Assembly: GCF_030408815.1 (NCBI RefSeq)
Contig: NZ_CP047355.1
Location: 1,364,001-1,428,000 of the forward strand
Length of the DNA stretch: 64,000 nucleotides
Direction: 5' to 3'
From: Corynebacterium freiburgense
GTDB taxonomy: Bacteria; Actinomycetota; Actinomycetes; Mycobacteriales; Mycobacteriaceae
The translations under genes were made by a program, and so were the position numbers. The notes under the pieces were generated by a model. The model had not been told where the DNA came from, did not search any database, and was given only the letters and a program-made list of their open reading frames with translations. This document shows positions 1-64,000 of this stretch, one piece after another; position 1 is the first letter of the stretch, and every line of letters begins with the position of its first letter.

Positions 1-696
1 GAAGAAGCTTTGGTGCCTTCACCAGTGCTACAGGCCATGACTACCGGCAAAGTCGCGCGGATTGAAGAAATTACGCGTTGCCAGCCAGAGGTTCAAGATT
101 CTATTGTGCCTATCCTTTCGGAACGGCGTATGGCGATTCCGGAGTTAGGGGAGCATTCGGTCGCTGCGATTCAGGGGTTTTGTGTTATTGCTACCGCAAA
201 CTTGCGGGATAAAGGTGTCAGTGAAATGAGCGCTGCACTCAAGCGTCGTTTTAATTTTGAACATATTGATCCAATTGCTGATCGGGCTGCAGAAATCTCT
301 TTAGTTACCTCAAAAACCAAGCAGGTATTGGAGGAAGCCAAGGCGCCGGGATCGGTGGATGCCGTGGTAGTTGATGCATTGGTTACTATTTTCCGGGATT
401 TGCGGGGTGGTATTACGCCAGAGGGTTGGGCGGTAGAGAAACCTGGCACAGTGATGTCAACCGCAGAGGCTGTGGCGATTTCATCTTCTATTGCGCTTTC
501 AACTTCATATTTTCCAGACGGTCCAACGGCATTGCAGCTCATCCCCGGGCATCTTTTGGGCGCGGTACGTAAGGACGATGATAAAGATGCGGGGCGTCTT
601 CAAGCATATTGGGATGCTGTGATTCGGCGGCGCACACACAATGATGAAAGTGGTACATGGCGCACCTTATGGGAGGCACGCGAGGATGTCCACTAG
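1..696 (+). CDS. MoxR-family AAA+ ATPase, C-terminal part (5' end outside window)
   Basis: This is the C-terminal part of a MoxR-type AAA+ ATPase; the frame is open to the window edge, so the Walker A region is missing. MoxR ATPases act as chaperones or remodelers that load or activate vWA-domain partners. What is visible: the pre-sensor segment ARIEEITRCQPEVQDSI typical after Walker B, the sensor-1 strand FCVIATANLRD, and the arginine-finger region AALKRRFNF, followed by a helical lid domain. The stop codon overlaps the next gene by 11 nt, so the two are translationally coupled and the vWA protein downstream is the expected partner. The MoxR assignment is firm; the substrate is unknown. Confidence 0.85.
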   Translation, partial: EEALVPSPVLQAMTTGKVARIEEITRCQPEVQDSIVPILSERRMAIPELGEHSVAAIQGFCVIATANLRDKGVSEMSAALKRRFNFEHIDPIADRAAEISLVTSKTKQVLEEAKAPGSVDAVVVDALVTIFRDLRGGITPEGWAVEKPGTVMSTAEAVAISSSIALSTSYFPDGPTALQLIPGHLLGAVRKDDDKDAGRLQAYWDAVIRRRTHNDESGTWRTLWEAREDVH

Positions 697-3600
697 CCCA
701 ACCGAGCTTCTCGACGCCCTGACTGCCCCAGGCCACCACGTATATTTTGGGGTACGCCACCACTCGCCAGCCTGCGCGCGGGCCGTTATTGAAGCCGCAG
801 AAGAACTTCAACCGCAGGCAATCGCTGTGGAACTCCCGGCAGATCTGCAGCCTCTCTTGCGTTGGTTATGGCACCCAGAAACCGAAGCGCCGATTGCTGT
901 AGCGATTTCGGACCATGAACTTGGAACGCAAGGGATGGCGTTTTACCCATTCGCCGATTTCTCGCCAGAATTAGCGATTATTCGGTGGGCGGGACAGCGC
1001 GGGATCCCCATCCACTGCATCGATTTACCGGTTGGTGCCCGCTTTGAAGTGAATGCACCTCAAGATAATTCCGGCGTATCAGTGGATGTCAGTGAACTTG
1101 TAGGCCAGGAATCTTGGGATACAAAAGTTGAGGCGCGCTCGATTGGTGAACCATGGCGAAATGTCCGCCGCGCTGCGCTAGCTGTTGGTATTGGGGCAAG
1201 ACTTTCGGAGTCTGATATTGATGCTTTTACTGCCGCACGTGAAGCTCATATGCGTGCATGTCTAGCGGAACTTAACCAAGAAACCCTGGTGGTTGTTGGC
1301 TCCTTCCATTGCCTTGGTCTTTTGGATGGTGAGTCAAAACGTCCACACCAAGTACGTGATGTTGCTTCTTCAATAGTGCGCTATAGCTTTTCACAATTGG
1401 ATTCTAGGTCTGGGTACGCTTCAGGTATTCGAGATCCGCAATGGCAGCAAAAGATTTGGGAGTGCACTACTGCAACGGATGTTGAGTCGCTTGTTTATTC
1501 GATGATTACAGATGTTGCAAGGACATCTCGGAAATCTGGAGAGCCAGCTGGTACAGGTGAAGTAGCAGAAGCTTGCCGGTTTGCAATTGACCTTGCACGT
1601 ATTCGCCAATTGCCTGCACCGGGGCGTCGTGAAGCGATTGAAGCATTAACCACTGTATTTGCCCAGGGTGATATTACTGGTCGTGGACGTGGTATTGCAG
1701 AAGCAATGCGAAATGTATTTATCGGCGAACGTTTTGGTGAATTGCCAGCTGATGCACCAGTACCAGCTTTGGAGGCACATACTCGAACACAACTTGAGGC
1801 TTTAGGCCTTCCTTCAAAGGAACGGCAGCCGAGCGTACAGCGCCGAGTCGACCCGTTTAAAGGCGGAAAAGACTTTGCTCGACACTTGATACTTACGCGT
1901 TTAGATGTACTCAATATTCCTTATGTGACGGATCGTACGAGTGGTTCAAACCGTGGTTTGGAAACCCGAAGTTATACCGCATCGTGTGTGTTTTCTGCGA
2001 GTACCGCTGCAGGGCTGGCGGCGGTTGGTGCTTCCGGTGTGAGCCTAGAACAGGCGATCAGCACGATATTGCGTGCTCGCCTTGGCGAACAGCTTGCACG
2101 TAATGAAGTTGACCCGCAAATCATATTGAAAGTGATTCAGGATTCTGCCCGTGTTGGTGCTGGTGAAGAACTATCCCAAGCCATAGAAGCAATGCGAAAG
2201 CACGTCTTACATCGGTTAGGTTTTTCAGATGCTGTTTCCGCGATTGAGGTGTGCACAGGTGTTGCTGGAAAACGTGAACCAGCGGCGAGAATGCTAAGCG
2301 AAGAAGTACTCGAACAATGTCGAGCATTGGCTAGGCAATTGGGTGCTGTGGTGGTTCGGGAAATTCAAGGAATTGCTGGTTCAGATGATCCTCAGCATGC
2401 ACGTCTATTAGGCCAGGCAGGGGGGCTGATAGATACCCACCAAGTAAGTATTCTTTCCGCATTACGAAGAGTAAAAACATCCGGATCGCCACTTATGCAA
2501 GGCGCAGCATACGCAGTGCTAGATGCGCTTGCAACAGACGAGCTTGACCATGAGAAAACCGCCGAGTTTATTGGTAGTTGGATCGACCAATCCACGCATC
2601 CAGATAGCCGAAAAATTCTCCAGCTGCGGCTAGTGGGTTATCTTTGTGCATCGCGTGGTGTCTGGTGTGATAGCCCAGCAATGGATTCGATTATTCAGCG
2701 AGTAAACAATGTGGAAGATAGCCATTTTGTGGTAGCGCTACCCGCGCTACGAGGAGCATTTGACACTGTTTCCGCTGCTGAACGTGAGCGCTTTTTGGAT
2801 CATCTACAAGACCAACTCGGTCGAATTGATACGCATCTGGAAATTGATCCATTTGTTCTCGAGTCGAATGCAAAAGCTGATATTGCGGCGCGCCAACGTC
2901 TGGAAGCTTTGGGGCTTGCCGATATTGCGTTTACACCGATTATGCGCTGGCGCCTGATTTTAGGTGCGGAACCGGACACACTTTCGGATAGTGCGGCGCG
3001 GATGGCTAGTGCTCTTGATGAACTCTATGGTGGGCCTGGTGCAGATACCACCGGTGAAGCAGATGGGCGGGTACGTAAAGGCGGAAATGGTCCAAGCCAA
3101 CTTGGGGTTCGAAAATGGTCTGAAGAAATCCAGGCATTATTTGGTGAAGATCATCTTCAAGAGATTTTCGGAGCGGCTGCCGAGCGAGGCCGCGGCGAAG
3201 TAGTTACAACTTTAAATACTGAAAATGTTCGGCCTTCTGTGGATTTACTTACTACAGTATTGAACCTCAAAGGGGCATTGCCAGCATCAAAATTGCGGCA
3301 AATTCGACCGATTGTGCAAAAGATTATTGATGAACTTTCCAAAGAATTAGCGCAACAACTCACACCAATTCTCGCCGGAATTTCCTTTGCCAAACCGACC
3401 CGCCGAAAAGCCGCAAAGCTCGATATGCCATTGACTATTCGGCGCAATTTAAAAAATGTTGTAGAGCTTCATGGTCGCCCGCAAATAGTACCTGTGACAC
3501 CAATTTTTAGAGCCCCTGAACAGCGCATTTCTCCTTGGCACATTATTGTATTGGTTGATGTCTCCGGCTCCATGGAGGCTTCAACAATTTACGCAGCAAT

Positions 3601-4027
3601 GACGGCGGCAATATTGACCGGTGTGCGAACCTTCCGGGTAAGTTTTATTACCTTTGATACCAGCGTTATTGATCTATCTGGATTAGCTGAAGACCCCCTC
3701 GAACTACTATTAGAAATTAAAGTCGGGGGAGGGACAAATATTGCGCAGGCGGTTCGCTACGCCGCAACTCAAGTAACAAACCCAAATAAAACTGTGCTTA
3801 TTTTAGTTAGCGATTTTGAAGAATGGGGCCCCATTGAAAAACTCACCGGTGGAATCCGGGCGCTTGCGGAGTCTGGTGTGAAAATGATTGGCTGTGCCGC
3901 GCTTGACGATACTGGCAAAGCCGTCTACAACGTTGGGATCGCGGAGGCGGTTGCCTCGGCAGGTATGCGAGTAGCCAGTGTTTCCCCAATGCAGTTGGCC
4001 CGGTGGGTAGGGCAGGTGCTGGCATGA
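686..4027 (+). CDS. DUF5682-type protein fused to a C-terminal vWA (CoxE-like) domain
   Basis: A 1113-residue protein, with the ATG at 686 chosen because it gives a short overlap with the upstream ATPase and matches the usual family N-terminus. Residues 15-120 carry the DUF5682 hallmark YFGVRHHSPACAR (about 20-32) and the following AVELPADLQ segment, a pattern that loosely recalls TraB/ChaN/erythromycin-esterase-like folds (inference). The C-terminal ~200 residues are a vWA domain whose MIDAS DVSGS lies at 958-962, with later TFDT and GGGTNI segments. In other actinobacteria, as I recall, DUF5682 and the vWA protein are separate neighbouring genes, so this is a fusion. It probably forms the scaffold activated by the MoxR ATPase just upstream. 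Enzymatic activity is not established. Confidence 0.8.
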   Translation: MSTSPTELLDALTAPGHHVYFGVRHHSPACARAVIEAAEELQPQAIAVELPADLQPLLRWLWHPETEAPIAVAISDHELGTQGMAFYPFADFSPELAIIRWAGQRGIPIHCIDLPVGARFEVNAPQDNSGVSVDVSELVGQESWDTKVEARSIGEPWRNVRRAALAVGIGARLSESDIDAFTAAREAHMRACLAELNQETLVVVGSFHCLGLLDGESKRPHQVRDVASSIVRYSFSQLDSRSGYASGIRDPQWQQKIWECTTATDVESLVYSMITDVARTSRKSGEPAGTGEVAEACRFAIDLARIRQLPAPGRREAIEALTTVFAQGDITGRGRGIAEAMRNVFIGERFGELPADAPVPALEAHTRTQLEALGLPSKERQPSVQRRVDPFKGGKDFARHLILTRLDVLNIPYVTDRTSGSNRGLETRSYTASCVFSASTAAGLAAVGASGVSLEQAISTILRARLGEQLARNEVDPQIILKVIQDSARVGAGEELSQAIEAMRKHVLHRLGFSDAVSAIEVCTGVAGKREPAARMLSEEVLEQCRALARQLGAVVVREIQGIAGSDDPQHARLLGQAGGLIDTHQVSILSALRRVKTSGSPLMQGAAYAVLDALATDELDHEKTAEFIGSWIDQSTHPDSRKILQLRLVGYLCASRGVWCDSPAMDSIIQRVNNVEDSHFVVALPALRGAFDTVSAAERERFLDHLQDQLGRIDTHLEIDPFVLESNAKADIAARQRLEALGLADIAFTPIMRWRLILGAEPDTLSDSAARMASALDELYGGPGADTTGEADGRVRKGGNGPSQLGVRKWSEEIQALFGEDHLQEIFGAAAERGRGEVVTTLNTENVRPSVDLLTTVLNLKGALPASKLRQIRPIVQKIIDELSKELAQQLTPILAGISFAKPTRRKAAKLDMPLTIRRNLKNVVELHGRPQIVPVTPIFRAPEQRISPWHIIVLVDVSGSMEASTIYAAMTAAILTGVRTFRVSFITFDTSVIDLSGLAEDPLELLLEIKVGGGTNIAQAVRYAATQVTNPNKTVLILVSDFEEWGPIEKLTGGIRALAESGVKMIGCAALDDTGKAVYNVGIAEAVASAGMRVASVSPMQLARWVGQVLA

Positions 4028-5625
4028 CAAATCTTCCACCACTCGATCCAACAATCGCAGCGGAAGCACTTTCGAAATTGCCGCCCAGATTGTTGAAACG
4101 CGCAGAAAAACTCGCTGCAGAGTCAGACTCGTGGAAGATACACCCCAATAAAGACGGGCTCACTATCATCCTCGGCCAAGCGAGTGTTACTTTGCTTGAC
4201 GACGCCCTACAGTGTGACTGTTTACTGTCACCTAAATGTGCGCATATCGGTGCGGTATGCGTGGCGTCGCCAGTTGGAGAAGCCACAGTATCCGAAATTC
4301 CGAATAAGCCTTCGGATATAAAGGAGAAACCCCCAACTCAAAATAACGGCGCGGCTTGGGCGAAAGAGCTTCCACCACCTGCTCAAATCGGTCAGGTTGT
4401 GGAGAATGCCCGTACCATTGTTGAAGATATTATCCGTGTCGGGCTTGGCCAGTTAAGTATCCAAACGCATACGCAACTTCTCGCTTGCGTACAAAGCGCA
4501 CGTGTATGCGGACTTCCACGGCTCGAACGCGCATTAACCGGTTTGGCAACACACTCTCAAATCATGCGCATGGGAAAGCCAATCGGCCGTATGGCCGCTA
4601 CGCGGACCGTATTTCATGTGGCATTACTTTGTCACCTACTCGACCGCGATCCAACCGACCGCGCAGCTATCGGTCAATCCCGACGAGCCTATACAACTCT
4701 TGATGCAGAATCCGGAGTTGGCGCAGGAAGGTTCATACCACTATTTGCTGAGCCAATCATTACCGCATCAGGCTATGCCGGGGTCAATGTAGTGCTTGCA
4801 ACTAGCCAAGGGGATGTCTTCGCCGTAACAAAAACCCCACCCGGAGGAATACCTGACGTCAAAACAGTGTGGCACGGACCAATTCGACTCGGTGATCTTC
4901 ACTGCAGCCATGCGCAATTGGCGCAAAAAGTACTGATGATTACTGGTGGAAAAGCATCAGCCGACGGGCGTATTGGCGCGGGAAAAGGAGTTCGCGCGGC
5001 ACTCGGAAAAACGGTCACACTAGAGATGATTCGTCAAATCCCAATGAGTGATGAATTTACGCTTATTGACGGGGAAATCATCGATATAACCCTCAAGCAC
5101 CTAACAATTGCGACCACACCGGAACAACCTTCAACAACACTTGAGTTTCTGGACGCTGCGAGAAAAACTGCGCTGCCCAGCCTTGTTGAAGCATGCCAAC
5201 GGTATATCAGCAATGACCATCAAATCCAATGCACAGTACTTGTACGTAACACCACAGTTTTAAGTATTTGGCCAGCCATAAAAGAATTCGAACTACCTGA
5301 AGAATACAGTGGCCGAATATTCCCAGGGCTTGATGAAGTGCCGGTACCAACACTGGAAAATAAATACAGTTTGAATGAAGCTGAAAATAATAGCGAAATC
5401 AGTGCGCATAGAAAAGTAAGTGAAATTATCGATCCATGGCTAGCACGTATTGTATTTGGTGGTGTTCAAGATATACGACGAAGACTGCCGCAAATTCAAT
5501 ACGATGGTCAAATACTTGAAAACATCGGCGCTCCATTTGCAGCAAAACTACTTAATCAGATGGGTAGCAATGCAGGTCAAATGCAACCTGCATTAGCACT
5601 TGCACTCTACAGTCAAAATAATTAA
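4024..5625 (+). CDS. SWIM zinc-finger protein of the MoxR-vWA operon
   Basis: A 533-residue protein starting at ATG 4024, which overlaps the upstream stop codon (ATGA). The SWIM zinc finger CxC...CxH is visible as C64-D-C66 followed by C72-A-H74 after an N-terminal helical segment; SWIM fingers bind zinc and usually mediate nucleic-acid or protein contacts. The remaining ~450 residues have no motif I recognise. SWIM proteins of this kind are regular members of DUF5682/vWA/MoxR clusters in actinobacteria. The tight coupling says it is made with the ATPase and the vWA protein. Function beyond zinc binding is unknown. Confidence 0.75.
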   Translation: MTNLPPLDPTIAAEALSKLPPRLLKRAEKLAAESDSWKIHPNKDGLTIILGQASVTLLDDALQCDCLLSPKCAHIGAVCVASPVGEATVSEIPNKPSDIKEKPPTQNNGAAWAKELPPPAQIGQVVENARTIVEDIIRVGLGQLSIQTHTQLLACVQSARVCGLPRLERALTGLATHSQIMRMGKPIGRMAATRTVFHVALLCHLLDRDPTDRAAIGQSRRAYTTLDAESGVGAGRFIPLFAEPIITASGYAGVNVVLATSQGDVFAVTKTPPGGIPDVKTVWHGPIRLGDLHCSHAQLAQKVLMITGGKASADGRIGAGKGVRAALGKTVTLEMIRQIPMSDEFTLIDGEIIDITLKHLTIATTPEQPSTTLEFLDAARKTALPSLVEACQRYISNDHQIQCTVLVRNTTVLSIWPAIKEFELPEEYSGRIFPGLDEVPVPTLENKYSLNEAENNSEISAHRKVSEIIDPWLARIVFGGVQDIRRRLPQIQYDGQILENIGAPFAAKLLNQMGSNAGQMQPALALALYSQNN

Positions 5626-5647
5626 CCGACGAATACACGAGTAAAAG

Positions 5648-6511
5648 ATGGATACACATACCGAACACTGGATACCCGCAGGCGATTACAGCCTAAAAAT
5701 AACAGACGGAAAAATAATTGCACGAAATGCCAAAGGGCGAGTGTTAAAAACACTCCCGGCAAAAGCAAAAAAGACGCCAGAATTTGAAAAAGTTTCAGCA
5801 TTACATGTCTATTTGCAACAGCATGAAGTGCAATGCTTGGATACTTTACGGGACTGGTTTATAAAAAGCCTACCAATACCTACCAAACTTATTACTGCAG
5901 TATGGGTAGATCCTTCTTGGCAAAAATTCCTGCGTGACCTCGTAGTATCAACTGATACAGGCCTCATTGGATTACTGCGAGACGCCAGTGATAATGCGAT
6001 TCAAATAATTGATTTGGACGGAGAAACCGCAACAGTGTCGATTGAAGAAAGCAAGTTACTCTCAATCCCGCATCCGGCTATCCTCCAAGATCTTGAAGAA
6101 TGGCAAGAGTTCGCCATTGAGCTTGGCGTACATCAAGGAATAGATCAGCTTTTCCGCGATTTATACACGAAACCAGATGATGAAGATACCCTGAAAAAAC
6201 AGCTTGCCAAATACGAAGGCTTTGAATACGAAAAAGCAGGCGCTTTGCTGGGGCGTTCCCGCAATGCTGGTTTTCAAGCAACATTGGAATATATTTCATT
6301 ATCAATTTTAGAAAGTGGAATAGAAACCACAATTCAACTTGATGTATACGCCTGGTATCCAGACGAAGAAGCAGAAATAAATGGCGTGCGTTTTTTGCGG
6401 GATGGAGATTATATAAAACCATCTGAAGTCGGGCCGATTACCTGGTCTGAAGCACTACGTATGTGCGAATTTATCTATTCTGGGCGTTCACTTTCAAATA
6501 AAACAGCATAA
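5648..6511 (+). CDS. DUF4132-like protein (short form)
   Basis: A 287-residue soluble protein starting 22 nt after the SWIM gene. It matches the part of DUF4132 proteins that I recall from actinobacterial MoxR-vWA loci: the N-terminal ITDGKIIARNAKGRVLKTLP segment, a W-x-DP-x-W segment near residue 88, LRDASDNAIQIIDLDGET, the IPHP segment followed by LEEWQEFAIELGVHQ, and near the C-terminus NGVRFLRDGD. Larger DUF4132 proteins exceed 1000 residues, so this looks like a single-domain version, or the other half may reside in the next gene. No catalytic residues are evident. Family call by recalled pattern only. Confidence 0.6.
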   Translation: MDTHTEHWIPAGDYSLKITDGKIIARNAKGRVLKTLPAKAKKTPEFEKVSALHVYLQQHEVQCLDTLRDWFIKSLPIPTKLITAVWVDPSWQKFLRDLVVSTDTGLIGLLRDASDNAIQIIDLDGETATVSIEESKLLSIPHPAILQDLEEWQEFAIELGVHQGIDQLFRDLYTKPDDEDTLKKQLAKYEGFEYEKAGALLGRSRNAGFQATLEYISLSILESGIETTIQLDVYAWYPDEEAEINGVRFLRDGDYIKPSEVGPITWSEALRMCEFIYSGRSLSNKTA

Positions 6512-6539
6512 TGCCAACTAAACCCAAAGGGATGAAAAT

Positions 6540-9500
6540 ATGGACGTAATGTTTGCAACTCGACATGGCGGAATTGTACCGACAGATATGGCATCCGAAG
6601 ATGATGCAGTAATGATCGCGTTTTCTGGTTCCAACCCAGAATTACTAGGAGATCGAAAAATTGTACGAATAGTTCCTGAAAAGCTTGAGCTTGCGGAGAA
6701 ACTTACGCAAGAAGTTTTAGGGCTTGACTCATTTCATTCTGAGCCTATCGGCGTGGGACTAGTTCGTGCAATTGGTTTCCCTGCCTGGCCTATTCTCCAA
6801 GACCCCGAAAATGCGCACCACGCATTAAACATAGTGGGAGATCTGGAGTGGGCAAAAAAGATGGCGAAGGGCGCCCCGAACAAAGTAGCCGAGCGATTTC
6901 AAGAATTAGTGAAACAACTGACTAATTCAGCTCCTCACTTCTTGCCTACGCTGTTGGAAGAATTAGCAAGAATCTATGACAACGTTGGTAATGCGAAATT
7001 CGCTCAGCGATATTTTTCAAGTGCGCGAGAGGTAGAACGGTCGTATGGTTTACCAGTAGATGCCGAACGACACCGACAGGTATTCCTGGAATTTAGTAGC
7101 CGAGGTCTTGTTGCCGCTAAAGAACTCTCTGCTCTGGGGGCACAATGCAAAATGTGGTTCGATAATGAACAAGAAACATTTGAATTTTTTTATAACCTTA
7201 ATGTATCGCGTGTTCAAGCTGGCGGCGCACCATATACGACGCTTGTACGTGACCTTACAAAGCTAGGTAAAAGCGCTGGCTATAGCCAAGCTGAAGTGAC
7301 CGAAATGTTCGCGCGTTCGGTTGTGGGCACTTCTGGTATGAGAAAGGCTACCAAGGCTTTTGTAATGAACCTTGGAAAAGCACTCGGTAAAAACAAAGAC
7401 ATCGATCCATCTTTGATTCTTGATTTATATAAAGTTCGACCTATTGGAATCAATATCAGGGAGTGGGTCGAAGTTTTACGCGTTGCAGGGATCTTTGATG
7501 TTCTTGGAAAGACCCCGGATAGAATTGTCCCTTGGGTGCATGGTCTTCTAGAAGAGATGGAATCGTGTGCCGAGCGAAGTTCCGATCTTTGTGCCTTTAT
7601 TTTGGAAAATCGGAGTTACTTTAGTGGCCAAACAATGACCCTGCCATTTGCTAAAATTAGCCTCGAGTTCTTAGCTGTGCTGCAGGAAGTTGGTGTCACA
7701 TTAGAGTTTGACGACGGTAAATATGAGGTTTATCCACAATTGGATTTCCTTGTTGATTTTATAAAGAACAAACCCGTAGTTGATCTCAACCGCGCATTCG
7801 AAGATGATCGCTTGCGGCGGCGAATAGTTGGCGATAAGACGTTAGAACAACTGCTTACTGGTTATGAAGGGAAGTTGCAAAAACTGCGACTGGGTGGCTT
7901 GATTCTGGATAAACTACGAGAAGAGTTACAGAATTTAAATTTGCAGCCATATCTAGCCTCACTTGAACCTTTCGCTCGCACAATCAGTAAAATCAGGAAT
8001 TTTGATATTCCGCTTGATATTTCGAAAAATATCCTTGAGCTCACGAATATTACAGAAGAAGAAATTCTTATCTGCAACCTTCGTGCTGGTTTAATTACCG
8101 AGTTCACTTGGCCAGAGTTAGAAAAACACACAAAAGAATGGTTAGGCACTATTAGTCCTAACAATACCTATGGTGGTCAGCTCAGATTCTACCCAAGCTA
8201 TCCTGGTGTGGTTGCATTTTTTAAGCAATCAGTTGCGGCGGTTGAAGGAAACCAAACAATAGGGACCCATAAATTTGGTTTGGAAAAGTCTCTTAGTTTT
8301 TCCGCATACACGCAATCAAGCGGCAACATTATAGTGGCAAGCGCAAATCGGCATGGTGAAGTCAAGGCTGAGTGGTCGCAGGGTGAGCCAGTAGTAACCG
8401 AAGTAGATAGTGAACGGTATTACTATTACTTGGCTGAAGACTCAGTGAAATTGTGTGATTCGCTTCCTATTGAAGGTGGCAGGATTTTGCCTGGTGGGGT
8501 ACTGCTTGACGGAGAAAGCAAGCTATCTATACATGAGCACGATCGTCTCAAAAGGATGTTCTCCGACGCATCTGGGAAAGTGTGGGTGATTGATAAAACC
8601 GTATTTCCATCGAGTAATTTGCGGGTTCAAGAGATTAACCCAGAAACTGGAACTGTAGTAGGCACGCAGGCGCCAGCAGTTTTTGAACAAGTATTAAATG
8701 GCAACTTTAAGATAGACCCAAATATATCTACGTACGTAGCGGTTTGTCCTTCTTACAATCCGCAGACTAGTATCGTACCATCGAGTAATCAAAATTTGGT
8801 GTTTATTGCTGCGGAATCAGTAGATAATAACGTTCCAAATGCTCAATACTGCATAATCCTTGGGGATGGTAGGGAATTCTTTTCGCAAGACCCATTGGTT
8901 GGTGTGATTGAGGCGGCTGGTGTTATTTGGTTAGTTGGAACCAATGGTCGGCTTTATATACCCACAGAAAATGGCTCTTCTATAGCGTTAGCTACAACTT
9001 TAGATCACCGTGGAGAGTCACACTGGCTACATCAATTGCCTTGGATTACTTGGGCGAATCTTTCGCTTCGAAGCGAAACTGCTAGCCAGCGTTTGCGAAA
9101 AATTACGGTGCAGCAGGCCGAGCAAATCATTGGCGCTATTGATCGCAAGCAATTAAAAGTATCTCGCCATGAAACAAAATCAGAAGCTTATGTACGTCCC
9201 TACGACACAATAAATCTGAACTGTAAGTCCGAATCAGAAGCAATGAAAGTTGTGGGCGAAATACTTGACTGTAAAGATGAAGAACTATGTGCGAGCGTAG
9301 TCTATCGAGCGATTGAATCAATAAAACTGGCGAAAATAATGGCGTTTAATCGCAAGTACTTTACGCGAAAAATAAAAGAGCTTACCGCAGCGGAGTCTGA
9401 AACTAACGCGGATGCTAACGCCAACAGTGCCGAGAGCCATAACTATGTGGAAAAGAAGAATCGAGGCGATTTCATTGCCACGACAAATCATGCGTCTCTA

Positions 9501-11234
9501 GCGGGACGTGAATTTGGACAATTAACAAACGCAATTGAGGGGAAGCAAAGCCGCCGATCCAAAAAGTGGTTATGGTTGCAGGTTATTTGCAGAGAGAAGC
9601 CATTTATCGTTTGGGCAAAAGGTATTTTATCAACGCCGCATATTCGTCATGAACTAGCTACGCTTTTGAGTGATTCTTTGGCATCTGGTTTTATGGCTCC
9701 AAAATGGAGGCAAATTTATCTAGACTGGGGCAAACTTGCTGCGAAATTTGGCAAATCACAAATGGGGCTAGTTTTTGTCCCAGATAAGGAATCAAAGGCA
9801 GTAGTCATAGGTCGCTTAGATAAATATTTAAGAGTTCTTATTCAAGGAGAGGTGCCGGATTCATTACAGTCATCGGTAAATAATTTCGTCAGGTGCGAGG
9901 GCCTTCCATATGACATCGATATGAAGATCTCTGATAATGATGCCCGGCGGTGGATCCAGGAATTATTATGCGAAAACGAAATTGACATTGAATTATGGAA
10001 AGCGGAAATGCAACCGTTTGTCCGTGCTCTAACAGAAAATTCCGCACTTACAGAAAGTGCTGCATGGGTATTGCTAGCAGGCGGGTATAACCCAAGTTTT
10101 GCGAGAGTGACCACGGGTGCGCTTGATTTGCCATATTTTGACTACCGAGGTCGCTACAATATTGACTACCTCGATAAAGAGCACATAAAGTCCGCTCGCA
10201 AAAAACTCAAACTGTCTACCAAGGCCCATAAATTTGCCTTACAGCAGCTTTCAGGGATTAAAGATGACTATATCGAAATGCTTCTAGCGGCGGTTTTTGA
10301 CCGCGATTTAGCGGCATTTACAGCAGTTGCTCATTGTTTACCACAGGTTGAAGTGGATCTGCAGGAATCAGATATGCTAACACTCACTGACTGGGGTTAT
10401 GAGTATGATGAGTCTGTTGTCGTTCCTTCGATCTGGCGTGCACTACGGCCGCTGCCTCGTAAGATTGAATTAAAAGGCGGTACTGGTTACAGCAGGATTG
10501 CTGGCGTTGTTTTGTATTTTGCCACAAGGGCCCAAGGCAATGACCCATTGCGTGGTTTTTACGCGAAGCAACTAGAAACTATAAAGAATATTGATTGGAT
10601 AGGTTTCAGCTCTGAACATGTGTCCGATCTTCCATTGCAGGGAGAGCTGCTAAACGACGAAACTACATGGCTTTACGCTCACGGGGACGCTGTACGAGCT
10701 GTTCAAGAGGGTTGCTTTGATCGGGTGATTGAAAGTTTGCGGCGTCCCGAAATCCCTAGTGGTTGTTTATTTGATCCGCGTGTATCCGCAGCTACAACGG
10801 TCAAGAAAGTGCAAGAGGAGTTGGGTTTAAGTGAGCACGCAGCGGTGTATTTTCTCCAAGTATTGTGTCTTGTGGAATGCTCTGATGTAAATATTAAGCG
10901 CTGGAATAATTGGCGCAAACGGGATTTAGATGAAGCCCGAGCGGAATTGGCACAAAAGGACCTTATTATTTTAGCTACTCGTTCGCGGACTGGTAGAAGT
11001 GCCTTTTTGCCGGGATCGTGGTGGCGAGCGAGCAATCCAAATCCGGGCATGGAAGAGTGGAAAGCTCGGTATTACTTAGTGCGCTTTTCTGAATACGCCT
11101 TCTCTGTAGTGCCTTGGTGTCCGCCAATCCTCCCATATGACGAATTATTCCAGGCCGCTTGGGAGCGCTATGCGAGCGGAGACACGCCAAAATTTCAGGA
11201 ACTCACCACGAAAAAGTATCGGAAGAGGAATTAA
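6540..11234 (+). CDS. 1564-aa MoxR-vWA system protein with probable central beta-propeller
   Basis: A very large protein and the last gene of the operon, 28 nt after the DUF4132-like gene with an AAAGGGA ribosome site. Residues ~1-330 are mostly helical and include the conserved-looking stretches RAIGFPAWPILQDPENAHHAL and SAPHFLPTLLEELARIY, which I recall from long actinobacterial proteins, often labelled DNA-binding protein, encoded beside MoxR/DUF5682 genes. Residues ~540-860 are beta-rich with repeated short strands and G/D turns and an LHQLPWITW-type closing segment, suggesting a propeller (inference). The C-terminal ~600 residues are helical and contain an acidic, Asn/Ala-rich linker near 950-965. 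No signal peptide or membrane segment is seen. Probably the substrate-recognition or effector component; no enzymatic motif is visible. Confidence 0.7.
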   Translation: MDVMFATRHGGIVPTDMASEDDAVMIAFSGSNPELLGDRKIVRIVPEKLELAEKLTQEVLGLDSFHSEPIGVGLVRAIGFPAWPILQDPENAHHALNIVGDLEWAKKMAKGAPNKVAERFQELVKQLTNSAPHFLPTLLEELARIYDNVGNAKFAQRYFSSAREVERSYGLPVDAERHRQVFLEFSSRGLVAAKELSALGAQCKMWFDNEQETFEFFYNLNVSRVQAGGAPYTTLVRDLTKLGKSAGYSQAEVTEMFARSVVGTSGMRKATKAFVMNLGKALGKNKDIDPSLILDLYKVRPIGINIREWVEVLRVAGIFDVLGKTPDRIVPWVHGLLEEMESCAERSSDLCAFILENRSYFSGQTMTLPFAKISLEFLAVLQEVGVTLEFDDGKYEVYPQLDFLVDFIKNKPVVDLNRAFEDDRLRRRIVGDKTLEQLLTGYEGKLQKLRLGGLILDKLREELQNLNLQPYLASLEPFARTISKIRNFDIPLDISKNILELTNITEEEILICNLRAGLITEFTWPELEKHTKEWLGTISPNNTYGGQLRFYPSYPGVVAFFKQSVAAVEGNQTIGTHKFGLEKSLSFSAYTQSSGNIIVASANRHGEVKAEWSQGEPVVTEVDSERYYYYLAEDSVKLCDSLPIEGGRILPGGVLLDGESKLSIHEHDRLKRMFSDASGKVWVIDKTVFPSSNLRVQEINPETGTVVGTQAPAVFEQVLNGNFKIDPNISTYVAVCPSYNPQTSIVPSSNQNLVFIAAESVDNNVPNAQYCIILGDGREFFSQDPLVGVIEAAGVIWLVGTNGRLYIPTENGSSIALATTLDHRGESHWLHQLPWITWANLSLRSETASQRLRKITVQQAEQIIGAIDRKQLKVSRHETKSEAYVRPYDTINLNCKSESEAMKVVGEILDCKDEELCASVVYRAIESIKLAKIMAFNRKYFTRKIKELTAAESETNADANANSAESHNYVEKKNRGDFIATTNHASLAGREFGQLTNAIEGKQSRRSKKWLWLQVICREKPFIVWAKGILSTPHIRHELATLLSDSLASGFMAPKWRQIYLDWGKLAAKFGKSQMGLVFVPDKESKAVVIGRLDKYLRVLIQGEVPDSLQSSVNNFVRCEGLPYDIDMKISDNDARRWIQELLCENEIDIELWKAEMQPFVRALTENSALTESAAWVLLAGGYNPSFARVTTGALDLPYFDYRGRYNIDYLDKEHIKSARKKLKLSTKAHKFALQQLSGIKDDYIEMLLAAVFDRDLAAFTAVAHCLPQVEVDLQESDMLTLTDWGYEYDESVVVPSIWRALRPLPRKIELKGGTGYSRIAGVVLYFATRAQGNDPLRGFYAKQLETIKNIDWIGFSSEHVSDLPLQGELLNDETTWLYAHGDAVRAVQEGCFDRVIESLRRPEIPSGCLFDPRVSAATTVKKVQEELGLSEHAAVYFLQVLCLVECSDVNIKRWNNWRKRDLDEARAELAQKDLIILATRSRTGRSAFLPGSWWRASNPNPGMEEWKARYYLVRFSEYAFSVVPWCPPILPYDELFQAAWERYASGDTPKFQELTTKKYRKRN

Positions 11235-11256
11235 TCGCAGGTGATATAGAGTGGAT

Positions 11257-11293
11257 AAAAGGTGGCGTGATCTTTATGGTTACGCCACCTTTT
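11257..11293 (+). terminator. Intrinsic terminator after the MoxR-vWA operon
   Basis: A 12-bp perfect stem, AAAAGGTGGCGT paired with ACGCCACCTTTT, with a 13-nt loop, 23 nt after the stop of the 1564-aa gene and followed by TTTGTTTG. It separates the operon from the SPFH gene. The rest of 11294-11479 is leader with no gene seen. Confidence 0.8.
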
Positions 11294-11479
11294 GTTTGAT
11301 AGGTATCGAACTGCGGAATACTTAGTGCAGTCTAGAATGACCTTAAATGGGGGCTTGGCTAAAACTTTCATTTCGGTATATTTAATGTTCTAGTATCTCG
11401 TAAAAATAAGAGGCTCACGAGATATTTAGAAACTGGTTTTAAAGGTATCTATGCACGTGGTTGGATTGTTAGGAGAGGT

Positions 11480-12616
11480 ATGTTTTATTTTATCCCGAAG
11501 CCAAATGAAGCATTGCTTATTTCCGGCGGGTTGCGTCAGCGCAAAGACACGCCTTTTAAGGTTTATGTAGGGCGCGGTGCGCTGGTTGTACCACTGGTCC
11601 ATAAGGTCAATCGGTTTCACATTGGGTCCCGATCCGTCAGGGTTACTGTGGATGCCCAAACAGCTCAAAACATTTCGCTGCAAGTGGAGGCGACGTTTGT
11701 GTATCGGGTAAATCCGAATCCATTAAGTATCGCTGAAGCGGGGTCTAGGTTTCTTGGAACCTCGGATCAAGATATGAACCGGATTGCATCGGATGTTTTT
11801 TCTGGTGAAGTTCGTTCTCTAGTAGGTTCTCGGAGCGTTGAAGATATTATTTGCGATCGAGACTCTTTGAATATGGATGTTTTGACTGCTACAGAGCCAA
11901 AACTTCTTGCTATGGGTCTAAAGATCGATAATTTCCAAATCAATGAAATTAGCGATCATAACAACCACATCAATAACCTTTCTCAACCGGAATTAAGTCG
12001 AGTGCGTAAACTCGCAGAAGTTTCTGCTGCACAAGCCGATGCTGAAATTGAAAAGGCTCGTCAGCAAGCTGCACGTGATAAGTCGTTGTATCAAAAAGAA
12101 ACCGACCTTCAGGTGTCTGCCAATACTATGGAGACTGCGAAGCAACGCGCCAGGGCGGCACAGTCCGGACCTACCGCAGAGGCAGAAGCTCTACTTGAGT
12201 TGACGCAGCGCAAACAAGAATTGGCTGCTGAGGAAGCTAAACTCCGTGAAATTGAATTGATTTCCCAAGTAATTAAGCCAGCTGAAGCAGAGGCGCGCCG
12301 TCGCACAATCCAAGCCCAGGCCGAAGCGAAAGCGCAGCAAATGCTTAATGAAGCACTCGCTTCGCATGATCGTATTGGTTTGGAAAGCCAGATCATTGAA
12401 ATAATGCCTGAAGTTGCGAAACATATTGCTTCTGCACTTGCGGAAAGCAAGATTACAATGTTCAACGGTGGAGAGGGATTAACCCAGCTCTATTCGGAGA
12501 TAACGGAGCTTACCCAACATCTTGTTGGTTCTCTTAAACAACCAACACCACAAGTTGAGGACGTAGCAATCGAACCTGCAACTTTTCGCACGGAAGTAGA
12601 CGAATTACAACCTTAA
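11480..12616 (+). CDS. SPFH/band-7 (flotillin-like) domain protein
   Basis: A 378-residue protein with TTAGGAGAGG just before ATG 11480. Residues ~1-170 form an SPFH domain (opening FIPKPNEALLISGG, later VGRGALVVPLVHKVNRFHIG). Residues ~175-310 are a long Ala/Glu/Lys/Gln-rich coiled coil as in flotillins. No N-terminal hydrophobic anchor is present, so membrane contact, if any, would be peripheral or through partners. SPFH proteins oligomerise into rings or membrane scaffolds. It has its own transcription unit between the MoxR-vWA operon and a TerD-type gene, which suggests a stress-island role (inference). Confidence 0.8.
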   Translation: MFYFIPKPNEALLISGGLRQRKDTPFKVYVGRGALVVPLVHKVNRFHIGSRSVRVTVDAQTAQNISLQVEATFVYRVNPNPLSIAEAGSRFLGTSDQDMNRIASDVFSGEVRSLVGSRSVEDIICDRDSLNMDVLTATEPKLLAMGLKIDNFQINEISDHNNHINNLSQPELSRVRKLAEVSAAQADAEIEKARQQAARDKSLYQKETDLQVSANTMETAKQRARAAQSGPTAEAEALLELTQRKQELAAEEAKLREIELISQVIKPAEAEARRRTIQAQAEAKAQQMLNEALASHDRIGLESQIIEIMPEVAKHIASALAESKITMFNGGEGLTQLYSEITELTQHLVGSLKQPTPQVEDVAIEPATFRTEVDELQP

Positions 12617-12627
12617 TGGCCAAGGAA

Positions 12628-12657
12628 AAGGGGAACCAAAGCACATTCGGTTCCCTT
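12628..12657 (-). terminator. Terminator between convergent SPFH and TerD-type genes
   Basis: GGGAACC at 12631-12637 pairs with GGTTCCC at 12649-12655. On the minus strand it is followed by CTTTTCC, which makes it a good stop for the TerD-type gene; it may also serve the plus strand. Confidence 0.6.
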
Positions 12658-12687
12658 CAAACGTTCCAAAGGCGAAAGCTCAGCCTT

Positions 12688-14811
12688 CTAGCATTCTGTA
12701 AGCAACCGTGTTGCTTGTTGTTGCTGGGCATGCTGTGGGGAGGTTTCTGAATTGTGTGCCTGTGCCCAAAGCTGCATTAGTTCGCCAACCGTTAAGGAGT
12801 TTTGCAATGCGCTAAGTTCCGCGCGTACGGTAAGTACTGCTTTCGATTCATGGGCAGAATACATGCCTTCTGCGGTGCCTGTAGAGGCATCTAACCAGAT
12901 CATTGTGCGCTCTACTAGGTCGACAATACATGGAATACAGTTTGTGGATTTTGCGTTTGCAGACATAGCCGTCGTCACGGTTCGGGGCTCGAATAGTTGG
13001 CCTGCCATACCGTGATTTCGGGCCATCACTCCGACTACATTGTCAATGTTGTCGAATGTTCCTCCACGATAGGAGATTAGTGAAATAATTGCGTATCGAG
13101 CATTGGGAAGATGATCAAGTATGGTCTTGTGAGGTGTTTTTAGTGTCGTCCTTTTCGCTTCTTTACCAACAGTAATGTCGATGAATTCACAGGCGCCATC
13201 CGGTTTAGGTGCACTTACAATATCGCCTGAATGGGTAACAGATTTTCGTAGTTTCTTGTCTCGCAGACGGGTATAGTCAACGTAAGCTAAAGTTTCTTTA
13301 ATATTTTCATCTGTAAAAACTACACCTAAATCAACATCGTTTCCGTACCAGTGGACAAATAGCCGGAGAATCGAATTGCTGTTGAAATTCAGGGCAATAT
13401 GCTCTCCGCGACTGTATTCGTGTATAGATGAGCTCGCATTTCGTCGTACAAGTTCTACAGGTATCGTATTTTCAATTGCTACGGGGCCGTCCGGCGGGGT
13501 AGTTTCCTTAAGCCGCCGGACCATAGCTTTGCGGAGTACCTGCAGGCAACCGTCAATATGGGTTTCATCGAGTGCATGGTGTGACCGGTAGCGAATGACG
13601 TTTCCGCGGCCAGACAATGCGGTGACGACTACTTCACTGTTTTGGTTGAGCAACCCGTTGTAGGCAGAGATAAGAGTACTGAGTCTTACTCGGTGTGCCA
13701 CATTTCGAAGTCCAGTTTCTACCAGTGAAATATTCGCTTGTTGGATTGATTCATTGGAGTGATTGCTCAAGCGCAAAAGATGGTGGATTTTCCGGACGTA
13801 ATTCCCTGGTGCATCTTGTAAGAGCTTGCATGCTATTTCTAATTTTCGGTCGTGGAGTGACTGCTCGATAAGGGAATTTACTGTACGGTAATTGTTGTTG
13901 GCATGGATAATATCTAATTGCTGGCGAACATTATTATGTCCTGGTACATCATACGGGTGAATCCTGCGCATAATGATTTGCCATATCTTACGCCGGCGGG
14001 CTAGTAAATCGAGATTGTATGGTTCTGTGTATGCTTTCAAAGCTCTGATTACAATTGCCCTGCTAGAGCGCGGAATTGAGCGTAAGGATACCGGTTCTTT
14101 TTTAGTGCATAGTAAATCACGGGCTCGGTCCTGATTGACGCTAAATACTGCGAGTATTGAGCGTAGAACATCATCGATGTTTCTTGCGCAATCAATTCCA
14201 GTTTGCAAGGCATGGTCGATGTTGTCGTTACTAGCTATAAGCACTTCATGAAGAGCAAATGCGAAATTCTCGCCGTTTTTAAAAGTAGTATTCCGAAAAG
14301 CAGGAGTTATGTCAGATTCTAAATATTGCACAATGTCGTGGCAAAATTCTCGGTCTGTTTGAGATAGTGCGAGTGTTTTTCCCCAGGTTTCTATGACTGT
14401 TGTTTCGGTTGGTTCGAGTGGTTGAAGGATAATCGGATTTTCTGGCCAAGTATTGAGTGTCAGTGGTTTTCGTGGCAGGGAACTGTTATATTCTGGCCGC
14501 CATTCACCTTGACTAAGGTAGTGGAATATTGCGTTGATGTATAACTCCCTTTCCGCTGTCTCAAGAACTTCTTGGGGAAAGCCTGGGTAAAGTGGCTGCC
14601 ACGTTCTATCCGCCCCAATAAGACGGGCGGCTTGTTTCACCAGGTCTTTCAGTTCGTCAACGGATAAAAACGTTAAATCGTGAGGTGACGCGATAAATCC
14701 TAAATTGAGTAGTTCAATGGCCGCCATGGAAGCTACTGGCAGAGTTGTTCTCTCTTCCTTTAAGTTTTTGATTATAAAAAAACCTTTGCGGATAATTGCT
14801 GGTGTATTCAT
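12688..14811 (-). CDS. TerD-domain protein of the MXAN_6230/SCO0854 type
   Basis: A 707-residue protein. The N-terminus (IIRKGFFIIKN; LLNLGFIASPHDLTFLSVDEL; ARLIGADRTWQPLYPGFP) fits the start of the MXAN_6230/SCO0854 family as I remember it. The C-terminal ~230 residues form a TerD-like domain: WYGNDVDLGVVFTDEN, THSGDIVSAPKPDGACEFID, ARYAIISLISYRGGTFDNI and ERTMIWLD. TerD domains bind calcium and occur in tellurite/stress-response and anti-phage systems. The RING-like Cys cluster that gives this family its database name is not obvious here; the C-terminus ends in a Gln-rich tail. It is monocistronic, convergent with the SPFH gene. The call is fairly good for TerD, weaker for the full-length family. 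Confidence 0.65.
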   Translation of the reverse strand: MNTPAIIRKGFFIIKNLKEERTTLPVASMAAIELLNLGFIASPHDLTFLSVDELKDLVKQAARLIGADRTWQPLYPGFPQEVLETAERELYINAIFHYLSQGEWRPEYNSSLPRKPLTLNTWPENPIILQPLEPTETTVIETWGKTLALSQTDREFCHDIVQYLESDITPAFRNTTFKNGENFAFALHEVLIASNDNIDHALQTGIDCARNIDDVLRSILAVFSVNQDRARDLLCTKKEPVSLRSIPRSSRAIVIRALKAYTEPYNLDLLARRRKIWQIIMRRIHPYDVPGHNNVRQQLDIIHANNNYRTVNSLIEQSLHDRKLEIACKLLQDAPGNYVRKIHHLLRLSNHSNESIQQANISLVETGLRNVAHRVRLSTLISAYNGLLNQNSEVVVTALSGRGNVIRYRSHHALDETHIDGCLQVLRKAMVRRLKETTPPDGPVAIENTIPVELVRRNASSSIHEYSRGEHIALNFNSNSILRLFVHWYGNDVDLGVVFTDENIKETLAYVDYTRLRDKKLRKSVTHSGDIVSAPKPDGACEFIDITVGKEAKRTTLKTPHKTILDHLPNARYAIISLISYRGGTFDNIDNVVGVMARNHGMAGQLFEPRTVTTAMSANAKSTNCIPCIVDLVERTMIWLDASTGTAEGMYSAHESKAVLTVRAELSALQNSLTVGELMQLWAQAHNSETSPQHAQQQQATRLLTEC

Positions 14812-14834
14812 GTCTTAATCCTATTATTGGCCTG

Positions 14835-14873
14835 AAAAAATCCCCCTACATATGCAGCGCATGAAGTAAGGGG
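14835..14873 (-). terminator. Intrinsic terminator of the Ltp-repeat gene
   Basis: On the minus strand CCCCTTAC pairs with GTAGGGGG (one G-U) and is followed by ATTTTTT. It lies ~105 nt after the Ltp-repeat gene and just before the TerD-type gene, isolating the two same-strand genes. Confidence 0.7.
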
Positions 14874-14977
14874 AAAATGTGAGGAAAATAAACCCGTGAT
14901 TCTTTAAGAACGAAGATTGAAGTAACGTGTTTTAGGCCTCACGCAGATTTCATGTAATCATATTTCTGCAAGAATGT

Positions 14978-15748
14978 CTATAGATGATCTACAGCATAGC
15001 GTGCCTCTTCGGGGGTGAACCCACCCCCGAATTCCGAAGTAAGTTGTGTGTATATCTCCTCTGGCGTCATGTGAAGTTCATTCTGATAGATTTTTGCTTG
15101 CTCCAATGCGTTCTTCTTCCAATCAGTTTGGAGATTATCTACGGCATATTGCGCTGCTTGCTCAGTGAAGTTTTCTGCCTCTGGATTGATGAGAATTTTG
15201 TAGATTTCCTTTTTGGAAAGGTTCAAATAGTCAGAGTATTGTTTCGCTGCTTGTAATGCTGCATCTTTATCATCATTTTTTACCCCGGGGGTTCCAGCAT
15301 CACTATTTCTTGTTGTTGGTGCTTCGGTGAGTACAGGGTCCGGCGTTATCGATGCAGATGTATTTGGTACAGCTCGGCTGTTTTGCGTTTGCGAGGTACT
15401 GATTGCTGCTCGGGGCGTATTTGTTTTCGAGTTGATCAAGTAGTATGCCGCGCCGAGAATGGCAATGCCTAGGAAAATAAGTAGCACCGCAATGGCTATC
15501 AGCCCCACAATAAGTCCTGTTTTCTTTTTCTTTGTGGGCTGAGGTGGCTGAAGTAAGTGAGGTTGCTGAGCCGGTTGAGGCTGTTGCGGAGATTGTGGCT
15601 GCTCAGAAAATTGTGGTTGTTGTGGCGTTGTCGGAGTTGAACCGAAAACCACTGGCGGTTGTTTGGCTTCGTTTGAGGTGTCAGTCGGAGTGGGACTACC
15701 AGGATTGAAGGCGTATGGGTTGTGGTTTTGTTGATTTGGATCTGTCAT
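14978..15748 (-). CDS. Membrane-anchored protein with two Ltp-type repeats
   Basis: A 256-residue protein: a Pro/Gln-rich cytoplasmic N-terminus (1-72), KKKK then one transmembrane segment (~78-104), a Ser/Thr-rich linker, and two ~47-residue repeats at ~163-256. Each repeat follows the pattern A-x3-Y-x3-L-x-hydrophobic...F-T...A-x-YAV-x-L, as in host cell-surface-exposed lipoprotein (Ltp, PF07553) repeats. Ltp of streptococcal phage TP-J34 blocks superinfecting DNA injection; many bacterial copies have unknown roles. No lipobox is present, so anchoring is by the single helix with the repeats outside. It stands alone between the Ter-like gene and a DUF2938 gene. Function is inferred only. Confidence 0.7.
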   Translation of the reverse strand: MTDPNQQNHNPYAFNPGSPTPTDTSNEAKQPPVVFGSTPTTPQQPQFSEQPQSPQQPQPAQQPHLLQPPQPTKKKKTGLIVGLIAIAVLLIFLGIAILGAAYYLINSKTNTPRAAISTSQTQNSRAVPNTSASITPDPVLTEAPTTRNSDAGTPGVKNDDKDAALQAAKQYSDYLNLSKKEIYKILINPEAENFTEQAAQYAVDNLQTDWKKNALEQAKIYQNELHMTPEEIYTQLTSEFGGGFTPEEARYAVDHL

Positions 15749-16092
15749 TGAAATCTTTCGCGATGTAAGTTTTCTGGAATGGTCGGCGCTTGGTGCATCT
15801 TTGTATTTTTTTATGTTAGCAATAAGTCCACAACAGAAAAGTCATGAAATCTAGGGGCGCCCACTTTGAATGCAATCTTTGACCGCGTGGGCTCGTCACT
15901 TTGAGGATTGGAGCTTTATCCTGCCACGAGATGTGCAGTCAAAGTTTTGTTAAGGCTTATTGAAAATTATTGCTAATAAGCTTTATTTTATGATAACTTC
16001 CCTCCGCAAGTGATAGTCATTTGCGTGTTGCATACGAGCTTGCCCAGAGACTTTGCCGAGGAGAAACGATGTAAAATAGTGGTTCTTGTACG
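15749..16092. other. Intergenic region between divergent genes; leaders only
   Basis: 344 bases without a convincing gene. It must hold the promoters of the Ltp-repeat gene (minus) and the DUF2938 gene (plus); I see no clear -35/-10 pair. The only notable element is the ribosome-site plus ATG-TAA at 16058-16074, listed separately. Confidence 0.5.
16058..16074 (+). promoter_or_regulatory. Start-stop element (GAGGAG, then ATG-TAA) ahead of DUF2938 gene
   Basis: GAGGAG at 16058-16063 is followed after 5 nt by ATG at 16069 and immediately by TAA. The downstream reading frame only opens at TTG 16093. Either this is a minimal start-stop ORF that loads a ribosome for reinitiation, or the N-terminus of the gene was damaged here. 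Confidence 0.45.
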
Positions 16093-16584
16093 TTGGCTTC
16101 AACATGTGCGCGAGGAGTTATTATCGGCGGTGTTGCTACCGCGGTAATGGATATTGCGGCTGAGGCGATTCGACAAACAACTAATGTGCCACCGCTCAAT
16201 CTAGATTTTGTTGGACGGTGGGTTATTGGTTTAAAAGATGGCAAGTTGGCGCATGATTCCATTGCTGCTGCACCCGCGTATCCAACAGAACGTGCCGTTG
16301 GGATTGCATCGCATTACTTGATAGGTATGGGTTTTGCAGGAATGTTTGATTTTTTATTACCCCAGTGGTCAAAAAACCCTAAGTTGGGGTTGTCAGTGTT
16401 ACTTGGCCTATCCACAACAGTGGCGCCGTGGTTTATTATGCAACCTGCATTTGGTCTTGGTGTTGCCGCTTCTAAGACGCCAAAGCCTGGCGTTGCGATG
16501 TTTCGAAGTTTACGGGCACATGCGAGTTATGGTGCAGGATTGTATATTGGCGCACAGTTGCTGCGTGCTGCCAGATCCGCATAG
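16093..16584 (+). CDS. DUF2938 family membrane protein
   Basis: A 163-residue protein with ~4 hydrophobic segments. The family features are GVIIGGVATAVMDI at the N-terminus, NLDFVGRWV, the H-D-S-I motif near residue 55, and ERAVGIASHYLIGMGFA. DUF2938 proteins are small inner-membrane proteins of unknown function. The TTG at 16093 gives an N-terminus aligning with what I recall of the family, but it lacks a ribosome site of its own; the good site sits upstream of an ATG-TAA. Initiation may be by reinitiation, or the start may be eroded. Confidence 0.65.
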   Translation: MASTCARGVIIGGVATAVMDIAAEAIRQTTNVPPLNLDFVGRWVIGLKDGKLAHDSIAAAPAYPTERAVGIASHYLIGMGFAGMFDFLLPQWSKNPKLGLSVLLGLSTTVAPWFIMQPAFGLGVAASKTPKPGVAMFRSLRAHASYGAGLYIGAQLLRAARSA

Positions 16585-16596
16585 ATACAAGCCTTC

Positions 16597-16641
16597 ATAC
16601 ATAAAAATCCAGCCTAGGTGGAAGGCTGGATTTTTATGTAT
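16597..16641. terminator. Strong bidirectional terminator
   Basis: A near-perfect 19-bp inverted repeat: ATACATAAAAATCCAGCCT at 16597-16615 pairs with AGGCTGGATTTTTATGTAT at 16623-16641. A/T tracts flank the GC core on both strands, so it can stop the DUF2938 gene on plus and the tRNA transcript on minus. Confidence 0.9.
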
Positions 16642-16643
16642 TT

Positions 16644-16720
<77 letters not shown>

Positions 16721-16844
16721 TTGTTGTTTTGGTTAGTTCCTCCACGCAACTGTTATAGGTTACATCACTGTCGTTAATTGCGGCTAATCCCCAGGTCAAT
16801 TGCATTAATGTAGGGGCGCCATGGGCAAGTTCGGCAAGTGTGGT

Positions 16845-17798
16845 TTAGCTGCGAATTCGTAACGCTCCTGGCTGTATTGTGATCGTGATTTGAGTGGTTT
16901 TTCCTAGTTCATCGCCGTCTACTTGGAAAATTCTGGGTTCAGAAAGACGTGCCGTAATAGTGGTTGCCCGTTGGTGAGTGGTGCTGCGGCTGCTGAGGGC
17001 GTCGTTACCTTTCCTGAAAATCCGGCGAATGCCATTGTCCCAAATCATGTTTCTTAGTGAGTCAAGCCAACCCAATAGGCCTTTGGCTCTAAGTACCAAG
17101 AGGTCGAGTTGACCGTCGGTAAGACTGGCGTCGGGAAGGAGTTTGAATCCGCTTTGAAGTGTCCCGCAATTGCCAATAATGATGGTATGAGCGTGCTCTT
17201 TATGAGGTTTCTTGCCGTTAATGCCGAGTTTTATTGAGATGATTTCGCTGGCGGAAACTGCTCGGCCTAGGGATTCAATATATGCAAGCCAGCCTGCTTT
17301 ATCTTTGAGTTCATCGCTTGTCTCGTTAATAATGTGGGCGTCGATTCCGAATCCGGCCATGACAGCGAATGCATGCCGTTCGATTCCTCCCGCGGTCGAT
17401 ATTTCGGCCCAGCCGATATCGATTGGTGCTGCCTCATTGGATAGTGCATGGGCAATAGCTAGTTCAAGATTATTAATGGGGATATTTAGGTTTCTTGCAA
17501 GAAGATTGCCGGTGCCTAATGGAATGATGCCGAGTTCTGCTTCGGATTCCATTGCGGCAAGGTGTTCTGCGACGGCACGTATTGTGCCGTCGCCACCAAT
17601 GGCGAGAATAATATTCGCACCTGCAGCTAAAGCTTGTTGGGCTGGTCCTTGTCCAGGGTCTTCTTTGGTCGTTTCAAACCAAAGGATTTCTGCTGGATTT
17701 ATTCCTGTGGTTGCCGCACTGGCTTGTAGTGCGGCTTCCAAATGTTCCTTGGTGGTTTTTGAAGGGTTCCAAACTATACCGATGCGTTGTGCGTTCAT
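16845..17798 (-). CDS. Diacylglycerol kinase family lipid kinase
   Basis: A 317-residue protein of the DagK/YegS lipid kinase family, which phosphorylates diacylglycerol or related lipids using ATP. It opens with IGIVWNPSK, carries the nucleotide-binding motif AIGGDGTIRA near residue 85, the GIIPLGTGNLLARNL substrate loop, and a C-terminal beta-sandwich ending FQVDGDELG. Length is typical. It lies upstream of the tRNA-Pro on the same strand. The substrate in this organism could be diacylglycerol or another lipid; the exact lipid is not deducible. Confidence 0.85.
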   Translation of the reverse strand: MNAQRIGIVWNPSKTTKEHLEAALQASAATTGINPAEILWFETTKEDPGQGPAQQALAAGANIILAIGGDGTIRAVAEHLAAMESEAELGIIPLGTGNLLARNLNIPINNLELAIAHALSNEAAPIDIGWAEISTAGGIERHAFAVMAGFGIDAHIINETSDELKDKAGWLAYIESLGRAVSASEIISIKLGINGKKPHKEHAHTIIIGNCGTLQSGFKLLPDASLTDGQLDLLVLRAKGLLGWLDSLRNMIWDNGIRRIFRKGNDALSSRSTTHQRATTITARLSEPRIFQVDGDELGKTTQITITIQPGALRIRS

Positions 17799-17887
17799 TG
17801 TGGTGCCCTTCTGGTATTGGTGTGAGACAAGTATCTCTTTTCACTGTAGGGGCAAAATCACACCGCGTGCAGATTCTTATTCTTATC

Positions 17888-18256
17888 TTAGTTTTTGAAT
17901 ATGCCGTCTACATAAAACCAACGGTTTCCTTCTTTTCGAAACTTTGATCGTTCTCGGAGTATGTGAGGGGTTGGTGTCCCTGGCATTCGGTCTTGGAGGT
18001 AGTGGGCAGAAAACTCCACATAGTTATCTAATGCTTCATGGATTTCGAGTGCAAAAAATCGGATATTGCGATCAAGTTCGTAATGGGATGGACGTGTTTC
18101 GGGGGCGTGGGTGCGGTGAAGGTAGGCGGCGTCGAAAAGCACAAACGCCGTGTAGCGAGAGCGCATGAGTGCCTCGGGTGTTGGTGCCGGGATGCCGCCG
18201 TGATAGATACCGCAGCATTGTGCGTAGGGCTTATTGGTTCCGCAGGGGCATTGCAT
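17888..18256 (-). CDS. YchJ-type SEC-C motif protein
   Basis: A 122-residue protein starting with the zinc-binding SEC-C motif CPCGTNKPYAQCCG, followed by the YchJ signature ALMRSRYTAFV and the W-F-Y-V-D-G C-terminal strand. YchJ (UPF0225) proteins are small zinc proteins of unsettled function, with an NTF2-like fold. Its start overlaps the end of the upstream hydrolase by 26 nt, so the two are co-transcribed. Confidence 0.85.
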   Translation of the reverse strand: MQCPCGTNKPYAQCCGIYHGGIPAPTPEALMRSRYTAFVLFDAAYLHRTHAPETRPSHYELDRNIRFFALEIHEALDNYVEFSAHYLQDRMPGTPTPHILRERSKFRKEGNRWFYVDGIFKN

Positions 18257-19028
18257 ATGGTTGGCCTTGTGGTTGTAGATATGGGTCTACCCAAGTGCGG
18301 ATTAGGTGTGCCGCGCGTTGTGCAGACCCGGCGCGTGTGCATAAGTGATCGACATTGTCTAGCGCAATAAGGGACTTAGGGTAACGGGCGACTAGGAAGA
18401 TTTTCTGGGCATTATCAATGCCTACCGTTTGATCGGTTGGAGAATGCAGAATCAAGAGGGGGCGTCGCAGTGTGCCAATGTATTCTTCTGGATTCACTTC
18501 TGCCAGGTCTTCCAAAAATTCTCGGGAAATTGTGATTTCTCTGCCAGCGAGGGTAAGCGTGACCTCACCGTTTTCATCTACTTCGCCAATACGGTCGGCG
18601 AAATGTAGTACAGCGTGGGCCGGGTCAAATGGGGCACCGATGGTTGCTACTGCACGTAGGTTTGGCATTTGCGGGGCGGATTTCAGTGCGGCCGCGCCTC
18701 CGAGTGAATGCCCAATCAGTAGGCGTGGTGCTTCGTAGTGTTCACTTAACCAGTTGTATGCGGAAATTAGATCGTTGACGTTTTCACTAAATGTGGTTTC
18801 GTGAAAATTGCCTTCGGATTGTCCAAGACCGGGGAAATCAAAACGCAGGCAGGCAATACCGTGCTCGGCGAGTGTTTTAGAGACTCGGGCGGCGGCTGGA
18901 GTAAAACGGTTTCCGGTAAAGCAGTGTGAAAACATTGCCCATGCCAGTGGCTGGGTGTCAGGTAGATCGAGTGTGCCGGCCATGATGTGGCCTTTGCTAC
19001 TGGGCAGTTTTACGCTTTTGGAGTGCAC
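18231..19028 (-). CDS. Alpha/beta hydrolase (OsmC-associated type)
   Basis: A 265-residue alpha/beta hydrolase. It shows the oxyanion-side SHCFTGN segment near residue 34, FPGLGQSEG near 69, the nucleophile elbow GHSLGG around 106-111, the acid residue in LHSPTDQTVG, and a late DNVDHLC histidine. The early segment LAWAMFSHCFTG is like hydrolases found alone or fused to OsmC peroxidases. Cytoplasmic, with no signal peptide. The ATG at 19028 is used; a Met at residue 16 is a possible alternative. The downstream YchJ gene overlaps its end. Substrate unknown. Confidence 0.8.
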   Translation of the reverse strand: MHSKSVKLPSSKGHIMAGTLDLPDTQPLAWAMFSHCFTGNRFTPAAARVSKTLAEHGIACLRFDFPGLGQSEGNFHETTFSENVNDLISAYNWLSEHYEAPRLLIGHSLGGAAALKSAPQMPNLRAVATIGAPFDPAHAVLHFADRIGEVDENGEVTLTLAGREITISREFLEDLAEVNPEEYIGTLRRPLLILHSPTDQTVGIDNAQKIFLVARYPKSLIALDNVDHLCTRAGSAQRAAHLIRTWVDPYLQPQGQPYAMPLRNQ

Positions 19029-19168
19029 CGATACTAACTTTCTTGTGGAAATACGAATACTGTTCGGAGCTCACTTTATCGGTTGTAGGTATTCTCGGCT
19101 GCACTGTGTGGCTAGTTCCTAGTTTATGGTTGTGGATAGCCATACATCACATTTCAGGAGGCATGCAC

Positions 19169-21448
19169 GTGGCGAGTTTTGACTGGTTCTGGAAAGCTTT
19201 GGGCGGCCAACAGGGCCGCAACCAGAAGCGCAGTAAGGCGATTGTAGATCGCGCGGATAACCTCCGCATGGAGTTATCGGAGCTTAGTGACGCCGCGCTT
19301 GCCGCTCGTGCCCGCGAACTCGCGGTGAGTGACCCCGCTGGATTTCTTGCGTGCTTAAGTGTTGCGGCCGAACGCACAATTGGTTTGGTGCCATTTCCAG
19401 TACAAAACCAGGCGGCTTTGCGTCTGCTTGAAGGCGATGTTGTGCATATGGCCACCGGTGAAGGCAAGACACTTGTTGGTGCAATGGCAGCCACAGGTTA
19501 TGCCTTAGCCGGTAAAACCGTGCATGCAATTACGGTAAATGATTATTTGGCTGACCGTGATGCCGAATGGATGCGACCATTGGTAGAGTTTTTTGGCTTG
19601 ACGGTGGCCAGCGTGACCGAAAAAATGACTCCAGAGCAACGTCGTGCTGCATACCAATGTGATGTGGTGTATGCCCCAGTGCATGAAATTGGTTTTGATG
19701 TGCTACGGGACCAACTCATTACATCCCGTGATGATGCGGTTCAACACGGTGCTGATGTGGCTTTGGTCGATGAGGCGGATTCAGTGCTTGTTGATGAAGC
19801 TTTAGTGCCACTTGTGCTGGCTGGAAACGAGCCAGGGCGGGCCCCAACCGGCAAGATTGTCGAGGTTGTAAAGAAACTGCGAGTAGGTTTGCACTACACC
19901 GTTGATGACGACCGCCGTAATGTTTTTTTGACTGAGGCCGGTGCTGCCATTGTTGAGCGGGCGTTAGGCATTTCGAGTTTGTATGGTGACGAACATGTTG
20001 GCTCCACGCTGGTACAAGTGAATTTAGCATTGCATGCGCAGGAACTTCTTATCCGCGACGTTCACTATATTGTGCGTGATGGAAAGGTTGCATTGATTGA
20101 TGCTTCTCGAGGCAGGATTGCGGACCTACAGCGTTGGCCAGATGGTCTACAAGCTGCGGTGGAAGCGAAAGAAGGTTTGGATGTTACCGAGGGTGGGAGA
20201 ATCCTAGATACGATTACTCTGCAAGCACTGATGGGCCGCTATCCCACAGTATGTGGCATGACTGGTACTGCTGTGGAAGCGACAGATCAATTACGGCAAT
20301 TCTATGATCTTCGGGTTTCTGTAATTGACCGGCATAAGGATTTGCAGCGTTTCGATGAAGCGGACCGCATCTATGCCACTGCCGAGGATAAAACACAAGC
20401 GATAATTGCTGAGATTTTAGCGTTGCATGCGGTGCAGCGACCGGTGCTCGTGGGTACACATGATGTTGCGGAATCTGAGGATCTGGCGCAACGACTGCGC
20501 TCACATGGTGTTCAGGTTAATGTTTTAAATGCCAAAAATGATGCTGAAGAAGCTCGAATTATCGCCGAGGCCGGAGATCTAGGCCGGGTCACAGTATCAA
20601 CCCAAATGGCGGGTCGTGGTACGGATATTCGGTTAGGTGGTGCGGATGAAGCTGATCGTGAAGCGGTGGTTGCATTAGGCGGATTGGCTGTTATTGGTAC
20701 AGGGCGGCATCGAACAGCCCGCCTTGATAATCAATTGCGAGGCCGAGCCGGACGCCAAGGAGATCCGGGTACCAGTGTGTTTTTCGTATCTCTTGAAGAT
20801 GATGTGGTTGCTGTTGGTGGGGCAGGAGAGTCAGTTACGGCGCATCCGGCTGCCGATGGCAGGATTGATGCACAACGGGTGCAAGATTTTATTGAACACT
20901 GCCAACGTGTCACAGAAGGGCAATTATTGGAAATCCATGCGCAAACATGGAAATACAATAAATTACTGGCCGATCAACGGGTTATTATTGATCAGCGCCG
21001 AAATAACCTTTTGGATACCCCGAAGGCTTGGGATGAATTAGCAGCGCGAGCCCCAGAGCGGGCGGCATCAATTCGTGATATTCCACAACCTGTATTGGAG
21101 CAAGCTGCCCGCGATATTATGTTATTCCACCTTGATCGGGGGTGGAGTGAGCATTTAGCGCTGCTTGATGATGTGCGTGAATCTATTCACCTTCGTGCGA
21201 TTGCGCGTGAAACTCCTATTGATGAATTCCACAGGATTGCTGTCACAGAATTTAAGGAGCTTGCGCAGCGTGCGGTTGATGAGGCTATAGCCACTTTTCA
21301 AACAGCTCGTATCGATGCTGCGGGCGCTCATCTCGACGATGAAGGCTTGGCAAGACCGTCCGCCACATGGACCTATATGGTGGGCGATAACCCATTGGCG
21401 GGTGGAGGCAAGTCTGTTATTGGCTCGTTATCTGCAATGTTCAGGTAA
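19169..21448 (+). CDS. secA2: Accessory Sec translocase ATPase SecA2
   Basis: A 759-residue accessory SecA ATPase that exports a subset of proteins. The GTG at 19169 is preferred: AGGAGG ends 7 nt before it and the product VASFDWFWKALGGQ matches the corynebacterial SecA2 N-terminus; an ATG at 19163 is only 1 nt from that site. Walker A MATGEGKT is at 94-101, Walker B is VALVDEAD, and motif VI is in QLRGRAGRQGDPG. It lacks the long C-terminal zinc tail of SecA1 and ends after the helical scaffold, as SecA2 proteins do. It is followed by odhI and ftsR as in C. glutamicum. Identification is firm. Confidence 0.95.
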   Translation: MASFDWFWKALGGQQGRNQKRSKAIVDRADNLRMELSELSDAALAARARELAVSDPAGFLACLSVAAERTIGLVPFPVQNQAALRLLEGDVVHMATGEGKTLVGAMAATGYALAGKTVHAITVNDYLADRDAEWMRPLVEFFGLTVASVTEKMTPEQRRAAYQCDVVYAPVHEIGFDVLRDQLITSRDDAVQHGADVALVDEADSVLVDEALVPLVLAGNEPGRAPTGKIVEVVKKLRVGLHYTVDDDRRNVFLTEAGAAIVERALGISSLYGDEHVGSTLVQVNLALHAQELLIRDVHYIVRDGKVALIDASRGRIADLQRWPDGLQAAVEAKEGLDVTEGGRILDTITLQALMGRYPTVCGMTGTAVEATDQLRQFYDLRVSVIDRHKDLQRFDEADRIYATAEDKTQAIIAEILALHAVQRPVLVGTHDVAESEDLAQRLRSHGVQVNVLNAKNDAEEARIIAEAGDLGRVTVSTQMAGRGTDIRLGGADEADREAVVALGGLAVIGTGRHRTARLDNQLRGRAGRQGDPGTSVFFVSLEDDVVAVGGAGESVTAHPAADGRIDAQRVQDFIEHCQRVTEGQLLEIHAQTWKYNKLLADQRVIIDQRRNNLLDTPKAWDELAARAPERAASIRDIPQPVLEQAARDIMLFHLDRGWSEHLALLDDVRESIHLRAIARETPIDEFHRIAVTEFKELAQRAVDEAIATFQTARIDAAGAHLDDEGLARPSATWTYMVGDNPLAGGGKSVIGSLSAMFR

Positions 21449-21461
21449 CGTTGGGCACTCG

Positions 21462-21480
21462 TAGCGGTAGGTAACCGCTA
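21462..21480. terminator. Short hairpin between secA2 and odhI
   Basis: TAGCGGT pairs with ACCGCTA around a 5-nt loop. There is no T-run, so it may be a weak terminator or an mRNA-processing hairpin rather than a full stop. Confidence 0.35.
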
Positions 21481-21535
21481 TGATAATAAGCATTGGAATT
21501 TTATCCAGCGATGACGTCGACCCGGAGGTTGAATA

Positions 21536-21973
21536 ATGAGCGAGAATAACGGCATCCCTGAGCCGCAGGTAGAGACTACTTCAGTCTTTCGTGCGGACTT
21601 GCTGAAGGAGATGGAGTCCGGTACTGGGCAAACTCCAGCAGCACCCGTGGGTGCCGATCACTTACCAGTCGGTGCCGCACTCTTGGTTGTGAAGCGCGGT
21701 CCGAATGCCGGTTCTCGTTTCCTTCTTGACCGCCCAACAACAACAGCTGGGCGCCACCCCGAAGCTGACATTTTCCTTGATGATGTGACTGTATCGCGGC
21801 GTCATGCGGAATTCCGCATGAACCATGGAGAGTTTGAAGTGGTAGATGTGGGAAGCCTCAATGGCACCTATGTTAACCGTGAACCTAAGAACGCTGAAGT
21901 TCTTTCTACTGGTGATGAAGTGCAGATTGGTAAATTCCGTCTGGTCTTCCTCGCAGGCCCTAAGGCTAAATAA
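21536..21973 (+). CDS. odhI: FHA-domain inhibitor of 2-oxoglutarate dehydrogenase OdhI/GarA
   Basis: A 145-residue protein starting after CGGAGGTTGA. The N-terminal tail carries the phospho-site E13-T14-T15-S16, where Thr14/Thr15 are the known PknG/PknA-type targets in C. glutamicum OdhI. The C-terminal FHA domain has GRHPEADIFLDD, SRRHAEF and SLNGTYVN. Unphosphorylated OdhI binds and inhibits the E1 component of 2-oxoglutarate dehydrogenase, and phosphorylation causes intramolecular FHA binding and release. This controls flux between the TCA cycle and glutamate synthesis. Identity and residue positions match exactly. Confidence 0.97.
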   Translation: MSENNGIPEPQVETTSVFRADLLKEMESGTGQTPAAPVGADHLPVGAALLVVKRGPNAGSRFLLDRPTTTAGRHPEADIFLDDVTVSRRHAEFRMNHGEFEVVDVGSLNGTYVNREPKNAEVLSTGDEVQIGKFRLVFLAGPKAK

Positions 21974-22015
21974 ACTGACGTTGCTACCCGGCTCACACAG
22001 GAGTAACTAAGAACC

Positions 22016-22744
22016 GTGACTGCACTCCGCAAAACTGCGGCCGTACAGGCTGTAAAAACCGTAAAAACCAAGTCCATTGGTGTGGTACTAGAACAGCTAC
22101 GCGCCGAATTTCCGGATGTTACACACTCAAAGATCAGGTTTTTGGAAACAGAGGGTTTGATTACCCCTCAGCGCTCCTCAGCCGGGTACCGTCGATTTAC
22201 CGAAGAAGATATTGAGCGGCTGCGTTATATTTTGGTAACGCAGCGGGATAATTATCTGCCGTTAAAGGTGATCCGGGAGCAACTCCAGGCAATGGATTCT
22301 GGCGCTGTGACCTCTATTATGCGCACCAATAAAGCTACTCCGTTGATTAGCCCGGATAACTTCCGCTCACCGGGAGATACTCGGCTTAGTGTGGAAGATC
22401 TTGCCGACCAAGCCGGGGCAAAAGAACAATATGTGGAGCAGTTGCTAAAAATTGGGCTAATTAAGCCAGATGTTTCCGGCTATTTCACAATTGACGATGT
22501 TCGCATAGTGCAAACGGCTGCAGCGCTATCGGAATTTGGTTTTGATGAGCGCCACCTTAAGTCATTACGTACGGCTGCCGGCAGGCAGGCCGGACTTATT
22601 GGGCAAGTAGCATCCCCTATTGCTCGTTCTCAGGGGGGAGATTCCCGGCAGCGCGCCGAGGAATTATCGCAACAAATGACCGCACTTGTAGTTTCACTTC
22701 ATGCATCATTGGTGAAGAGTGCTCTCCGTGAGGAATTGGGCTAG
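22016..22744 (+). CDS. ftsR: MerR-type regulator FtsR
   Basis: A 242-residue MerR-family regulator starting at GTG 22016 after ACAGGAGTAAC. The N-terminal winged helix spans ~20-90, with VTHSKIRFLETEGLITPQR and SAGYRRFTEEDIERLRYI, followed by a dimerisation helix and a C-terminal domain with a second helix-turn-helix-like segment near 125-160. In C. glutamicum the gene in this position (FtsR) activates ftsZ, and the family is conserved beside odhI/garA in Actinobacteria. It is probably co-transcribed with the DUF151 gene 5 nt downstream. Confidence 0.85.
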   Translation: MTALRKTAAVQAVKTVKTKSIGVVLEQLRAEFPDVTHSKIRFLETEGLITPQRSSAGYRRFTEEDIERLRYILVTQRDNYLPLKVIREQLQAMDSGAVTSIMRTNKATPLISPDNFRSPGDTRLSVEDLADQAGAKEQYVEQLLKIGLIKPDVSGYFTIDDVRIVQTAAALSEFGFDERHLKSLRTAAGRQAGLIGQVASPIARSQGGDSRQRAEELSQQMTALVVSLHASLVKSALREELG

Positions 22745-22749
22745 TTTTT

Positions 22750-23301
22750 ATGACGTTTATACAGGTTGATTATCACGGTGTGCATACGCTTGGCCCAGAG
22801 AACTTTCATTGTGCGCTCTTGCGTTGGAAAGAAAAGAATCGGGTGATTCCAATTTGGATTTCTCCGATCGATGCCGAATTTTTAGAAGCGCGTGATGCAG
22901 GCTATCAATCGAAACGTCCAAATGCGCATGATTTACTGGCGGAAACTTTGACGCGGTTAACTCGTGGTGCCACGCAAGTAAATATCGTCAGTTATTTTGA
23001 AGGCGTTTTTATTGCCTCAATCATTACTGAAAGTGGCCAGGAGCTCGATGCTCGGCCATCTGATGCGTTAATCTTGGCTCGATTACTGGATATTCCCGTG
23101 ATGGTGGATGAAGAGGTAGCTGCGCAGACATCAGTATTCTTGGCTGATTCCGAACTGCAAGATTATTTAGATATTGAACCTTCGAGCATCTTGGATGATA
23201 CTGAGATATTGAAGGACGAAGATTTCGAACAGTTTATGGAAAGCATGGGTGTTTTTGAAAAAGATCTGTTTTCAGATGACGACGACGAACAAAAAGGCTA
23301 A
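22750..23301 (+). CDS. DUF151 bifunctional nuclease-family protein
   Basis: A 183-residue protein beginning 5 nt after ftsR. The DUF151/BFN core is seen as VIPIWISPIDAEFL, RPNAHDLLAETL, DARPSDALILARL and PVMVDEEV; an acidic tail (DDDDE) follows. The fold is that of a small nuclease-like domain found as a companion of MerR regulators and UvrB-like proteins; activity has been claimed for a plant member, but its bacterial role is open. The neighbourhood ftsR-DUF151-MerR is standard in Actinobacteria. Confidence 0.85.
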   Translation: MTFIQVDYHGVHTLGPENFHCALLRWKEKNRVIPIWISPIDAEFLEARDAGYQSKRPNAHDLLAETLTRLTRGATQVNIVSYFEGVFIASIITESGQELDARPSDALILARLLDIPVMVDEEVAAQTSVFLADSELQDYLDIEPSSILDDTEILKDEDFEQFMESMGVFEKDLFSDDDDEQKG

Positions 23302-23402
23302 CCTTAAAGTAAAGGTTTAAACTTTGGGCGTGTCGTGGTTGGAAAACCGCCCGGCTGGTTTAATCTTGCGTTCATAATCACCGAGCTTCACAGGGAGTAG
23401 AC

Positions 23403-23939
23403 ATGAACGATGAGCCTATGGGCATCCAAGAGGCACTTTTTGATGTTGGCCCCGATGAGCATGTGGGATACCGAGTGCCTACAGCATGTCAGGTCGCCGG
23501 AATAACGTACCGTCAACTGGATTACTGGGCCCGCACGAAGCTTGTGGTCCCATCTATTCGATCTGCTAAAGGGTCAGGCTCCCAACGCTTGTATTCTTTC
23601 CGTGACATCCTGGTTTTGAAAATTGTGAAAGGCCTGTTGGATACGGGTATTTCACTGCAAAACATTCGGCTTGCAGTGGAAAAGCTGCGAGACCTTGGCG
23701 TTAATGACCTTGTAGGTATCACACTTGTCTCTGATGGCACAACGGTGTACCAGTGCCGCTCAAATGAAGAAGTAATTGATCTTCTCGCTGGTGGTCAGGG
23801 AGTATTTGGAATCGCTGTGCCAGGGATTGTAAAGGAACTTACGGGGACGATTTCCTCGTTCCCATATGAGCGTATTAGTGCCATTCCAAATACTGAAGTG
23901 GACGAACTTGCAGAGCGCCGAAGACAACGCTCTTCATAA
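23403..23939 (+). CDS. MerR-family transcriptional regulator
   Basis: A 178-residue MerR regulator after CAGGGAGTAGAC. The DNA-binding domain is at ~20-90: YRVPTACQVAGITYRQLDYW, QRLYSFRDILVLKIVKGLLD and SLQNIRLAVEKL. The C-terminal half lacks the Cys/metal-binding signature of metal-sensing MerR proteins. It is the second MerR of the conserved odhI-ftsR-DUF151-MerR cluster. Its target genes are not known to me. Confidence 0.85.
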   Translation: MNDEPMGIQEALFDVGPDEHVGYRVPTACQVAGITYRQLDYWARTKLVVPSIRSAKGSGSQRLYSFRDILVLKIVKGLLDTGISLQNIRLAVEKLRDLGVNDLVGITLVSDGTTVYQCRSNEEVIDLLAGGQGVFGIAVPGIVKELTGTISSFPYERISAIPNTEVDELAERRRQRSS

Positions 23940-23959
23940 AGTATAAAACTCATATACTC

Positions 23960-25321
23960 TTATGGAGCTATCGGGGAAGAAGTTCCAAAAGAAGCATTGA
24001 GTGCTGTTTCTAGTTCCGCGATTGAACCGGCGGTGGTGGCAGAACCACCGTGGGTTGTTGCCCATTCGGCGATTCCGGAATCTACTGGTTGTTGGCCGAG
24101 GTGGATAATATCCAGAATCACATTATCCATGCCGCTAAATGGGGTTGATGGTTCCGCGTCTTGAGTACCAGTGGTTAGCAGTACTAGGCGTACGGGGGTA
24201 TTTTTCTCACGGGCTTGATCGGCTGCGGCTTTTATTGCTGCTTCTAGTGCCTCACGGGTCTTGGGGGTTCCACCAGTGCCAAACTTTTGCATTGCTTCCA
24301 CACTCGCGGTGCCATTGTCGTTTTTACTAAATTCAACATTAGCGCGCCAAGCTCGATTAACACCTTGGCTTAGTGGTGAGGAGTAATTCCATAGTGCAAC
24401 CTTGCCGCCTTCGCGACCAACAGAACGCAGTAGAGGATCCAAGGTCCTTATTGTCTGAGCAAAAAATGTTTCACCTTCGGGAAAAGTTTGCTGCATATTT
24501 TCGGAAGTATCCAAAAGTACAAGGGTATCTGTGCCGGTGGGTAATTCGACCTCGACATCGACTGTTGCTTGCTGAGCTTGCGTAATAAGCTCATCTTTGG
24601 CCAAGGTAAACGATGCCTTTTCCGCAGATTCTACAAATGAGGCGAAATCAGTGGCAGCACGCGTTTGGTCCTCGTTAATATTGCCCGCAGGATTGAGCGC
24701 AATGGCGTAAATCGGCACCGCGATCGTGTCCTCCGGCTGGTAGAATTCCATCCCTTTCGGTGTGGTGGTAGCCGTAACAATTTGGTACGGCTTGCCGCGA
24801 ACATTTCCAAGAAATGCAGCCGCTAGCTTCCCCTCAAAACTTGCTGGTGCGTAAATACTGGCGGAATCTTTTAATGCATCCCATTTCCCACTTGGTTTTG
24901 GCGAACCCACTTCGTAAGCAATACCAAGAGGGTCGGCCTGTGCAACGGGCCATGTTGATGATGTAGCCGAGCGTTTTGCGGCTTCCAAGGTGCCTTCAAC
25001 ATCGCCAGAGAGAAAGACGAGCGCGGCGTCGTCAATGTCCTGCACATACTCAATTTTTACGCAGTGATCCTTGACAATTGGTTTGCTCGCAGCATAATCA
25101 GTGACAAATTGCTGGAGGACGGCAGTTGACGCATTGGACACCGGCAACTTGACCTCACCCTCAATACACGTGCTGTTTGCGCCCTGGTGTTCTAAGCTTG
25201 CTTGATCGCGCTTCATAAACCACCACACGCCGCCGACAAGGATCAGTGAGAGAACAATGACAGCCGCGAAGATACTAGGCGCAATTGCGTAGTTTTTCAG
25301 ACCATTAGAGTGCCGAGCCAC
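23960..25321 (-). CDS. Membrane-anchored vWA-domain protein
   Basis: A 453-residue protein, with the GTG at 25321 chosen because it has AGGAAG 8-13 nt upstream and the longer frame would run into the neighbouring gene. A short cytoplasmic tail is followed by a transmembrane segment near 15-35 and an extracytoplasmic region. Residues ~60-240 resemble a periplasmic-binding-like module with a free-standing extracellular domain. A vWA domain follows, with a degenerate MIDAS DTSEN instead of DxSxS, and later TGGTPKT. The changed MIDAS suggests metal-independent binding. It is convergent with the MerR gene. Likely a cell-envelope protein of unknown role. Confidence 0.75.
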   Translation of the reverse strand: MARHSNGLKNYAIAPSIFAAVIVLSLILVGGVWWFMKRDQASLEHQGANSTCIEGEVKLPVSNASTAVLQQFVTDYAASKPIVKDHCVKIEYVQDIDDAALVFLSGDVEGTLEAAKRSATSSTWPVAQADPLGIAYEVGSPKPSGKWDALKDSASIYAPASFEGKLAAAFLGNVRGKPYQIVTATTTPKGMEFYQPEDTIAVPIYAIALNPAGNINEDQTRAATDFASFVESAEKASFTLAKDELITQAQQATVDVEVELPTGTDTLVLLDTSENMQQTFPEGETFFAQTIRTLDPLLRSVGREGGKVALWNYSSPLSQGVNRAWRANVEFSKNDNGTASVEAMQKFGTGGTPKTREALEAAIKAAADQAREKNTPVRLVLLTTGTQDAEPSTPFSGMDNVILDIIHLGQQPVDSGIAEWATTHGGSATTAGSIAELETALNASFGTSSPIAP

Positions 25322-25361
25322 GAGCCTACTTCCTAAGCGATAACTGACAAAAAGCGTTGGT

Positions 25362-26210
25362 TCATATTGTAGGCTTTGTGCACAAGTCAATGAGCAACTG
25401 CCGCAATGGTGCTGCACGTTCGGCGAGTTGGCGTTGCCGTTGAACGTACTCTGCTTTGCCTTCCGGAGTTTCGATCGCAACAATATGAAAGCCGTATTCA
25501 CGACAATCATATGGCGACGCTTCCATATCTAGAATTCGAACATCGCGTGCAAGTTCGAAAGTCTTGAGCCACAGTTCTCCTGGCACTAAAGGTCCCAGTT
25601 TTGCAGCCCACTTATATAAATCCATTGTCGCATGTAAACAGCCACTTTGATCGAATTCAGGCTGATCTTCACGCTGTAATACATGGAAATTTAAGGGGCG
25701 CGCAGCAGGGGTAAAGAACCGAAATGCATCATAATGGGTGCACCGGATACGGTGAGATTCCACAACATCATTTGTTCCTTTGACGCCCAGACGAAGGGGC
25801 AAATTATGGCGTGGACTCTCAGTTTGATACACCATGGCCCATTCATGAAGCCCAAAACAATCGAAATGCGTAGGGTTAGTTTGGGTCTTTTCCAGCAGTG
25901 AACGAATATAGGCAATCGTTGTGCCACGGCGCTTCCAGAAGGCATGGATATCCACTGTTACGCCGGACTCGGTTCGAATATAGTCTCGCCAGTGGGAGTG
26001 CGGGGGATCGCCTTCGAGCGCAATGCCTCGACCCGGATGCCACCGGGCAAGCTTACCTGGAGAAATAGGGTAGTAATCGAATAGGAAATCGTATACGGGG
26101 TGAATTTCGGCTTTGCGACGCCGCGCCAAATGCGCTGCAGTAAAGGTTTCAGCATTGCGGCGGTGGGCGTCGAAAAGCTCCTGCCATTCGGAAACACTAA
26201 GCGTCTTCAT
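25362..26210 (-). CDS. Conserved protein usually labelled 3-methyladenine DNA glycosylase
   Basis: A 282-residue soluble protein with the opening LSVSEWQELFDAHRRNAETF, the HPVYDFLFDYYPISPGKLARWHPG segment near 37-60, and an H-C-T-H-Y-D-A-F-R-F-F core near 157. Orthologues across Corynebacteriales are commonly labelled 3-methyladenine DNA glycosylase, but I see no HhH-GPD motif or AlkA/Tag/Mpg catalytic pattern. The conserved His and Asp residues are compatible with an enzyme of another kind. Its ATG overlaps the end of the upstream CNNM gene by 14 nt. Name by tradition only. Confidence 0.6.
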   Translation of the reverse strand: MKTLSVSEWQELFDAHRRNAETFTAAHLARRRKAEIHPVYDFLFDYYPISPGKLARWHPGRGIALEGDPPHSHWRDYIRTESGVTVDIHAFWKRRGTTIAYIRSLLEKTQTNPTHFDCFGLHEWAMVYQTESPRHNLPLRLGVKGTNDVVESHRIRCTHYDAFRFFTPAARPLNFHVLQREDQPEFDQSGCLHATMDLYKWAAKLGPLVPGELWLKTFELARDVRILDMEASPYDCREYGFHIVAIETPEGKAEYVQRQRQLAERAAPLRQLLIDLCTKPTI

Positions 26211-27246
26211 GGGTCCAGTCCCGCACCGTGCCTACGTATTCCTCAATTAAATCCTCTAAAGTGACAATTCCAATAACCTCGCCACGTTGTCGTACTTGAG
26301 CCATATGCGCATTTCTACGGTGCATTAATTGCAGAACATCATCCAAGGTCCCAGTGCCATCGACTGTGGTTAAGGGGCGTAATGCCGAACGTGGAATGAG
26401 TTCGCCGGTTTCCGGTGAAGCCATGCGCTCAAGCATATCTTTAACGTGAATATAACCAATATATGTGTCTCCGCCAGCGGAAACCGGAAAACGCGAAAAA
26501 CCAGTTTCCTGGACCGCAGCCTCTACAGCTTGTAGCGAAACCCCACGATCAAAATGCAATACCCGAACACGATCATTTGGAATAAGCACTTCCTGAATGG
26601 ATCGTCGCTCTGAGCGTAAAGCCTTATTAAGCCGGGCGTGTTCTTCTGCATCAAGGAGGCCCTCAGAACGAGATTCAGTAATCATCGTGGCCAGTTGTTC
26701 AGGATTTACAGAAGCATCGAGCTCATCTTTTTGCTCAATACCAAACAGTTTAAGGGTGATCCGAGCCATCCAATTCATTGCCACAATTAATGGGCGAGTT
26801 ATTTTCACAAACACCATATGGGTTGGTACCAGCCACATTGCCACGGATTCTGGGCCTGCAAGAGCAATATTTTTGGGAACCATTTCACCTAATAAGATGT
26901 GCAAAAAAGTCACAATCCCTAAGGCGATTGCAAAGGACAACGGATGTAAAAGAGCATCTGGTAATCCTGCCGCATGGAATGGTCCTTCAATAATATGAGC
27001 TATAGCTGGTTCTCCAACTTTCCCCAACAGCAGTGATGCAACCGTAATGCCAAACTGGGCACCAGCCAACATCATTGAAAGATGTTCTGAAGCATAGAGC
27101 ACTTTTTTAGCGCGTGGTTTGCCTTGTGCAATTAGGGCATCAAGCCGATCTCGGCGCGAAGAAATCAATGAAAACTCCGCGCCAACAAAAAACGCATTAA
27201 CCGCGAGCAAAACAACGGCGAAAACTACCGCAGGCCAATCACTCAT
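26197..27246 (-). CDS. CNNM/CorC-type membrane protein (second of pair)
   Basis: A 349-residue protein of the hemolysin-C/CNNM family. The ATG at 27246 overlaps the upstream stop by 8 nt and is preferred over longer starts. Residues ~1-165 are the CNNM transmembrane domain (VNAFFVGAEFSLISSRRDRLD; GAQFGITVASLLLGKVGEP; LGEMVPKNIAL). Residues ~195-330 hold two CBS motifs (IPNDRVRVLHFD... and MHRRNAHMAQVRQ). CNNM proteins are linked to magnesium or sodium-coupled divalent cation transport. Unlike its partner, it ends without a CorC_HlyC domain. The tandem pair probably works together. Confidence 0.85.
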   Translation of the reverse strand: MSDWPAVVFAVVLLAVNAFFVGAEFSLISSRRDRLDALIAQGKPRAKKVLYASEHLSMMLAGAQFGITVASLLLGKVGEPAIAHIIEGPFHAAGLPDALLHPLSFAIALGIVTFLHILLGEMVPKNIALAGPESVAMWLVPTHMVFVKITRPLIVAMNWMARITLKLFGIEQKDELDASVNPEQLATMITESRSEGLLDAEEHARLNKALRSERRSIQEVLIPNDRVRVLHFDRGVSLQAVEAAVQETGFSRFPVSAGGDTYIGYIHVKDMLERMASPETGELIPRSALRPLTTVDGTGTLDDVLQLMHRRNAHMAQVRQRGEVIGIVTLEDLIEEYVGTVRDWTHEDA

Positions 27247-28621
27247 TGAATTCACTCGCTTCTTCATCAGAGATAGGGGTAAGAATGGCTCGATCGATAC
27301 GACGTCCATCCATAATGGCTACCCTTGCAACCCAACGCCCAGAAATGCCAGACTCGAATTCATCCAATGCATCTCGTTCGGTTTGTGGAAGAAGCTTTTT
27401 ATCACCTACAACAGGAATCCGACCAAGCGTAGCCATAATCAACCCACCGAAGGTTTCATAGGGTCCGTCAGGTGCAACATATCCGGTTCGCTCTCGTACA
27501 TCATCGATCCGTGCTAAACCAGAAATTTCCCAGCTAGCACCAATTTGAAGGAAATCACGTTCGGCTTCTGCGTCATCGTATTCGTCATAGACTTCGCCGA
27601 GGATCTCCTCAACAACATCCTCGATAGTTACTAAGCCAGCAGTGCCACCATACTCATCAGCAACGAGCACAATTTGTGGGCCTGCGGAACGAACCGCATT
27701 TAACACGGCATCGCCATCGAGACTGTGAGGAACCACTGGTACTGGTCGTGCCAATGTTGCAACTGATACCTCAGAGCGTCGGTCACGAGGAACGCCAAAA
27801 GCGGCCTTTACATGGACTACGCCAATCGTTTCATCGAGGTCGCCCTTAACAACGGGAAACCTAGACCTGCCGGTTTGCTGCGCTAATTCCAAAAGGTCCG
27901 TAACAGTATCGTCAACCGATAAATATTCGATTGTAGAGCGAGGCGTCATAAAATCCTCTGCAGTGGATTCGCCAAATTGCAATGATCGGTCTAATAAAGC
28001 CGCTTGAGCCTCTGTAATGGCACCATGCTGTGCGGAATTCCTTACCAGTGCACCAAGCTCTTCGGCGGACCGAGCAGAAGCTAATTCATCTGCTGGTTCT
28101 AAGCCAATTTTTCGAACCATTGCATTGGCCGTGGTATTCAGTGCACGAATAAACCAGCCGAAACAGCGATTAAAAATTCGCACCGGAATGACGGTAAAAC
28201 GAGCAGTACGTAGTGGATCAGTAATCGCCATATTTTTTGGCACCAACTCGCCATAAACCATAGAAAGCAAAGTAGCTACGATAAGTGCAAGCACTAATGC
28301 CACTGCCGGGGCGGTGGATTGGCCAAGGCCGATAAACTCCAAAAGCGGGGTGAAATATTGGGCCAAAATTGGTTCGGCAAGGAATCCAGTGGCAAGTGTT
28401 GTAATAGTAATGCCAAGCTGTGCTCCAGAAAGTTCAAACGACAAATTATTATGAGCTGCTTGAACTGCTTTAGCTTTAGCATCACCGTGCGAAGCGACGT
28501 GATTATCGATCACGGATCGTTCTAGGCCGGTAAGAGCGAATTCGATCGCAACAAAAAATCCAGTTCCTGCGGTTAAAGCTATAAAACCGAGGAGAGAAAT
28601 AATACTTAACGCGATGTCCAT
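27239..28621 (-). CDS. CNNM/CorC-type membrane protein with C-terminal CorC domain
   Basis: A 460-residue protein with four N-terminal hydrophobic stretches (FFVAIEFALTGLERS; GAQLGITITTLATGFLAEP; GELVPKNMAIT), two CBS domains (MTPRSTIEYLSVDDTV; VLVADEYGGTAGLVTIEDVVEEILGE) and a C-terminal CorC_HlyC domain (residues ~370-440, with YETFGGLIMATLGRIPVVGDK). It belongs to the divalent-cation transport/efflux CNNM family. It precedes the shorter paralogue with overlapping reading frames, a pairing usual for Actinobacteria. A cation role is inferred from the family. Confidence 0.9.
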   Translation of the reverse strand: MDIALSIISLLGFIALTAGTGFFVAIEFALTGLERSVIDNHVASHGDAKAKAVQAAHNNLSFELSGAQLGITITTLATGFLAEPILAQYFTPLLEFIGLGQSTAPAVALVLALIVATLLSMVYGELVPKNMAITDPLRTARFTVIPVRIFNRCFGWFIRALNTTANAMVRKIGLEPADELASARSAEELGALVRNSAQHGAITEAQAALLDRSLQFGESTAEDFMTPRSTIEYLSVDDTVTDLLELAQQTGRSRFPVVKGDLDETIGVVHVKAAFGVPRDRRSEVSVATLARPVPVVPHSLDGDAVLNAVRSAGPQIVLVADEYGGTAGLVTIEDVVEEILGEVYDEYDDAEAERDFLQIGASWEISGLARIDDVRERTGYVAPDGPYETFGGLIMATLGRIPVVGDKKLLPQTERDALDEFESGISGRWVARVAIMDGRRIDRAILTPISDEEASEFNE

Positions 28622-28632
28622 AATTTGAAGTG

Positions 28633-29874
28633 CTATCGGCTCCTACGGCGGGACGAACGGGGTTTTCGGTGATGCGTATTGTGCGCTTTTGGCCTGTGGG
28701 TGTCAATAGGCTTTCCAGGCGGGCGTCGTGCGCCGGTAAGTTCCCGCAATTGACGGGAATTTGGGGTGACCCTGACGATTTCTGGGGTAATTCCGGCTTG
28801 CTGAAACATTCGCGAAACCTGGGGGATATCGTTATCAGTGACCAGTGTGACCACAGTGCCACTTGCGCCAGCACGGGCGGTGCGACCGGCGCGGTGAATA
28901 TATGCTGTGGGGTCGGCAGGCGGTTGAATATGAACCACTAGCGAAATATCAGAAATATCGATTCCGCGGGCGGCAATATCGGTAGCAATCAGTACATTGG
29001 CGTGGCCTTGGGTAAATGCATTGAGTATTTCCGTGCGGGAAACTTGTCCTTTATTACCATGCAAACCGGTGGCTGAAATACCAAGATTGTGCAGTCGCTT
29101 TACGAGCCTATCTACGCTGTGCCGAGTCCGCGTAAACATCAGTGTTTTGCCTGGCCGTGCCGCTATTTGAGCAATGATTTCTCGATGTGCTTCGCGGTCA
29201 CCTACATGTAATTGGAGGTGACGCATAGGTTGCGGTGTAGTTGTAGGGGTGGTGACTGTATGTGTTGCCGGAGAATGCAAATACGTTTCTGCCAAAGCTT
29301 CAACATTGGAATCAAGAGTTGCAGAAAAAAGTAAGCGCTGCCCCGATGGAAGCTGGTCTAGAATGGATCGAGTCTGTGGTAGAAATCCGACATCGGTCAT
29401 TTGATCGCATTCATCGATAACCAAGATATCTACGGCATCCAAATGCAAGCTGCGCTGTCGCATAAGGTCAATAGCTCGTCCAGGAGTGGCAATGAGCACA
29501 TCAACTGGCGTGGCCATAAAACGAATATCGCGATGAATACTTACACCACCAACAACTGCCAAAGTTCGCAATCCAACAGCGGCAGCGAGGGCGTCGATAC
29601 GTTCGTGGATTTGTAAGGCTAATTCCCGGGTAGGGGTAAGGACCAGGCAGCGTGGATGTCTCGGGCGCGATGGTGCCCCAGCAAGGTGTGCCAAAATCGG
29701 CAGGGCAAAAGCCAAGGTTTTACCGGAACCAGTGGGGGCCTGTGCGAGAATATCGCTGCCGGTAAGCGCGTCTGGAATTGTGGCTACCTGGATCGCGGAA
29801 GGACTGGAAAAACCTTGCCTTCGGAGTTCCTGAAGGATCGATACAGGTAATCCCAAATCCTTAAATGTAGTCAT
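28633..29874 (-). CDS. DEAD-box RNA helicase
   Basis: A 413-residue superfamily 2 RNA helicase. The Q motif is near 23-30, motif I APTGSGKT at 46-53, Ia PTRELALQ, motif II is DECD at 154-157 rather than DEAD, motif III SAT, and motif VI HRAGRTARAG. The C-terminus is a short basic Arg/Lys/His tail. DECD variants are found among normal DEAD-box ATPases, so activity is expected. Likely roles are ribosome assembly or mRNA turnover. It ends 11 nt before the CNNM gene, on the same strand. Confidence 0.9.
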   Translation of the reverse strand: MTTFKDLGLPVSILQELRRQGFSSPSAIQVATIPDALTGSDILAQAPTGSGKTLAFALPILAHLAGAPSRPRHPRCLVLTPTRELALQIHERIDALAAAVGLRTLAVVGGVSIHRDIRFMATPVDVLIATPGRAIDLMRQRSLHLDAVDILVIDECDQMTDVGFLPQTRSILDQLPSGQRLLFSATLDSNVEALAETYLHSPATHTVTTPTTTPQPMRHLQLHVGDREAHREIIAQIAARPGKTLMFTRTRHSVDRLVKRLHNLGISATGLHGNKGQVSRTEILNAFTQGHANVLIATDIAARGIDISDISLVVHIQPPADPTAYIHRAGRTARAGASGTVVTLVTDNDIPQVSRMFQQAGITPEIVRVTPNSRQLRELTGARRPPGKPIDTHRPKAHNTHHRKPRSSRRRSR

Positions 29875-29891
29875 CGTTGATGACAGGGTCC

Positions 29892-31328
29892 TTACACCTC
29901 TATTTCACTACGATCGCCGTTCCACAAAGTGTGGAAACTTCCCGGACGATCAATGCGTTCGTAAGTATGTGCGCCAAAGAAGTCGCGTTGACCTTGAATC
30001 AATGCGGCCGGGAGACGTGATGCACGCAAGCTATCATAGTACGACAATGATGAGGTAAATACTGGCACCGGCAAACCGGCGGCGGTGGCCACAATTACTA
30101 CCCGACGCCAGGAATCGATAAGTTGTTCAAGCTCGCCTTTAAAATATGGATCGAGCAACAGTGATTCCACCTCAGAGTTGGTGTTATAGGCATCAACGAT
30201 TCGGTTTAAAAACTTTGCCCGGATAATGCAGCCATCGCGCCAAATTGTAGCGAGATCCCGTGGGTCAATATCCCAATTATGTTCTTTGGAGCCGGCTTGA
30301 ATTTGATCGAAACCTTGGGCGTATGCAACGAGCTTGGAAGCGTAGAGGGCACGGCGAACATCTTCAATAAATTGGGTGCGATCACCGGTGAACTCTTCGA
30401 GCTTTCCAGAAGGCAATATGTCAACTGTGGCGGCTCGCTGTGTTCGAGCTCCAGAAAGCGCACGAGCGAATACAGCTTCACCAATACCAGTGGTTGGGAT
30501 GCCAAGATCTAATGCAGATTTTACGGTCCACCGGCCGGTGCCCTTTTGCCCAGCGGAATCCACGATTACATCAATCAGTGGTTTACCAGTCTCCGCGTCC
30601 ACCTGTGAAAGCACCTCAGCGGTAATGCCAACTAGATATGAATCCAAATCGCCGGTGTTCCATTCACGGAACACTTCAGCGATTTCGCTGGGGGTCATAC
30701 CAGCGGCATATCGGAGTAGATGATAGGCCTCTCCAATAACCTGCATATCGGCGTATTCAATGCCATTGTGCACCATTTTCACAAAGTGGCCAGCTCCATC
30801 TGGGCCAATATGGGTGCAACATGGGACTCCATCTACCTTGGCGGAAATCGATTCCAGGATAGGGCCTAATGATGCATATGATTCTGCAGGTCCGCCGGGC
30901 ATAATCGAAGGACCGTTGAGGGCGCCTTCTTCACCGCCGGAAATACCAGCACCAACAAAGTGCAAACCGCGTTCCCGCATGGCAGCTTCTCGGCGAATTG
31001 TGTCGGTGTACAGTGCATTGCCACCGTCGATAATAATATCGCCGTCATCCATGGCGTCGGCTAATTGTTCGATTACGGCATCGGTAGCAGCTCCGGCTTG
31101 GACCATAATCAATGCGCGACGTGGGCGCTCTAGTGCGGCAACAAAGTCCTGGATAGTTTCCGCGGGGATAAAGTTTCCTTGATCGCCGTAATTCGAAATA
31201 AAGTCTTCGGTTTTAGCAAAGCTGCGGTTATACACCGCGACGGTGTAGCCTCGACGAGCGAAATTCCGAGCAATGCTGGAGCCCATTACTGCAAGGCCTA
31301 CAACGCCTATTTGAGCGATAGAAGTCAT
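29892..31328 (-). CDS. gnd: 6-phosphogluconate dehydrogenase, decarboxylating
   Basis: A 478-residue enzyme of the oxidative pentose phosphate pathway that converts 6-phosphogluconate to ribulose 5-phosphate with NADP+. The dinucleotide-binding GLAVMGSSIARNFARRGY is at 8-26, the substrate segment FVGAGISGGEEGA at ~126, KMVHNGIEYADMQ at ~183, and the C-terminal RDFFGAHTYER. The length is that of the long NADP+ form. Position next to the helicase and thioesterase agrees with C. glutamicum. Confidence 0.95.
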   Translation of the reverse strand: MTSIAQIGVVGLAVMGSSIARNFARRGYTVAVYNRSFAKTEDFISNYGDQGNFIPAETIQDFVAALERPRRALIMVQAGAATDAVIEQLADAMDDGDIIIDGGNALYTDTIRREAAMRERGLHFVGAGISGGEEGALNGPSIMPGGPAESYASLGPILESISAKVDGVPCCTHIGPDGAGHFVKMVHNGIEYADMQVIGEAYHLLRYAAGMTPSEIAEVFREWNTGDLDSYLVGITAEVLSQVDAETGKPLIDVIVDSAGQKGTGRWTVKSALDLGIPTTGIGEAVFARALSGARTQRAATVDILPSGKLEEFTGDRTQFIEDVRRALYASKLVAYAQGFDQIQAGSKEHNWDIDPRDLATIWRDGCIIRAKFLNRIVDAYNTNSEVESLLLDPYFKGELEQLIDSWRRVVIVATAAGLPVPVFTSSLSYYDSLRASRLPAALIQGQRDFFGAHTYERIDRPGSFHTLWNGDRSEIEV

Positions 31329-31369
31329 GGTTCCATATCGTACCCTGTGCGCCGCGTATAGTGCCCTTT

Positions 31370-31804
31370 ATGGATATTGAGCAGCTAGTACGCACTCTTG
31401 AACAAGGGCCACTTTCAAACGAAGCTTTAGCAGAATTGAATGCGAACAATACTGGGATGGATGCGACCCTCGGCATCGTGTACACCAGTATCTCCCGTAC
31501 TGGAGTAAGTGCGGAAATTAAAATAACACCGGCGGTGCTTCAACCTTTTGGTATTGTGCACGGAGGATTGTATTCCGCTATTGGTGAGTCTATAGGGTCA
31601 TTTGCGGGCGTATTAGCTGCGGGAGCGCCGGTGGCCGGAATCAGCAATTCCACAAGTTTTTTGCGTCCCGCGTCGTCAGGCACGATTAAGGCTACTTCCC
31701 GGCCCGTACATTTAGGTTCCTCAACTCAACTCTGGGAGATCACCTGCAAGTTGGATGGGAAAATCCTTGCAACAACATCACTGCGAACAATGATAATGGG
31801 CTAG
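31370..31804 (+). CDS. PaaI-type hotdog thioesterase
   Basis: A 144-residue hotdog-fold acyl-CoA thioesterase. The active-site segment LQPFGIVHGGLYSAIGESIGS carries the conserved HGG and Glu of the PaaI/YbgC-like family; the late ATSRPVHLGSSTQLWEI strand is also typical. ATG 31370 is used; a GTG nine bases upstream is an alternative. It is divergent from gnd with a very short shared intergenic region, so promoters must overlap. Substrate unknown; 1,4-dihydroxy-2-naphthoyl-CoA or aromatic acyl-CoA are family options. Confidence 0.85.
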   Translation: MDIEQLVRTLEQGPLSNEALAELNANNTGMDATLGIVYTSISRTGVSAEIKITPAVLQPFGIVHGGLYSAIGESIGSFAGVLAAGAPVAGISNSTSFLRPASSGTIKATSRPVHLGSSTQLWEITCKLDGKILATTSLRTMIMG

Positions 31805-31862
31805 AAATTTTCCATCTTTCCGATGATGCATATAAGTCGGCCTTCCGGCAGCATCAATAGGT

Positions 31863-33233
31863 ATGAAAGAAATTCAGGTAGCTGCCAGGAATCACATTTC
31901 CCAATGGCGGCTATTCCTTCTTTTAGGAACATCCCCAATCCTAGTCGTGCTGGATACTGCCGTTTTGGCAGCTATGCTACCTGAAATAGCGGGCGAGTTT
32001 TCTATTGATGTGCAAGCGGCCTACCACGCTGCAGTGGTTTTCAGCGCTATTTGTTTACCGTGTTTATTTAGTGGCCCGTGGTTAGTGCAGAGATTTTCAC
32101 AATCACTGCTTTGTTTCATAAGTGCCACGCTTTTTTGTCTAGCGACGGCAATTGCTGCACTTTCCCAAACAATCGCAATACTTGCTATTGGAAAAGGTAT
32201 GCAAGGGATTGCGGTTGCAATACTGCTTGCTGTTTGTTGCGGTGCCTTAGGTGAACTTCAACCACGTTGCACTCATGTACAGATGCTTGGGAATATTGCT
32301 GCCGCAGCTAGTTGTGCTGTGTTTGTGGGAATTAGTTTAGCATCGGCGGCAATCAGAATGGGCAATTGGCGTTTCTCGTTTTGGGCAGAAGCATGTGTAT
32401 ATTGCCTGGTTGTGGCTGTTTTATTGAGAAATCTCCCAGATGCTCAGCCAAAAGCGAAAGGACGCTTTGATAGTTGCGGTCTGGCGCTATTTACACTGGG
32501 ATTTTGCGGGCTACTTTTCGGGATTATTTATACCAATATCACATTGGCTTTAATTGGATGTCTGGCATTCTTGGCGTTTGTAGTATGGGAACGCTTACGG
32601 TTGCACCACCAGAAGTCCGTACTAATTGATATTGCAAAGATTCGAATCAGCACTGCGAGCTGGAAATACTGTGCGGTATTACTTACTAGTATTGGTCGAT
32701 TCGGTTTTATATGGGTTTTGCCTTTTACGGCTACAGGATTTTACCCCGAGCTCGTCGTCGTCATGTTGGCAGCAATTTGTTCACCCGCAATATTTAGGTT
32801 TTTTGCACCCTGGTTGGCCGGAGTAAGGGCCGTTATTATCGGCTGCGCATTCCAGGGGACTGCGGTATTGATACTGATATTTGGTGCTAACCAACAGCAG
32901 GATGGATTATGGAGTGCTTTTACATTGGGGCTCGTTAGTTTCGGTGGTGGTTGTGTTTCCGCCTACCTTGACGACCTTATTGATCCTCGTCGCACTCCTG
33001 ATACTCCAGATCGTCATGTTTTCCGGCACATTTTCCAGTGGGTTTTAGGTGTTTCTTTTGGAGCTGCAGTGGTCAGTGCATTGGAAAATACCGTCTTGAC
33101 AACTCTTTTTATTGTGCCAGCTGTAAGCCTCTATACCTATACAGCAATCATTCTTACGTCCTGCACATATGTGGGTGTTGGCATCATTATTATGGTGCGA
33201 CGGTACAGTGACGTACATGCCTACATGGAATGA
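31863..33233 (+). CDS. MFS transporter (DHA2-like)
   Basis: A 456-residue membrane protein with 12-14 predicted hydrophobic helices. The N-terminal helix has SPILVVLDTAVLAAMLPEIAGEF, similar to the D1 motif of DHA2-type drug/H+ antiporters, with a GKGMQGIAVAILLAV loop analogous to the family C motif region. Downstream the methyltransferase start lies inside its final codons, so the two are coupled. The substrate cannot be deduced; export of a small organic compound is likely. Confidence 0.75.
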   Translation: MKEIQVAARNHISQWRLFLLLGTSPILVVLDTAVLAAMLPEIAGEFSIDVQAAYHAAVVFSAICLPCLFSGPWLVQRFSQSLLCFISATLFCLATAIAALSQTIAILAIGKGMQGIAVAILLAVCCGALGELQPRCTHVQMLGNIAAAASCAVFVGISLASAAIRMGNWRFSFWAEACVYCLVVAVLLRNLPDAQPKAKGRFDSCGLALFTLGFCGLLFGIIYTNITLALIGCLAFLAFVVWERLRLHHQKSVLIDIAKIRISTASWKYCAVLLTSIGRFGFIWVLPFTATGFYPELVVVMLAAICSPAIFRFFAPWLAGVRAVIIGCAFQGTAVLILIFGANQQQDGLWSAFTLGLVSFGGGCVSAYLDDLIDPRRTPDTPDRHVFRHIFQWVLGVSFGAAVVSALENTVLTTLFIVPAVSLYTYTAIILTSCTYVGVGIIIMVRRYSDVHAYME

Positions 33234-33798
33234 AATTCTCTCCAGAAACCCACAGCATTCAGAATTTTATGCGCAACGATGGCGAAACTTCGTTGCGGAG
33301 GGCAAGGATATAGATGGGGAAGCGCGGCTTATCGACGCCCTAGCCCCACGCAATGCACGTATCCTTGATGCTGGCTGTGGTACTGGCCGAGTTGGCGGCT
33401 ATCTTGCCAAGAGCGGACACCATGTTGTTGGTGTAGACCTTGACCCAATACTTATCGGATACGCTCGCAAAGACTTTCCAGAATGTCAATGGGAAGTAGG
33501 TGATCTTTGTAAAGGGGAAATTCCTGGCGATACCTACGACGTGATAGTTTCTGCTGGCAATGTTATGGGTTTCTTGCCGGTGGAGGGACGTATACCTGCA
33601 TTGCAAGCACACGCTGACCACCTTGCAGAAAATGGCAGATTGGTTATCGGTTTTGGTGCGGGTAGAGGCTGGTCGTTTCAAGAATTTCTTCAAGATGCCG
33701 CGAGTGTTGGGTTAAAGCCTTCACTGCTGCTCTCTACGTGGGATCTGCAACCATTTCAGCAAGACTCAGAATTTCTCGTAGCAATTTTTAAGAAATAA
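33217..33798 (+). CDS. Class I SAM-dependent methyltransferase
   Basis: About 193 residues from ATG 33217 (a GTG at 33208 gives three more; neither has a strong ribosome site). SAM motif I is ARILDAGCGTGRVGGYLAK, followed by VVGVDLDP and a motif-II-like YDVIVSAGNVMGF. It overlaps the end of the MFS gene, which indicates translational coupling. Small cytoplasmic methyltransferase; substrate unknown. Confidence 0.85.
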   Translation: MPTWNEILSRNPQHSEFYAQRWRNFVAEGKDIDGEARLIDALAPRNARILDAGCGTGRVGGYLAKSGHHVVGVDLDPILIGYARKDFPECQWEVGDLCKGEIPGDTYDVIVSAGNVMGFLPVEGRIPALQAHADHLAENGRLVIGFGAGRGWSFQEFLQDAASVGLKPSLLLSTWDLQPFQQDSEFLVAIFKK

Positions 33799-33819
33799 AG
33801 TAATCACCTCTGGAAACGC

Positions 33820-33851
33820 AAAAGCCTCGCCACCGTCGTGGCGAGGCTTTT
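33820..33851. terminator. Bidirectional terminator
   Basis: A perfect 14-bp stem, AAAAGCCTCGCCAC paired with GTGGCGAGGCTTTT, with loop CGTC. T-runs occur on both strands, so it stops the methyltransferase on plus and could stop the micro-ORF transcript on minus. Confidence 0.9.
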
Positions 33852-33932
33852 CTCTGTATTTCAACAGTGCTTGAGTCCTCGGCTTTTTCGTCTCATGCTG
33901 AGATGAAAGGACTCATGCTGTGATTGGTGTTT

Positions 33933-34031
33933 TTAGAGGAATACCACCGGGATCATCGGGAACCAGGAGAACAAGTCAAATGCGCTCGAGGTTAATGGCA
34001 GTACCCAGTCAAACAGTCCAAAATAGCTCAC
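33933..34031 (-). CDS. Candidate 32-aa hydrophobic small protein
   Basis: A GTG-initiated frame of 32 codons on the minus strand, preceded at 8 nt by GAAAGG. The product is rich in Phe, Trp, Leu and Pro, beginning MSYFGLFDWVLPLTSSAF and ending in a PMIPVVFL-type hydrophobic end, with only two acidic and no basic residues. It would insert in or lie on a membrane. It starts 6 nt after the stop of another micro-ORF and is followed at ~80 nt by the bidirectional terminator. Small hydrophobic peptides of this type include corynebacterial pore peptides and toxin-like peptides, but I recognise no family. Prediction from ribosome site and context only. Confidence 0.4.
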   Translation of the reverse strand: MSYFGLFDWVLPLTSSAFDLFSWFPMIPVVFL

Positions 34032-34037
34032 AGTAAA

Positions 34038-34103
34038 TTACCTTTCACAGAGTTCCAACAAGGGCGCAGTTAACACAATACTGTGATTTCTATCGTTTTG
34101 CAT
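34038..34103 (-). CDS. Candidate 21-aa leader ORF
   Basis: An ATG frame of 21 codons on the minus strand with ACAGGAGAA immediately upstream (spacing short). It ends with a TAA that overlaps the ribosome site of the 32-codon ORF, an arrangement expected for a translationally coupled leader. The peptide (MQNDRNHSIVL...) has no recognisable family. Alternatively it is only a fortuitous reading frame. Confidence 0.3.
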   Translation of the reverse strand: MQNDRNHSIVLTAPLLELCER

Positions 34104-34680
34104 TTCTCCTGTTCAGGTGCCCTTAATTGGGAAGAGCGCAATATTCTTCCTGAAAAAAGATGAAGCGTTTTTGAGCTAATTCCTAGCCTTGGTGTAGATG
34201 GTTTACGGTGTCTGTATGGGCATAGAGTAGTCGCCACAAACCCAGTCTGTTACCTTTTTGAGATAAAGTTGGTGGCTGCCGCGGGTGTGCCTATAAAGGG
34301 GTAGCTGTATTCTCTTAAGAGAAAACTGGAGGTGTGTCCATAACAATGGACACACCTCCAGTAAAGGCACGAGTTCTCAATATTGTCACTACCGTCTACA
34401 TGGACGTTCGCTCGCTAACCATGGAAAATTGCAGTAGTATAGGCCTGACTTTAGCGAAGTTTTCGCCTCACTAAAGATTCAATATTGTTGGCTCGATACT
34501 CATCATGTTACATCTTTTGTGGGGGAAGACAACAACCAAAAAAGAAATTTTCTGTAACAATCGCAAGGAATGTGTAACACTTGGCGATATTTGGCCTATA
34601 AAGGCCGTTTGCTGAGGGATTTAGAAGTTATAAAGGCTAATTGTAAGAGTTACACTTAGGTTGTTGACTAAGTATTAGGG
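34104..34680. other. Long intergenic region without a clear gene
   Basis: Apart from the hairpin at 34326-34361 and a 14-bp palindrome TTCTCTTAAGAGAA at 34310-34323, I see no gene here. A minus-strand TATACT near 34437 could start a short RNA running into the hairpin. CTTTAG...CTAAAG around GCGAA/TTCGC near 34448-34475 is another foldback. Confidence 0.4.
34326..34361 (-). terminator. 16-bp stem hairpin with minus-strand T-run
   Basis: CTGGAGGTGTGTCCAT pairs perfectly with ATGGACACACCTCCAG around a 4-nt loop. On the minus strand it is followed by TTTTCTC, giving a strong intrinsic terminator. It lies 320 nt past the ASCH gene, too far for a usual 3' end, which hints at a separate short transcript. 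Confidence 0.65.
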
Positions 34681-35478
34681 TCACCCCCCGTTACCCCCGA
34701 TGCTGCCAATCAGCACGAAACGAACGCACACGATTGGAGTGGAATCCGTGATACGGAACTCTGGGTCTCCAAAATACTCCAAAAACTCTTGAGTCTCCCA
34801 ATACGCTCGGTGAGCCTCGGCCCATTCCTCAACACTGCTAAAGCCTTCGCCTTCATTTTGAGCATGCTGGACTGAAACAGATGAAAAGGGAACAACTTGG
34901 GCCTCAACGATTTCCACAGCGCATACCGGCATGTTTGTGGAGTCAACGACGACCTCGATATCACCAGGCTGCGGTAGTTCGGTATTGGCGTTGTTGAATT
35001 CGTCTTCCAAAGAAGCTGTCGCGGTTTTCTCGCCGGAAACAATTGCTGAAATCAGGCGTTCGCGTAATTCTCCCGGAAAACCGAAATACCCTATGTTTGC
35101 GTGAGTTTCGATACCGTTAATTGTGAGCAGGGCAGTGTCATTTTCGATTTTCAGTACTTGGATATCAGCATCGGGAGGTGTACGAGATTCAACTATCCTG
35201 CAGTTACCGATTACATTCCCGCCATCATAAAACGGAAATTCAAAACCAGGGGTGAGGAGTTCGTTAGGTGCCTCGTCCACTAAAAAACGGACCTCGTCGG
35301 CGATGGTGATAATGCCTTGGTCCACCGGTGGAGCTTTAAACGAAAATACGACACTCCATGCTGAATCTTGGCAATATAGTTGTGTATGTAGTGTTAATGC
35401 TGCAGACAGGGAACGATTGCCAGCAGTAAATATCTGCGGGTCCCAGTAAATAACACAAGGTAACGCTTGAGGAGGCAT
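34681..35478 (-). CDS. ASCH-domain protein with an extra N-terminal domain
   Basis: A 265-residue protein. The C-terminal ~140 residues form an ASCH domain: LRERLISAIVSGEKTATASL, then LPQPGDIEVVVDSTNMPVCAVEIVEAQVVPF, and the W-A-E-A-H-x3-W signature near residues 220-228. ASCH domains have an RNA-binding PUA-like fold and some hydrolyse modified nucleosides. The N-terminal ~120 residues are beta-rich and faintly resemble an EF-Tu-like barrel (inference). It sits downstream of the pfl genes on the same strand, ~80 nt after pflA. Role unknown. Confidence 0.7.
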   Translation of the reverse strand: MPPQALPCVIYWDPQIFTAGNRSLSAALTLHTQLYCQDSAWSVVFSFKAPPVDQGIITIADEVRFLVDEAPNELLTPGFEFPFYDGGNVIGNCRIVESRTPPDADIQVLKIENDTALLTINGIETHANIGYFGFPGELRERLISAIVSGEKTATASLEDEFNNANTELPQPGDIEVVVDSTNMPVCAVEIVEAQVVPFSSVSVQHAQNEGEGFSSVEEWAEAHRAYWETQEFLEYFGDPEFRITDSTPIVCVRFVLIGSIGGNGG

Positions 35479-35557
35479 CAGTCCACTCCCATAGTTTTTA
35501 ATGCAGTTACCTTGCAGTTTACTTGTTAGTCAGCACTGTTCGCAGAATAGTGTTTGT

Positions 35558-36424
35558 CTAGCATACAAAAAGCCCCTCGGCTCGAAAAACGGATCGAGCA
35601 AATTCTAGGCTCTCCGCAGTTGGAGGCCGCACCCCGGAAAGGGAATAGCTCATACCGAGATGATGCCATTTATCTTCGCCCATATTGTGGAATGGAAGCA
35701 CCTCTACACGTTCAATAGCAGTCTTCCACTCAGCTGCGATTCGGGCTGCTGCGGCAATATTGTCGGGGGAATCTGTTAATCCAGGCACTAATACAAACCG
35801 CAGCCAAATCTTTTTCCCCAAAGTTGCTAGACGATTGCCGAAGTCAATGGTTGGCTGCAAGTCACGCCCAGTGACTGTTTTGTAGGTTTCTGGAATACCT
35901 GATTTAAGATCCAGCAATACTAAATCAATATTGTTGAGATCCTCATCGCTTAAAAGCCCACCGAGGAATCCGGAGGTGTCAATGGCGGTATGAACGCCAG
36001 CCTGATGTGCGAACTCCAAAATGCGGCGAGTAAAAGCAATTTGAAATAACGGCTCCCCACCTGAAATTGTGAGTCCACCACCAGAGGCTCGAAAGATTCG
36101 CCGGTACCGTAAAATCTTTGTGTGAATGTCTTCGATTCGTTCGAGGGTCCCTTCACGCATTTCCATGGTGTCAGGATTGTGGCAGTACTGGCATCGAAGC
36201 GGGCAGCCAGACATAAATAGAGTGAGTCGGGTGCCGGGGCCATCGACGGCCGTAACCAGCTCCCAAGAGTGAACGAGCCCAATATCGCCGGTGCGCCGGG
36301 CGTCGAAAAGCTCACTGCGACCTAGTTCGATGCTGTCGGTGGATCCGAGACCGGCGGCGGCCCCACGGACACGTGGACCAGATTCAGGTGCAAGAGTGAC
36401 GTGGGTATTAATGCCGTCGCCCAT
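35558..36424 (-). CDS. pflA: Pyruvate formate-lyase activating enzyme
   Basis: A 288-residue radical-SAM enzyme starting at ATG 36424, 7 nt after the glycyl-radical gene. The [4Fe-4S] motif C74-x3-C78-x2-C81 is within MSGCPLRCQYCHNPD. The GGGLTISGGEPLFQ and VLLDLKSGIPETY segments are typical. It abstracts a hydrogen from the glycine of the lyase using SAM, generating the glycyl radical; here its target glycine must be in the separate 83-residue protein. The N-terminal ~45-residue extension is longer than in E. coli PflA. Confidence 0.92.
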   Translation of the reverse strand: MGDGINTHVTLAPESGPRVRGAAAGLGSTDSIELGRSELFDARRTGDIGLVHSWELVTAVDGPGTRLTLFMSGCPLRCQYCHNPDTMEMREGTLERIEDIHTKILRYRRIFRASGGGLTISGGEPLFQIAFTRRILEFAHQAGVHTAIDTSGFLGGLLSDEDLNNIDLVLLDLKSGIPETYKTVTGRDLQPTIDFGNRLATLGKKIWLRFVLVPGLTDSPDNIAAAARIAAEWKTAIERVEVLPFHNMGEDKWHHLGMSYSLSGVRPPTAESLEFARSVFRAEGLFVC

Positions 36425-36431
36425 AATCTTG

Positions 36432-36683
36432 TTACGCTCCGTGGTGGAAGGTGCGGGAGAGTACGTCTTTTTGCTGCTCTTTTGTGAGCTTGACAAAGTT
36501 CACCGCATAGCCAGAAACTCGAACGGTTAGATTCGGATAATTTTCTGGATGTTCCATGGCATCCTCGAGAGTGCTGCGATCAAGCACATTAATATTCGCG
36601 TGGTACAAACCGGATTCGGCATTGTGCTGTGCTCGGGCTGCTTTCATATCAGCCATACGCTCATCGAAGGTTTTGCTTGACAT
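36432..36683 (-). CDS. Separate glycyl-radical domain subunit (GrcA/YfiD-like)
   Basis: An 83-residue protein with TAGGAGACC before ATG 36683. Its C-terminal half is exactly the glycyl-radical domain of pyruvate formate-lyase: [23 protein letters not shown], then R55-V-S-G58-Y-A, and a C-terminal [11 protein letters not shown]58 is the expected radical glycine. The N-terminal ~25 residues are helical and charged. The neighbouring lyase lacks this region, so this is a dedicated subunit completing it, unlike E. coli YfiD, which only rescues a full-length lyase. Located 38 nt after pflB and 7 nt before pflA. Confidence 0.85.
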
Positions 36684-36721
36684 GTAGGGGTCTCCTAGAA
36701 ATGGGTTGAAATAATGAAAAC

Positions 36722-38806
36722 TTAGTTTTGAACTGGGACTTCATCCATGATAAAGCCAGCGTCTAGAATGCCGACAAGATTGCCAATCTGCTCATCCTTG
36801 GTTCGCCCCAGTGCGGAGGGCGTAATGGTATTGGTAAGTGAAATCCCATCGAGGGCATCTTCGTAGTCCAATTTGCCTACCGAGAGCATTGAGGCCAGCA
36901 TGCCGTGAGAATCGATTCCGTTTTCGGGATTGGCGCCTGGTGCGAAAGGAGTTCCGGCCTTATGCCCCGAGGGAAATGAGCCAGTTGCTTTGCCGTACAC
37001 AACATTTGATGTGATCGTTAGTACCGATTGTGTAGGGATGGCATCGCGATACATTGGAATTTCTTTAATCTTGCTCATGACCGTGTGTACAACCGTGGCG
37101 GCGATATCGTCCGCGCGGTCATCGTCGTTGCCATAAACCGGGAAATCTCCCTCAGTAATGTAATCAACAACCAAGCCGGTCTCATCGCGTACCGGCGTTA
37201 CCTTTGCGTACTTAATAGCAGCTAGCGAGTCTGCAACAATGGAAAGACCTGCAATACCGCAGCCCATAGTGCGCACAATATCCGAATCATGCAGAGCCAT
37301 TTCAATGGATTCATAGGCGTAGCGGTCGTGGCAATAGTGGATAATATTGAGCGCCTCAACATAGGTGCCAATTACCCAGTCAAGCATGCCCTCATATTTT
37401 GCCCAAACTTCATCAAAATCCAGGGGGCCATCACCTTGGATCGGTTCGAAACCTGACACAATTTGTTTTCCGCTTACTTCATCGCGGCCACCATTAATGG
37501 CGTAGAGCAATGATTTCGCAGCATTTACGCGTGCGCCAAAAAATTGCATTTGCTTACCCACGGCCATAGGAGAGACGCAACAAGCAATTGCTGCATCATC
37601 ACCCCAACGGCAGCGGATTTGCTCATCCGATTCGTATTGGATAGAGGATGTTTCAATAGAAATAGCCGCACAGAAATCTTTATAGCCCTGGGGTAGTTGA
37701 GGGTCCCAGAACACAGTAATATTCGGCTCCGGTGCGGGGCCGAGGTTGCGTAATGTCTGCAGCAAACGGAATGATGTTTTGGTGACCTGTGGGCGTCCAT
37801 CTGATGAAAAACCGGCATCGGACCAGGTTGCCCAATATGGGTCACCAGAGAAAATCTGATCGTAATCAATCGTGCGAAGGAACCGAACGATACGCAGTTT
37901 AATTACCAGAGCATCGATGAGTTCTTGGATTTCTTCTTCTGTAATGGTGCCCTGGGCGAGGTCACGCTCAAAATAGACATCCAGGAAGGCAGATAGCCGC
38001 CCTATGGACATAGCTGCACCGTCTTGGCTTTTCACCGACGCCAAATAGGCGAAATACGTCCACTGGACTGCTTCTTTGGAATTTGTTGCCGGTCCGGAAA
38101 TATCAAAACCGTAGCTTTCCGCCATTGCTTTGAGCTTTTTCAACGCCTTGATTTGTTCGGCGTGCTCTTCGCGGTACCGTGCCCAGTGCTCGTTAAACGG
38201 TTCAGATTGGACTCGATCTTTAGCGGCGAGCTTCTCTTCAATTAGGAAATCAACACCATATAGGGCCACGCGGCGATAATCGCCAATAATGCGACCACGG
38301 CCATATGCGTCTGGCAGACCGGTAATAATATGAGACGAACGTGCGGCGCGGATACGCGGCGTGTAAATATCAAATACGGCTTCATTGTGTGTTTTCCGGT
38401 ATTTGGTAAAGATTTCTTTAATACGTTCATTTGGTTCTTTACCAGCTTCCCGGATTGCGGTTTCTACCATACGCCAACCACCATTAGGCATCATTGCCCG
38501 TTTTAGAGGCGTATCTGTCTGGAGACCAACAATCACATTATCGTCTTCGCTGATATATCCAGCGGGAAATGCATCAATATCTGCGGGGGTTTCCGTGTCC
38601 ACATCATAAACACGGCGTTGCCGCTCAACTGAAAGGAAATTGCGTTCCAAATGGTCCCACACGCGGAGAGTCTTTTCCGTTGGGCCGGCAAGGAATGATG
38701 CATCGCCTTCATATGGGGTGTAATTCTGCTGGATAAAGTCACGAACATCAATAGAGTCTTGCCAGGAGCCAGGCGCAAAGCCCTCCCAAGCCGTTGTTAG
38801 AGGCAT
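36722..38806 (-). CDS. pflB: Pyruvate formate-lyase core lacking the glycyl-radical domain
   Basis: A 694-residue formate acetyltransferase converting pyruvate and CoA to acetyl-CoA and formate anaerobically. The catalytic Cys pair C409-C410 lies in [12 protein letters not shown]. The N-terminus ([29 protein letters not shown]) and [16 protein letters not shown] are canonical. The protein stops after [18 protein letters not shown], about 60 residues short of the usual end, exactly before the glycyl-radical domain, which is encoded by the next gene with its own ribosome site. Catalysis therefore needs assembly of the two chains. Its ribosome site (GGAAAGG) is rather distant. Confidence 0.93.
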
Positions 38807-38893
38807 TCTAGTTTCAAGCCTTTCCAGGATTCTTTAAGGAATGTCCAGAACGGTTAATGCTTACCCAAAAGTGCGCTATATCATCGTTAGTCC

Positions 38894-38946
38894 GACCTGC
38901 CAAAAAATATTTAGGCAGGTCATGCGCTTGTTTCAAAGCATGAAAC
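38894..38946. promoter_or_regulatory. Two inverted repeats upstream of pflB
   Basis: GACCTGCC/GGCAGGTC (38894-38901 and 38914-38921, spacer 12) and GTTTCA/TGAAAC (38930-38946, spacer 5) lie 90-140 bp upstream of the pflB start. They could be operators for oxygen or redox control, or the first may be a leader hairpin. No named regulator site is recognised. Confidence 0.35.
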
Positions 38947-39099
38947 CGCAGTACGTTTCTTAATATACACCCGAAGAAGACACCATGTCTGATGACTCAT
39001 CTATTGAAGTAAAAACTGCACCCACACACAGGATAAGAATAAAACAAGCAGCTAAGTGCGCAATTGTTTGCCAAGGGGAAGGCAGGTCTTAACTATTGT

Positions 39100-40497
39100 T
39101 TATTTTCCTTGAAATTGCCTAGTTTCATCGACTTCGATTACGGATTGGGAATCACCAAGAGCTGCATCAAGTTTTTTCAGCGCATTTCGTGAATGCAGTT
39201 GGTGGCGTGTTGTAGTAAGTTGCCAGCGATTCCGCGACAATACATTTAATCCCCATGAAACAGCCGAGACTAGGCGGTTGCGGAAACCAACAAGGAACAT
39301 AAGGTGCACGGCCAGCCACAGGACCCAACCGATAAAGCCGGTAACCTCGACTTTTCCAAGTTTTACTACCGCGGAGAAACGGGAGACAGTGGCCATAGAA
39401 CCTTTATCAAAGTATTCGAATGGCTCTCGAACAGTACTAGGGTTTTCGACCTCTTTTTGGATCTGATCAGCTACGAACTCACCAGCCTGGATAGCCACTT
39501 GGGCTACGCCGGGGAGGTTGTTGTAATTCATCATGTCGCCAATAACGAATACATTATTGTACGTGCCAATAGTGAGGTCATTATTCACCATTACACGACC
39601 GGCACGGTCGAGTTCCGCACCAGCTTGGTCTGCAAGGAGTTTGCCAAGGGGAGATGCCGCTACGCCCGCCGACCAGATTTTGCAATAGGAAGGGATAGTC
39701 TCGGTGGAATCGTCCTGTGTTGATTTGTATGTAACGGAATCTTCGGTGATATCGGTGACAATAGAATTGAGTTTCACCGTTACACCAAGTTTTTCAAGCT
39801 GCCGTTGTGCATTGCGCCCAAGGCGCTTTCCAAAAGGAGGAAGCACTTGGGGTGCGCCGTCCAAAAGCACGATTTTTGCTTGCGATGGATCAATATTGGA
39901 ATAATGACCACGAAGTGTGCGGTGGGACATTTCAGCGAGTTGACCAGCAAGTTCTACGCCGGTAGGCCCAGCGCCAACTACCACGAATGTAAGTAGACGT
40001 TCGCGTTCCTTTGGATCATTGGTGAGTTCGGCACGTTCAAATGCGCCCACAATGCGTGCGCGGATTTCGTGGGCGTCGTCAATGGTTTTCATGCCGGGGG
40101 CGTATTGCGCGAAGTGATCATTGCCAAAGTAGGATTGGCCCGCGCCTGCCGCCACAATAAGGTAGTCGTACTCGTATTCACGTTCGAAATTGCCTAAGCG
40201 AGTAATCACTACTTGACGCTCTGCGTCAATATCCATAACCTCGCCTTTTACCACATGCGCGTTATCCTGGTCTTTTAGGATTTGGCGTGTGGAGGGTGCA
40301 ATTTCTCCTGATGAAAGAATTCCGGTGGCCACTTGATAGAGCAGAGGTTGGAAAAGGTGATGGTTGGTGCGGTCGATTACGGTCACATCAACATCGGCGT
40401 TCTTTAAGAACTTGGTGGCAAAAAGGCCGCCGAAGCCAGACCCGATTACGACGACATGCTGGCGACCGCCTTCGGGGCGGAACGGCTTCTCGGTCAT
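39100..40497 (-). CDS. ndh: Type II NADH dehydrogenase
   Basis: A 465-residue non-proton-pumping NADH:menaquinone oxidoreductase. The FAD-binding GxGxxG is in VVVIGSGFGGLFATKFL near 16-32; the FQPLLYQVATGILSSGEIA segment is a family hallmark; the second Rossmann motif is VVVGAGPTGVELAGQL near 170; and the C-terminal hydrophobic stretch (GWVLWLAVHLMFLVGFRNRL) anchors it to the membrane. Matches the position of ndh in C. glutamicum. Confidence 0.93.
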   Translation of the reverse strand: MTEKPFRPEGGRQHVVVIGSGFGGLFATKFLKNADVDVTVIDRTNHHLFQPLLYQVATGILSSGEIAPSTRQILKDQDNAHVVKGEVMDIDAERQVVITRLGNFEREYEYDYLIVAAGAGQSYFGNDHFAQYAPGMKTIDDAHEIRARIVGAFERAELTNDPKERERLLTFVVVGAGPTGVELAGQLAEMSHRTLRGHYSNIDPSQAKIVLLDGAPQVLPPFGKRLGRNAQRQLEKLGVTVKLNSIVTDITEDSVTYKSTQDDSTETIPSYCKIWSAGVAASPLGKLLADQAGAELDRAGRVMVNNDLTIGTYNNVFVIGDMMNYNNLPGVAQVAIQAGEFVADQIQKEVENPSTVREPFEYFDKGSMATVSRFSAVVKLGKVEVTGFIGWVLWLAVHLMFLVGFRNRLVSAVSWGLNVLSRNRWQLTTTRHQLHSRNALKKLDAALGDSQSVIEVDETRQFQGK

Positions 40498-40661
40498 TGT
40501 AGTGCTTGCTCCTGAGGGAAGAAATTTTAGTAAACAGTTTCTGGTATCGCTGACTATGGTATCTGTTTGTCACCATAATCACACCTTCGGTGGCGCCTCC
40601 CAAGCAAGCTGGGCTGATGGCGGTACGATGTGAACCGACAATGCACACGTAGAGGAGAGCA

Positions 40662-41867
40662 GTGACATTCGATCATTTGGTGCATATTGATGAGGCTGAT
40701 TGGCCTGGGGTGGCAACAGTTCCAGCTATTCGAGGAACGAGTTTTCGTCGTGCTCAGAAGGGGTTTGAGCAATTCTGTGAACGCAATGAGGTTCACATCA
40801 AGGTGCACTATGATGCACTGTATGCACGTATAGCCGACGCTGGATGGCTTGGGCTTGCCGAGGGCTATATGGCAGGAGAGTGGCACTGCGAAGATTTGGC
40901 CGGAGCGTTAAGTAGATTGCTCGCCGGAGGTTTTCGGCCAAAGCGGATGTTTCGTTCCCCTAGAGGAGCCTTTGGCCCACCCGGAGGGTCACTGCCTGCA
41001 TCGCTTGTACGTTTGTATGCAGGTGATGGTTTAAGCCCCTTTGGTGGGATTTTTGCTTCTGGGGTAGCAACGACGGTCCGCAATGAACGTGGCATTGATA
41101 TTACAACCATTGATGAGCCAGCCCATGTGGAACGTGAAGATTTAGGTGATGCGCAAACACGGGGTGTCGATATGCTTCTCGACGCCGCCGGGGTAAGTCG
41201 CGGAACGTACCTCGTTGATTATCCAGCATCCGGTGGCGCACTATCTGTGCGGGCTGCCCAGCGTGGTGCAACGGTGGATACTTGGGTTTTGGATGAGGGG
41301 GCTCTGCAAGACCTTGAAGAGTTTATTGCTGGGAAACCGGTCGAACACTCATTACATATTCGGGAATTGCCTGGCCATATTCTTCCGCCGGAAATGTGTC
41401 GACGCACCTATGAAGCGGCGGTAAGTATTGGGCGTATTGAAACCATAGGAAAGCAATTACGGGGTGACTATCTTCGAAGTATTGACCAGCTATTATTGCC
41501 CGGTGGTATTGCGGCAATAGGGCTTGTGGCGCGCGTTGGTGAGGTATCTCCGGTGATGCGGGAAGCCACGGATGTATTACGGGCTTATATTTGGCCAGCG
41601 CTTGATTTTCCAACGATGGATGAAATGCATCGAATTATTGATCGTGGAACATCACTATGCGTGAGCGAAGAGGTGCACTCTGGAAAACACAGTCGCATTG
41701 CATACGGCTTCCAGCGGGCGGTATTTGAGGGTCGAATGCGAGAAGCGGCGGCCGCAGGATATGACCCTGTGTACCGCCGCCTATGGGACTACCATCTTGC
41801 GCTTATGGAGGCGCTATTTCGGCTTGGAATCCTTGACTCAGTGCAGCTTACTTTGCGACGTCGCTAG
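40662..41867 (+). CDS. Cyclopropane-fatty-acid-synthase-like protein with degenerate SAM motif
   Basis: A 401-residue protein of the CFA synthase/mycolic methyltransferase superfamily, starting at GTG 40662 after AGAGGAGAG. The N-terminal lipid-side domain (HYDALYARIADAGWLGLAEGYMAGEW) and the C-terminal YDPVYRRLWDYHLALMEA region resemble the family. At motif I, where a GCGWG-type loop is expected, the sequence is YLVDYPASGGALSV (183-196), and the acidic residue of motif II is replaced by TW. SAM binding may be impaired or altered. Next to ndh on the opposite strand. Could be a non-methylating relative. Confidence 0.7.
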   Translation: MTFDHLVHIDEADWPGVATVPAIRGTSFRRAQKGFEQFCERNEVHIKVHYDALYARIADAGWLGLAEGYMAGEWHCEDLAGALSRLLAGGFRPKRMFRSPRGAFGPPGGSLPASLVRLYAGDGLSPFGGIFASGVATTVRNERGIDITTIDEPAHVEREDLGDAQTRGVDMLLDAAGVSRGTYLVDYPASGGALSVRAAQRGATVDTWVLDEGALQDLEEFIAGKPVEHSLHIRELPGHILPPEMCRRTYEAAVSIGRIETIGKQLRGDYLRSIDQLLLPGGIAAIGLVARVGEVSPVMREATDVLRAYIWPALDFPTMDEMHRIIDRGTSLCVSEEVHSGKHSRIAYGFQRAVFEGRMREAAAAGYDPVYRRLWDYHLALMEALFRLGILDSVQLTLRRR

Positions 41868-42546
41868 TCTCAGGCAGGGAGGTAGCGGCGGCGTCCCCAG
41901 GCGTATCTTGCCGAGTACCCGCAGCATCCATATGCTCTTCATCGCTACGTCCACGGTTCTTCCACCACAGGCGCAGGATCTTAATAGACATTGGCACAAA
42001 GACCGTGGCCAGACCAGCGACAATAAACCAATGCATAAATTCCTGTACGAATGGCACTCCACCCAACATATAGCCAAGGAATGGAATACCGGATCCCCAC
42101 AAGACGCTCCCTAGTACCGAATACAAGGTAAATGCGCGGTGATTCATATGGGAAAAACCAGCAACCACTGGTGTAACAGTACGAACTACACCGATAAATC
42201 GCGCAAATAGCACCGTCACAACGCCATATTTATCAAAGAAGTGGTTTGTCTTTTCAACTGCTTCTGGACCGATCCACTTCATAACTCGACTGCGGAGAAT
42301 ACGCGGGCCTGCCTTTCTGCCGATAAAGAAGCCAAGCTGGTCACCAAGAGCGGCAGCAATCGGAATACCGACAAGAAGGGTCCACAATGGTGTGAAAGGT
42401 GGATCAGCGGCGGCCATAATGCCCGCCGTAAAAAGTAATGTATCACCAGGGAAAATAAAGCCGATCAGCAGGCCTGTTTCCATAAAAACAATGCCTAAAA
42501 TCCCTGCTAGACCAAACGTGGTTAGTAGCATATCAACATCAAACAC
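41848..42546 (-). CDS. DedA-family membrane protein
   Basis: A 232-residue inner-membrane protein with the DedA/SNARE-associated features: ETGLLIGFIFPGDTLLFTAG near 23-42, IAAALGDQLGFFIGRKAG, FFDKYGVVTVLFARFIGVVRTVTPVVAG near 103-130. DedA proteins help recycle undecaprenyl-phosphate or other lipids and depend on the proton gradient. The C-terminal ~35 residues are polar. Its 3' end overlaps the convergent CFA-like gene by 20 nt. Confidence 0.88.
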   Translation of the reverse strand: MFDVDMLLTTFGLAGILGIVFMETGLLIGFIFPGDTLLFTAGIMAAADPPFTPLWTLLVGIPIAAALGDQLGFFIGRKAGPRILRSRVMKWIGPEAVEKTNHFFDKYGVVTVLFARFIGVVRTVTPVVAGFSHMNHRAFTLYSVLGSVLWGSGIPFLGYMLGGVPFVQEFMHWFIVAGLATVFVPMSIKILRLWWKNRGRSDEEHMDAAGTRQDTPGDAAATSLPETSDVAK

Positions 42547-43058
42547 AGGCTGGTCAGCATCCTTCGACTCAGAGTTACACGGTCAACTAGAAAGATGATA
42601 GCGTGTCCGGCCTTCTCGCACCTTAAAAAGAACAGACCATTAGTTCGATGAACTGGCAAATGTGCTGTTCAGTAGTGGTAAATCAGTTGAAAAAAGACCC
42701 ATTAGATTACCGCCAAGGGGGACATTTCAGGGGCAATCCGCAATGTGTTAGGTCATGTATCTGGCTGCCGTGCCACGCTGGAGTGGAATGCAATATGACA
42801 TAATGTACATTATCGGACTATTTAAGCAGTAGGTTTTGGTGAGAGTGTAGGGCTATGGCTATCTCATGCACTGTGGTCTGCCCGTAGTGTCCGTAGGCGT
42901 GCGTTTATGTGCTGAGGTGATTTCTTTATGTAGGCACGCTATGGTTTTACTGCGACTACCTGAGTATCGGTGGCTAGTTTTGGTCCTGAGTATTGGTAGT
43001 TCTTTATGAGGTCGCATAAGTGCCGGATATAGAACTATTTTCCCCTCCGGCAATACGC
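42547..43058. other. Intergenic region upstream of dedA; no gene seen
   Basis: About 510 bases without a believable ORF. It includes the 14-bp palindrome ATAATGTACATTAT at 42800-42813 and two imperfect direct copies of CCTGAGTAT(C/T)GGT near 42957-43000. The palindrome could be an operator; the rest is unassigned. Confidence 0.45.
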
Positions 43059-43087
43059 ACTATTAACGTCACAGTGACGTTAATAGT
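43059..43087. repeat. 29-bp perfect palindrome at the end of a small membrane gene
   Basis: ACTATTAACGTCAC (43059-43072) and its exact complement (43074-43087) flank a single central base. It begins at the TAA of the 53-codon gene. A T-run is absent, so it is either an atypical terminator hairpin or a protein-binding site. Confidence 0.55.
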
Positions 43088-43248
43088 TAGCGTTGGCGGT
43101 AAGCCTGATAAAGCTGTACCAGCGTTAAAATCAAAAGTGCGCCACCGATTATGGCAATGAGTGTGACGCCGCGGTACGCCATAAAGCCCGTAAACCCAAC
43201 AAGTACCGCGCAACGCACCCACAATGCTGGGATAAATTTAGTCATCAT
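43087..43248 (-). CDS. Small membrane protein (53 aa) downstream of yceI
   Basis: A 53-residue protein, with tandem ATGs at 43248 and 43245, starting 4 nt after the YceI stop. It reads MMTKFIPALWVRCAVLVGF, then a second hydrophobic stretch GVTLIAIIGGALLILTLVQ and a short basic end YQAYRQR: two transmembrane segments with a short loop. The tight spacing and clean membrane topology support a real gene although it is short. Function unknown; it may act with the envelope-associated YceI protein. Confidence 0.65.
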   Translation of the reverse strand: MMTKFIPALWVRCAVLVGFTGFMAYRGVTLIAIIGGALLILTLVQLYQAYRQR

Positions 43249-43252
43249 CTAT

Positions 43253-43942
43253 TTACTGATCTTTTTTCTCGAATGCTAGCCGGATATTTAACTCACCTTG
43301 TTCATCAACTTTTGCGGCGATGAGTTCAGGAGTTTCAACGCCAAAATCCAATCGGTTGATTGGAATATTGCCGGCAATGACGAGGCGCCCAGCCGTCCGT
43401 AGTACATCAAAATCTCCAGAGACTTTTCTCGAGGCTCCGTGCAGCGTAAGGTCGCCGGAAACCCGAGCTTTGCCAGTATTTCCATCTCCTGGAATATTGC
43501 TCAAGTCTGAGATCTGTGTCACTTTAAAGACGGACTCTGGATAATCATCCGTATGTAACAGGCTTCGACGAACATTGATATCGCGTTTTTCTACGTCGGT
43601 TCGCAAAGTGGTCATATCGACAATGATTTCCCCAGAAGTCAGTTTTGTATCACTAATTTCTGCATAGCCTTGAACATTTCGTGTACTGCCAGATGTGGAG
43701 CGCGGTTCACCAGGCAAAATTTCATAAAATGTGTATCCAACGGAGGAAGTATTACTGCCACTACCAGGGATAACTTCCCAACGTCCATTAATATCCGTTG
43801 TTGCAGGCACTGCATTTTGGGAATGTAACCCTTCGGTTTTAATTCCGGGGTCGGTAAGTGCCTTATATGCCACAGGGCCAACGCTGGCGAGCGCCAAAAG
43901 CACGATGGCGATAACTGCGAGGACAACAAACGGCTTTTTCAT
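43253..43942 (-). CDS. YceI-family protein, membrane-anchored
   Basis: A 229-residue protein with one N-terminal hydrophobic segment (residues ~4-26) and an extracytoplasmic YceI lipocalin-like domain (~45-225) showing VEKRDINVRRSLLHTDDYPESVFKVTQI and GDLTLHGASRKVSGDFDVLR. YceI domains bind polyisoprenoids in a beta-barrel. It is probably co-transcribed with the small membrane protein just downstream. Binding of an isoprenoid lipid is inferred from the family. Confidence 0.85.
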   Translation of the reverse strand: MKKPFVVLAVIAIVLLALASVGPVAYKALTDPGIKTEGLHSQNAVPATTDINGRWEVIPGSGSNTSSVGYTFYEILPGEPRSTSGSTRNVQGYAEISDTKLTSGEIIVDMTTLRTDVEKRDINVRRSLLHTDDYPESVFKVTQISDLSNIPGDGNTGKARVSGDLTLHGASRKVSGDFDVLRTAGRLVIAGNIPINRLDFGVETPELIAAKVDEQGELNIRLAFEKKDQ

Positions 43943-43965
43943 ATTCAGAATCCTATCTGACAGGC

Positions 43966-44295
43966 CTAGTACGAATTTTCAATGGCCTTAGCGAGTTGAA
44001 TGAGTTCATTGCACAGACGTTGGATTTCCTCCTGGTCAGGCTGCTCATCTTGAGTAGCAATGTGGATATCCTCGGCGGCGCAACGTAAAGTGAAAAGCTG
44101 GTCGTGGAAATGTTCTAGCCGATCAGGTGCGAGGTGAATGCCTTCCAGTGGAATAGTTTTTCCCGCTTTTTGGTTGCGTTGTTCGTAGGCACGCTGTCGG
44201 CATGATCGGTTGCAGTATCTTCGTGGCCGTCCGCGTGTGTTTTCTACTACAATGGGCTTTCCGCACCATTCGCATCTTTTTTCATTCGCCTCCAC
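43966..44295 (-). CDS. Small zinc-ribbon-type protein
   Basis: About 109 residues from GTG 44295 (other starts at 44304 or further up are possible). The N-terminus has a four-Cys site, C8-x2-C11 and C28-x3-C32, in RCEWCGKP...RPRRYCNRSCRQRAYEQR, which resembles a common actinobacterial FmdB-unrelated zinc motif. The C-terminal ~60 residues are helical and acidic. Nucleic-acid binding is plausible. It is divergent from rbpA. No named family is recalled. Confidence 0.65.
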   Translation of the reverse strand: MEANEKRCEWCGKPIVVENTRGRPRRYCNRSCRQRAYEQRNQKAGKTIPLEGIHLAPDRLEHFHDQLFTLRCAAEDIHIATQDEQPDQEEIQRLCNELIQLAKAIENSY

Positions 44296-44381
44296 ATGCC
44301 CAACCCTAGCCCACAGTGAATGGTTGGCTATAGTGGAGGGATACACCAACCACTATCGAGGGTAAGGACGGATTAACCTCT

Positions 44382-44765
44382 ATGGCAGATCGCGTACTTC
44401 GTGGCAGTCGCATGGGCGCCGTAAGCTATGAGACGGACCGGGACCATGATTTGGCGCCCCGCCAAATGGTCAAATACCGTACTGACGCCGGCGAAATTTT
44501 CGAAGTTCCCTTCGCTGATGACGCTGAGATTCCAGGCACATGGATGTGCAAAAACGGTCAGCTCGGCACACTAGTTGAAGGTGAGGGAATCGAGGCTAAA
44601 CCAGTAAAGCCTCCACGTACACACTGGGATATGCTCCGTGAGCGGCGCACAATTGAAGAGCTGGATGTTCTACTGGAAGAGCGAATCGAATTATTGCGCA
44701 AGCGTCGCAGAAACGCTGCTCGGTTGCTGAAGCAGCAACAGGAAGAAGCCGAAAAGAATGGCTAG
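44382..44765 (+). CDS. rbpA: RNA polymerase-binding protein RbpA
   Basis: A 127-residue protein that binds the group 1/2 sigma factor and RNA polymerase and stabilises the open promoter complex. It shows the N-terminal VLRGSRMGAVSYETDRDHDLAPRQ region, the central core YRTDAGEIFEVPFADDAEIPGTWMCKNG, and the sigma-interacting C-terminal domain HWDMLRERRTIEELDVLLEERIELLRKRR. Length and order are canonical. It is a conserved actinobacterial factor and essential in mycobacteria. Confidence 0.97.
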   Translation: MADRVLRGSRMGAVSYETDRDHDLAPRQMVKYRTDAGEIFEVPFADDAEIPGTWMCKNGQLGTLVEGEGIEAKPVKPPRTHWDMLRERRTIEELDVLLEERIELLRKRRRNAARLLKQQQEEAEKNG

Positions 44766-44799
44766 GCCCGCATAAGGTCTCGCAAAACATGCAAAGAAA

Positions 44800-44845
44800 A
44801 AGGCACTATGTTTAGCTCAAATGATATGAGTAAACATAGTGCCTT
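44800..44845. terminator. Strong bidirectional terminator between rbpA and ppm1
   Basis: AAGGCACTATGTTTA (44800-44814) pairs with TAAACATAGTGCCTT (44831-44845), extended inward by CTCA/TGAG with one bulged G. It lies between the convergent rbpA and ppm1, with A/T tracts outside on both strands. Confidence 0.9.
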
Positions 44846-44851
44846 CTCTAA

Positions 44852-45652
44852 TTAACGGAACTTCTTTTTCGCATTCTTAAATTCGTGTCGGGCAATTTTC
44901 GAGGATTCTTTCACTAATTCACGCAATTGGCTACCGCGGTGGGAAATGCCCCAACGCGTAACTTCCAAAAGGGAGTCTTTGACAAAAGAACCGTCAAGTT
45001 TGGATTCACCAATTTCCCGCTCAGTAAATGTAATAGGCACCTCGCGTACGTCGTAGCCTTCGCGTACTGCTCGCCAAGCTAAATCGACCTGGAAGATATA
45101 GCCAACGCTGGAAAGCTCATTAAAGTCGATTGCTTCTAATACATGCCTACGGTATGCACGGTAGCCAGCGGTCATATCGGAAAGACCCGCACCGAGTGCC
45201 AGCGAAATATAGATATTTCCACCCTTTGAAAGCACCCAGCGCTTTTTGGGCCAGTTCACTACTTTGCCGCCGGGAACATAACGTGAACCAATAACAAGAT
45301 CGGCACCTTGATCAATTTGATTAAGCAGTAAATGAAGTTGTTCAGGGGCGTGGGAACCGTCTGCATCCATTTCGCACAGGACGTTATATCCCTGGTCTAG
45401 CCCCCATCGGAAGCCCGCCACGTAAGCGCCGCACAATCCGCCTTTGCCTTCACGATGCAGTACTTTTATTTGATTATCTTCGGCGGCCAGTTTGTCTGCC
45501 AGTTTGCCAGTACCATCCGGACTATTGTCATCCACAATAAGAATGTCCACACTCGGGGCTGCGGAACGAACACGGCTGGTAATAAGTGGGAGGTTTTCCA
45601 GCTCGTTATAGGTCGGGATAATGACCAGCGTGAGGTCGCTGGGTTTGCTCAT
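44852..45652 (-). CDS. ppm1: Polyprenol monophosphomannose synthase
   Basis: A 266-residue family 2 glycosyltransferase transferring mannose from GDP-mannose to polyprenyl phosphate, the mannose donor for lipomannan and lipoarabinomannan. Motifs: [14 protein letters not shown], the [10 protein letters not shown] loop, [11 protein letters not shown], and [15 protein letters not shown] overlaps the lnt stop by 4 nt. In mycobacteria this domain is fused to Lnt, while in Corynebacterium the two are separate proteins that interact, which is exactly the arrangement here. Confidence 0.95.
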
Positions 45653-47136
45653 GGGGTGTCGTTCTCCTTGGATACGGTTCGAGCGTTGCGGGCGCCACGA
45701 AAATGTGGTTGCAACAATGCTGCGGACGCAATCAATGCCCCAATGATACCCATTGTGTACTCAATGATTGAACCGAAGCGAGCAGAAATAGTTTTCGTCT
45801 CCTTGAGCGGCAATTCGGCAACCAATGTTCCAGATTCAAAAATCTTTGTGCTTTGGGTGACGGTGCCGTCAGGTTGAATAATAGCTGAGACCCCAGAAGT
45901 AGCTGCAACAACGACGGCACGATCGAGCTCAATGGCGCGCATTCTACTCATTGCTAGCTGTTGGTAGGTCATATCAGTAAAGCCAAACGTAGCGTTATTT
46001 GTGGGGCTGGTAAGTATCGTTGCACCATGAAGGACAGCGTCACGCCCCGCGGCGTCGAAAGCAATTTCGTAGCAGGTGGCAATTCCTACAGCGACATCGC
46101 CCATATGAACTACACCAGTTCCGTTTCCGGGTTGGAAATTGCCTGCCTTATCAACAAAGGATGAAAACAACCGAAAAAACTCCCGCAGTGGCATTGTTTC
46201 ACCAAATGGTTGTAGGAATTTCTTGTGGTGCCACTCCCCTTGTGTGCCATCTGGATCGAAAACCACCATGGTATTGCGTGGACCCACCTCATCACGGGTG
46301 AGCGTGCCCACCAGAAGCGGCGCGTTGACATGTCGGACCGCGGCGTCGATACCCATGCGGGCTTGTGGATCCGCAAAGGGGTTTACGTCTGAAGCGTTCT
46401 CCGGCCAAATAACAAGGTCTACAGGCTGGGTAAGCCGAAGTGTTTCATCAATATGGTTTTGCAGTACCGCCCGGCGCTGCGCATTAAAATCCAAGCCTAA
46501 GCGAGGAACATTGCCTTGGATCGCAGCAACTTTTGTTTCGCCTATCGGCGCCCCGCCCGCGTCGGTGCCAAGCATAGCGCCAAGTGCCAATGGAATAGTA
46601 ATATACGCGGCACCAACTATGCGGGGGCCGCGCAAAACTAATGCTAAGCCGGCACCCACAACCACAACCATTGCAGATATCAAGGCAGGTCCACCAATAG
46701 GCGCAAACCACTGGAGCACACCACCTATTTGCCCCCAAGCAATGCGAGCCCACGCGAATCCCCCAAATGGCCAAGAACTCCGTAACCACTCAACAGCAAC
46801 AAACCATAAAGCAAAAGCTATCGGTCCGAGGGTTCGCCATCGCACCAACACAACGCCGACGGCACCCAAAAGTATCGAATACAGTGATTCCGTAATAGCA
46901 AGCGCTATATACGGAAGTGGGCCCACAAACTCACCAATCCAGGGCAGCATAAATAAATACAATGCAAGCCCGTGAGCACCCCCAAGAATCGCCCCTTGGC
47001 GTTTTGAGGATGTCTGGGTCAACACCAAATATAACAACCCCATACCCGCAATACCTGCAGGCCACCAACCTATTGGTTGTGTAGAGGCGTATATAAATAC
47101 CCCTGAAGCTGCTGCAAGCAGCAATCTCAAAATCAC
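45649..47136 (-). CDS. lnt: Apolipoprotein N-acyltransferase
   Basis: A 495-residue integral membrane enzyme that adds the third acyl chain to lipoproteins. The first ~200 residues form about 6 hydrophobic segments, followed by the extracytoplasmic carbon-nitrogen hydrolase domain with the catalytic triad in WPENASD (Glu), [10 protein letters not shown] (Lys) and [10 protein letters not shown] (Cys). A final hydrophobic segment near 455-475 closes it. It sits between fxsA and ppm1 with overlapping start/stop codons and in Corynebacterium supports Ppm1 function (known as Ppm2). Confidence 0.92.
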
Positions 47137-47633
47137 TTAAAATCCTCAGGGCGAGCCTGATCAGCCCAAACCTGGATTTCCTGATCTGTAGGATTCGATT
47201 GTTTTGGTGATTCAGTATCGGCGTCAATAAAAGAACCGTACGTATTGCCGTATCGGCTGGTAGCTACAAAACTCCGAACACCCATTTCTTCAATGCGTGC
47301 ACGCAACTTTTTAGCCAAAACCTTACGGGCAATCGCCCGGGTCGGCGGAATAATCAACAACACTCCGAGGAATGTGGTCACAAACCCAGGCAGTGCTACG
47401 AGTACGGAACCGGCAGCGAGCAAACCATAATCCCCAGCCAACTTTCCAGGTGTAGTTTGGCCCTGTGTTGCCGCAAATGAAATTCGGCGCATCTCAAATG
47501 CGGCAAGGAACAAGCCAGCAAAAAAGCACCCAACAAGGAGCAGGAGCGCCCAACCGACGCCGAGCCAAGTGGCGATGCCCCAAAACGCGAGCATTTCAAG
47601 AACAATGTACGGAATAGCAATGATCAATGGCAC
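47133..47633 (-). CDS. FxsA-family membrane protein
   Basis: A 166-residue protein with three to four hydrophobic segments in the first ~105 residues, including VLEMLAFWGIATWLGVGWALLLLV, the GKLAGDYGLLAAGSVLVALPGFVTTFLGVLLIIPPTRA core, and a charged tail. FxsA relatives are inner-membrane proteins that relieve phage exclusion in E. coli but have broader roles. First gene of the fxsA-lnt-ppm1 operon, with a 4-nt overlap. Confidence 0.85.
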   Translation of the reverse strand: MPLIIAIPYIVLEMLAFWGIATWLGVGWALLLLVGCFFAGLFLAAFEMRRISFAATQGQTTPGKLAGDYGLLAAGSVLVALPGFVTTFLGVLLIIPPTRAIARKVLAKKLRARIEEMGVRSFVATSRYGNTYGSFIDADTESPKQSNPTDQEIQVWADQARPEDFK

Positions 47634-47713
47634 ACTGCCAAGATTACCTATTTTGGTTTCTGTACTCAGAATGCCATGGAAAACAGTAATATTGTCAACT
47701 AGATTAAGTAGTT

Positions 47714-48727
47714 ATGAGTACGTTCAATAAAGCGAAACGATTCAGGTGGGCCAAGCACTTCCATCGAACTCTTATTGCTTTTATTGCGATACTTGCAGCC
47801 TTTGGCGCCGTAAAAATAATCGAAACACTGCAACCAGAAACTCGTATCGGTCACTTTCGTTCCAAGAAAGGATTCGAAGAATACCAACTGCACTATAGTG
47901 ATGCACTTGCGGAAATGCCGACACCAGCGCGAACCCAAACCATTGCAACCACATACGGGGATGTACGTGTATACGAGTGGGAAACACCAGAAACGAAAGA
48001 CACAATTCCAATAATCTTGCTTCCTGGACGGGCTTCAGGAGTACCGATGTGGTCCGAAAACCTTAACGGATTTGCGGGCAAACACCGCGTAATTGCCGTT
48101 GATGCAATCGGTGATGCGGGATTATCAATACAACGCCTGCCGCTAACGACTGCTGAAGAACAAGGTGCCTGGATTAATGAAGTGGTCAGTGAAGTGGCGC
48201 CGCATGGGGCACATATTGTGGGCCATTCCTTCGGTGGTAGCACAGCAACCATATATGCACGAACGCATCCAAATAACGTTGTTTCACTAACTTTATTAGA
48301 ACCAGCATTTACATTTGGCTACCCACCAATATCGGTATTTCTTTGGGGCAGCATGACACAATTACCTGGCGTGCCCAAGAGTATTCGCGAGTACGCACTG
48401 GGCAAAATTTCTGGAACTGAATACTCCGACACGACTGCTGTGGCACGCATGATTAATACCGCAGCAACCGAATATTCATCAAATTTGCCGACGCCAACGC
48501 CACTGACGGAACACCAAGCACAAACGCTCACCATGCCGGTATACGTGGCACTTGCAAGCGACAGTAAAATCGTGGGAGTTCAAGATACAACCGAAGTAAC
48601 CGCATTGCTCCCCCACGCTATGGTCAAGCGTTGGGAACACACAACCCATTCTTTACCGATGGAAGTGGCAAAACCTCTTACAAGCGAACTGGAGGCCTTC
48701 TGGCATGCAGCCGAAAAGAACCACTAA
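47714..48727 (+). CDS. Membrane-anchored alpha/beta hydrolase
   Basis: A 337-residue protein with an N-terminal hydrophobic helix (~17-37) that anchors it, then an alpha/beta hydrolase fold. It shows the IILLPGRASGVPMW segment near 98, the nucleophile elbow GHSFGG at about 176-181, and late WEHTTHSLPME with the catalytic His. The absence of a cleavage motif suggests it stays attached to the membrane with the domain outside. Divergent from fxsA. Substrate unknown; lipid or mycolate ester hydrolysis is possible. Confidence 0.8.
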   Translation: MSTFNKAKRFRWAKHFHRTLIAFIAILAAFGAVKIIETLQPETRIGHFRSKKGFEEYQLHYSDALAEMPTPARTQTIATTYGDVRVYEWETPETKDTIPIILLPGRASGVPMWSENLNGFAGKHRVIAVDAIGDAGLSIQRLPLTTAEEQGAWINEVVSEVAPHGAHIVGHSFGGSTATIYARTHPNNVVSLTLLEPAFTFGYPPISVFLWGSMTQLPGVPKSIREYALGKISGTEYSDTTAVARMINTAATEYSSNLPTPTPLTEHQAQTLTMPVYVALASDSKIVGVQDTTEVTALLPHAMVKRWEHTTHSLPMEVAKPLTSELEAFWHAAEKNH

Positions 48728-48746
48728 ACGCTTGTGGACGTCTACC

Positions 48747-49253
48747 CTACTTTAGTGCTTCTTTATAGAGCGAAAAATTCTCCTGATCAAAGCAAACAAA
48801 TACTACATATTGAATTTTGACCGCTGGGAATGCTTGGACTGCGCGAATGGCAGCTGGTGCTGCCAGCGCTTTAGGGAACCGATACACACCCGTAGAAATA
48901 TTTGGAAACGCAATGCTGGAAACACCAAGTTCCTCGCCTATACACAAACTATTGATATAACACTGTTTTAAAAGCGATTCTTCATGGTAGCCTCCCCCAC
49001 GCCACACCGGCCCAACTGTATGAATTACATATTTGGCTGGCAATAAACCCGCTGGGGTAGCTACTGCTTGCCCTACCTCACAACCACCTTGGCGGGCTCG
49101 CACTTTTTTACATGCAGCAAGTAATTCCGGGCCCGCTTTCCGATGAATCGCACCATCTACTCCACCACCGCCCAGCAAGGACGAATTTGCGGCATTGACT
49201 ATTGCATCTACCTGCAATGAAGTAATATCCCCCAAAACTACATCAATGCGCAT
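48747..49253 (-). CDS. Macrodomain O-acetyl-ADP-ribose deacetylase-like protein
   Basis: A 168-residue protein that is nearly all macrodomain: VVLGDITSLQVDAIVNAANSSLLGGGGVDGAIHRKAG, the YVIHTVGPVW strand, and AFPNISTGVYRFPKALAA. This is the MacroD/YmdB type that binds ADP-ribose and hydrolyses O-acetyl-ADP-ribose or mono-ADP-ribose on proteins. It begins 3 nt after the stop of a 144-residue gene, so the two form a bicistronic unit. Confidence 0.92.
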   Translation of the reverse strand: MRIDVVLGDITSLQVDAIVNAANSSLLGGGGVDGAIHRKAGPELLAACKKVRARQGGCEVGQAVATPAGLLPAKYVIHTVGPVWRGGGYHEESLLKQCYINSLCIGEELGVSSIAFPNISTGVYRFPKALAAPAAIRAVQAFPAVKIQYVVFVCFDQENFSLYKEALK

Positions 49254-49256
49254 GTT

Positions 49257-49691
49257 TTAGCTTTCCACCGAAACCTTGATTACTTCAAAATGCGGATTAA
49301 AGTGCACAGCTGGCCAATAGCCTTCCTCAAACCGTCCAAGTTTATCCACCATATGGATAATGATTGTTTCGCTTGAAAACTCCAGCGAGGCATCGAACTC
49401 ATCCGGATTTACCTCGACGGAATCGTCATCAGCAAAAACACTGATTACTGCTTCAGTTGCCCGAAGCTTCAATGCCTCCATCTGTTCACACACAAGCTGT
49501 GCCCTGGGAATCAACGCAATCACAGATTCGGTATCAAGGTACCGATCCCAGTCGCGGAAAACGGTATAGCATTTTCCTAGTGCGGTTCGAAGCTCGCCCA
49601 CATACTGAGGTCTCCCCACACCGATGAGTTCACTGCGCTGAAACACACCTAGGTTGGGGAGCTCGATGGGTTCTTCCTTCCACGTATTCAC
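49257..49691 (-). CDS. Hypothetical protein co-transcribed with macrodomain gene
   Basis: A 144-residue soluble acidic protein I do not recognise. The N-terminal part reads IELPNLGVFQRSELIGVG; the middle is helical (LDTESVIALIPRAQLVCEQMEALKL); the C-terminal part is beta-rich (FSSETIIIHMVDKLGRFEEGYWPAVHFN). No catalytic motif is visible and no resemblance to DarT-like toxins. It is separated by 3 nt from the macrodomain gene, suggesting a shared function. Family unknown. Confidence 0.6.
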   Translation of the reverse strand: MNTWKEEPIELPNLGVFQRSELIGVGRPQYVGELRTALGKCYTVFRDWDRYLDTESVIALIPRAQLVCEQMEALKLRATEAVISVFADDDSVEVNPDEFDASLEFSSETIIIHMVDKLGRFEEGYWPAVHFNPHFEVIKVSVES

Positions 49692-49996
49692 ACTTCCCAG
49701 TGTAGGTGGGAAAAATACTTAGCATAAGGACCAAAACTCAGTGTTGCGAAAGAGAATTCCAGTGCCAAGGTTATTTCTGGAGCTTTTCATTGACTAGATA
49801 CGGGCCGATCCGAACGTCTTAACTGCAGTTTTCTAGACAAACCGTGTATCGCAAAAATTAGCGAAAATGTGAACATGGGGATATTTATTAGATTCCAGCA
49901 AATTTATTAACCAAACAATGTGTAAAGAATAAAATAGACACGCGTACTGAACTAGCTCCGTTTTACGAGAAAAGAACAAGGCAGACACTGACCATT
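49692..49996. other. Intergenic region between divergent genes
   Basis: 305 bases with no gene. It must contain the promoters of the hypothetical-macrodomain pair (minus) and the hexapeptide-repeat gene (plus); TAAAAT at 49930-49935 is a possible -10 for the latter. Nothing else stands out. Confidence 0.4.
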
Positions 49997-50764
49997 ATGG
50001 AAATTAGTTTTGAGCTCACGGACGAACAAAGAGGCCCGTATTTTAGAATCCGCGCGATTCGCGATATTCCACAACACAGGGTTCAAGCCGGAGATCTCGG
50101 AGGTTGGATCAGTTCAGTGCAACTGCCAGACGGCACTCCCCGCATTATGGACAATGCCTGGTTGGCAGGAAATGCGGTCCTTGCAGACAATGCTCAATTA
50201 ATCGAACACGCATTAGTGAAAGGAAATGCTGTTATTGATGGAAATGCCACTATTGGGCAAGGCGCCACGGTTCGCGGTAATGCTGTTATTTCGGGCAATG
50301 TCAGGGTTATTGGGCGCGCTTGTGTCCAAGGAAACTCGCACATTGAAAATAATGTAGAGATTTCTGGCCGAGCCCATATATTCGGTGCCACACGAATTAG
50401 TGGCACGACTTGTATTTCTGGTCATGCGCGAATATATGGGAACAGTGAATTGCAGGGACCGACAATCGATGGGAATGCGCGTATTTATGGTGAGGCAATA
50501 GTTCACGGAAATGCTCACATATCTGGAGCGGCTGATATTACCCACCAAAACCACTTTCTCATGATAGAAAACCTAGAGGCAATGGACTTTCATCCGATCA
50601 CGATCTATAAGACCGAAGACAATACACCAGTATTTTTCTTTCGGGGGCACGAAAAACCTATAGAAGTATTACTGGAAAACGTGTCCGGGAAAAAGGAAAT
50701 GCAATGCCAAGTGGAATCGGTTCTACAGTTAGTACAATGCGCCGAAACACTTTGGAAAAGATAG
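49997..50764 (+). CDS. Hexapeptide-repeat (left-handed beta-helix) protein, YdcK-like
   Basis: A 255-residue protein. The N-terminal ~45 residues (YFRIRAIRDIPQHRVQAGDLGGWISS) are the cap seen in YdcK-type and phage-associated proteins. Residues ~50-180 are hexapeptide repeats rich in GNA(V/R)I and SG(N/T)-x-x-I, with at least 14 turns, forming a parallel beta-helix. A 60-residue C-terminal domain is not repetitive. No acyltransferase catalytic His loop is evident, so a structural role is as likely as enzymatic. It stands alone on the plus strand. Confidence 0.75.
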   Translation: MEISFELTDEQRGPYFRIRAIRDIPQHRVQAGDLGGWISSVQLPDGTPRIMDNAWLAGNAVLADNAQLIEHALVKGNAVIDGNATIGQGATVRGNAVISGNVRVIGRACVQGNSHIENNVEISGRAHIFGATRISGTTCISGHARIYGNSELQGPTIDGNARIYGEAIVHGNAHISGAADITHQNHFLMIENLEAMDFHPITIYKTEDNTPVFFFRGHEKPIEVLLENVSGKKEMQCQVESVLQLVQCAETLWKR

Positions 50765-50840
50765 AGATGTTGAGCGCAATGTAAAGCATGGGAGGTCAGA
50801 AAACAAAAGGAAATTGTTCATTTGACCTCCGGACCCAGGG

Positions 50841-51470
50841 TTAGACTTCCCTACCTAAAAAGGCAGCAAGACGGACTGTGGGCCCAGCACCGTCTGGCGC
50901 TTCGGTTGCATACTCAAACGGTACTCCCTGATCGATGCCCCGATATTCTTCATGAACAAGTTCCTTCGCTGCCTTTAACGCTGCTTCTGCTACATGCGGG
51001 TTAGGGATTTCTACAGGCTGATTTGTAGCTTTAGCTAAATCAAAGCCGTGGCAGACAAGCTCAAAAAGATAAAGGCCCACAATTTCTTTACCGGAATAGA
51101 CGATCCCCCAAGGCATTGTATATTGCCGTTGCATTGCTGGGTCATCCCAGACTAGTTGAGCATTATCAGCGACTTTACGCCATGAAAGCGCGCGCTGTTC
51201 GGCTGATGTGTTTTCAATGAACTGCTGATTGAACGAATGAAGTAGCTTTTCAAACCCGGCTGGATCATTGCTTACGGATTCGTGTGGGTGTCTTCCAATC
51301 ACCGGTAGTTTCGTAATGACCTCTCCAACCTGAATAAAATGCGTGAGCAAGTCTTCTACACTAAATTGTGTGCATGGCGTGGGTAGGTTGAACATTTCAT
51401 TCGGCGTGTTTGCAGTCAAATGCTCTATCCAAGTGAAAGCCTCCAGTAGCTCTTTTCTAAAATCTTCCAT
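50841..51470 (-). CDS. TIGR03086-type DinB-fold metal-binding protein
   Basis: A 209-residue protein starting at ATG 51470 after AAGGAGACAT. It has the MDMPI_N-like four-helix fold: WIEHLTANTPNEMFNLPTPCTQFSVEDLLTHFIQVGEV, and the metal-binding LFELVCHGFDLAKAT near residues 137-150. TIGR03086 proteins belong to the DinB/mycothiol-dependent maleylpyruvate isomerase superfamily. Divergent from a WYL-type regulator whose gene starts 98 bp away, so it is likely that regulator's target. Confidence 0.8.
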   Translation of the reverse strand: MEDFRKELLEAFTWIEHLTANTPNEMFNLPTPCTQFSVEDLLTHFIQVGEVITKLPVIGRHPHESVSNDPAGFEKLLHSFNQQFIENTSAEQRALSWRKVADNAQLVWDDPAMQRQYTMPWGIVYSGKEIVGLYLFELVCHGFDLAKATNQPVEIPNPHVAEAALKAAKELVHEEYRGIDQGVPFEYATEAPDGAGPTVRLAAFLGREV

Positions 51471-51514
51471 TATGTCTCCTTGAATGTATGGGTGAATTTC
51501 GGGACACAATCGAA

Positions 51515-51531
51515 GTTAGGTGCGTTAGGTG
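51515..51531. promoter_or_regulatory. Tandem GTTAGGTG repeats in divergent intergenic region
   Basis: GTTAGGTG occurs at 51515-51522 and 51524-51531, one helical-turn-like spacing of 9 bp, between the DinB-type gene and the WYL regulator. A candidate operator for the divergent regulator. Confidence 0.35.
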
Positions 51532-51567
51532 ACAAACCTTGGCACCAATCTATGAGGAAATGGGTAT

Positions 51568-52548
51568 GTGAAAGAATTCCGCTTGACCGAAATTGTGCGC
51601 ATCCTCCGTGGAAACAATTCGCTTACGGCATCAAAACTCGCTGAGCGTCTGGGCGTATCGCGCCGCACAATACTTCGGGACTTACAGCAACTACAGCGAC
51701 GTGGAGTACCAATCCGAACGGAATCTGGACCCCATGGAGGTGTTTCTATACTGCCAGGGTGGACACCTCCAATAGAAGAACTCACCGACAGTGAGATAGT
51801 GGCATGTATGCTCCCAGGCGGAACTCATATGGCCGCAGAACTAGGTCTTTCCCGGCAACTGCACCAAGCACGCCGTAAAATGCAGCAGCGGCTATCACCA
51901 TTGCAAAACCAAAAAGTAAATCTCCTGCAGGACCGAATCCTGGTAGCCCCAAACGGCTGGAAACAACAATTACGAACACCGCCAGCACTTCGCGAATCAT
52001 TTCTAGCAATCGCCACCAACCGAATTATTGAACTGTACTACCAGACACCGCAAAAACCCGTGAGCATGCGGCGATGTGAACCACTCGGCCTGGTGTTAGC
52101 CAATACAAGGTGGTACTTAATTGCGCGGAAAACCCCAGAAAACCAGTTACGGACTTACCGTGTGGACCGCATACAAAGCATTACAAGAACAGAACAAACA
52201 TTTACTAGAGACCCAGCTGAAAAAATAAGTGAGCTTTGGCATAACGCGCAACAAAGCTTCGCCGCATGTGGAGCGCACCCAGTGGTAGTACAAGTAAAGC
52301 CAGAAGTTGTGCCACACGTGGAATTCTGCCTCAATATGATTAGCGCCGAGGTGCTACAAGAAGAAATACCAAACTCTAAGGAGGCACTGTTGCGGGCGAA
52401 CGTTCGATCTTTGCAATCTGCTGCAGGATTACTTGCAGGCTTTGGCAACTTGGTAACCATAATCGAGCCAGCAGATTTACGTGATCGCATATGCGAGATA
52501 GCCCGCCAGATCCTTAGAGAATATGGCGGGCCTTCCGGTGCTGTTTAG
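51568..52548 (+). CDS. WYL-domain transcriptional regulator (DeoR-type HTH)
   Basis: A 326-residue regulator starting at GTG 51568. The N-terminal HTH_11 spans ~1-60 (SLTASKLAERLGVSRRTILRDLQQLQRRGVPI). A central WYL domain is present, with GLVLANTRWYLIARK near residues 175-190 and a C-terminal WCX-like extension. WYL domains sense nucleic-acid or small ligands. It is divergently transcribed from the DinB-type gene, suggesting local regulation, and converges with cobN after 13 nt. Confidence 0.85.
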   Translation: MKEFRLTEIVRILRGNNSLTASKLAERLGVSRRTILRDLQQLQRRGVPIRTESGPHGGVSILPGWTPPIEELTDSEIVACMLPGGTHMAAELGLSRQLHQARRKMQQRLSPLQNQKVNLLQDRILVAPNGWKQQLRTPPALRESFLAIATNRIIELYYQTPQKPVSMRRCEPLGLVLANTRWYLIARKTPENQLRTYRVDRIQSITRTEQTFTRDPAEKISELWHNAQQSFAACGAHPVVVQVKPEVVPHVEFCLNMISAEVLQEEIPNSKEALLRANVRSLQSAAGLLAGFGNLVTIIEPADLRDRICEIARQILREYGGPSGAV

Positions 52549-52561
52549 AGTGAGGGTTGGT

Positions 52562-55500
52562 TTATCGTTCTTCGAGGTTGCCTTCTATTTCTAGGAAGGT
52601 ATTTCGGAGTAGTTCCATCGCTTCCGCTGATGGTTTTTCCCATAGTCCTCGTTCTGCGGCTTCCATGAGTCGTTCAGAGATATCGCGGAGCGCCCAGGGG
52701 TTTGATTGTTCAAAGAATTCTCTATTGGTTGGGTCTCCCACATAGGTTTCGGTGAGTGTTTCATACATCCAGTCGTCCATAAGTCCGGTCGTGGCATCAT
52801 AACCGAACAGATAGTCAACGGTCGCACTCATTTCGAATGCGCCTTTGTATCCGTGGTTGCGCATTGCTTCGATCCAACGTGGGTTGACTACGCGCGCACG
52901 GAAAACACGGCGGGATTCTTCATGCAGGGTCCGGGTGCGGACCGTTTCTTGGCGGGTCGAGTCGCCGATAAATGCGTCGGGGTCTTGTCCGGTCAAAGCT
53001 CGAACTGTGGCCACCATTCCGCCGTGGAATTGGAAGTAGTCGTCAGAGTCGGCAATATCGTGTTCGCGGGAGTCTACGTTTTTAGCGGCTACTTGGATGC
53101 GTTTATATGCGGTGCGCATGTCGTCAGCGGCTTCTACTCCGTCGAGTCCGCGGCCGTAGGCGTAACCACCCCAAGTTGTATATACGGCAGCGAGGTCTTG
53201 GTCATCACGCCAGTTACCTGATTCAATGAGTTGTAGCAAGCCTGCCCCATAGGTGCCAGGTTTGGAACCGAAGATACGGCGTACATGGCTGGCATCATCG
53301 GCTTGTGCATGTGCACGAACATAGTTTTGGTCTAGCGGTTCGTCGAGGTTTGCAACGAGTTGTACTGCATCATCCAAGAGCGCAAGTACGTGTGGGAATG
53401 CATCTCGGAAGAATCCGGAAATACGTACTGTTACATCGATGCGTGGGCGGCCGAGTTCTTCCAGAGTGATTATTTCCAGGTCAATGACACGGCGAGAGGC
53501 TTCGTCCCATATGGGGCGTACTCCGAGCAGCGCAAAGACTTCTGCAATATCGTCACCGGACGTGCGCATTGCAGAGGTTCCCCACACCGAAAGCCCCACT
53601 GATTTTGGATATGCGCCCTGATGGTCGTTTTGGTAGCGCTCAATAAGAGAATCCGCGAGTAATTGGCCGGTTTCCCATGCCAGGCGTGACGGTAAGGATT
53701 TCGGGTCTACGGAGTAGAAATTACGTCCAGTAGGCAGTACATTAATTAGGCCGCGCATTGGTGATCCTGAAGGACCTGCCTCAATAAAACCACCATCAAG
53801 AGCGTGCAATACTTGTTCGATTTCACGGGGTGTCTGTGCAAGCCGTGGAATGATTTCTCGGGCGGCAAATTCCAAAATCTTTGCGACGGTTGCGGGGGCT
53901 GCGCTTTCAGGAAGGTTTGCGGTTATTTCACCGATTCGTTCAGGATTCCAATCTGCTTGATCGAGTGCGGTGAGCAGTGCGCGCGCTTGGCTTTCCGCGG
54001 CGTCGACACGCGCCCGAGATTCAGTGCCTTCCTCGGAAAGCCCAAGAGCTTCCCGCAGTCCGGGAACAGCAGTTTCGCCACCCCAAAGTTGTCGAGCGCG
54101 GAGCATGGCTAATACCAGGTCAATACGCATTTCGCCGGAGATCTCTTCACCGAGGATATGAAGTCCCCCGCGGATGGCCACGTCCTTAATTTCGCAAAGC
54201 CAGCCGTCGATATGCATAAGCATGTCATCAAAAACGTCTTCGGCAGGGCGCTCGTCCCATCCAAGGTCACGGTCCATTTTTGCGGCAGTAAGCAATGTCC
54301 AGATTTCCTGCCGGATAGCTGGTAGCTTTGCCGGGTCCATAGCGGAAATATTTGCGTGCTCATCCAATAATTGTTCGAGCCGTGTAATGTCGCCATAAGT
54401 TTCGGCCCGCGCCATTGGTGGGATCATATGGTCGACCAATGTGGCGTGTGCGCGTCGCTTTGCCTGCGTGCCTTCGCCGGGGTCATTAACCAAAAATGGA
54501 TAGATAAGCGGAAGCTCATCAATGGCGGCATCGGAGTAGCAGGTTGCGGCAAGGCCCACGGTTTTTCCTGGTAGCCATTCCATATTGCCGTGCTTGCCCA
54601 TATGGACGATCGCGTCTGCCCCAAAGACTTCACGCAGCCAAAAATATGTTCCAAGATAATGATGGTTGGCTGGCAGGTCTGGATCATGGTAAATGCCTAC
54701 AGGGTTTTCGCCAAAACCTCGTGGCGGCTGCACCATAACCACAATATTGCCAAAGGAAAGCCCGGCAATATAGATCTCGCCTGTAGTTGGATGTACATAG
54801 TGTGTGCCTGGTGCAGCACCCCAATGCTCGGTCATTTCTTCCTGCATTTCTGCAGGTAGTGTCTGGAAAAACTCGAGATATTGCGAGCGGCTTAGCTTAA
54901 GTGGATTGTTTTCCAATACTTCTTCTGTAAGCCATTCTGGGTCGTGTCCGCCAGCTTCGATAACAGCATGCATAAAAGCGTCGCCATCGTAATCTGTATA
55001 TCCAGGAATAGCTTCAGTATCCCCAAGGTCATAGCCGGCTTGTTCCATTGCGTGTAGGACCCGTAACGTTGAAGCGGGGGTATCTAGGCCTACCGCATTG
55101 CCAATGCGAGCGTGTTTGGTCGGATAGGCGGAAAGCATGACTACAATCTTTTTTTCCGCATTTGTTTTGTGGCGCAGACATGCGTGCCGATAGGCGATTC
55201 CGGCAAGTCGGGCGCATCGTTCAGGGTCCGGAACGTAGGAAATAAGCCCGTGTGCATCATGTTCTTTAAATGAAAACGGCACACTAATAAGGCGCCCATC
55301 AAACTCGGGAACAGCCACTTGGGTAGCCACATCGAGGGGGGTTAAACCATCATCATTGTCTTCCCAATCAGACCTTGAAGAGGTCAGCGCTAACCCTTGA
55401 ATAATCGGGATATCTAATGCGGCAAGCTGGGCAACATCCCATGCTTCATCGTCTCCCCCGGCCTGCGCTTGGGCTGGTTTTGTACCGCCGGCTGCAAGCA

Positions 55501-56149
55501 CAGTTGTAATTGCCACATCAACGGTGGCAAGTTCGACGAGTAGTTCCGCAGGTGCTTGACGTAGTGAGGCTGTAAAAATTGGTAGGGCTTTTGCGCCACG
55601 AGTTTCAATGGCATCACATAATGCATGAATATAAGCAGTATTTCCAGCTAAGTGCTGTGCTCGGTAATACAGTACCGCAATTCTAGGTGCTGCTGTATCT
55701 AAAGTTGTATCAGGGCGTGGAAGATGGCCCCACAGCGGCATGTGTTCTGGTGCATCAAACCCTAAACCGGTAAGAAATACGGTATCGGAGAGGAAGCGAT
55801 ATAGGTGCTCTAGATTTTTTGTGCCACCCTCGGCTAAATAGGTGTGTGCCGTAGTAACAACACCGGCTGGAACAGTTGAAATATCTGTAAGTTCTGCATC
55901 TACTGCGAGTTCCCCAGAAACTACAACGACCGGTTTTCCGGTTGCAATAACTTGTTCGAGTCCCTCTTCCCAAGCGCGCTTACCACCCAAGAGCCTTACG
56001 ATAATAAGTTCGGCTTGCTCAAGGTGCTCTTCAAGGAGCTGCGAACTGAGTAATGTTGGGTTCGCGAAATGGAAATCTACTACCTCGCTATCGTTCGCAG
56101 ATTTTGCGGAAAGTAAATCTGTGTCGGAGGTAGACAGCAACAGAAACAT
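52562..56149 (-). CDS. cobN: Cobaltochelatase subunit CobN
   Basis: A 1195-residue subunit of the aerobic cobaltochelatase that inserts cobalt into hydrogenobyrinic acid a,c-diamide with CobS and CobT (or a Mg-chelatase-like pair). Family segments visible: FKEHDAHGLISYVPDPERCARLAGIAYRHACLR, the HMGKHGNMEWLPGKTVGL stretch with conserved His residues, PIMQ-like and YHDPDLPANHHYL. The gene is preceded by a cobalamin riboswitch. No cobS/cobT is seen in this window, so partners are elsewhere. Confidence 0.95.
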   Translation of the reverse strand: MFLLLSTSDTDLLSAKSANDSEVVDFHFANPTLLSSQLLEEHLEQAELIIVRLLGGKRAWEEGLEQVIATGKPVVVVSGELAVDAELTDISTVPAGVVTTAHTYLAEGGTKNLEHLYRFLSDTVFLTGLGFDAPEHMPLWGHLPRPDTTLDTAAPRIAVLYYRAQHLAGNTAYIHALCDAIETRGAKALPIFTASLRQAPAELLVELATVDVAITTVLAAGGTKPAQAQAGGDDEAWDVAQLAALDIPIIQGLALTSSRSDWEDNDDGLTPLDVATQVAVPEFDGRLISVPFSFKEHDAHGLISYVPDPERCARLAGIAYRHACLRHKTNAEKKIVVMLSAYPTKHARIGNAVGLDTPASTLRVLHAMEQAGYDLGDTEAIPGYTDYDGDAFMHAVIEAGGHDPEWLTEEVLENNPLKLSRSQYLEFFQTLPAEMQEEMTEHWGAAPGTHYVHPTTGEIYIAGLSFGNIVVMVQPPRGFGENPVGIYHDPDLPANHHYLGTYFWLREVFGADAIVHMGKHGNMEWLPGKTVGLAATCYSDAAIDELPLIYPFLVNDPGEGTQAKRRAHATLVDHMIPPMARAETYGDITRLEQLLDEHANISAMDPAKLPAIRQEIWTLLTAAKMDRDLGWDERPAEDVFDDMLMHIDGWLCEIKDVAIRGGLHILGEEISGEMRIDLVLAMLRARQLWGGETAVPGLREALGLSEEGTESRARVDAAESQARALLTALDQADWNPERIGEITANLPESAAPATVAKILEFAAREIIPRLAQTPREIEQVLHALDGGFIEAGPSGSPMRGLINVLPTGRNFYSVDPKSLPSRLAWETGQLLADSLIERYQNDHQGAYPKSVGLSVWGTSAMRTSGDDIAEVFALLGVRPIWDEASRRVIDLEIITLEELGRPRIDVTVRISGFFRDAFPHVLALLDDAVQLVANLDEPLDQNYVRAHAQADDASHVRRIFGSKPGTYGAGLLQLIESGNWRDDQDLAAVYTTWGGYAYGRGLDGVEAADDMRTAYKRIQVAAKNVDSREHDIADSDDYFQFHGGMVATVRALTGQDPDAFIGDSTRQETVRTRTLHEESRRVFRARVVNPRWIEAMRNHGYKGAFEMSATVDYLFGYDATTGLMDDWMYETLTETYVGDPTNREFFEQSNPWALRDISERLMEAAERGLWEKPSAEAMELLRNTFLEIEGNLEER

Positions 56150-56199
56150 GGCGATGTACGGTCCTTTCTCAGGGGTTCGCGCCTAAGGAAACACGATTA

Positions 56200-56305
56200 C
56201 AAGGAATAAAACCTACAGTGGGTCTGGCTGTAACAGTGGCGCGACCGCCCGGATTTTCACCGTGTTCCGCTGCAAGTTTTAGGTAGGTATAACTGGTTAG
56301 CCTAC
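56200..56305 (-). promoter_or_regulatory. Cobalamin riboswitch upstream of cobN
   Basis: On the minus strand the leader has the conserved cobalamin aptamer elements in order: GCGGAACACGGTGAAAATCC, then CGGTCGCGCCACTGT, then the B12 box AGCCAGACC, flanked by pairing ACCTA/TAGGT. It points to cobN only and would lower cobN expression when cobalamin is plentiful. The divergent cobG start lies just beyond it. Confidence 0.85.
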
Positions 56306-56328
56306 CGGAGAGGACTAAGCTCGAATCC

Positions 56329-57471
56329 ATGACCACCTCCTTGCTCTCCGAGTCTTTTTCACTCGGCGACCGAAATCGCGGTGATGGCTGCCCAGGAACG
56401 CTGAATATGCATACCGCACTCGATGGTAAAATTGGGCGAATTCGTGTTCCAGGCGGGCATATCACTCCGGATATTTGGGCGATACTTGCAGACCTTGCTG
56501 ACTCATTCGGCGATGGTGATATTCACATCACTACACGTGGAAATCTACAAGTTCGCGGAATTCAAGATACTGAAGGTTTTGCTGCGGCCGTTCGCGGCCA
56601 CGGTCTATTGCCCAGCCCGGCACATGACCGAGTACGAAACATTATTGTTTCGCCGCTTGGATTTCATATCCATGATCTAGCCCAAAAGCTTGACCAAGCA
56701 TTATTGGAATCTACACAGGTTACAACTTTGTCAGGTCGTACTCTTTTTGGTATTGATGCAGGTCAAGGCGATATTTTTGGCCAGCAAGTAGATTTCGGCG
56801 TTATTGATTGTGGCACTGAATTTCACATTATTATTGGTGGCGAACTAGCTGGTGTTTCCTGCCAACGTGACAATGTACCAATGGTACTCGTTCGCCTTGC
56901 TGAAACTTGGGCTGTGCATCGTGGAAAAGCATGGCGAGTTTTAGAAAAACCCGGCATAAAGCCTGAGCTACTTGCCGCAATTGGTGGCTACTCTGCACCA
57001 GCAGTGACCCCTAACTTTGGTGAACCTCCAAGTCGTCCAATCGGATGGTTTGATATTGATGGCTCCGTACATCTTGGCGCTGGATTGCGGTTTGGCGTAT
57101 TGCCAAGTCAGCTTGCCCGAATGATTGGCGTGATTGGGGCAACTGTAACTGTGACTCCTTGGCATTCTTTAGTGATTCATGGGCTAAATGAAGATATTGC
57201 CGAACAAGTTGTTCGAGTACTTGCACCGCAAGGCTTGATTTTTGATGTAAATTCCACCTGGCTAAGGGTTACTGCGTGTACTGGTTTGCCTGGTTGCGCC
57301 AAGTCTCCAGCTTTTACTCGTGATGATGCTGCACACCATATTGCACGTGGAAATGTTGAGGAAGGGCTGGTGCATTTTTCCGGTTGTGAGCGCCGTTGCG
57401 GGCATCCACTTGGCGAATATACCGACTACCTGGCCACGGCCGAAAACGAGTATGAAGTTTCCCGCAGGTAA
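56329..57471 (+). CDS. cobG: Precorrin-3B synthase CobG
   Basis: A 380-residue iron-sulfur monooxygenase that converts precorrin-3A to precorrin-3B in the aerobic cobalamin route. It has the nitrite/sulfite reductase ferredoxin-like fold: GDGCPGTLNMHTALDGKIGRIRVPGG at the start, ITTRGNLQVRGI, and the cluster/siroheme Cys set CTGLPGCAKS near 324-332 and CERRCGHPLG near 362-370. GGAGAGGA lies before the ATG. It heads a cobG-cobH-cobIJ operon divergent from cobN. Confidence 0.93.
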   Translation: MTTSLLSESFSLGDRNRGDGCPGTLNMHTALDGKIGRIRVPGGHITPDIWAILADLADSFGDGDIHITTRGNLQVRGIQDTEGFAAAVRGHGLLPSPAHDRVRNIIVSPLGFHIHDLAQKLDQALLESTQVTTLSGRTLFGIDAGQGDIFGQQVDFGVIDCGTEFHIIIGGELAGVSCQRDNVPMVLVRLAETWAVHRGKAWRVLEKPGIKPELLAAIGGYSAPAVTPNFGEPPSRPIGWFDIDGSVHLGAGLRFGVLPSQLARMIGVIGATVTVTPWHSLVIHGLNEDIAEQVVRVLAPQGLIFDVNSTWLRVTACTGLPGCAKSPAFTRDDAAHHIARGNVEEGLVHFSGCERRCGHPLGEYTDYLATAENEYEVSRR

Positions 57472-57481
57472 GGTACTGAGG

Positions 57482-58129
57482 GTGCACACTTACATTACTG
57501 ATGGCAATGAGATTTACCGTCGCTCATTTGCAATGATTCGGCAAGAATCTGATCTTTCGAAATTTACGCAGGAACAAGCCCAGATAGCGGTCCGTATGAT
57601 TCACGCCGCTGGGCAAACTGATCTTTCTGCTGATATTGAATTCTCCGAAGGTGTTGTTTCTGCAGCACGTCAGGCGCTTCGCGCCGGGAAGCCAATTTTT
57701 ACGGATGTTCATATGATTGCTTCCGGGATTACCCGCAAACGCCTACCTGCAGATAATGAGGTCATTTGTACATTGCGGGACCCCCGGGTCGTTTCGCTTG
57801 CGGCATCTTTAGGCACTACCCGTACAGCCGCGGCGGTGGAGCTTTGGCAAGATCGTCTCGACGGCGCGGTCGTCGCTATTGGTAATGCCCCTACGGCGTT
57901 ATTCCACCTACTGAATTGGTTGGATGCAGATCCTAATCGTCCTAGACCTGCTGCAATCCTTGGCATTCCAGTGGGGTTTGTTGGCGCGGCAGAATCAAAG
58001 GACGCACTGGCTAGACAAGCCGCTTTACTGGGGGTGGAATTTCTTACCGTGCATGGCCGCCGTGGAGGTTCCGCAATCACCTGCGCAGCGATCAATGCGC
58101 TTGCTACTGAACAGGAGATCCTTCCGTGA
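57482..58129 (+). CDS. cobH: Precorrin-8X methylmutase
   Basis: A 215-residue enzyme moving the C-11 methyl to C-12 to form hydrogenobyrinate. GTG 57482 is preferred: AAGG lies 8 nt upstream and the product starts VHTYITDGNEIYRRSF, like other CobH proteins; ATG 57452 would overlap cobG. The substrate-binding FTDVHMIASGITRKRL near 80 includes the catalytic His. VVAIGNAPTALFHLLNWL and ILGIPVGFVGAAESKDAL are also family motifs. It ends in a GTGA overlap with cobIJ. Confidence 0.93.
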   Translation: MHTYITDGNEIYRRSFAMIRQESDLSKFTQEQAQIAVRMIHAAGQTDLSADIEFSEGVVSAARQALRAGKPIFTDVHMIASGITRKRLPADNEVICTLRDPRVVSLAASLGTTRTAAAVELWQDRLDGAVVAIGNAPTALFHLLNWLDADPNRPRPAAILGIPVGFVGAAESKDALARQAALLGVEFLTVHGRRGGSAITCAAINALATEQEILP

Positions 58130-59613
58130 CGGCACAGCTTTTCGGGGTTGGTGTAGGCCCCGGTGATCCGAAACTGATCACCCTTGCAGGTGTGGAAGCT
58201 ATTCGCTCCGCAGATGTGCTTGTCTATCATGCGCGCCCAGGTGGACAGTCTACGGCGGCGAATACTGCCTCGCCGTATTTCCATGATGGGCAAATCCATG
58301 AGTTATTGCACTACCCCGTTACTACCGGTACTACGGATCACCCAGGTGGATATGCTGGCGCATTGGCCGATTTCTATATCGATGCAGTATCTCGCCTACG
58401 CATGCATCTCGACGCCGGGCGCACGGTGTGTGTGCTCGCTTTAGGCGATCCAATGCTTTACAGCTCGTATCAACATTTGCATCGGGAGCTCAAAGATGAT
58501 TACCCAACCAAAATTATTCCTGGAGTTCCATCACTGACGGCGTCTGCCTCGGTCCTTGGTCTGCCACTTGCCGAAGACGATGAAGTATGCACAGTCTTAT
58601 CCGGCACGCTGGATGAATCTGAGCTTGTTCGCCGGCTTATTGATACCGATTCGGCTGTGGTTATGAAACTTGGTCGTACTTTTGAAAAAGTACGACGCGC
58701 ATTTATAACCGCTGGTAGGGCCGAAGAAACGTACATTGTAATCCGGGTAGGTATGGAAGGCCAGCACACAGTGCCGCTGTTGGATGCTGATCCAGCTACA
58801 ATCCCCTATTTTTCCGTAGCCGTGCTGCCATCACCAAAACTTCGGCGCAAAGAACAGCAAGAATCTCCTCAAGGTGAAGTTGTAGTACTGGGATTAGGTC
58901 CTGGTGCCGCACAATGGACCACACCAGAAGTAAGCGCCGAACTTCGCCGTGCAACAGATATTATTGGTTACTCAACCTATGTTCGTCGAGTGCCTCTGCG
59001 TTCTGGACAGCAACGTCATCTTTCCGATAATAAAGTGGAAGCTGAACGCGCAGCAATGGCTCTTGACCTGGCAAAACGAGGACGGAAAGTGGCTGTTGTT
59101 TCCTCTGGTGATCCAGGGGTTTTCGCAATGGCAGCAGCGGTCATTGAAACCGCAAATGATGATCTCTGGCGCGATGTTCCAGTCCGTGTGCTTCCAGGCA
59201 TGACAGCTGCCCAGGCGGTAGCAAGCCGAGTCGGAGCACCACTCGGCCATGACTTTGGAATTATCTCACTATCTGATCGACTCAAGCCTTGGGATCAGAT
59301 TGAGAAACGCATTCGGGCGCTTGCAGAAGCCGATATGGCTTTTGCGGTATATAACCCAGCGAGTAAGGAACGGCGAACACAAGTACACCAGCTTCAGGCA
59401 ATAGTTAGTGAATACCAGAAACCCGATACCCCGATAATTGTTGCTCGAGCCGTAGGTTCTGCACAGGAAAATATTGTGATTACCACGCTCAAGGACTTTG
59501 ATCCAGACATTGTGGACATGCGAACCATGATTATTGTTGGTGCAAGTACCACAACCACATATAACACCCCAGATGGAAAACGAGTGTTTACTTCCCGAAA
59601 GTACGGAATGTAA
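58126..59613 (+). CDS. cobIJ: Fused precorrin-2 C20- / precorrin-3B C17-methyltransferase
   Basis: A 495-residue fusion. Residues ~1-240 are CobI: LFGVGVGPGDPKLITLAGVEAI, LALGDPMLYSSY, IPGVPSLTASASVLGLPLA. Residues ~245-495 are CobJ: VVVLGLGPGAAQWTTPEV, IIGYSTYV, VVSSGDPGVFAMA, and NPASKERRTQ. Both halves use SAM. The same fusion exists in M. tuberculosis. GTG 58126 overlaps the cobH stop. With cobG and cobH it forms a partial aerobic corrin pathway; cobK, cobL and cobM are not here. Confidence 0.94.
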   Translation: MTAQLFGVGVGPGDPKLITLAGVEAIRSADVLVYHARPGGQSTAANTASPYFHDGQIHELLHYPVTTGTTDHPGGYAGALADFYIDAVSRLRMHLDAGRTVCVLALGDPMLYSSYQHLHRELKDDYPTKIIPGVPSLTASASVLGLPLAEDDEVCTVLSGTLDESELVRRLIDTDSAVVMKLGRTFEKVRRAFITAGRAEETYIVIRVGMEGQHTVPLLDADPATIPYFSVAVLPSPKLRRKEQQESPQGEVVVLGLGPGAAQWTTPEVSAELRRATDIIGYSTYVRRVPLRSGQQRHLSDNKVEAERAAMALDLAKRGRKVAVVSSGDPGVFAMAAAVIETANDDLWRDVPVRVLPGMTAAQAVASRVGAPLGHDFGIISLSDRLKPWDQIEKRIRALAEADMAFAVYNPASKERRTQVHQLQAIVSEYQKPDTPIIVARAVGSAQENIVITTLKDFDPDIVDMRTMIIVGASTTTTYNTPDGKRVFTSRKYGM

Positions 59614-59632
59614 ACACTCGAACACTGGGAGG

Positions 59633-60169
59633 CTAGGACCAGATTGGCAACCAGTCCTCAGGGTTTAGCGGTGAACTCAGGGCTTCACACACTAATTCAC
59701 GGTGGTGAGTTGCCATATCAACCACTGGCTTTACAATCCAGAGTGAAGCAATTGCATATCCTGCATCTTCAATCTCGGACTCGTAGTCCTGTGGGGTCCA
59801 ACTATCTACATCTAGGGAACCTTCTGCACCTTCTTTTGGTGTGCCATCGATCCGAACTTGATATGCGGATGTTTCACGGCCTAAGTGAAGCTGCGTTAAA
59901 TACTTTGCATTTGAAAATGGGTAGGAGTGCAACAGATAGAGTGTTGCCTCCCGGCTTGATTCTTTAGGTGCAAGCACCCACCAGCGTTCAGTGGGATTAT
60001 CTACCCCAGGAATCGTAGCAAGTACTGAGGCAACATCCGCAGCGCTAAGCTCCCAATCTCCAATTTTGGTCTGCCGCGATTCACCATCTTTGTGAACAGT
60101 AAAACGACCTTCCCAATCTTCGACGGATAGCGTAACGTTCGCGACTGCGAAGTCCGAAATTTTCTTCAA
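59633..60169 (-). CDS. Hypothetical protein
   Basis: A 178-residue protein with no family I recognise. N-terminal half is beta-rich (WEGRFTVHKDGESRQTKIGDWELS), and the middle contains TERWWVLAPKESSREATLYLLHSYPF and TSAYQVRIDGTP. A C-terminal part with two short helices follows (DAGYAIASLWIVKPVVDMATHHRE). No signal peptide or membrane segment. Convergent with cobIJ after 19 nt. The 198-nt region to rtcB holds no gene. Confidence 0.55.
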   Translation of the reverse strand: MKKISDFAVANVTLSVEDWEGRFTVHKDGESRQTKIGDWELSAADVASVLATIPGVDNPTERWWVLAPKESSREATLYLLHSYPFSNAKYLTQLHLGRETSAYQVRIDGTPKEGAEGSLDVDSWTPQDYESEIEDAGYAIASLWIVKPVVDMATHHRELVCEALSSPLNPEDWLPIWS

Positions 60170-60367
60170 CTGAGGTATTCCTTTCAGTTCTACTCAAGTA
60201 CCGTGCCGCCTATAGTATGAGACCCCACGTGAGAGGGTATTAAGTCGGGGGTAAAAACAGCCAATTTTGCCTATAAAACCCAAGTAAAATGTTGCGCCAA
60301 AGCTTTCTTAGGTGGTAGGCAATTTGGCTCGTGCAAGCTTTCGGATAGCAGAAGTGTATACGCTCTC

Positions 60368-61591
60368 CTATCCCTTGATACATAGCAAGGTTTTTAACCG
60401 TGCCACGATTCGAACAAGATCGGATTCATAGGCAAGCACCTGGTCAAGATCTTTATAGGCGCCAGGAATTTCATCTAAAACACCACGGTCCTTTCGGCAC
60501 TCCACTCCAGAGGTTTGTTGGTAGAGATCCTCTAATTGAAAAGTTGAACGCGCCATTCCCCGGCTCATTGTTCTGCCCGCACCATGAGAAGCGGAGCAGA
60601 ATGACTCTATATTTCCTAAGCCTTCAACGATATAGCAGCCAGTTCCCATCGATCCTGGAATAATTCCTAATTCACCGCGCTGTGTCCGAATAGCACCTTT
60701 TCGAGTGATAATAAGATCCAGGTCATCGTAGGTTTCCTCAGAAACATAGTTATGGTGGCATTGAATTTGCTGAAGAAATTGTACTCCAGGTAGGCATTCG
60801 GAGAATGCGGATTGGATCCCGGCCATCATAATTTTCCGATTAAATGCGGCATAATCCTGCGCCCAATACAAGTCATGGAGATAATCCTCCCAATCGGAAT
60901 ATATGTGTCCCTGCTCGTCGCGATGCAAAAACACGGCTAAATTCCGATCGGGTAGGCCAGAATTCCATTCAAGGTTTCGGGCGCGATACATATGCCGTTC
61001 GGCAATTTCCTTTCCAATATTGCGGGAACCGGAATGCAGCGTAATCCATAGGGTTTCGGATTCATCGGCACATAATTCGATGAAGTGATTTCCGCCGCCA
61101 AGAGTACCGCATTGACGTACAGCGTTATTGCCTGATGCGGAAACGTCGACGCGCAAGGCGTCGAAACGCGAAAAGAGTCTTTTCAGTTCTTGGCGCAATA
61201 GCCCTTGGCGAGCAAAAACCCCGGCTCGTGTTGTGTGTTTGGCAAATCCTACTGGGACTATTTGCTCCCATAGGTTCCGCATTTCATGCAGGCTATCTGG
61301 CAGATCAGAGGTGGTGGCACTGGTTTTTACAGCCATCATGCCGCACCCGATATCCGAACCTACGGTCGCAGGTGACACCGCATTGCGCATGGCAATTACA
61401 CTTCCGACAGTGACGCCTGCACCAGCATGCACGTCGGGCATGACAGCGATACCATGCACCCACGGCAGGTGAGAAACATTACGGATTTGCTGTTGAGCTA
61501 TATGATCCACTTCATGTAGGTGAGACCACATTCGAACAGGTGCACAGGCACCTGGGATGGTGATAGGAAAACCAAAAGGATGAGAAGACAT
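60368..61591 (-). CDS. rtcB: RtcB-family RNA ligase
   Basis: A 407-residue GTP-dependent, manganese-using RNA ligase that joins 2',3'-cyclic phosphate or 3'-phosphate to 5'-OH ends, repairing cut tRNAs or other RNAs. Metal and nucleotide motifs are seen: VMPDVHAGAG, SDIGCGMMAV (Cys and Asp ligands), GTLGGGNHFIEL, HSGSRNIG, and the guanylate-accepting SASHGAGRTMSR. No RtcA or Ro60 gene is nearby. Its leader folds into a long hairpin that overlaps the ribosome site. Confidence 0.93.
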   Translation of the reverse strand: MSSHPFGFPITIPGACAPVRMWSHLHEVDHIAQQQIRNVSHLPWVHGIAVMPDVHAGAGVTVGSVIAMRNAVSPATVGSDIGCGMMAVKTSATTSDLPDSLHEMRNLWEQIVPVGFAKHTTRAGVFARQGLLRQELKRLFSRFDALRVDVSASGNNAVRQCGTLGGGNHFIELCADESETLWITLHSGSRNIGKEIAERHMYRARNLEWNSGLPDRNLAVFLHRDEQGHIYSDWEDYLHDLYWAQDYAAFNRKIMMAGIQSAFSECLPGVQFLQQIQCHHNYVSEETYDDLDLIITRKGAIRTQRGELGIIPGSMGTGCYIVEGLGNIESFCSASHGAGRTMSRGMARSTFQLEDLYQQTSGVECRKDRGVLDEIPGAYKDLDQVLAYESDLVRIVARLKTLLCIKG

Positions 61592-61597
61592 AAGAAA

Positions 61598-61684
61598 CTC
61601 CCAAAGTAAAAAGACAACGAAAAATCGCCGCGTATGCGGTGCAGGCGAATATGATCGTTGCTTTTTACACTGGGAGTCCTCCTT
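61598..61684 (-). promoter_or_regulatory. Long hairpin leader with start-stop element upstream of rtcB
   Basis: On the minus strand AAGGAGG (61678-61684) is followed after 7 nt by GTG (61670) and TAA. Arms 61655-61676 and 61598-61620 pair over ~22 positions, with two mismatches and one bulge; a smaller stem TCGCC/GGCGA and CCGC/GCGG sits inside. The 3' arm contains GGGAG, the apparent ribosome site of rtcB, 7 nt before its ATG. Suggests translational control. Confidence 0.7.
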
Positions 61685-61803
61685 AAAAATGTCAGCAACT
61701 CACACTAGTGGAAGGGGCCGGGCTACGCAAGGGGAAACATCATTGTCTCCCCTTAATGCGGTGCATTTGAGGCATGGTCACCAATTTTCGTGGCTAGTTT
61801 TTA

Positions 61804-63261
61804 CTAAGCCGAATTATGGACCTGCTGCGGAATATTCAGTGGATTTGCGTCCTGCAATTCCTGCGGCAAAATCTCCTCCGGGAATCCCTGATAGGCAACC
61901 GGTCGCAAAAAACGCTCAATGGCGGCAGTGCCTACTGAAGTTGTACGAACATCAGTAGACGCAGGATAAGGACCTCCATGTTGTTGCGCATAGGTCACGG
62001 AAACTCCAGTGGGCCATTGCCGCCATAACACGCGCCCAGCCATGTCCGCGCAAATGCTTACTAATTCACGCAATATTGGGTCTTTTGCTTCGGTTTCTTC
62101 TGCAAAAATTGTGGCGGTAAGCTGGCCTTCAAAACTCCGCGCCAACTTTAATAACTCTTCAGCATTACGGTAGGTCACCACGATGGCGGCCGGACCAAAA
62201 CACTCTTGTTGGAGAGTTTCCCTATCAGCAAGCACCGCCGCTGCAGTAGTGTGCATTACCGTGGGCTGGGGTATGCCATTGGCATTACCCCCTTCGTGTA
62301 CTACGCCAGTGGCTTGATTCGCTTTTAATTCTGCCAATACTGCCTCATATGATTCCGCAATACGGGTATTTAGTAGTGCATGGGTGGCAGGATATGCTTC
62401 AGCCTGCAAAAGTTCAATAACATTGGAGTCTTCTGGCACTACTAATGTCCCCGGTTTAGTGCAGAATTGGCCAGCGCCCATTGTAAATGAGCCAATAAAC
62501 CCTTCTACGATTTCTTTGGCATTCTTGACAGCATCTTGTGTGACAAACACCGGATTATTTGAACCTAATTCACCATAGAATGGGATTGGTTCAGGGCGGG
62601 ATTTCGCCAAATCAAACAAGGCTCGACCACCCGGAATTCCGCCGGTAAAGCCACAGGCTTGAATTCGTGGATCTTGGATCGCAATCTTGCCGGATTCTGT
62701 GCCAAAAATTGTGGAAAATAGCCCTTTAGGTGCGTCAACCGAATCCAAGGCTTCGACCACAACGTTATTCGTGGCAAGTGACAATTCCATATGCCCGTGA
62801 TGTGCCTTTACAATAACTGCATTTCCCGCAGCTAATGCACTTGCGGAATCGCCACCTGCAACTGAAAATGCAAAGGGGAAATTTGACGCTGAAAACACAA
62901 GTACGGGCCCAATTGGAATAAGGTACCTGCGTAAATCAGGACGAGGGGCGCCCATTGGCCATTGAGGATCGGCATGGTCAATGCGTACATCGAAGCAACG
63001 ACCTTTGGTGATTACTTCACCAAATAGGCGTAATTGAAAAGTTGTTCGCTTGAGTTCGCCGCGTAGCCGCACCTCAGGCAGATGCGTTTCCCGCTGGGCG
63101 ATCTCAACCAAACTATCCGCGTGTGCATCGAGGGCGTCAGCCACAGTAATTAGAGCCTTTGCTCGGACTGCCGCAGGGGTTGATGCCCATTGTGTGCTTG
63201 CCATAGCGGCATTGTGCAAAATCTCATCGAGTGCTTTGCCAGTGGTAGGTGTAATAGACAT
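61804..63261 (-). CDS. Aldehyde dehydrogenase of the alpha-ketoglutarate semialdehyde type
   Basis: A 485-residue NAD(P)+-dependent aldehyde dehydrogenase. ATG 63261 has AAGGAGAAC upstream. The cofactor-binding region SASNFPFAFSVAGGDSASALAAGN near 120-145, FTGGIPGGRALFDL near 213, the catalytic Glu in YGELGSNNP, and the catalytic Cys in GAGQFCTKPGT near 275. This pattern is that of type III alpha-ketoglutarate semialdehyde dehydrogenases used in hydroxyproline and sugar-acid breakdown. It follows the FAD oxidoreductase on the same strand (28 nt apart), which supports a hydroxyproline-type pathway. Confidence 0.85.
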   Translation of the reverse strand: MSITPTTGKALDEILHNAAMASTQWASTPAAVRAKALITVADALDAHADSLVEIAQRETHLPEVRLRGELKRTTFQLRLFGEVITKGRCFDVRIDHADPQWPMGAPRPDLRRYLIPIGPVLVFSASNFPFAFSVAGGDSASALAAGNAVIVKAHHGHMELSLATNNVVVEALDSVDAPKGLFSTIFGTESGKIAIQDPRIQACGFTGGIPGGRALFDLAKSRPEPIPFYGELGSNNPVFVTQDAVKNAKEIVEGFIGSFTMGAGQFCTKPGTLVVPEDSNVIELLQAEAYPATHALLNTRIAESYEAVLAELKANQATGVVHEGGNANGIPQPTVMHTTAAAVLADRETLQQECFGPAAIVVTYRNAEELLKLARSFEGQLTATIFAEETEAKDPILRELVSICADMAGRVLWRQWPTGVSVTYAQQHGGPYPASTDVRTTSVGTAAIERFLRPVAYQGFPEEILPQELQDANPLNIPQQVHNSA

Positions 63262-63289
63262 TGTGTTCTCCTTAAAAATTACAGATTTA

Positions 63290-64000
63290 CTATTGAGCTG
63301 AATCAAACATATTTGCGAGCGCTTGGAGGTCTACCGGAATGCTGACTGGGCGTTTTAATGCTCCCTGCCCCGCTGTACCACCAAAACACGCAGACGCATA
63401 CCCGCATATTCGCCCCTGACACCACCCCATGCCAGCGCGCGTGACCATTTTGATAGCCCGCTGGTCAGTAGCGCCAAGCAGTTCTACGGCTTGTTGGATT
63501 TCACCGGCATGTACCTCCTCGCACCGGCATACAACCGTGTCCTGTGTAATTAGTGACATCCAAGCCTCAGGTACTGGATGCACTCGGTGCATTGCATCGG
63601 CGAATCTGCGGTGTTTTGAGATCCTAGACAAATGCTTTGCCACGCCTCGGCCATTCGCAATGCCGTTTGGATTAGCTGCCGCACACCCAGCGATAAAACC
63701 TTCCGATATAGCGAGTGTTGCACCGCCAACGCCAGTGACTTCACCGGCAGCCCAGACGCCCCAAACCGATGTGGACTGGTACTTATTTACGGCTGCTACG
63801 GTATTGCCGTCAGCATATTCCCAGGTGTTTACACCCAGGCTGGATAGTAATTCCAATTGTGGTACGAACCCAAACCCTAAACCGACGGTATCAGCCTCTA
63901 TAAACCGCTCGGAGATTCGTTTTGGTTTCCCGGTTTCATCCAGGCCCAATACGGTAACTCCAGAGACTTCACCATTCGATTCATGAATTTTGGCCACAAC
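63290..64000 (-). CDS. FAD/NAD(P)-dependent oxidoreductase with BFD-like [2Fe-2S] region, N-terminus outside window
   Basis: At least 236 residues of the C-terminal part; the frame is open at the window edge. It has GFGFVPQLELLSSLG, the WAAGEVTGVGGATLAISEG flavin segment, and a BFD-like Cys set VVCRCEEVHAGEIQQAV with GMGWCQGRICG. This matches the flavoprotein subunits of D-hydroxyproline/octopine-type dehydrogenases. Directly upstream of the aldehyde dehydrogenase. The start lies beyond the window. Confidence 0.8.
   Translation of the reverse strand, partial: VVAKIHESNGEVSGVTVLGLDETGKPKRISERFIEADTVGLGFGFVPQLELLSSLGVNTWEYADGNTVAAVNKYQSTSVWGVWAAGEVTGVGGATLAISEGFIAGCAAANPNGIANGRGVAKHLSRISKHRRFADAMHRVHPVPEAWMSLITQDTVVCRCEEVHAGEIQQAVELLGATDQRAIKMVTRAGMGWCQGRICGYASACFGGTAGQGALKRPVSIPVDLQALANMFDSAQ

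Follow-up and report, generated by a model that had tools for sequence, protein, structure and literature searches.

Can pyruvate formate-lyase (PFL), the textbook one-chain glycyl radical enzyme, work with its radical domain on a separate protein? The question is raised by a locus of Corynebacterium freiburgense within a 64,000-nucleotide stretch of DNA that was analysed as a whole (the window), where the pflB frame closes before the radical domain begins and the next gene encodes that domain.

The locus consists of three consecutive genes on the minus strand, in the order pflB core, small-subunit gene and pflA (Table 1). A preliminary description had read it as a PFL divided into a 694-residue core and an 83-residue glycyl-radical protein, the latter following after 38 nt with its own AGGAG site and an RVSGYA motif at Gly58, and this was borne out by the ORFs and the profile matches. 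The Gly_radical domain PF01228 is shared out between the two products, with model positions 1-65 in the core and 64-106 in the small protein. TIGR01255, the NCBI model of formate C-acetyltransferase, recognises the core over positions 1-679 of 744 with 1001.4 bits (cut-off 994.2). The 83-residue product passes the model of the NCBI family GrcA2 (NF008341) with 167.5 bits (cut-off 145). The core is 57.8 % identical to Escherichia coli PflB (PDB 2pfl, 1h16) over 683 aligned core residues, and the two systems share the fold, the cysteine pair, the RVSGYA motif and a neighbouring activase. According to this alignment, the portion missing from the core corresponds approximately to residues 695-759 of the E. 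coli enzyme; the core is thus a PFL barrel without strand 10, the radical loop and the C-terminal helix, and these three elements make up the content of the 83-residue protein. Two hallmarks of PFL are present, namely an adjacent cysteine pair (Cys409-Cys410, equivalent to E. coli Cys418/419 in mature numbering) and a radical-SAM activase encoded nearby. A third, the radical glycine motif, lies within the same chain in E. coli PflB but on the separate small protein here, which makes this a two-subunit variant and not a canonical one-chain PFL.

Table 1. Features of the split pfl locus of C. freiburgense, in positions of the window
Feature	Position	Strand	Basis
pflB core, 694 aa, ATG start	36722..38806	-	ORF list, Pfam, NCBIfam, alignment to E. 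coli PflB
Codons of active-site pair Cys409-Cys410 in core	37577..37582	-	Alignment to E. coli PflB
Gap between core and small gene, 38 nt	36684..36721	-	Sequence
Shine-Dalgarno AGGAGA of small gene	36691..36696	-	Sequence; conserved in relatives
Small-subunit gene (NCBI family GrcA2), 83 aa, ATG start	36432..36683	-	ORF, Pfam, NCBIfam
New N-terminal segment, small protein residues 2-24	36612..36680	-	Predicted helix 6-19
Codon of radical glycine Gly58 (GGC), motif RVSGYA	36510..36512	-	Sequence
pflA, radical-SAM activase	35558..36424	-	TIGR02493, 286.1 bits (cut-off 231.75)

The core and the small gene lie in different reading frames, and no terminator-like site was listed on either strand of the gap between them. 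The likely ATG start of pflA, at 36424, is 7 nt past the stop of the small gene, and the mechanically called ORF starts at 36496 with TTG. Promoter-like sites numbered 4 versus 5.6 in shuffled sequences, and terminator-like sites 8 versus 5.0. FNR-like sites, for which we assumed the pattern TTGA-N6-TCAA, occur three times in the 64-kb window against 1.67 expected, the nearest being inside pflB, while no GlxR-like site (TGTGA-N2-TA-N2-TCACA, likewise an assumed consensus) was found in the window with up to 2 mismatches allowed. Directly downstream of pflA, on the same strand, is a gene for an ASCH-domain protein (34681-35478, minus strand), for which no connection with PFL is known. A pyridine nucleotide-disulphide oxidoreductase gene (39100-40497, minus strand), which presumably resembles type II NADH dehydrogenase genes, lies upstream of the locus.

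A sequencing error that broke a single frame could also produce such an arrangement. It is excluded by the genus: PF01228 was scanned in 201 Corynebacterium genomes, C. freiburgense included, and a match was present in 102 of them, as the two-half pattern in 97 and as a single match of another kind in 5. When the 96 two-half loci other than that of C. freiburgense were read by their stop codons, 94 (including L159, added by hand) proved to be split in the same way, one was re-fused and one had a truncated core. In the last of these (L152, genome G171), the small gene and pflA are in place and the upstream core covers only residues 590-689, which could reflect decay, rearrangement or misassembly. 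About 40 Corynebacterium genes that initially appeared to be re-fused, with open frames of approximately 780-890 aa, were actually in-frame splits listed across the stop.

The arrangement, which we call type A, extends beyond the genus. Among the core's 80 best named near relatives, a set that was kept by score and not at random and that overlaps the 96 Corynebacterium loci, 76 are split (including L029 and L060, added by hand), one is re-fused and three are one-chain proteins (Cellulomonas sp. 73-92, Sanguibacter inulinus and Miniimonas arenae). Classified by record title, the split near relatives comprise 35 Actinomycetaceae alongside 22 Corynebacteriaceae, 7 Micrococcaceae, 6 Propionibacteriaceae, 4 Dermabacteraceae, 1 Sanguibacteraceae and 1 unplaced entry. 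All seven small proteins tested from other loci (L034, L049, L024, L022, L043, L028 and L242) passed the GrcA2 cut-off, with 148.5-165.2 bits. In a sample of 394 genomes from the class, 45 had a PF01228 match, of which 3 were halves (G000, G121 and G281), 41 were whole or nearly whole domains in one frame and 1 lay at a contig end (G208). A set of 58 loci, selected for the best whole-domain scores and hence skewed towards one-chain forms, gave 49 one-chain loci by script and 6 more by eye; L118 is another enzyme, and L132 and L137 stand outside the counts. The type A split is thus the usual form of the locus in the Corynebacterium genomes sampled, and it is also frequent in several other families. 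An N-terminal extension of PflA was considered as a mark of split loci and dismissed, as it is not special to them. One record, labelled Sanguibacter keddieii 250_SKED (2.4 Mb genome), holds a split locus whose core end and small protein are the same as those of Schaalia sp. ORNL0103, and it may be mislabelled.

By name, the small protein would be something else: its best NCBIfam match is called 'autonomous glycyl radical cofactor GrcA2', and its domain is homologous to E. coli YfiD/GrcA (6owr, E 2.8e-20), which is likewise a separate protein with strand 10, the radical loop and the C-terminal helix. A spare part of this type would mend a PFL that oxygen has cut, as YfiD and the phage T4 protein Y06I mend a full-length lyase. 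The C. freiburgense lyase, however, never has a domain to replace, as the preliminary description correctly held in setting it apart from YfiD. Its own genome (2.96 Mb in 2 contigs, completeness given as 100) contains one PFL-like match, the core itself, and a profile search found no PF01228 match beyond the two halves, so the second intact pflB that might have carried the activity is absent. Similarly, no further PF01228 match was found in 87 of the 97 two-half Corynebacterium genomes, a figure that counts radical domains, the search for PFL-like families having covered the C. freiburgense genome, and in 9 of 12 named split genomes that were searched whole. The extra matches in the remaining ten Corynebacterium genomes were class III (anaerobic) ribonucleotide reductase NrdD in all three that were read (L004, L006 and L007). 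Unlike the spare parts, the small gene is placed between pflB and pflA; the protein scores 87 against the spare-part model TIGR04365, whose cut-off is 170, and in place of the disordered 60-residue tail of YfiD it has a tail of 24 residues with a predicted, conserved helix. We consider the spare-part explanation quite unlikely. Since the core has nothing to replace and the genome encodes no full-length PFL, the small protein would have to be an obligate subunit, as had been claimed earlier, and the comparative sequence evidence makes it very probable that the locus encodes an obligate two-subunit PFL, in which the core is completed in trans by an 83-residue radical subunit.

A full-length chain could nevertheless arise through frameshifting or stop read-through, with the separate start secondary. 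To this end the junction was compared across 169 split loci, some from genomes represented twice, which yielded 124 different small proteins. These are 83 aa long in 100 cases, and they start with ATG in 123 and carry a Shine-Dalgarno match of 5 or 6 out of 6 positions in 115, although the script that chose the starts looked for a length of 74-95, ATG and a Shine-Dalgarno match and is therefore biased towards these values. Core and small gene are separated by 3 to 378 nt (quartiles 35, 50 and 88), and this distance modulo 3 is distributed 53/38/33, so that all three relative frames are present. The 53 same-frame loci are somewhat above one third, as read-through might produce, but the other 71 are out of frame, in both possible ways, and C. 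freiburgense is among the loci with differing frames. Neither frameshift nor read-through accounts for a split with such varied frames and gaps, and a full-length product is extremely improbable; the division is a true gene split, as first proposed.

The small protein also begins with a new segment, residues 2-24. Its N-terminus had been described as helical, and a helix is indeed predicted for residues 6-19. Pooled dN/dS (1096 pairs, which are not independent) was 0.281 over residues 2-24 and 0.074 over the remainder, residues 25-83, values that indicate purifying selection. Met13 is invariant in all 124 proteins, and Arg9 and Arg17 are each present in 122; their spacing of four suits a single helix face. 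This new helix may serve as a non-covalent tether to the core. Eleven core positions distinguish split from one-chain cores, and four of them (570, 571, 574 and 583) lie close together and might form a docking site for the helix. As to where the helix came from, fission could have followed a tandem duplication of the 3' end of pflB, the new helix being a diverged copy of the last helix of the core. An ungapped profile match to that last helix with near-collinear spacing, covering small-protein residues 7-13 against the one-chain set and 4-13 against split cores (column-permutation p-values of 0.004 and 0.012), points in this direction, but hhalign finds nothing, and higher scores are obtained at two unrelated places in the core (16.1 and 16.0 versus 14.3). 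An origin by helix duplication is thus not supported, and we regard it as unlikely.

The type A form is best explained by a single fission of a one-chain PFL in Actinomycetes, as judged from trees that were quick searches without bootstrap and have moderate support. In a tree of 70 cores, to which one-chain relatives with an uninterrupted junction had been added (Bifidobacterium, Cellulomonas, Sanguibacter, Nesterenkonia, Propionicimonas and others), 39 split rows and the re-fused L017 form one group (SH-aLRT 94), and two changes are needed, one fission and the re-fusion of L017. In earlier, sparser trees Sanguibacter inulinus and Miniimonas had grouped with the split cores, as though they were re-fused. 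This idea was abandoned once more one-chain relatives placed them outside the split group, a position that an AU test on 38 rows did not reject (p 0.53), and they are best read as never having been split. The Corynebacterium rows do not all fall together in the 70-core tree, which makes some transfer between lineages likely.

The re-fused PFL itself (L017, the same locus as L153) is an 801-residue protein of Corynebacterium sp. Marseille-P4321, encoded at 1690-4092. Its linker keeps a Shine-Dalgarno-like AAAGGAA and an ATG where relatives start the small gene, which fits loss of the stop codon, and a free small subunit might, on the basis of these signals, still be made from inside the gene. 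No linker of this type was found among the best 120 of 7980 proteins matching its helix-plus-domain region.

A second split, type B, came to light when the GrcA2 model was run against 396 genomes of the phylum and separate frames of at most 147 aa were sought that scored above 92 bits and matched only from position 17 or later. Such frames occur in 21 genomes, and 19 of the 21 loci were fetched (L246-L264). All 19 have a PFL core of 683-728 aa with a separate 83-aa protein after it, and in 15 an activase motif lies inside the stretch. Ten of the 19 small proteins were tested and all exceeded the cut-off of another NCBI family, GrcA3 (NF038360); the named proteins near that of L250 are from Collinsella and Enorma. 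This pair resembles that of C. freiburgense in consisting of a core and a separate 83-aa radical subunit, but differs in where it is divided. The type B cut falls just past PxALGK, at E. coli residue 677 (counting Met) and approximately 15 residues earlier than that of type A, so that the NLVSMIDAY helix, which is on the core in type A, is on the small protein in type B. The type B core instead ends in a tail of 16-52 other residues that is acidic and contains at least two cysteines in 17 of 19 loci. A tree of 57 cores separates the 20 type A rows (one group, support 96) from the 11 type B rows (another group, support 100), and a common group of both is rejected (AU p 3.3e-79); on this phylogenetic evidence, the type B fission is independent of type A. 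All 19 type B genomes hold further PF01228 matches, which limits the only-copy argument to type A. The preliminary description had suggested that a replaceable radical domain would suit an organism often exposed to oxygen. Collinsella are strict anaerobes, which weakens this suggestion and makes exposure to oxygen an improbable sole driver of splitting. Bifidobacterium is also anaerobic, and its PFL is kept as one chain.

Domain-less PFL cores are already solved in the PDB, and others have therefore worked on them. Two chains entitled 'Formate acetyltransferase', 38la (687 residues) and 38lb (739), are among the best matches of the core, and searches with type A and type B small proteins detected neither a radical domain within them nor a radical-subunit chain accompanying them. 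Chain 38lb extends past ALGK into a tail like those of type B, and a 162-residue part of it is 82 % identical to the type B core L263 versus 73.5 % to E. coli, which makes this chain, by sequence, a very probable type B core. Chain 38la ends in ALGKED and is about equally near E. coli (75 %) and type B (77 % at best); it may be a shortened construct. Both resemble type B and E. coli more closely than they do the C. freiburgense core (62-63 % and 61 % for the parts compared). Their solution with no radical subunit detected indicates that a stable core alone exists. GrcA2 and GrcA3 are likewise already named as families by NCBI, under the spare-part name 'autonomous glycyl radical cofactor'. Neither name occurs in the open-access PMC literature, and no paper on a natural split PFL was found there among the listed matches, as judged by title and the start of the abstract, or in the available passages of PMC11528403 and PMC4390871.

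An artificial counterpart of the type A split does exist. In the available passages of their paper, Andorfer et al. (2021) cut E. coli PFL at residue 695 as a model of damage (PMC8683613), which by alignment is about five residues or less from the natural type A cut. Their truncated enzyme, tPFL 1-695, together with YfiD 61-127 reached 204 per s, by the authors' account equal to the uncut enzyme, so that competence for catalysis after activation is a further likeness in the part of the work we refer to. The same passages give a radical content of tPFL of 2.7 uM with YfiD 61-127 and 0.5 uM with full YfiD, compared with 15.9 uM for a less truncated PFL with YfiD, and describe tPFL/YfiD binding as not measurable (PMC8683613). 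As far as these passages go, the engineered pair is man-made and weakly activated, whereas the natural pair has co-evolved with an added N-terminal helix. The weakness of the E. coli split, as reported there, means that activity of the natural pair is not automatic, and that a natural pair that works must have solved both binding and activation. Our guess is that the new helix provides part of that solution.

Formate production offers the best indirect sign that type A pairs are active. Actinomyces naeslundii NCTC 10301 (L070, genome G950) has a split locus and no other PF01228 match, and the available part of a published study gives 2.53 ± 1.69 ug formate per 10^6 cells after 20 h on glucose for A. 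naeslundii, beside 0.47 ± 0.06 ug per 10^6 cells for Streptococcus sobrinus (PMC6493303). In that part, secreted formate is taken as a sign of PFL use and the levels are called low for all strains; other sources of formate are possible, and the cultured strain may not be the one that was sequenced. This bears on whether pflB has simply decayed, leaving a core that lost its end and an inactive pair. The core alone is without the essential glycine, and the one re-fused and the one truncated Corynebacterium locus show that the locus can change. Formate from a species that, in the data available, has the split form only speaks against decay, however, as do the identical cut in nearly all other Corynebacterium loci and named relatives, the low dN/dS and the two independent origins, and we judge it very improbable.

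An obligate two-subunit PFL would work as follows. The core would provide the cysteine site and the substrate barrel with nine of its ten strands, and the 83-residue protein would contribute the missing tenth strand in trans, along with the glycine loop and the C-terminal helix. A model of the natural re-fusion, a fused stand-in from another species obtained by a method trained on PFL structures, predicts that the parts come together in the manner of E. coli PFL. PflA would place the radical on Gly58, with the small subunit either bound or transiently swung out; the radical would then move to the core cysteine pair, and pyruvate would be converted to formate and acetyl-CoA. After an oxygen cut at Gly58, only the 83-residue subunit would need to be replaced. 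From the genomic evidence we infer complex formation, activation, activity and the exchange of damaged subunits, and having to replace 83 instead of 777 residues once the radical site is cut might be an appealing benefit of the arrangement. A broader reading, which we put forward tentatively and at slightly less than even chance, is that obligate two-subunit PFLs evolved twice in Actinomycetota, the radical domain having become a dissociable, exchangeable cofactor that is activated, damaged and replaced alone. Loss of the covalent tether would then have been solved differently in each, by the new N-terminal helix in type A and by relocation of the native helix together with an acidic, often cysteine-containing core tail in type B.

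A stable natural split at almost the position where biochemists cut the enzyme provides a system for studying activase access, domain exchange after oxygen damage and retention of the radical domain by the barrel, and the natural pairs should show how to overcome the failure of the E. coli split in binding and activation. The names GrcA2 and GrcA3 probably denote subunits of an enzyme rather than spare parts, and the annotation of many genomes, including those of Corynebacterium, Actinomyces, Rothia and Collinsella, would change accordingly.
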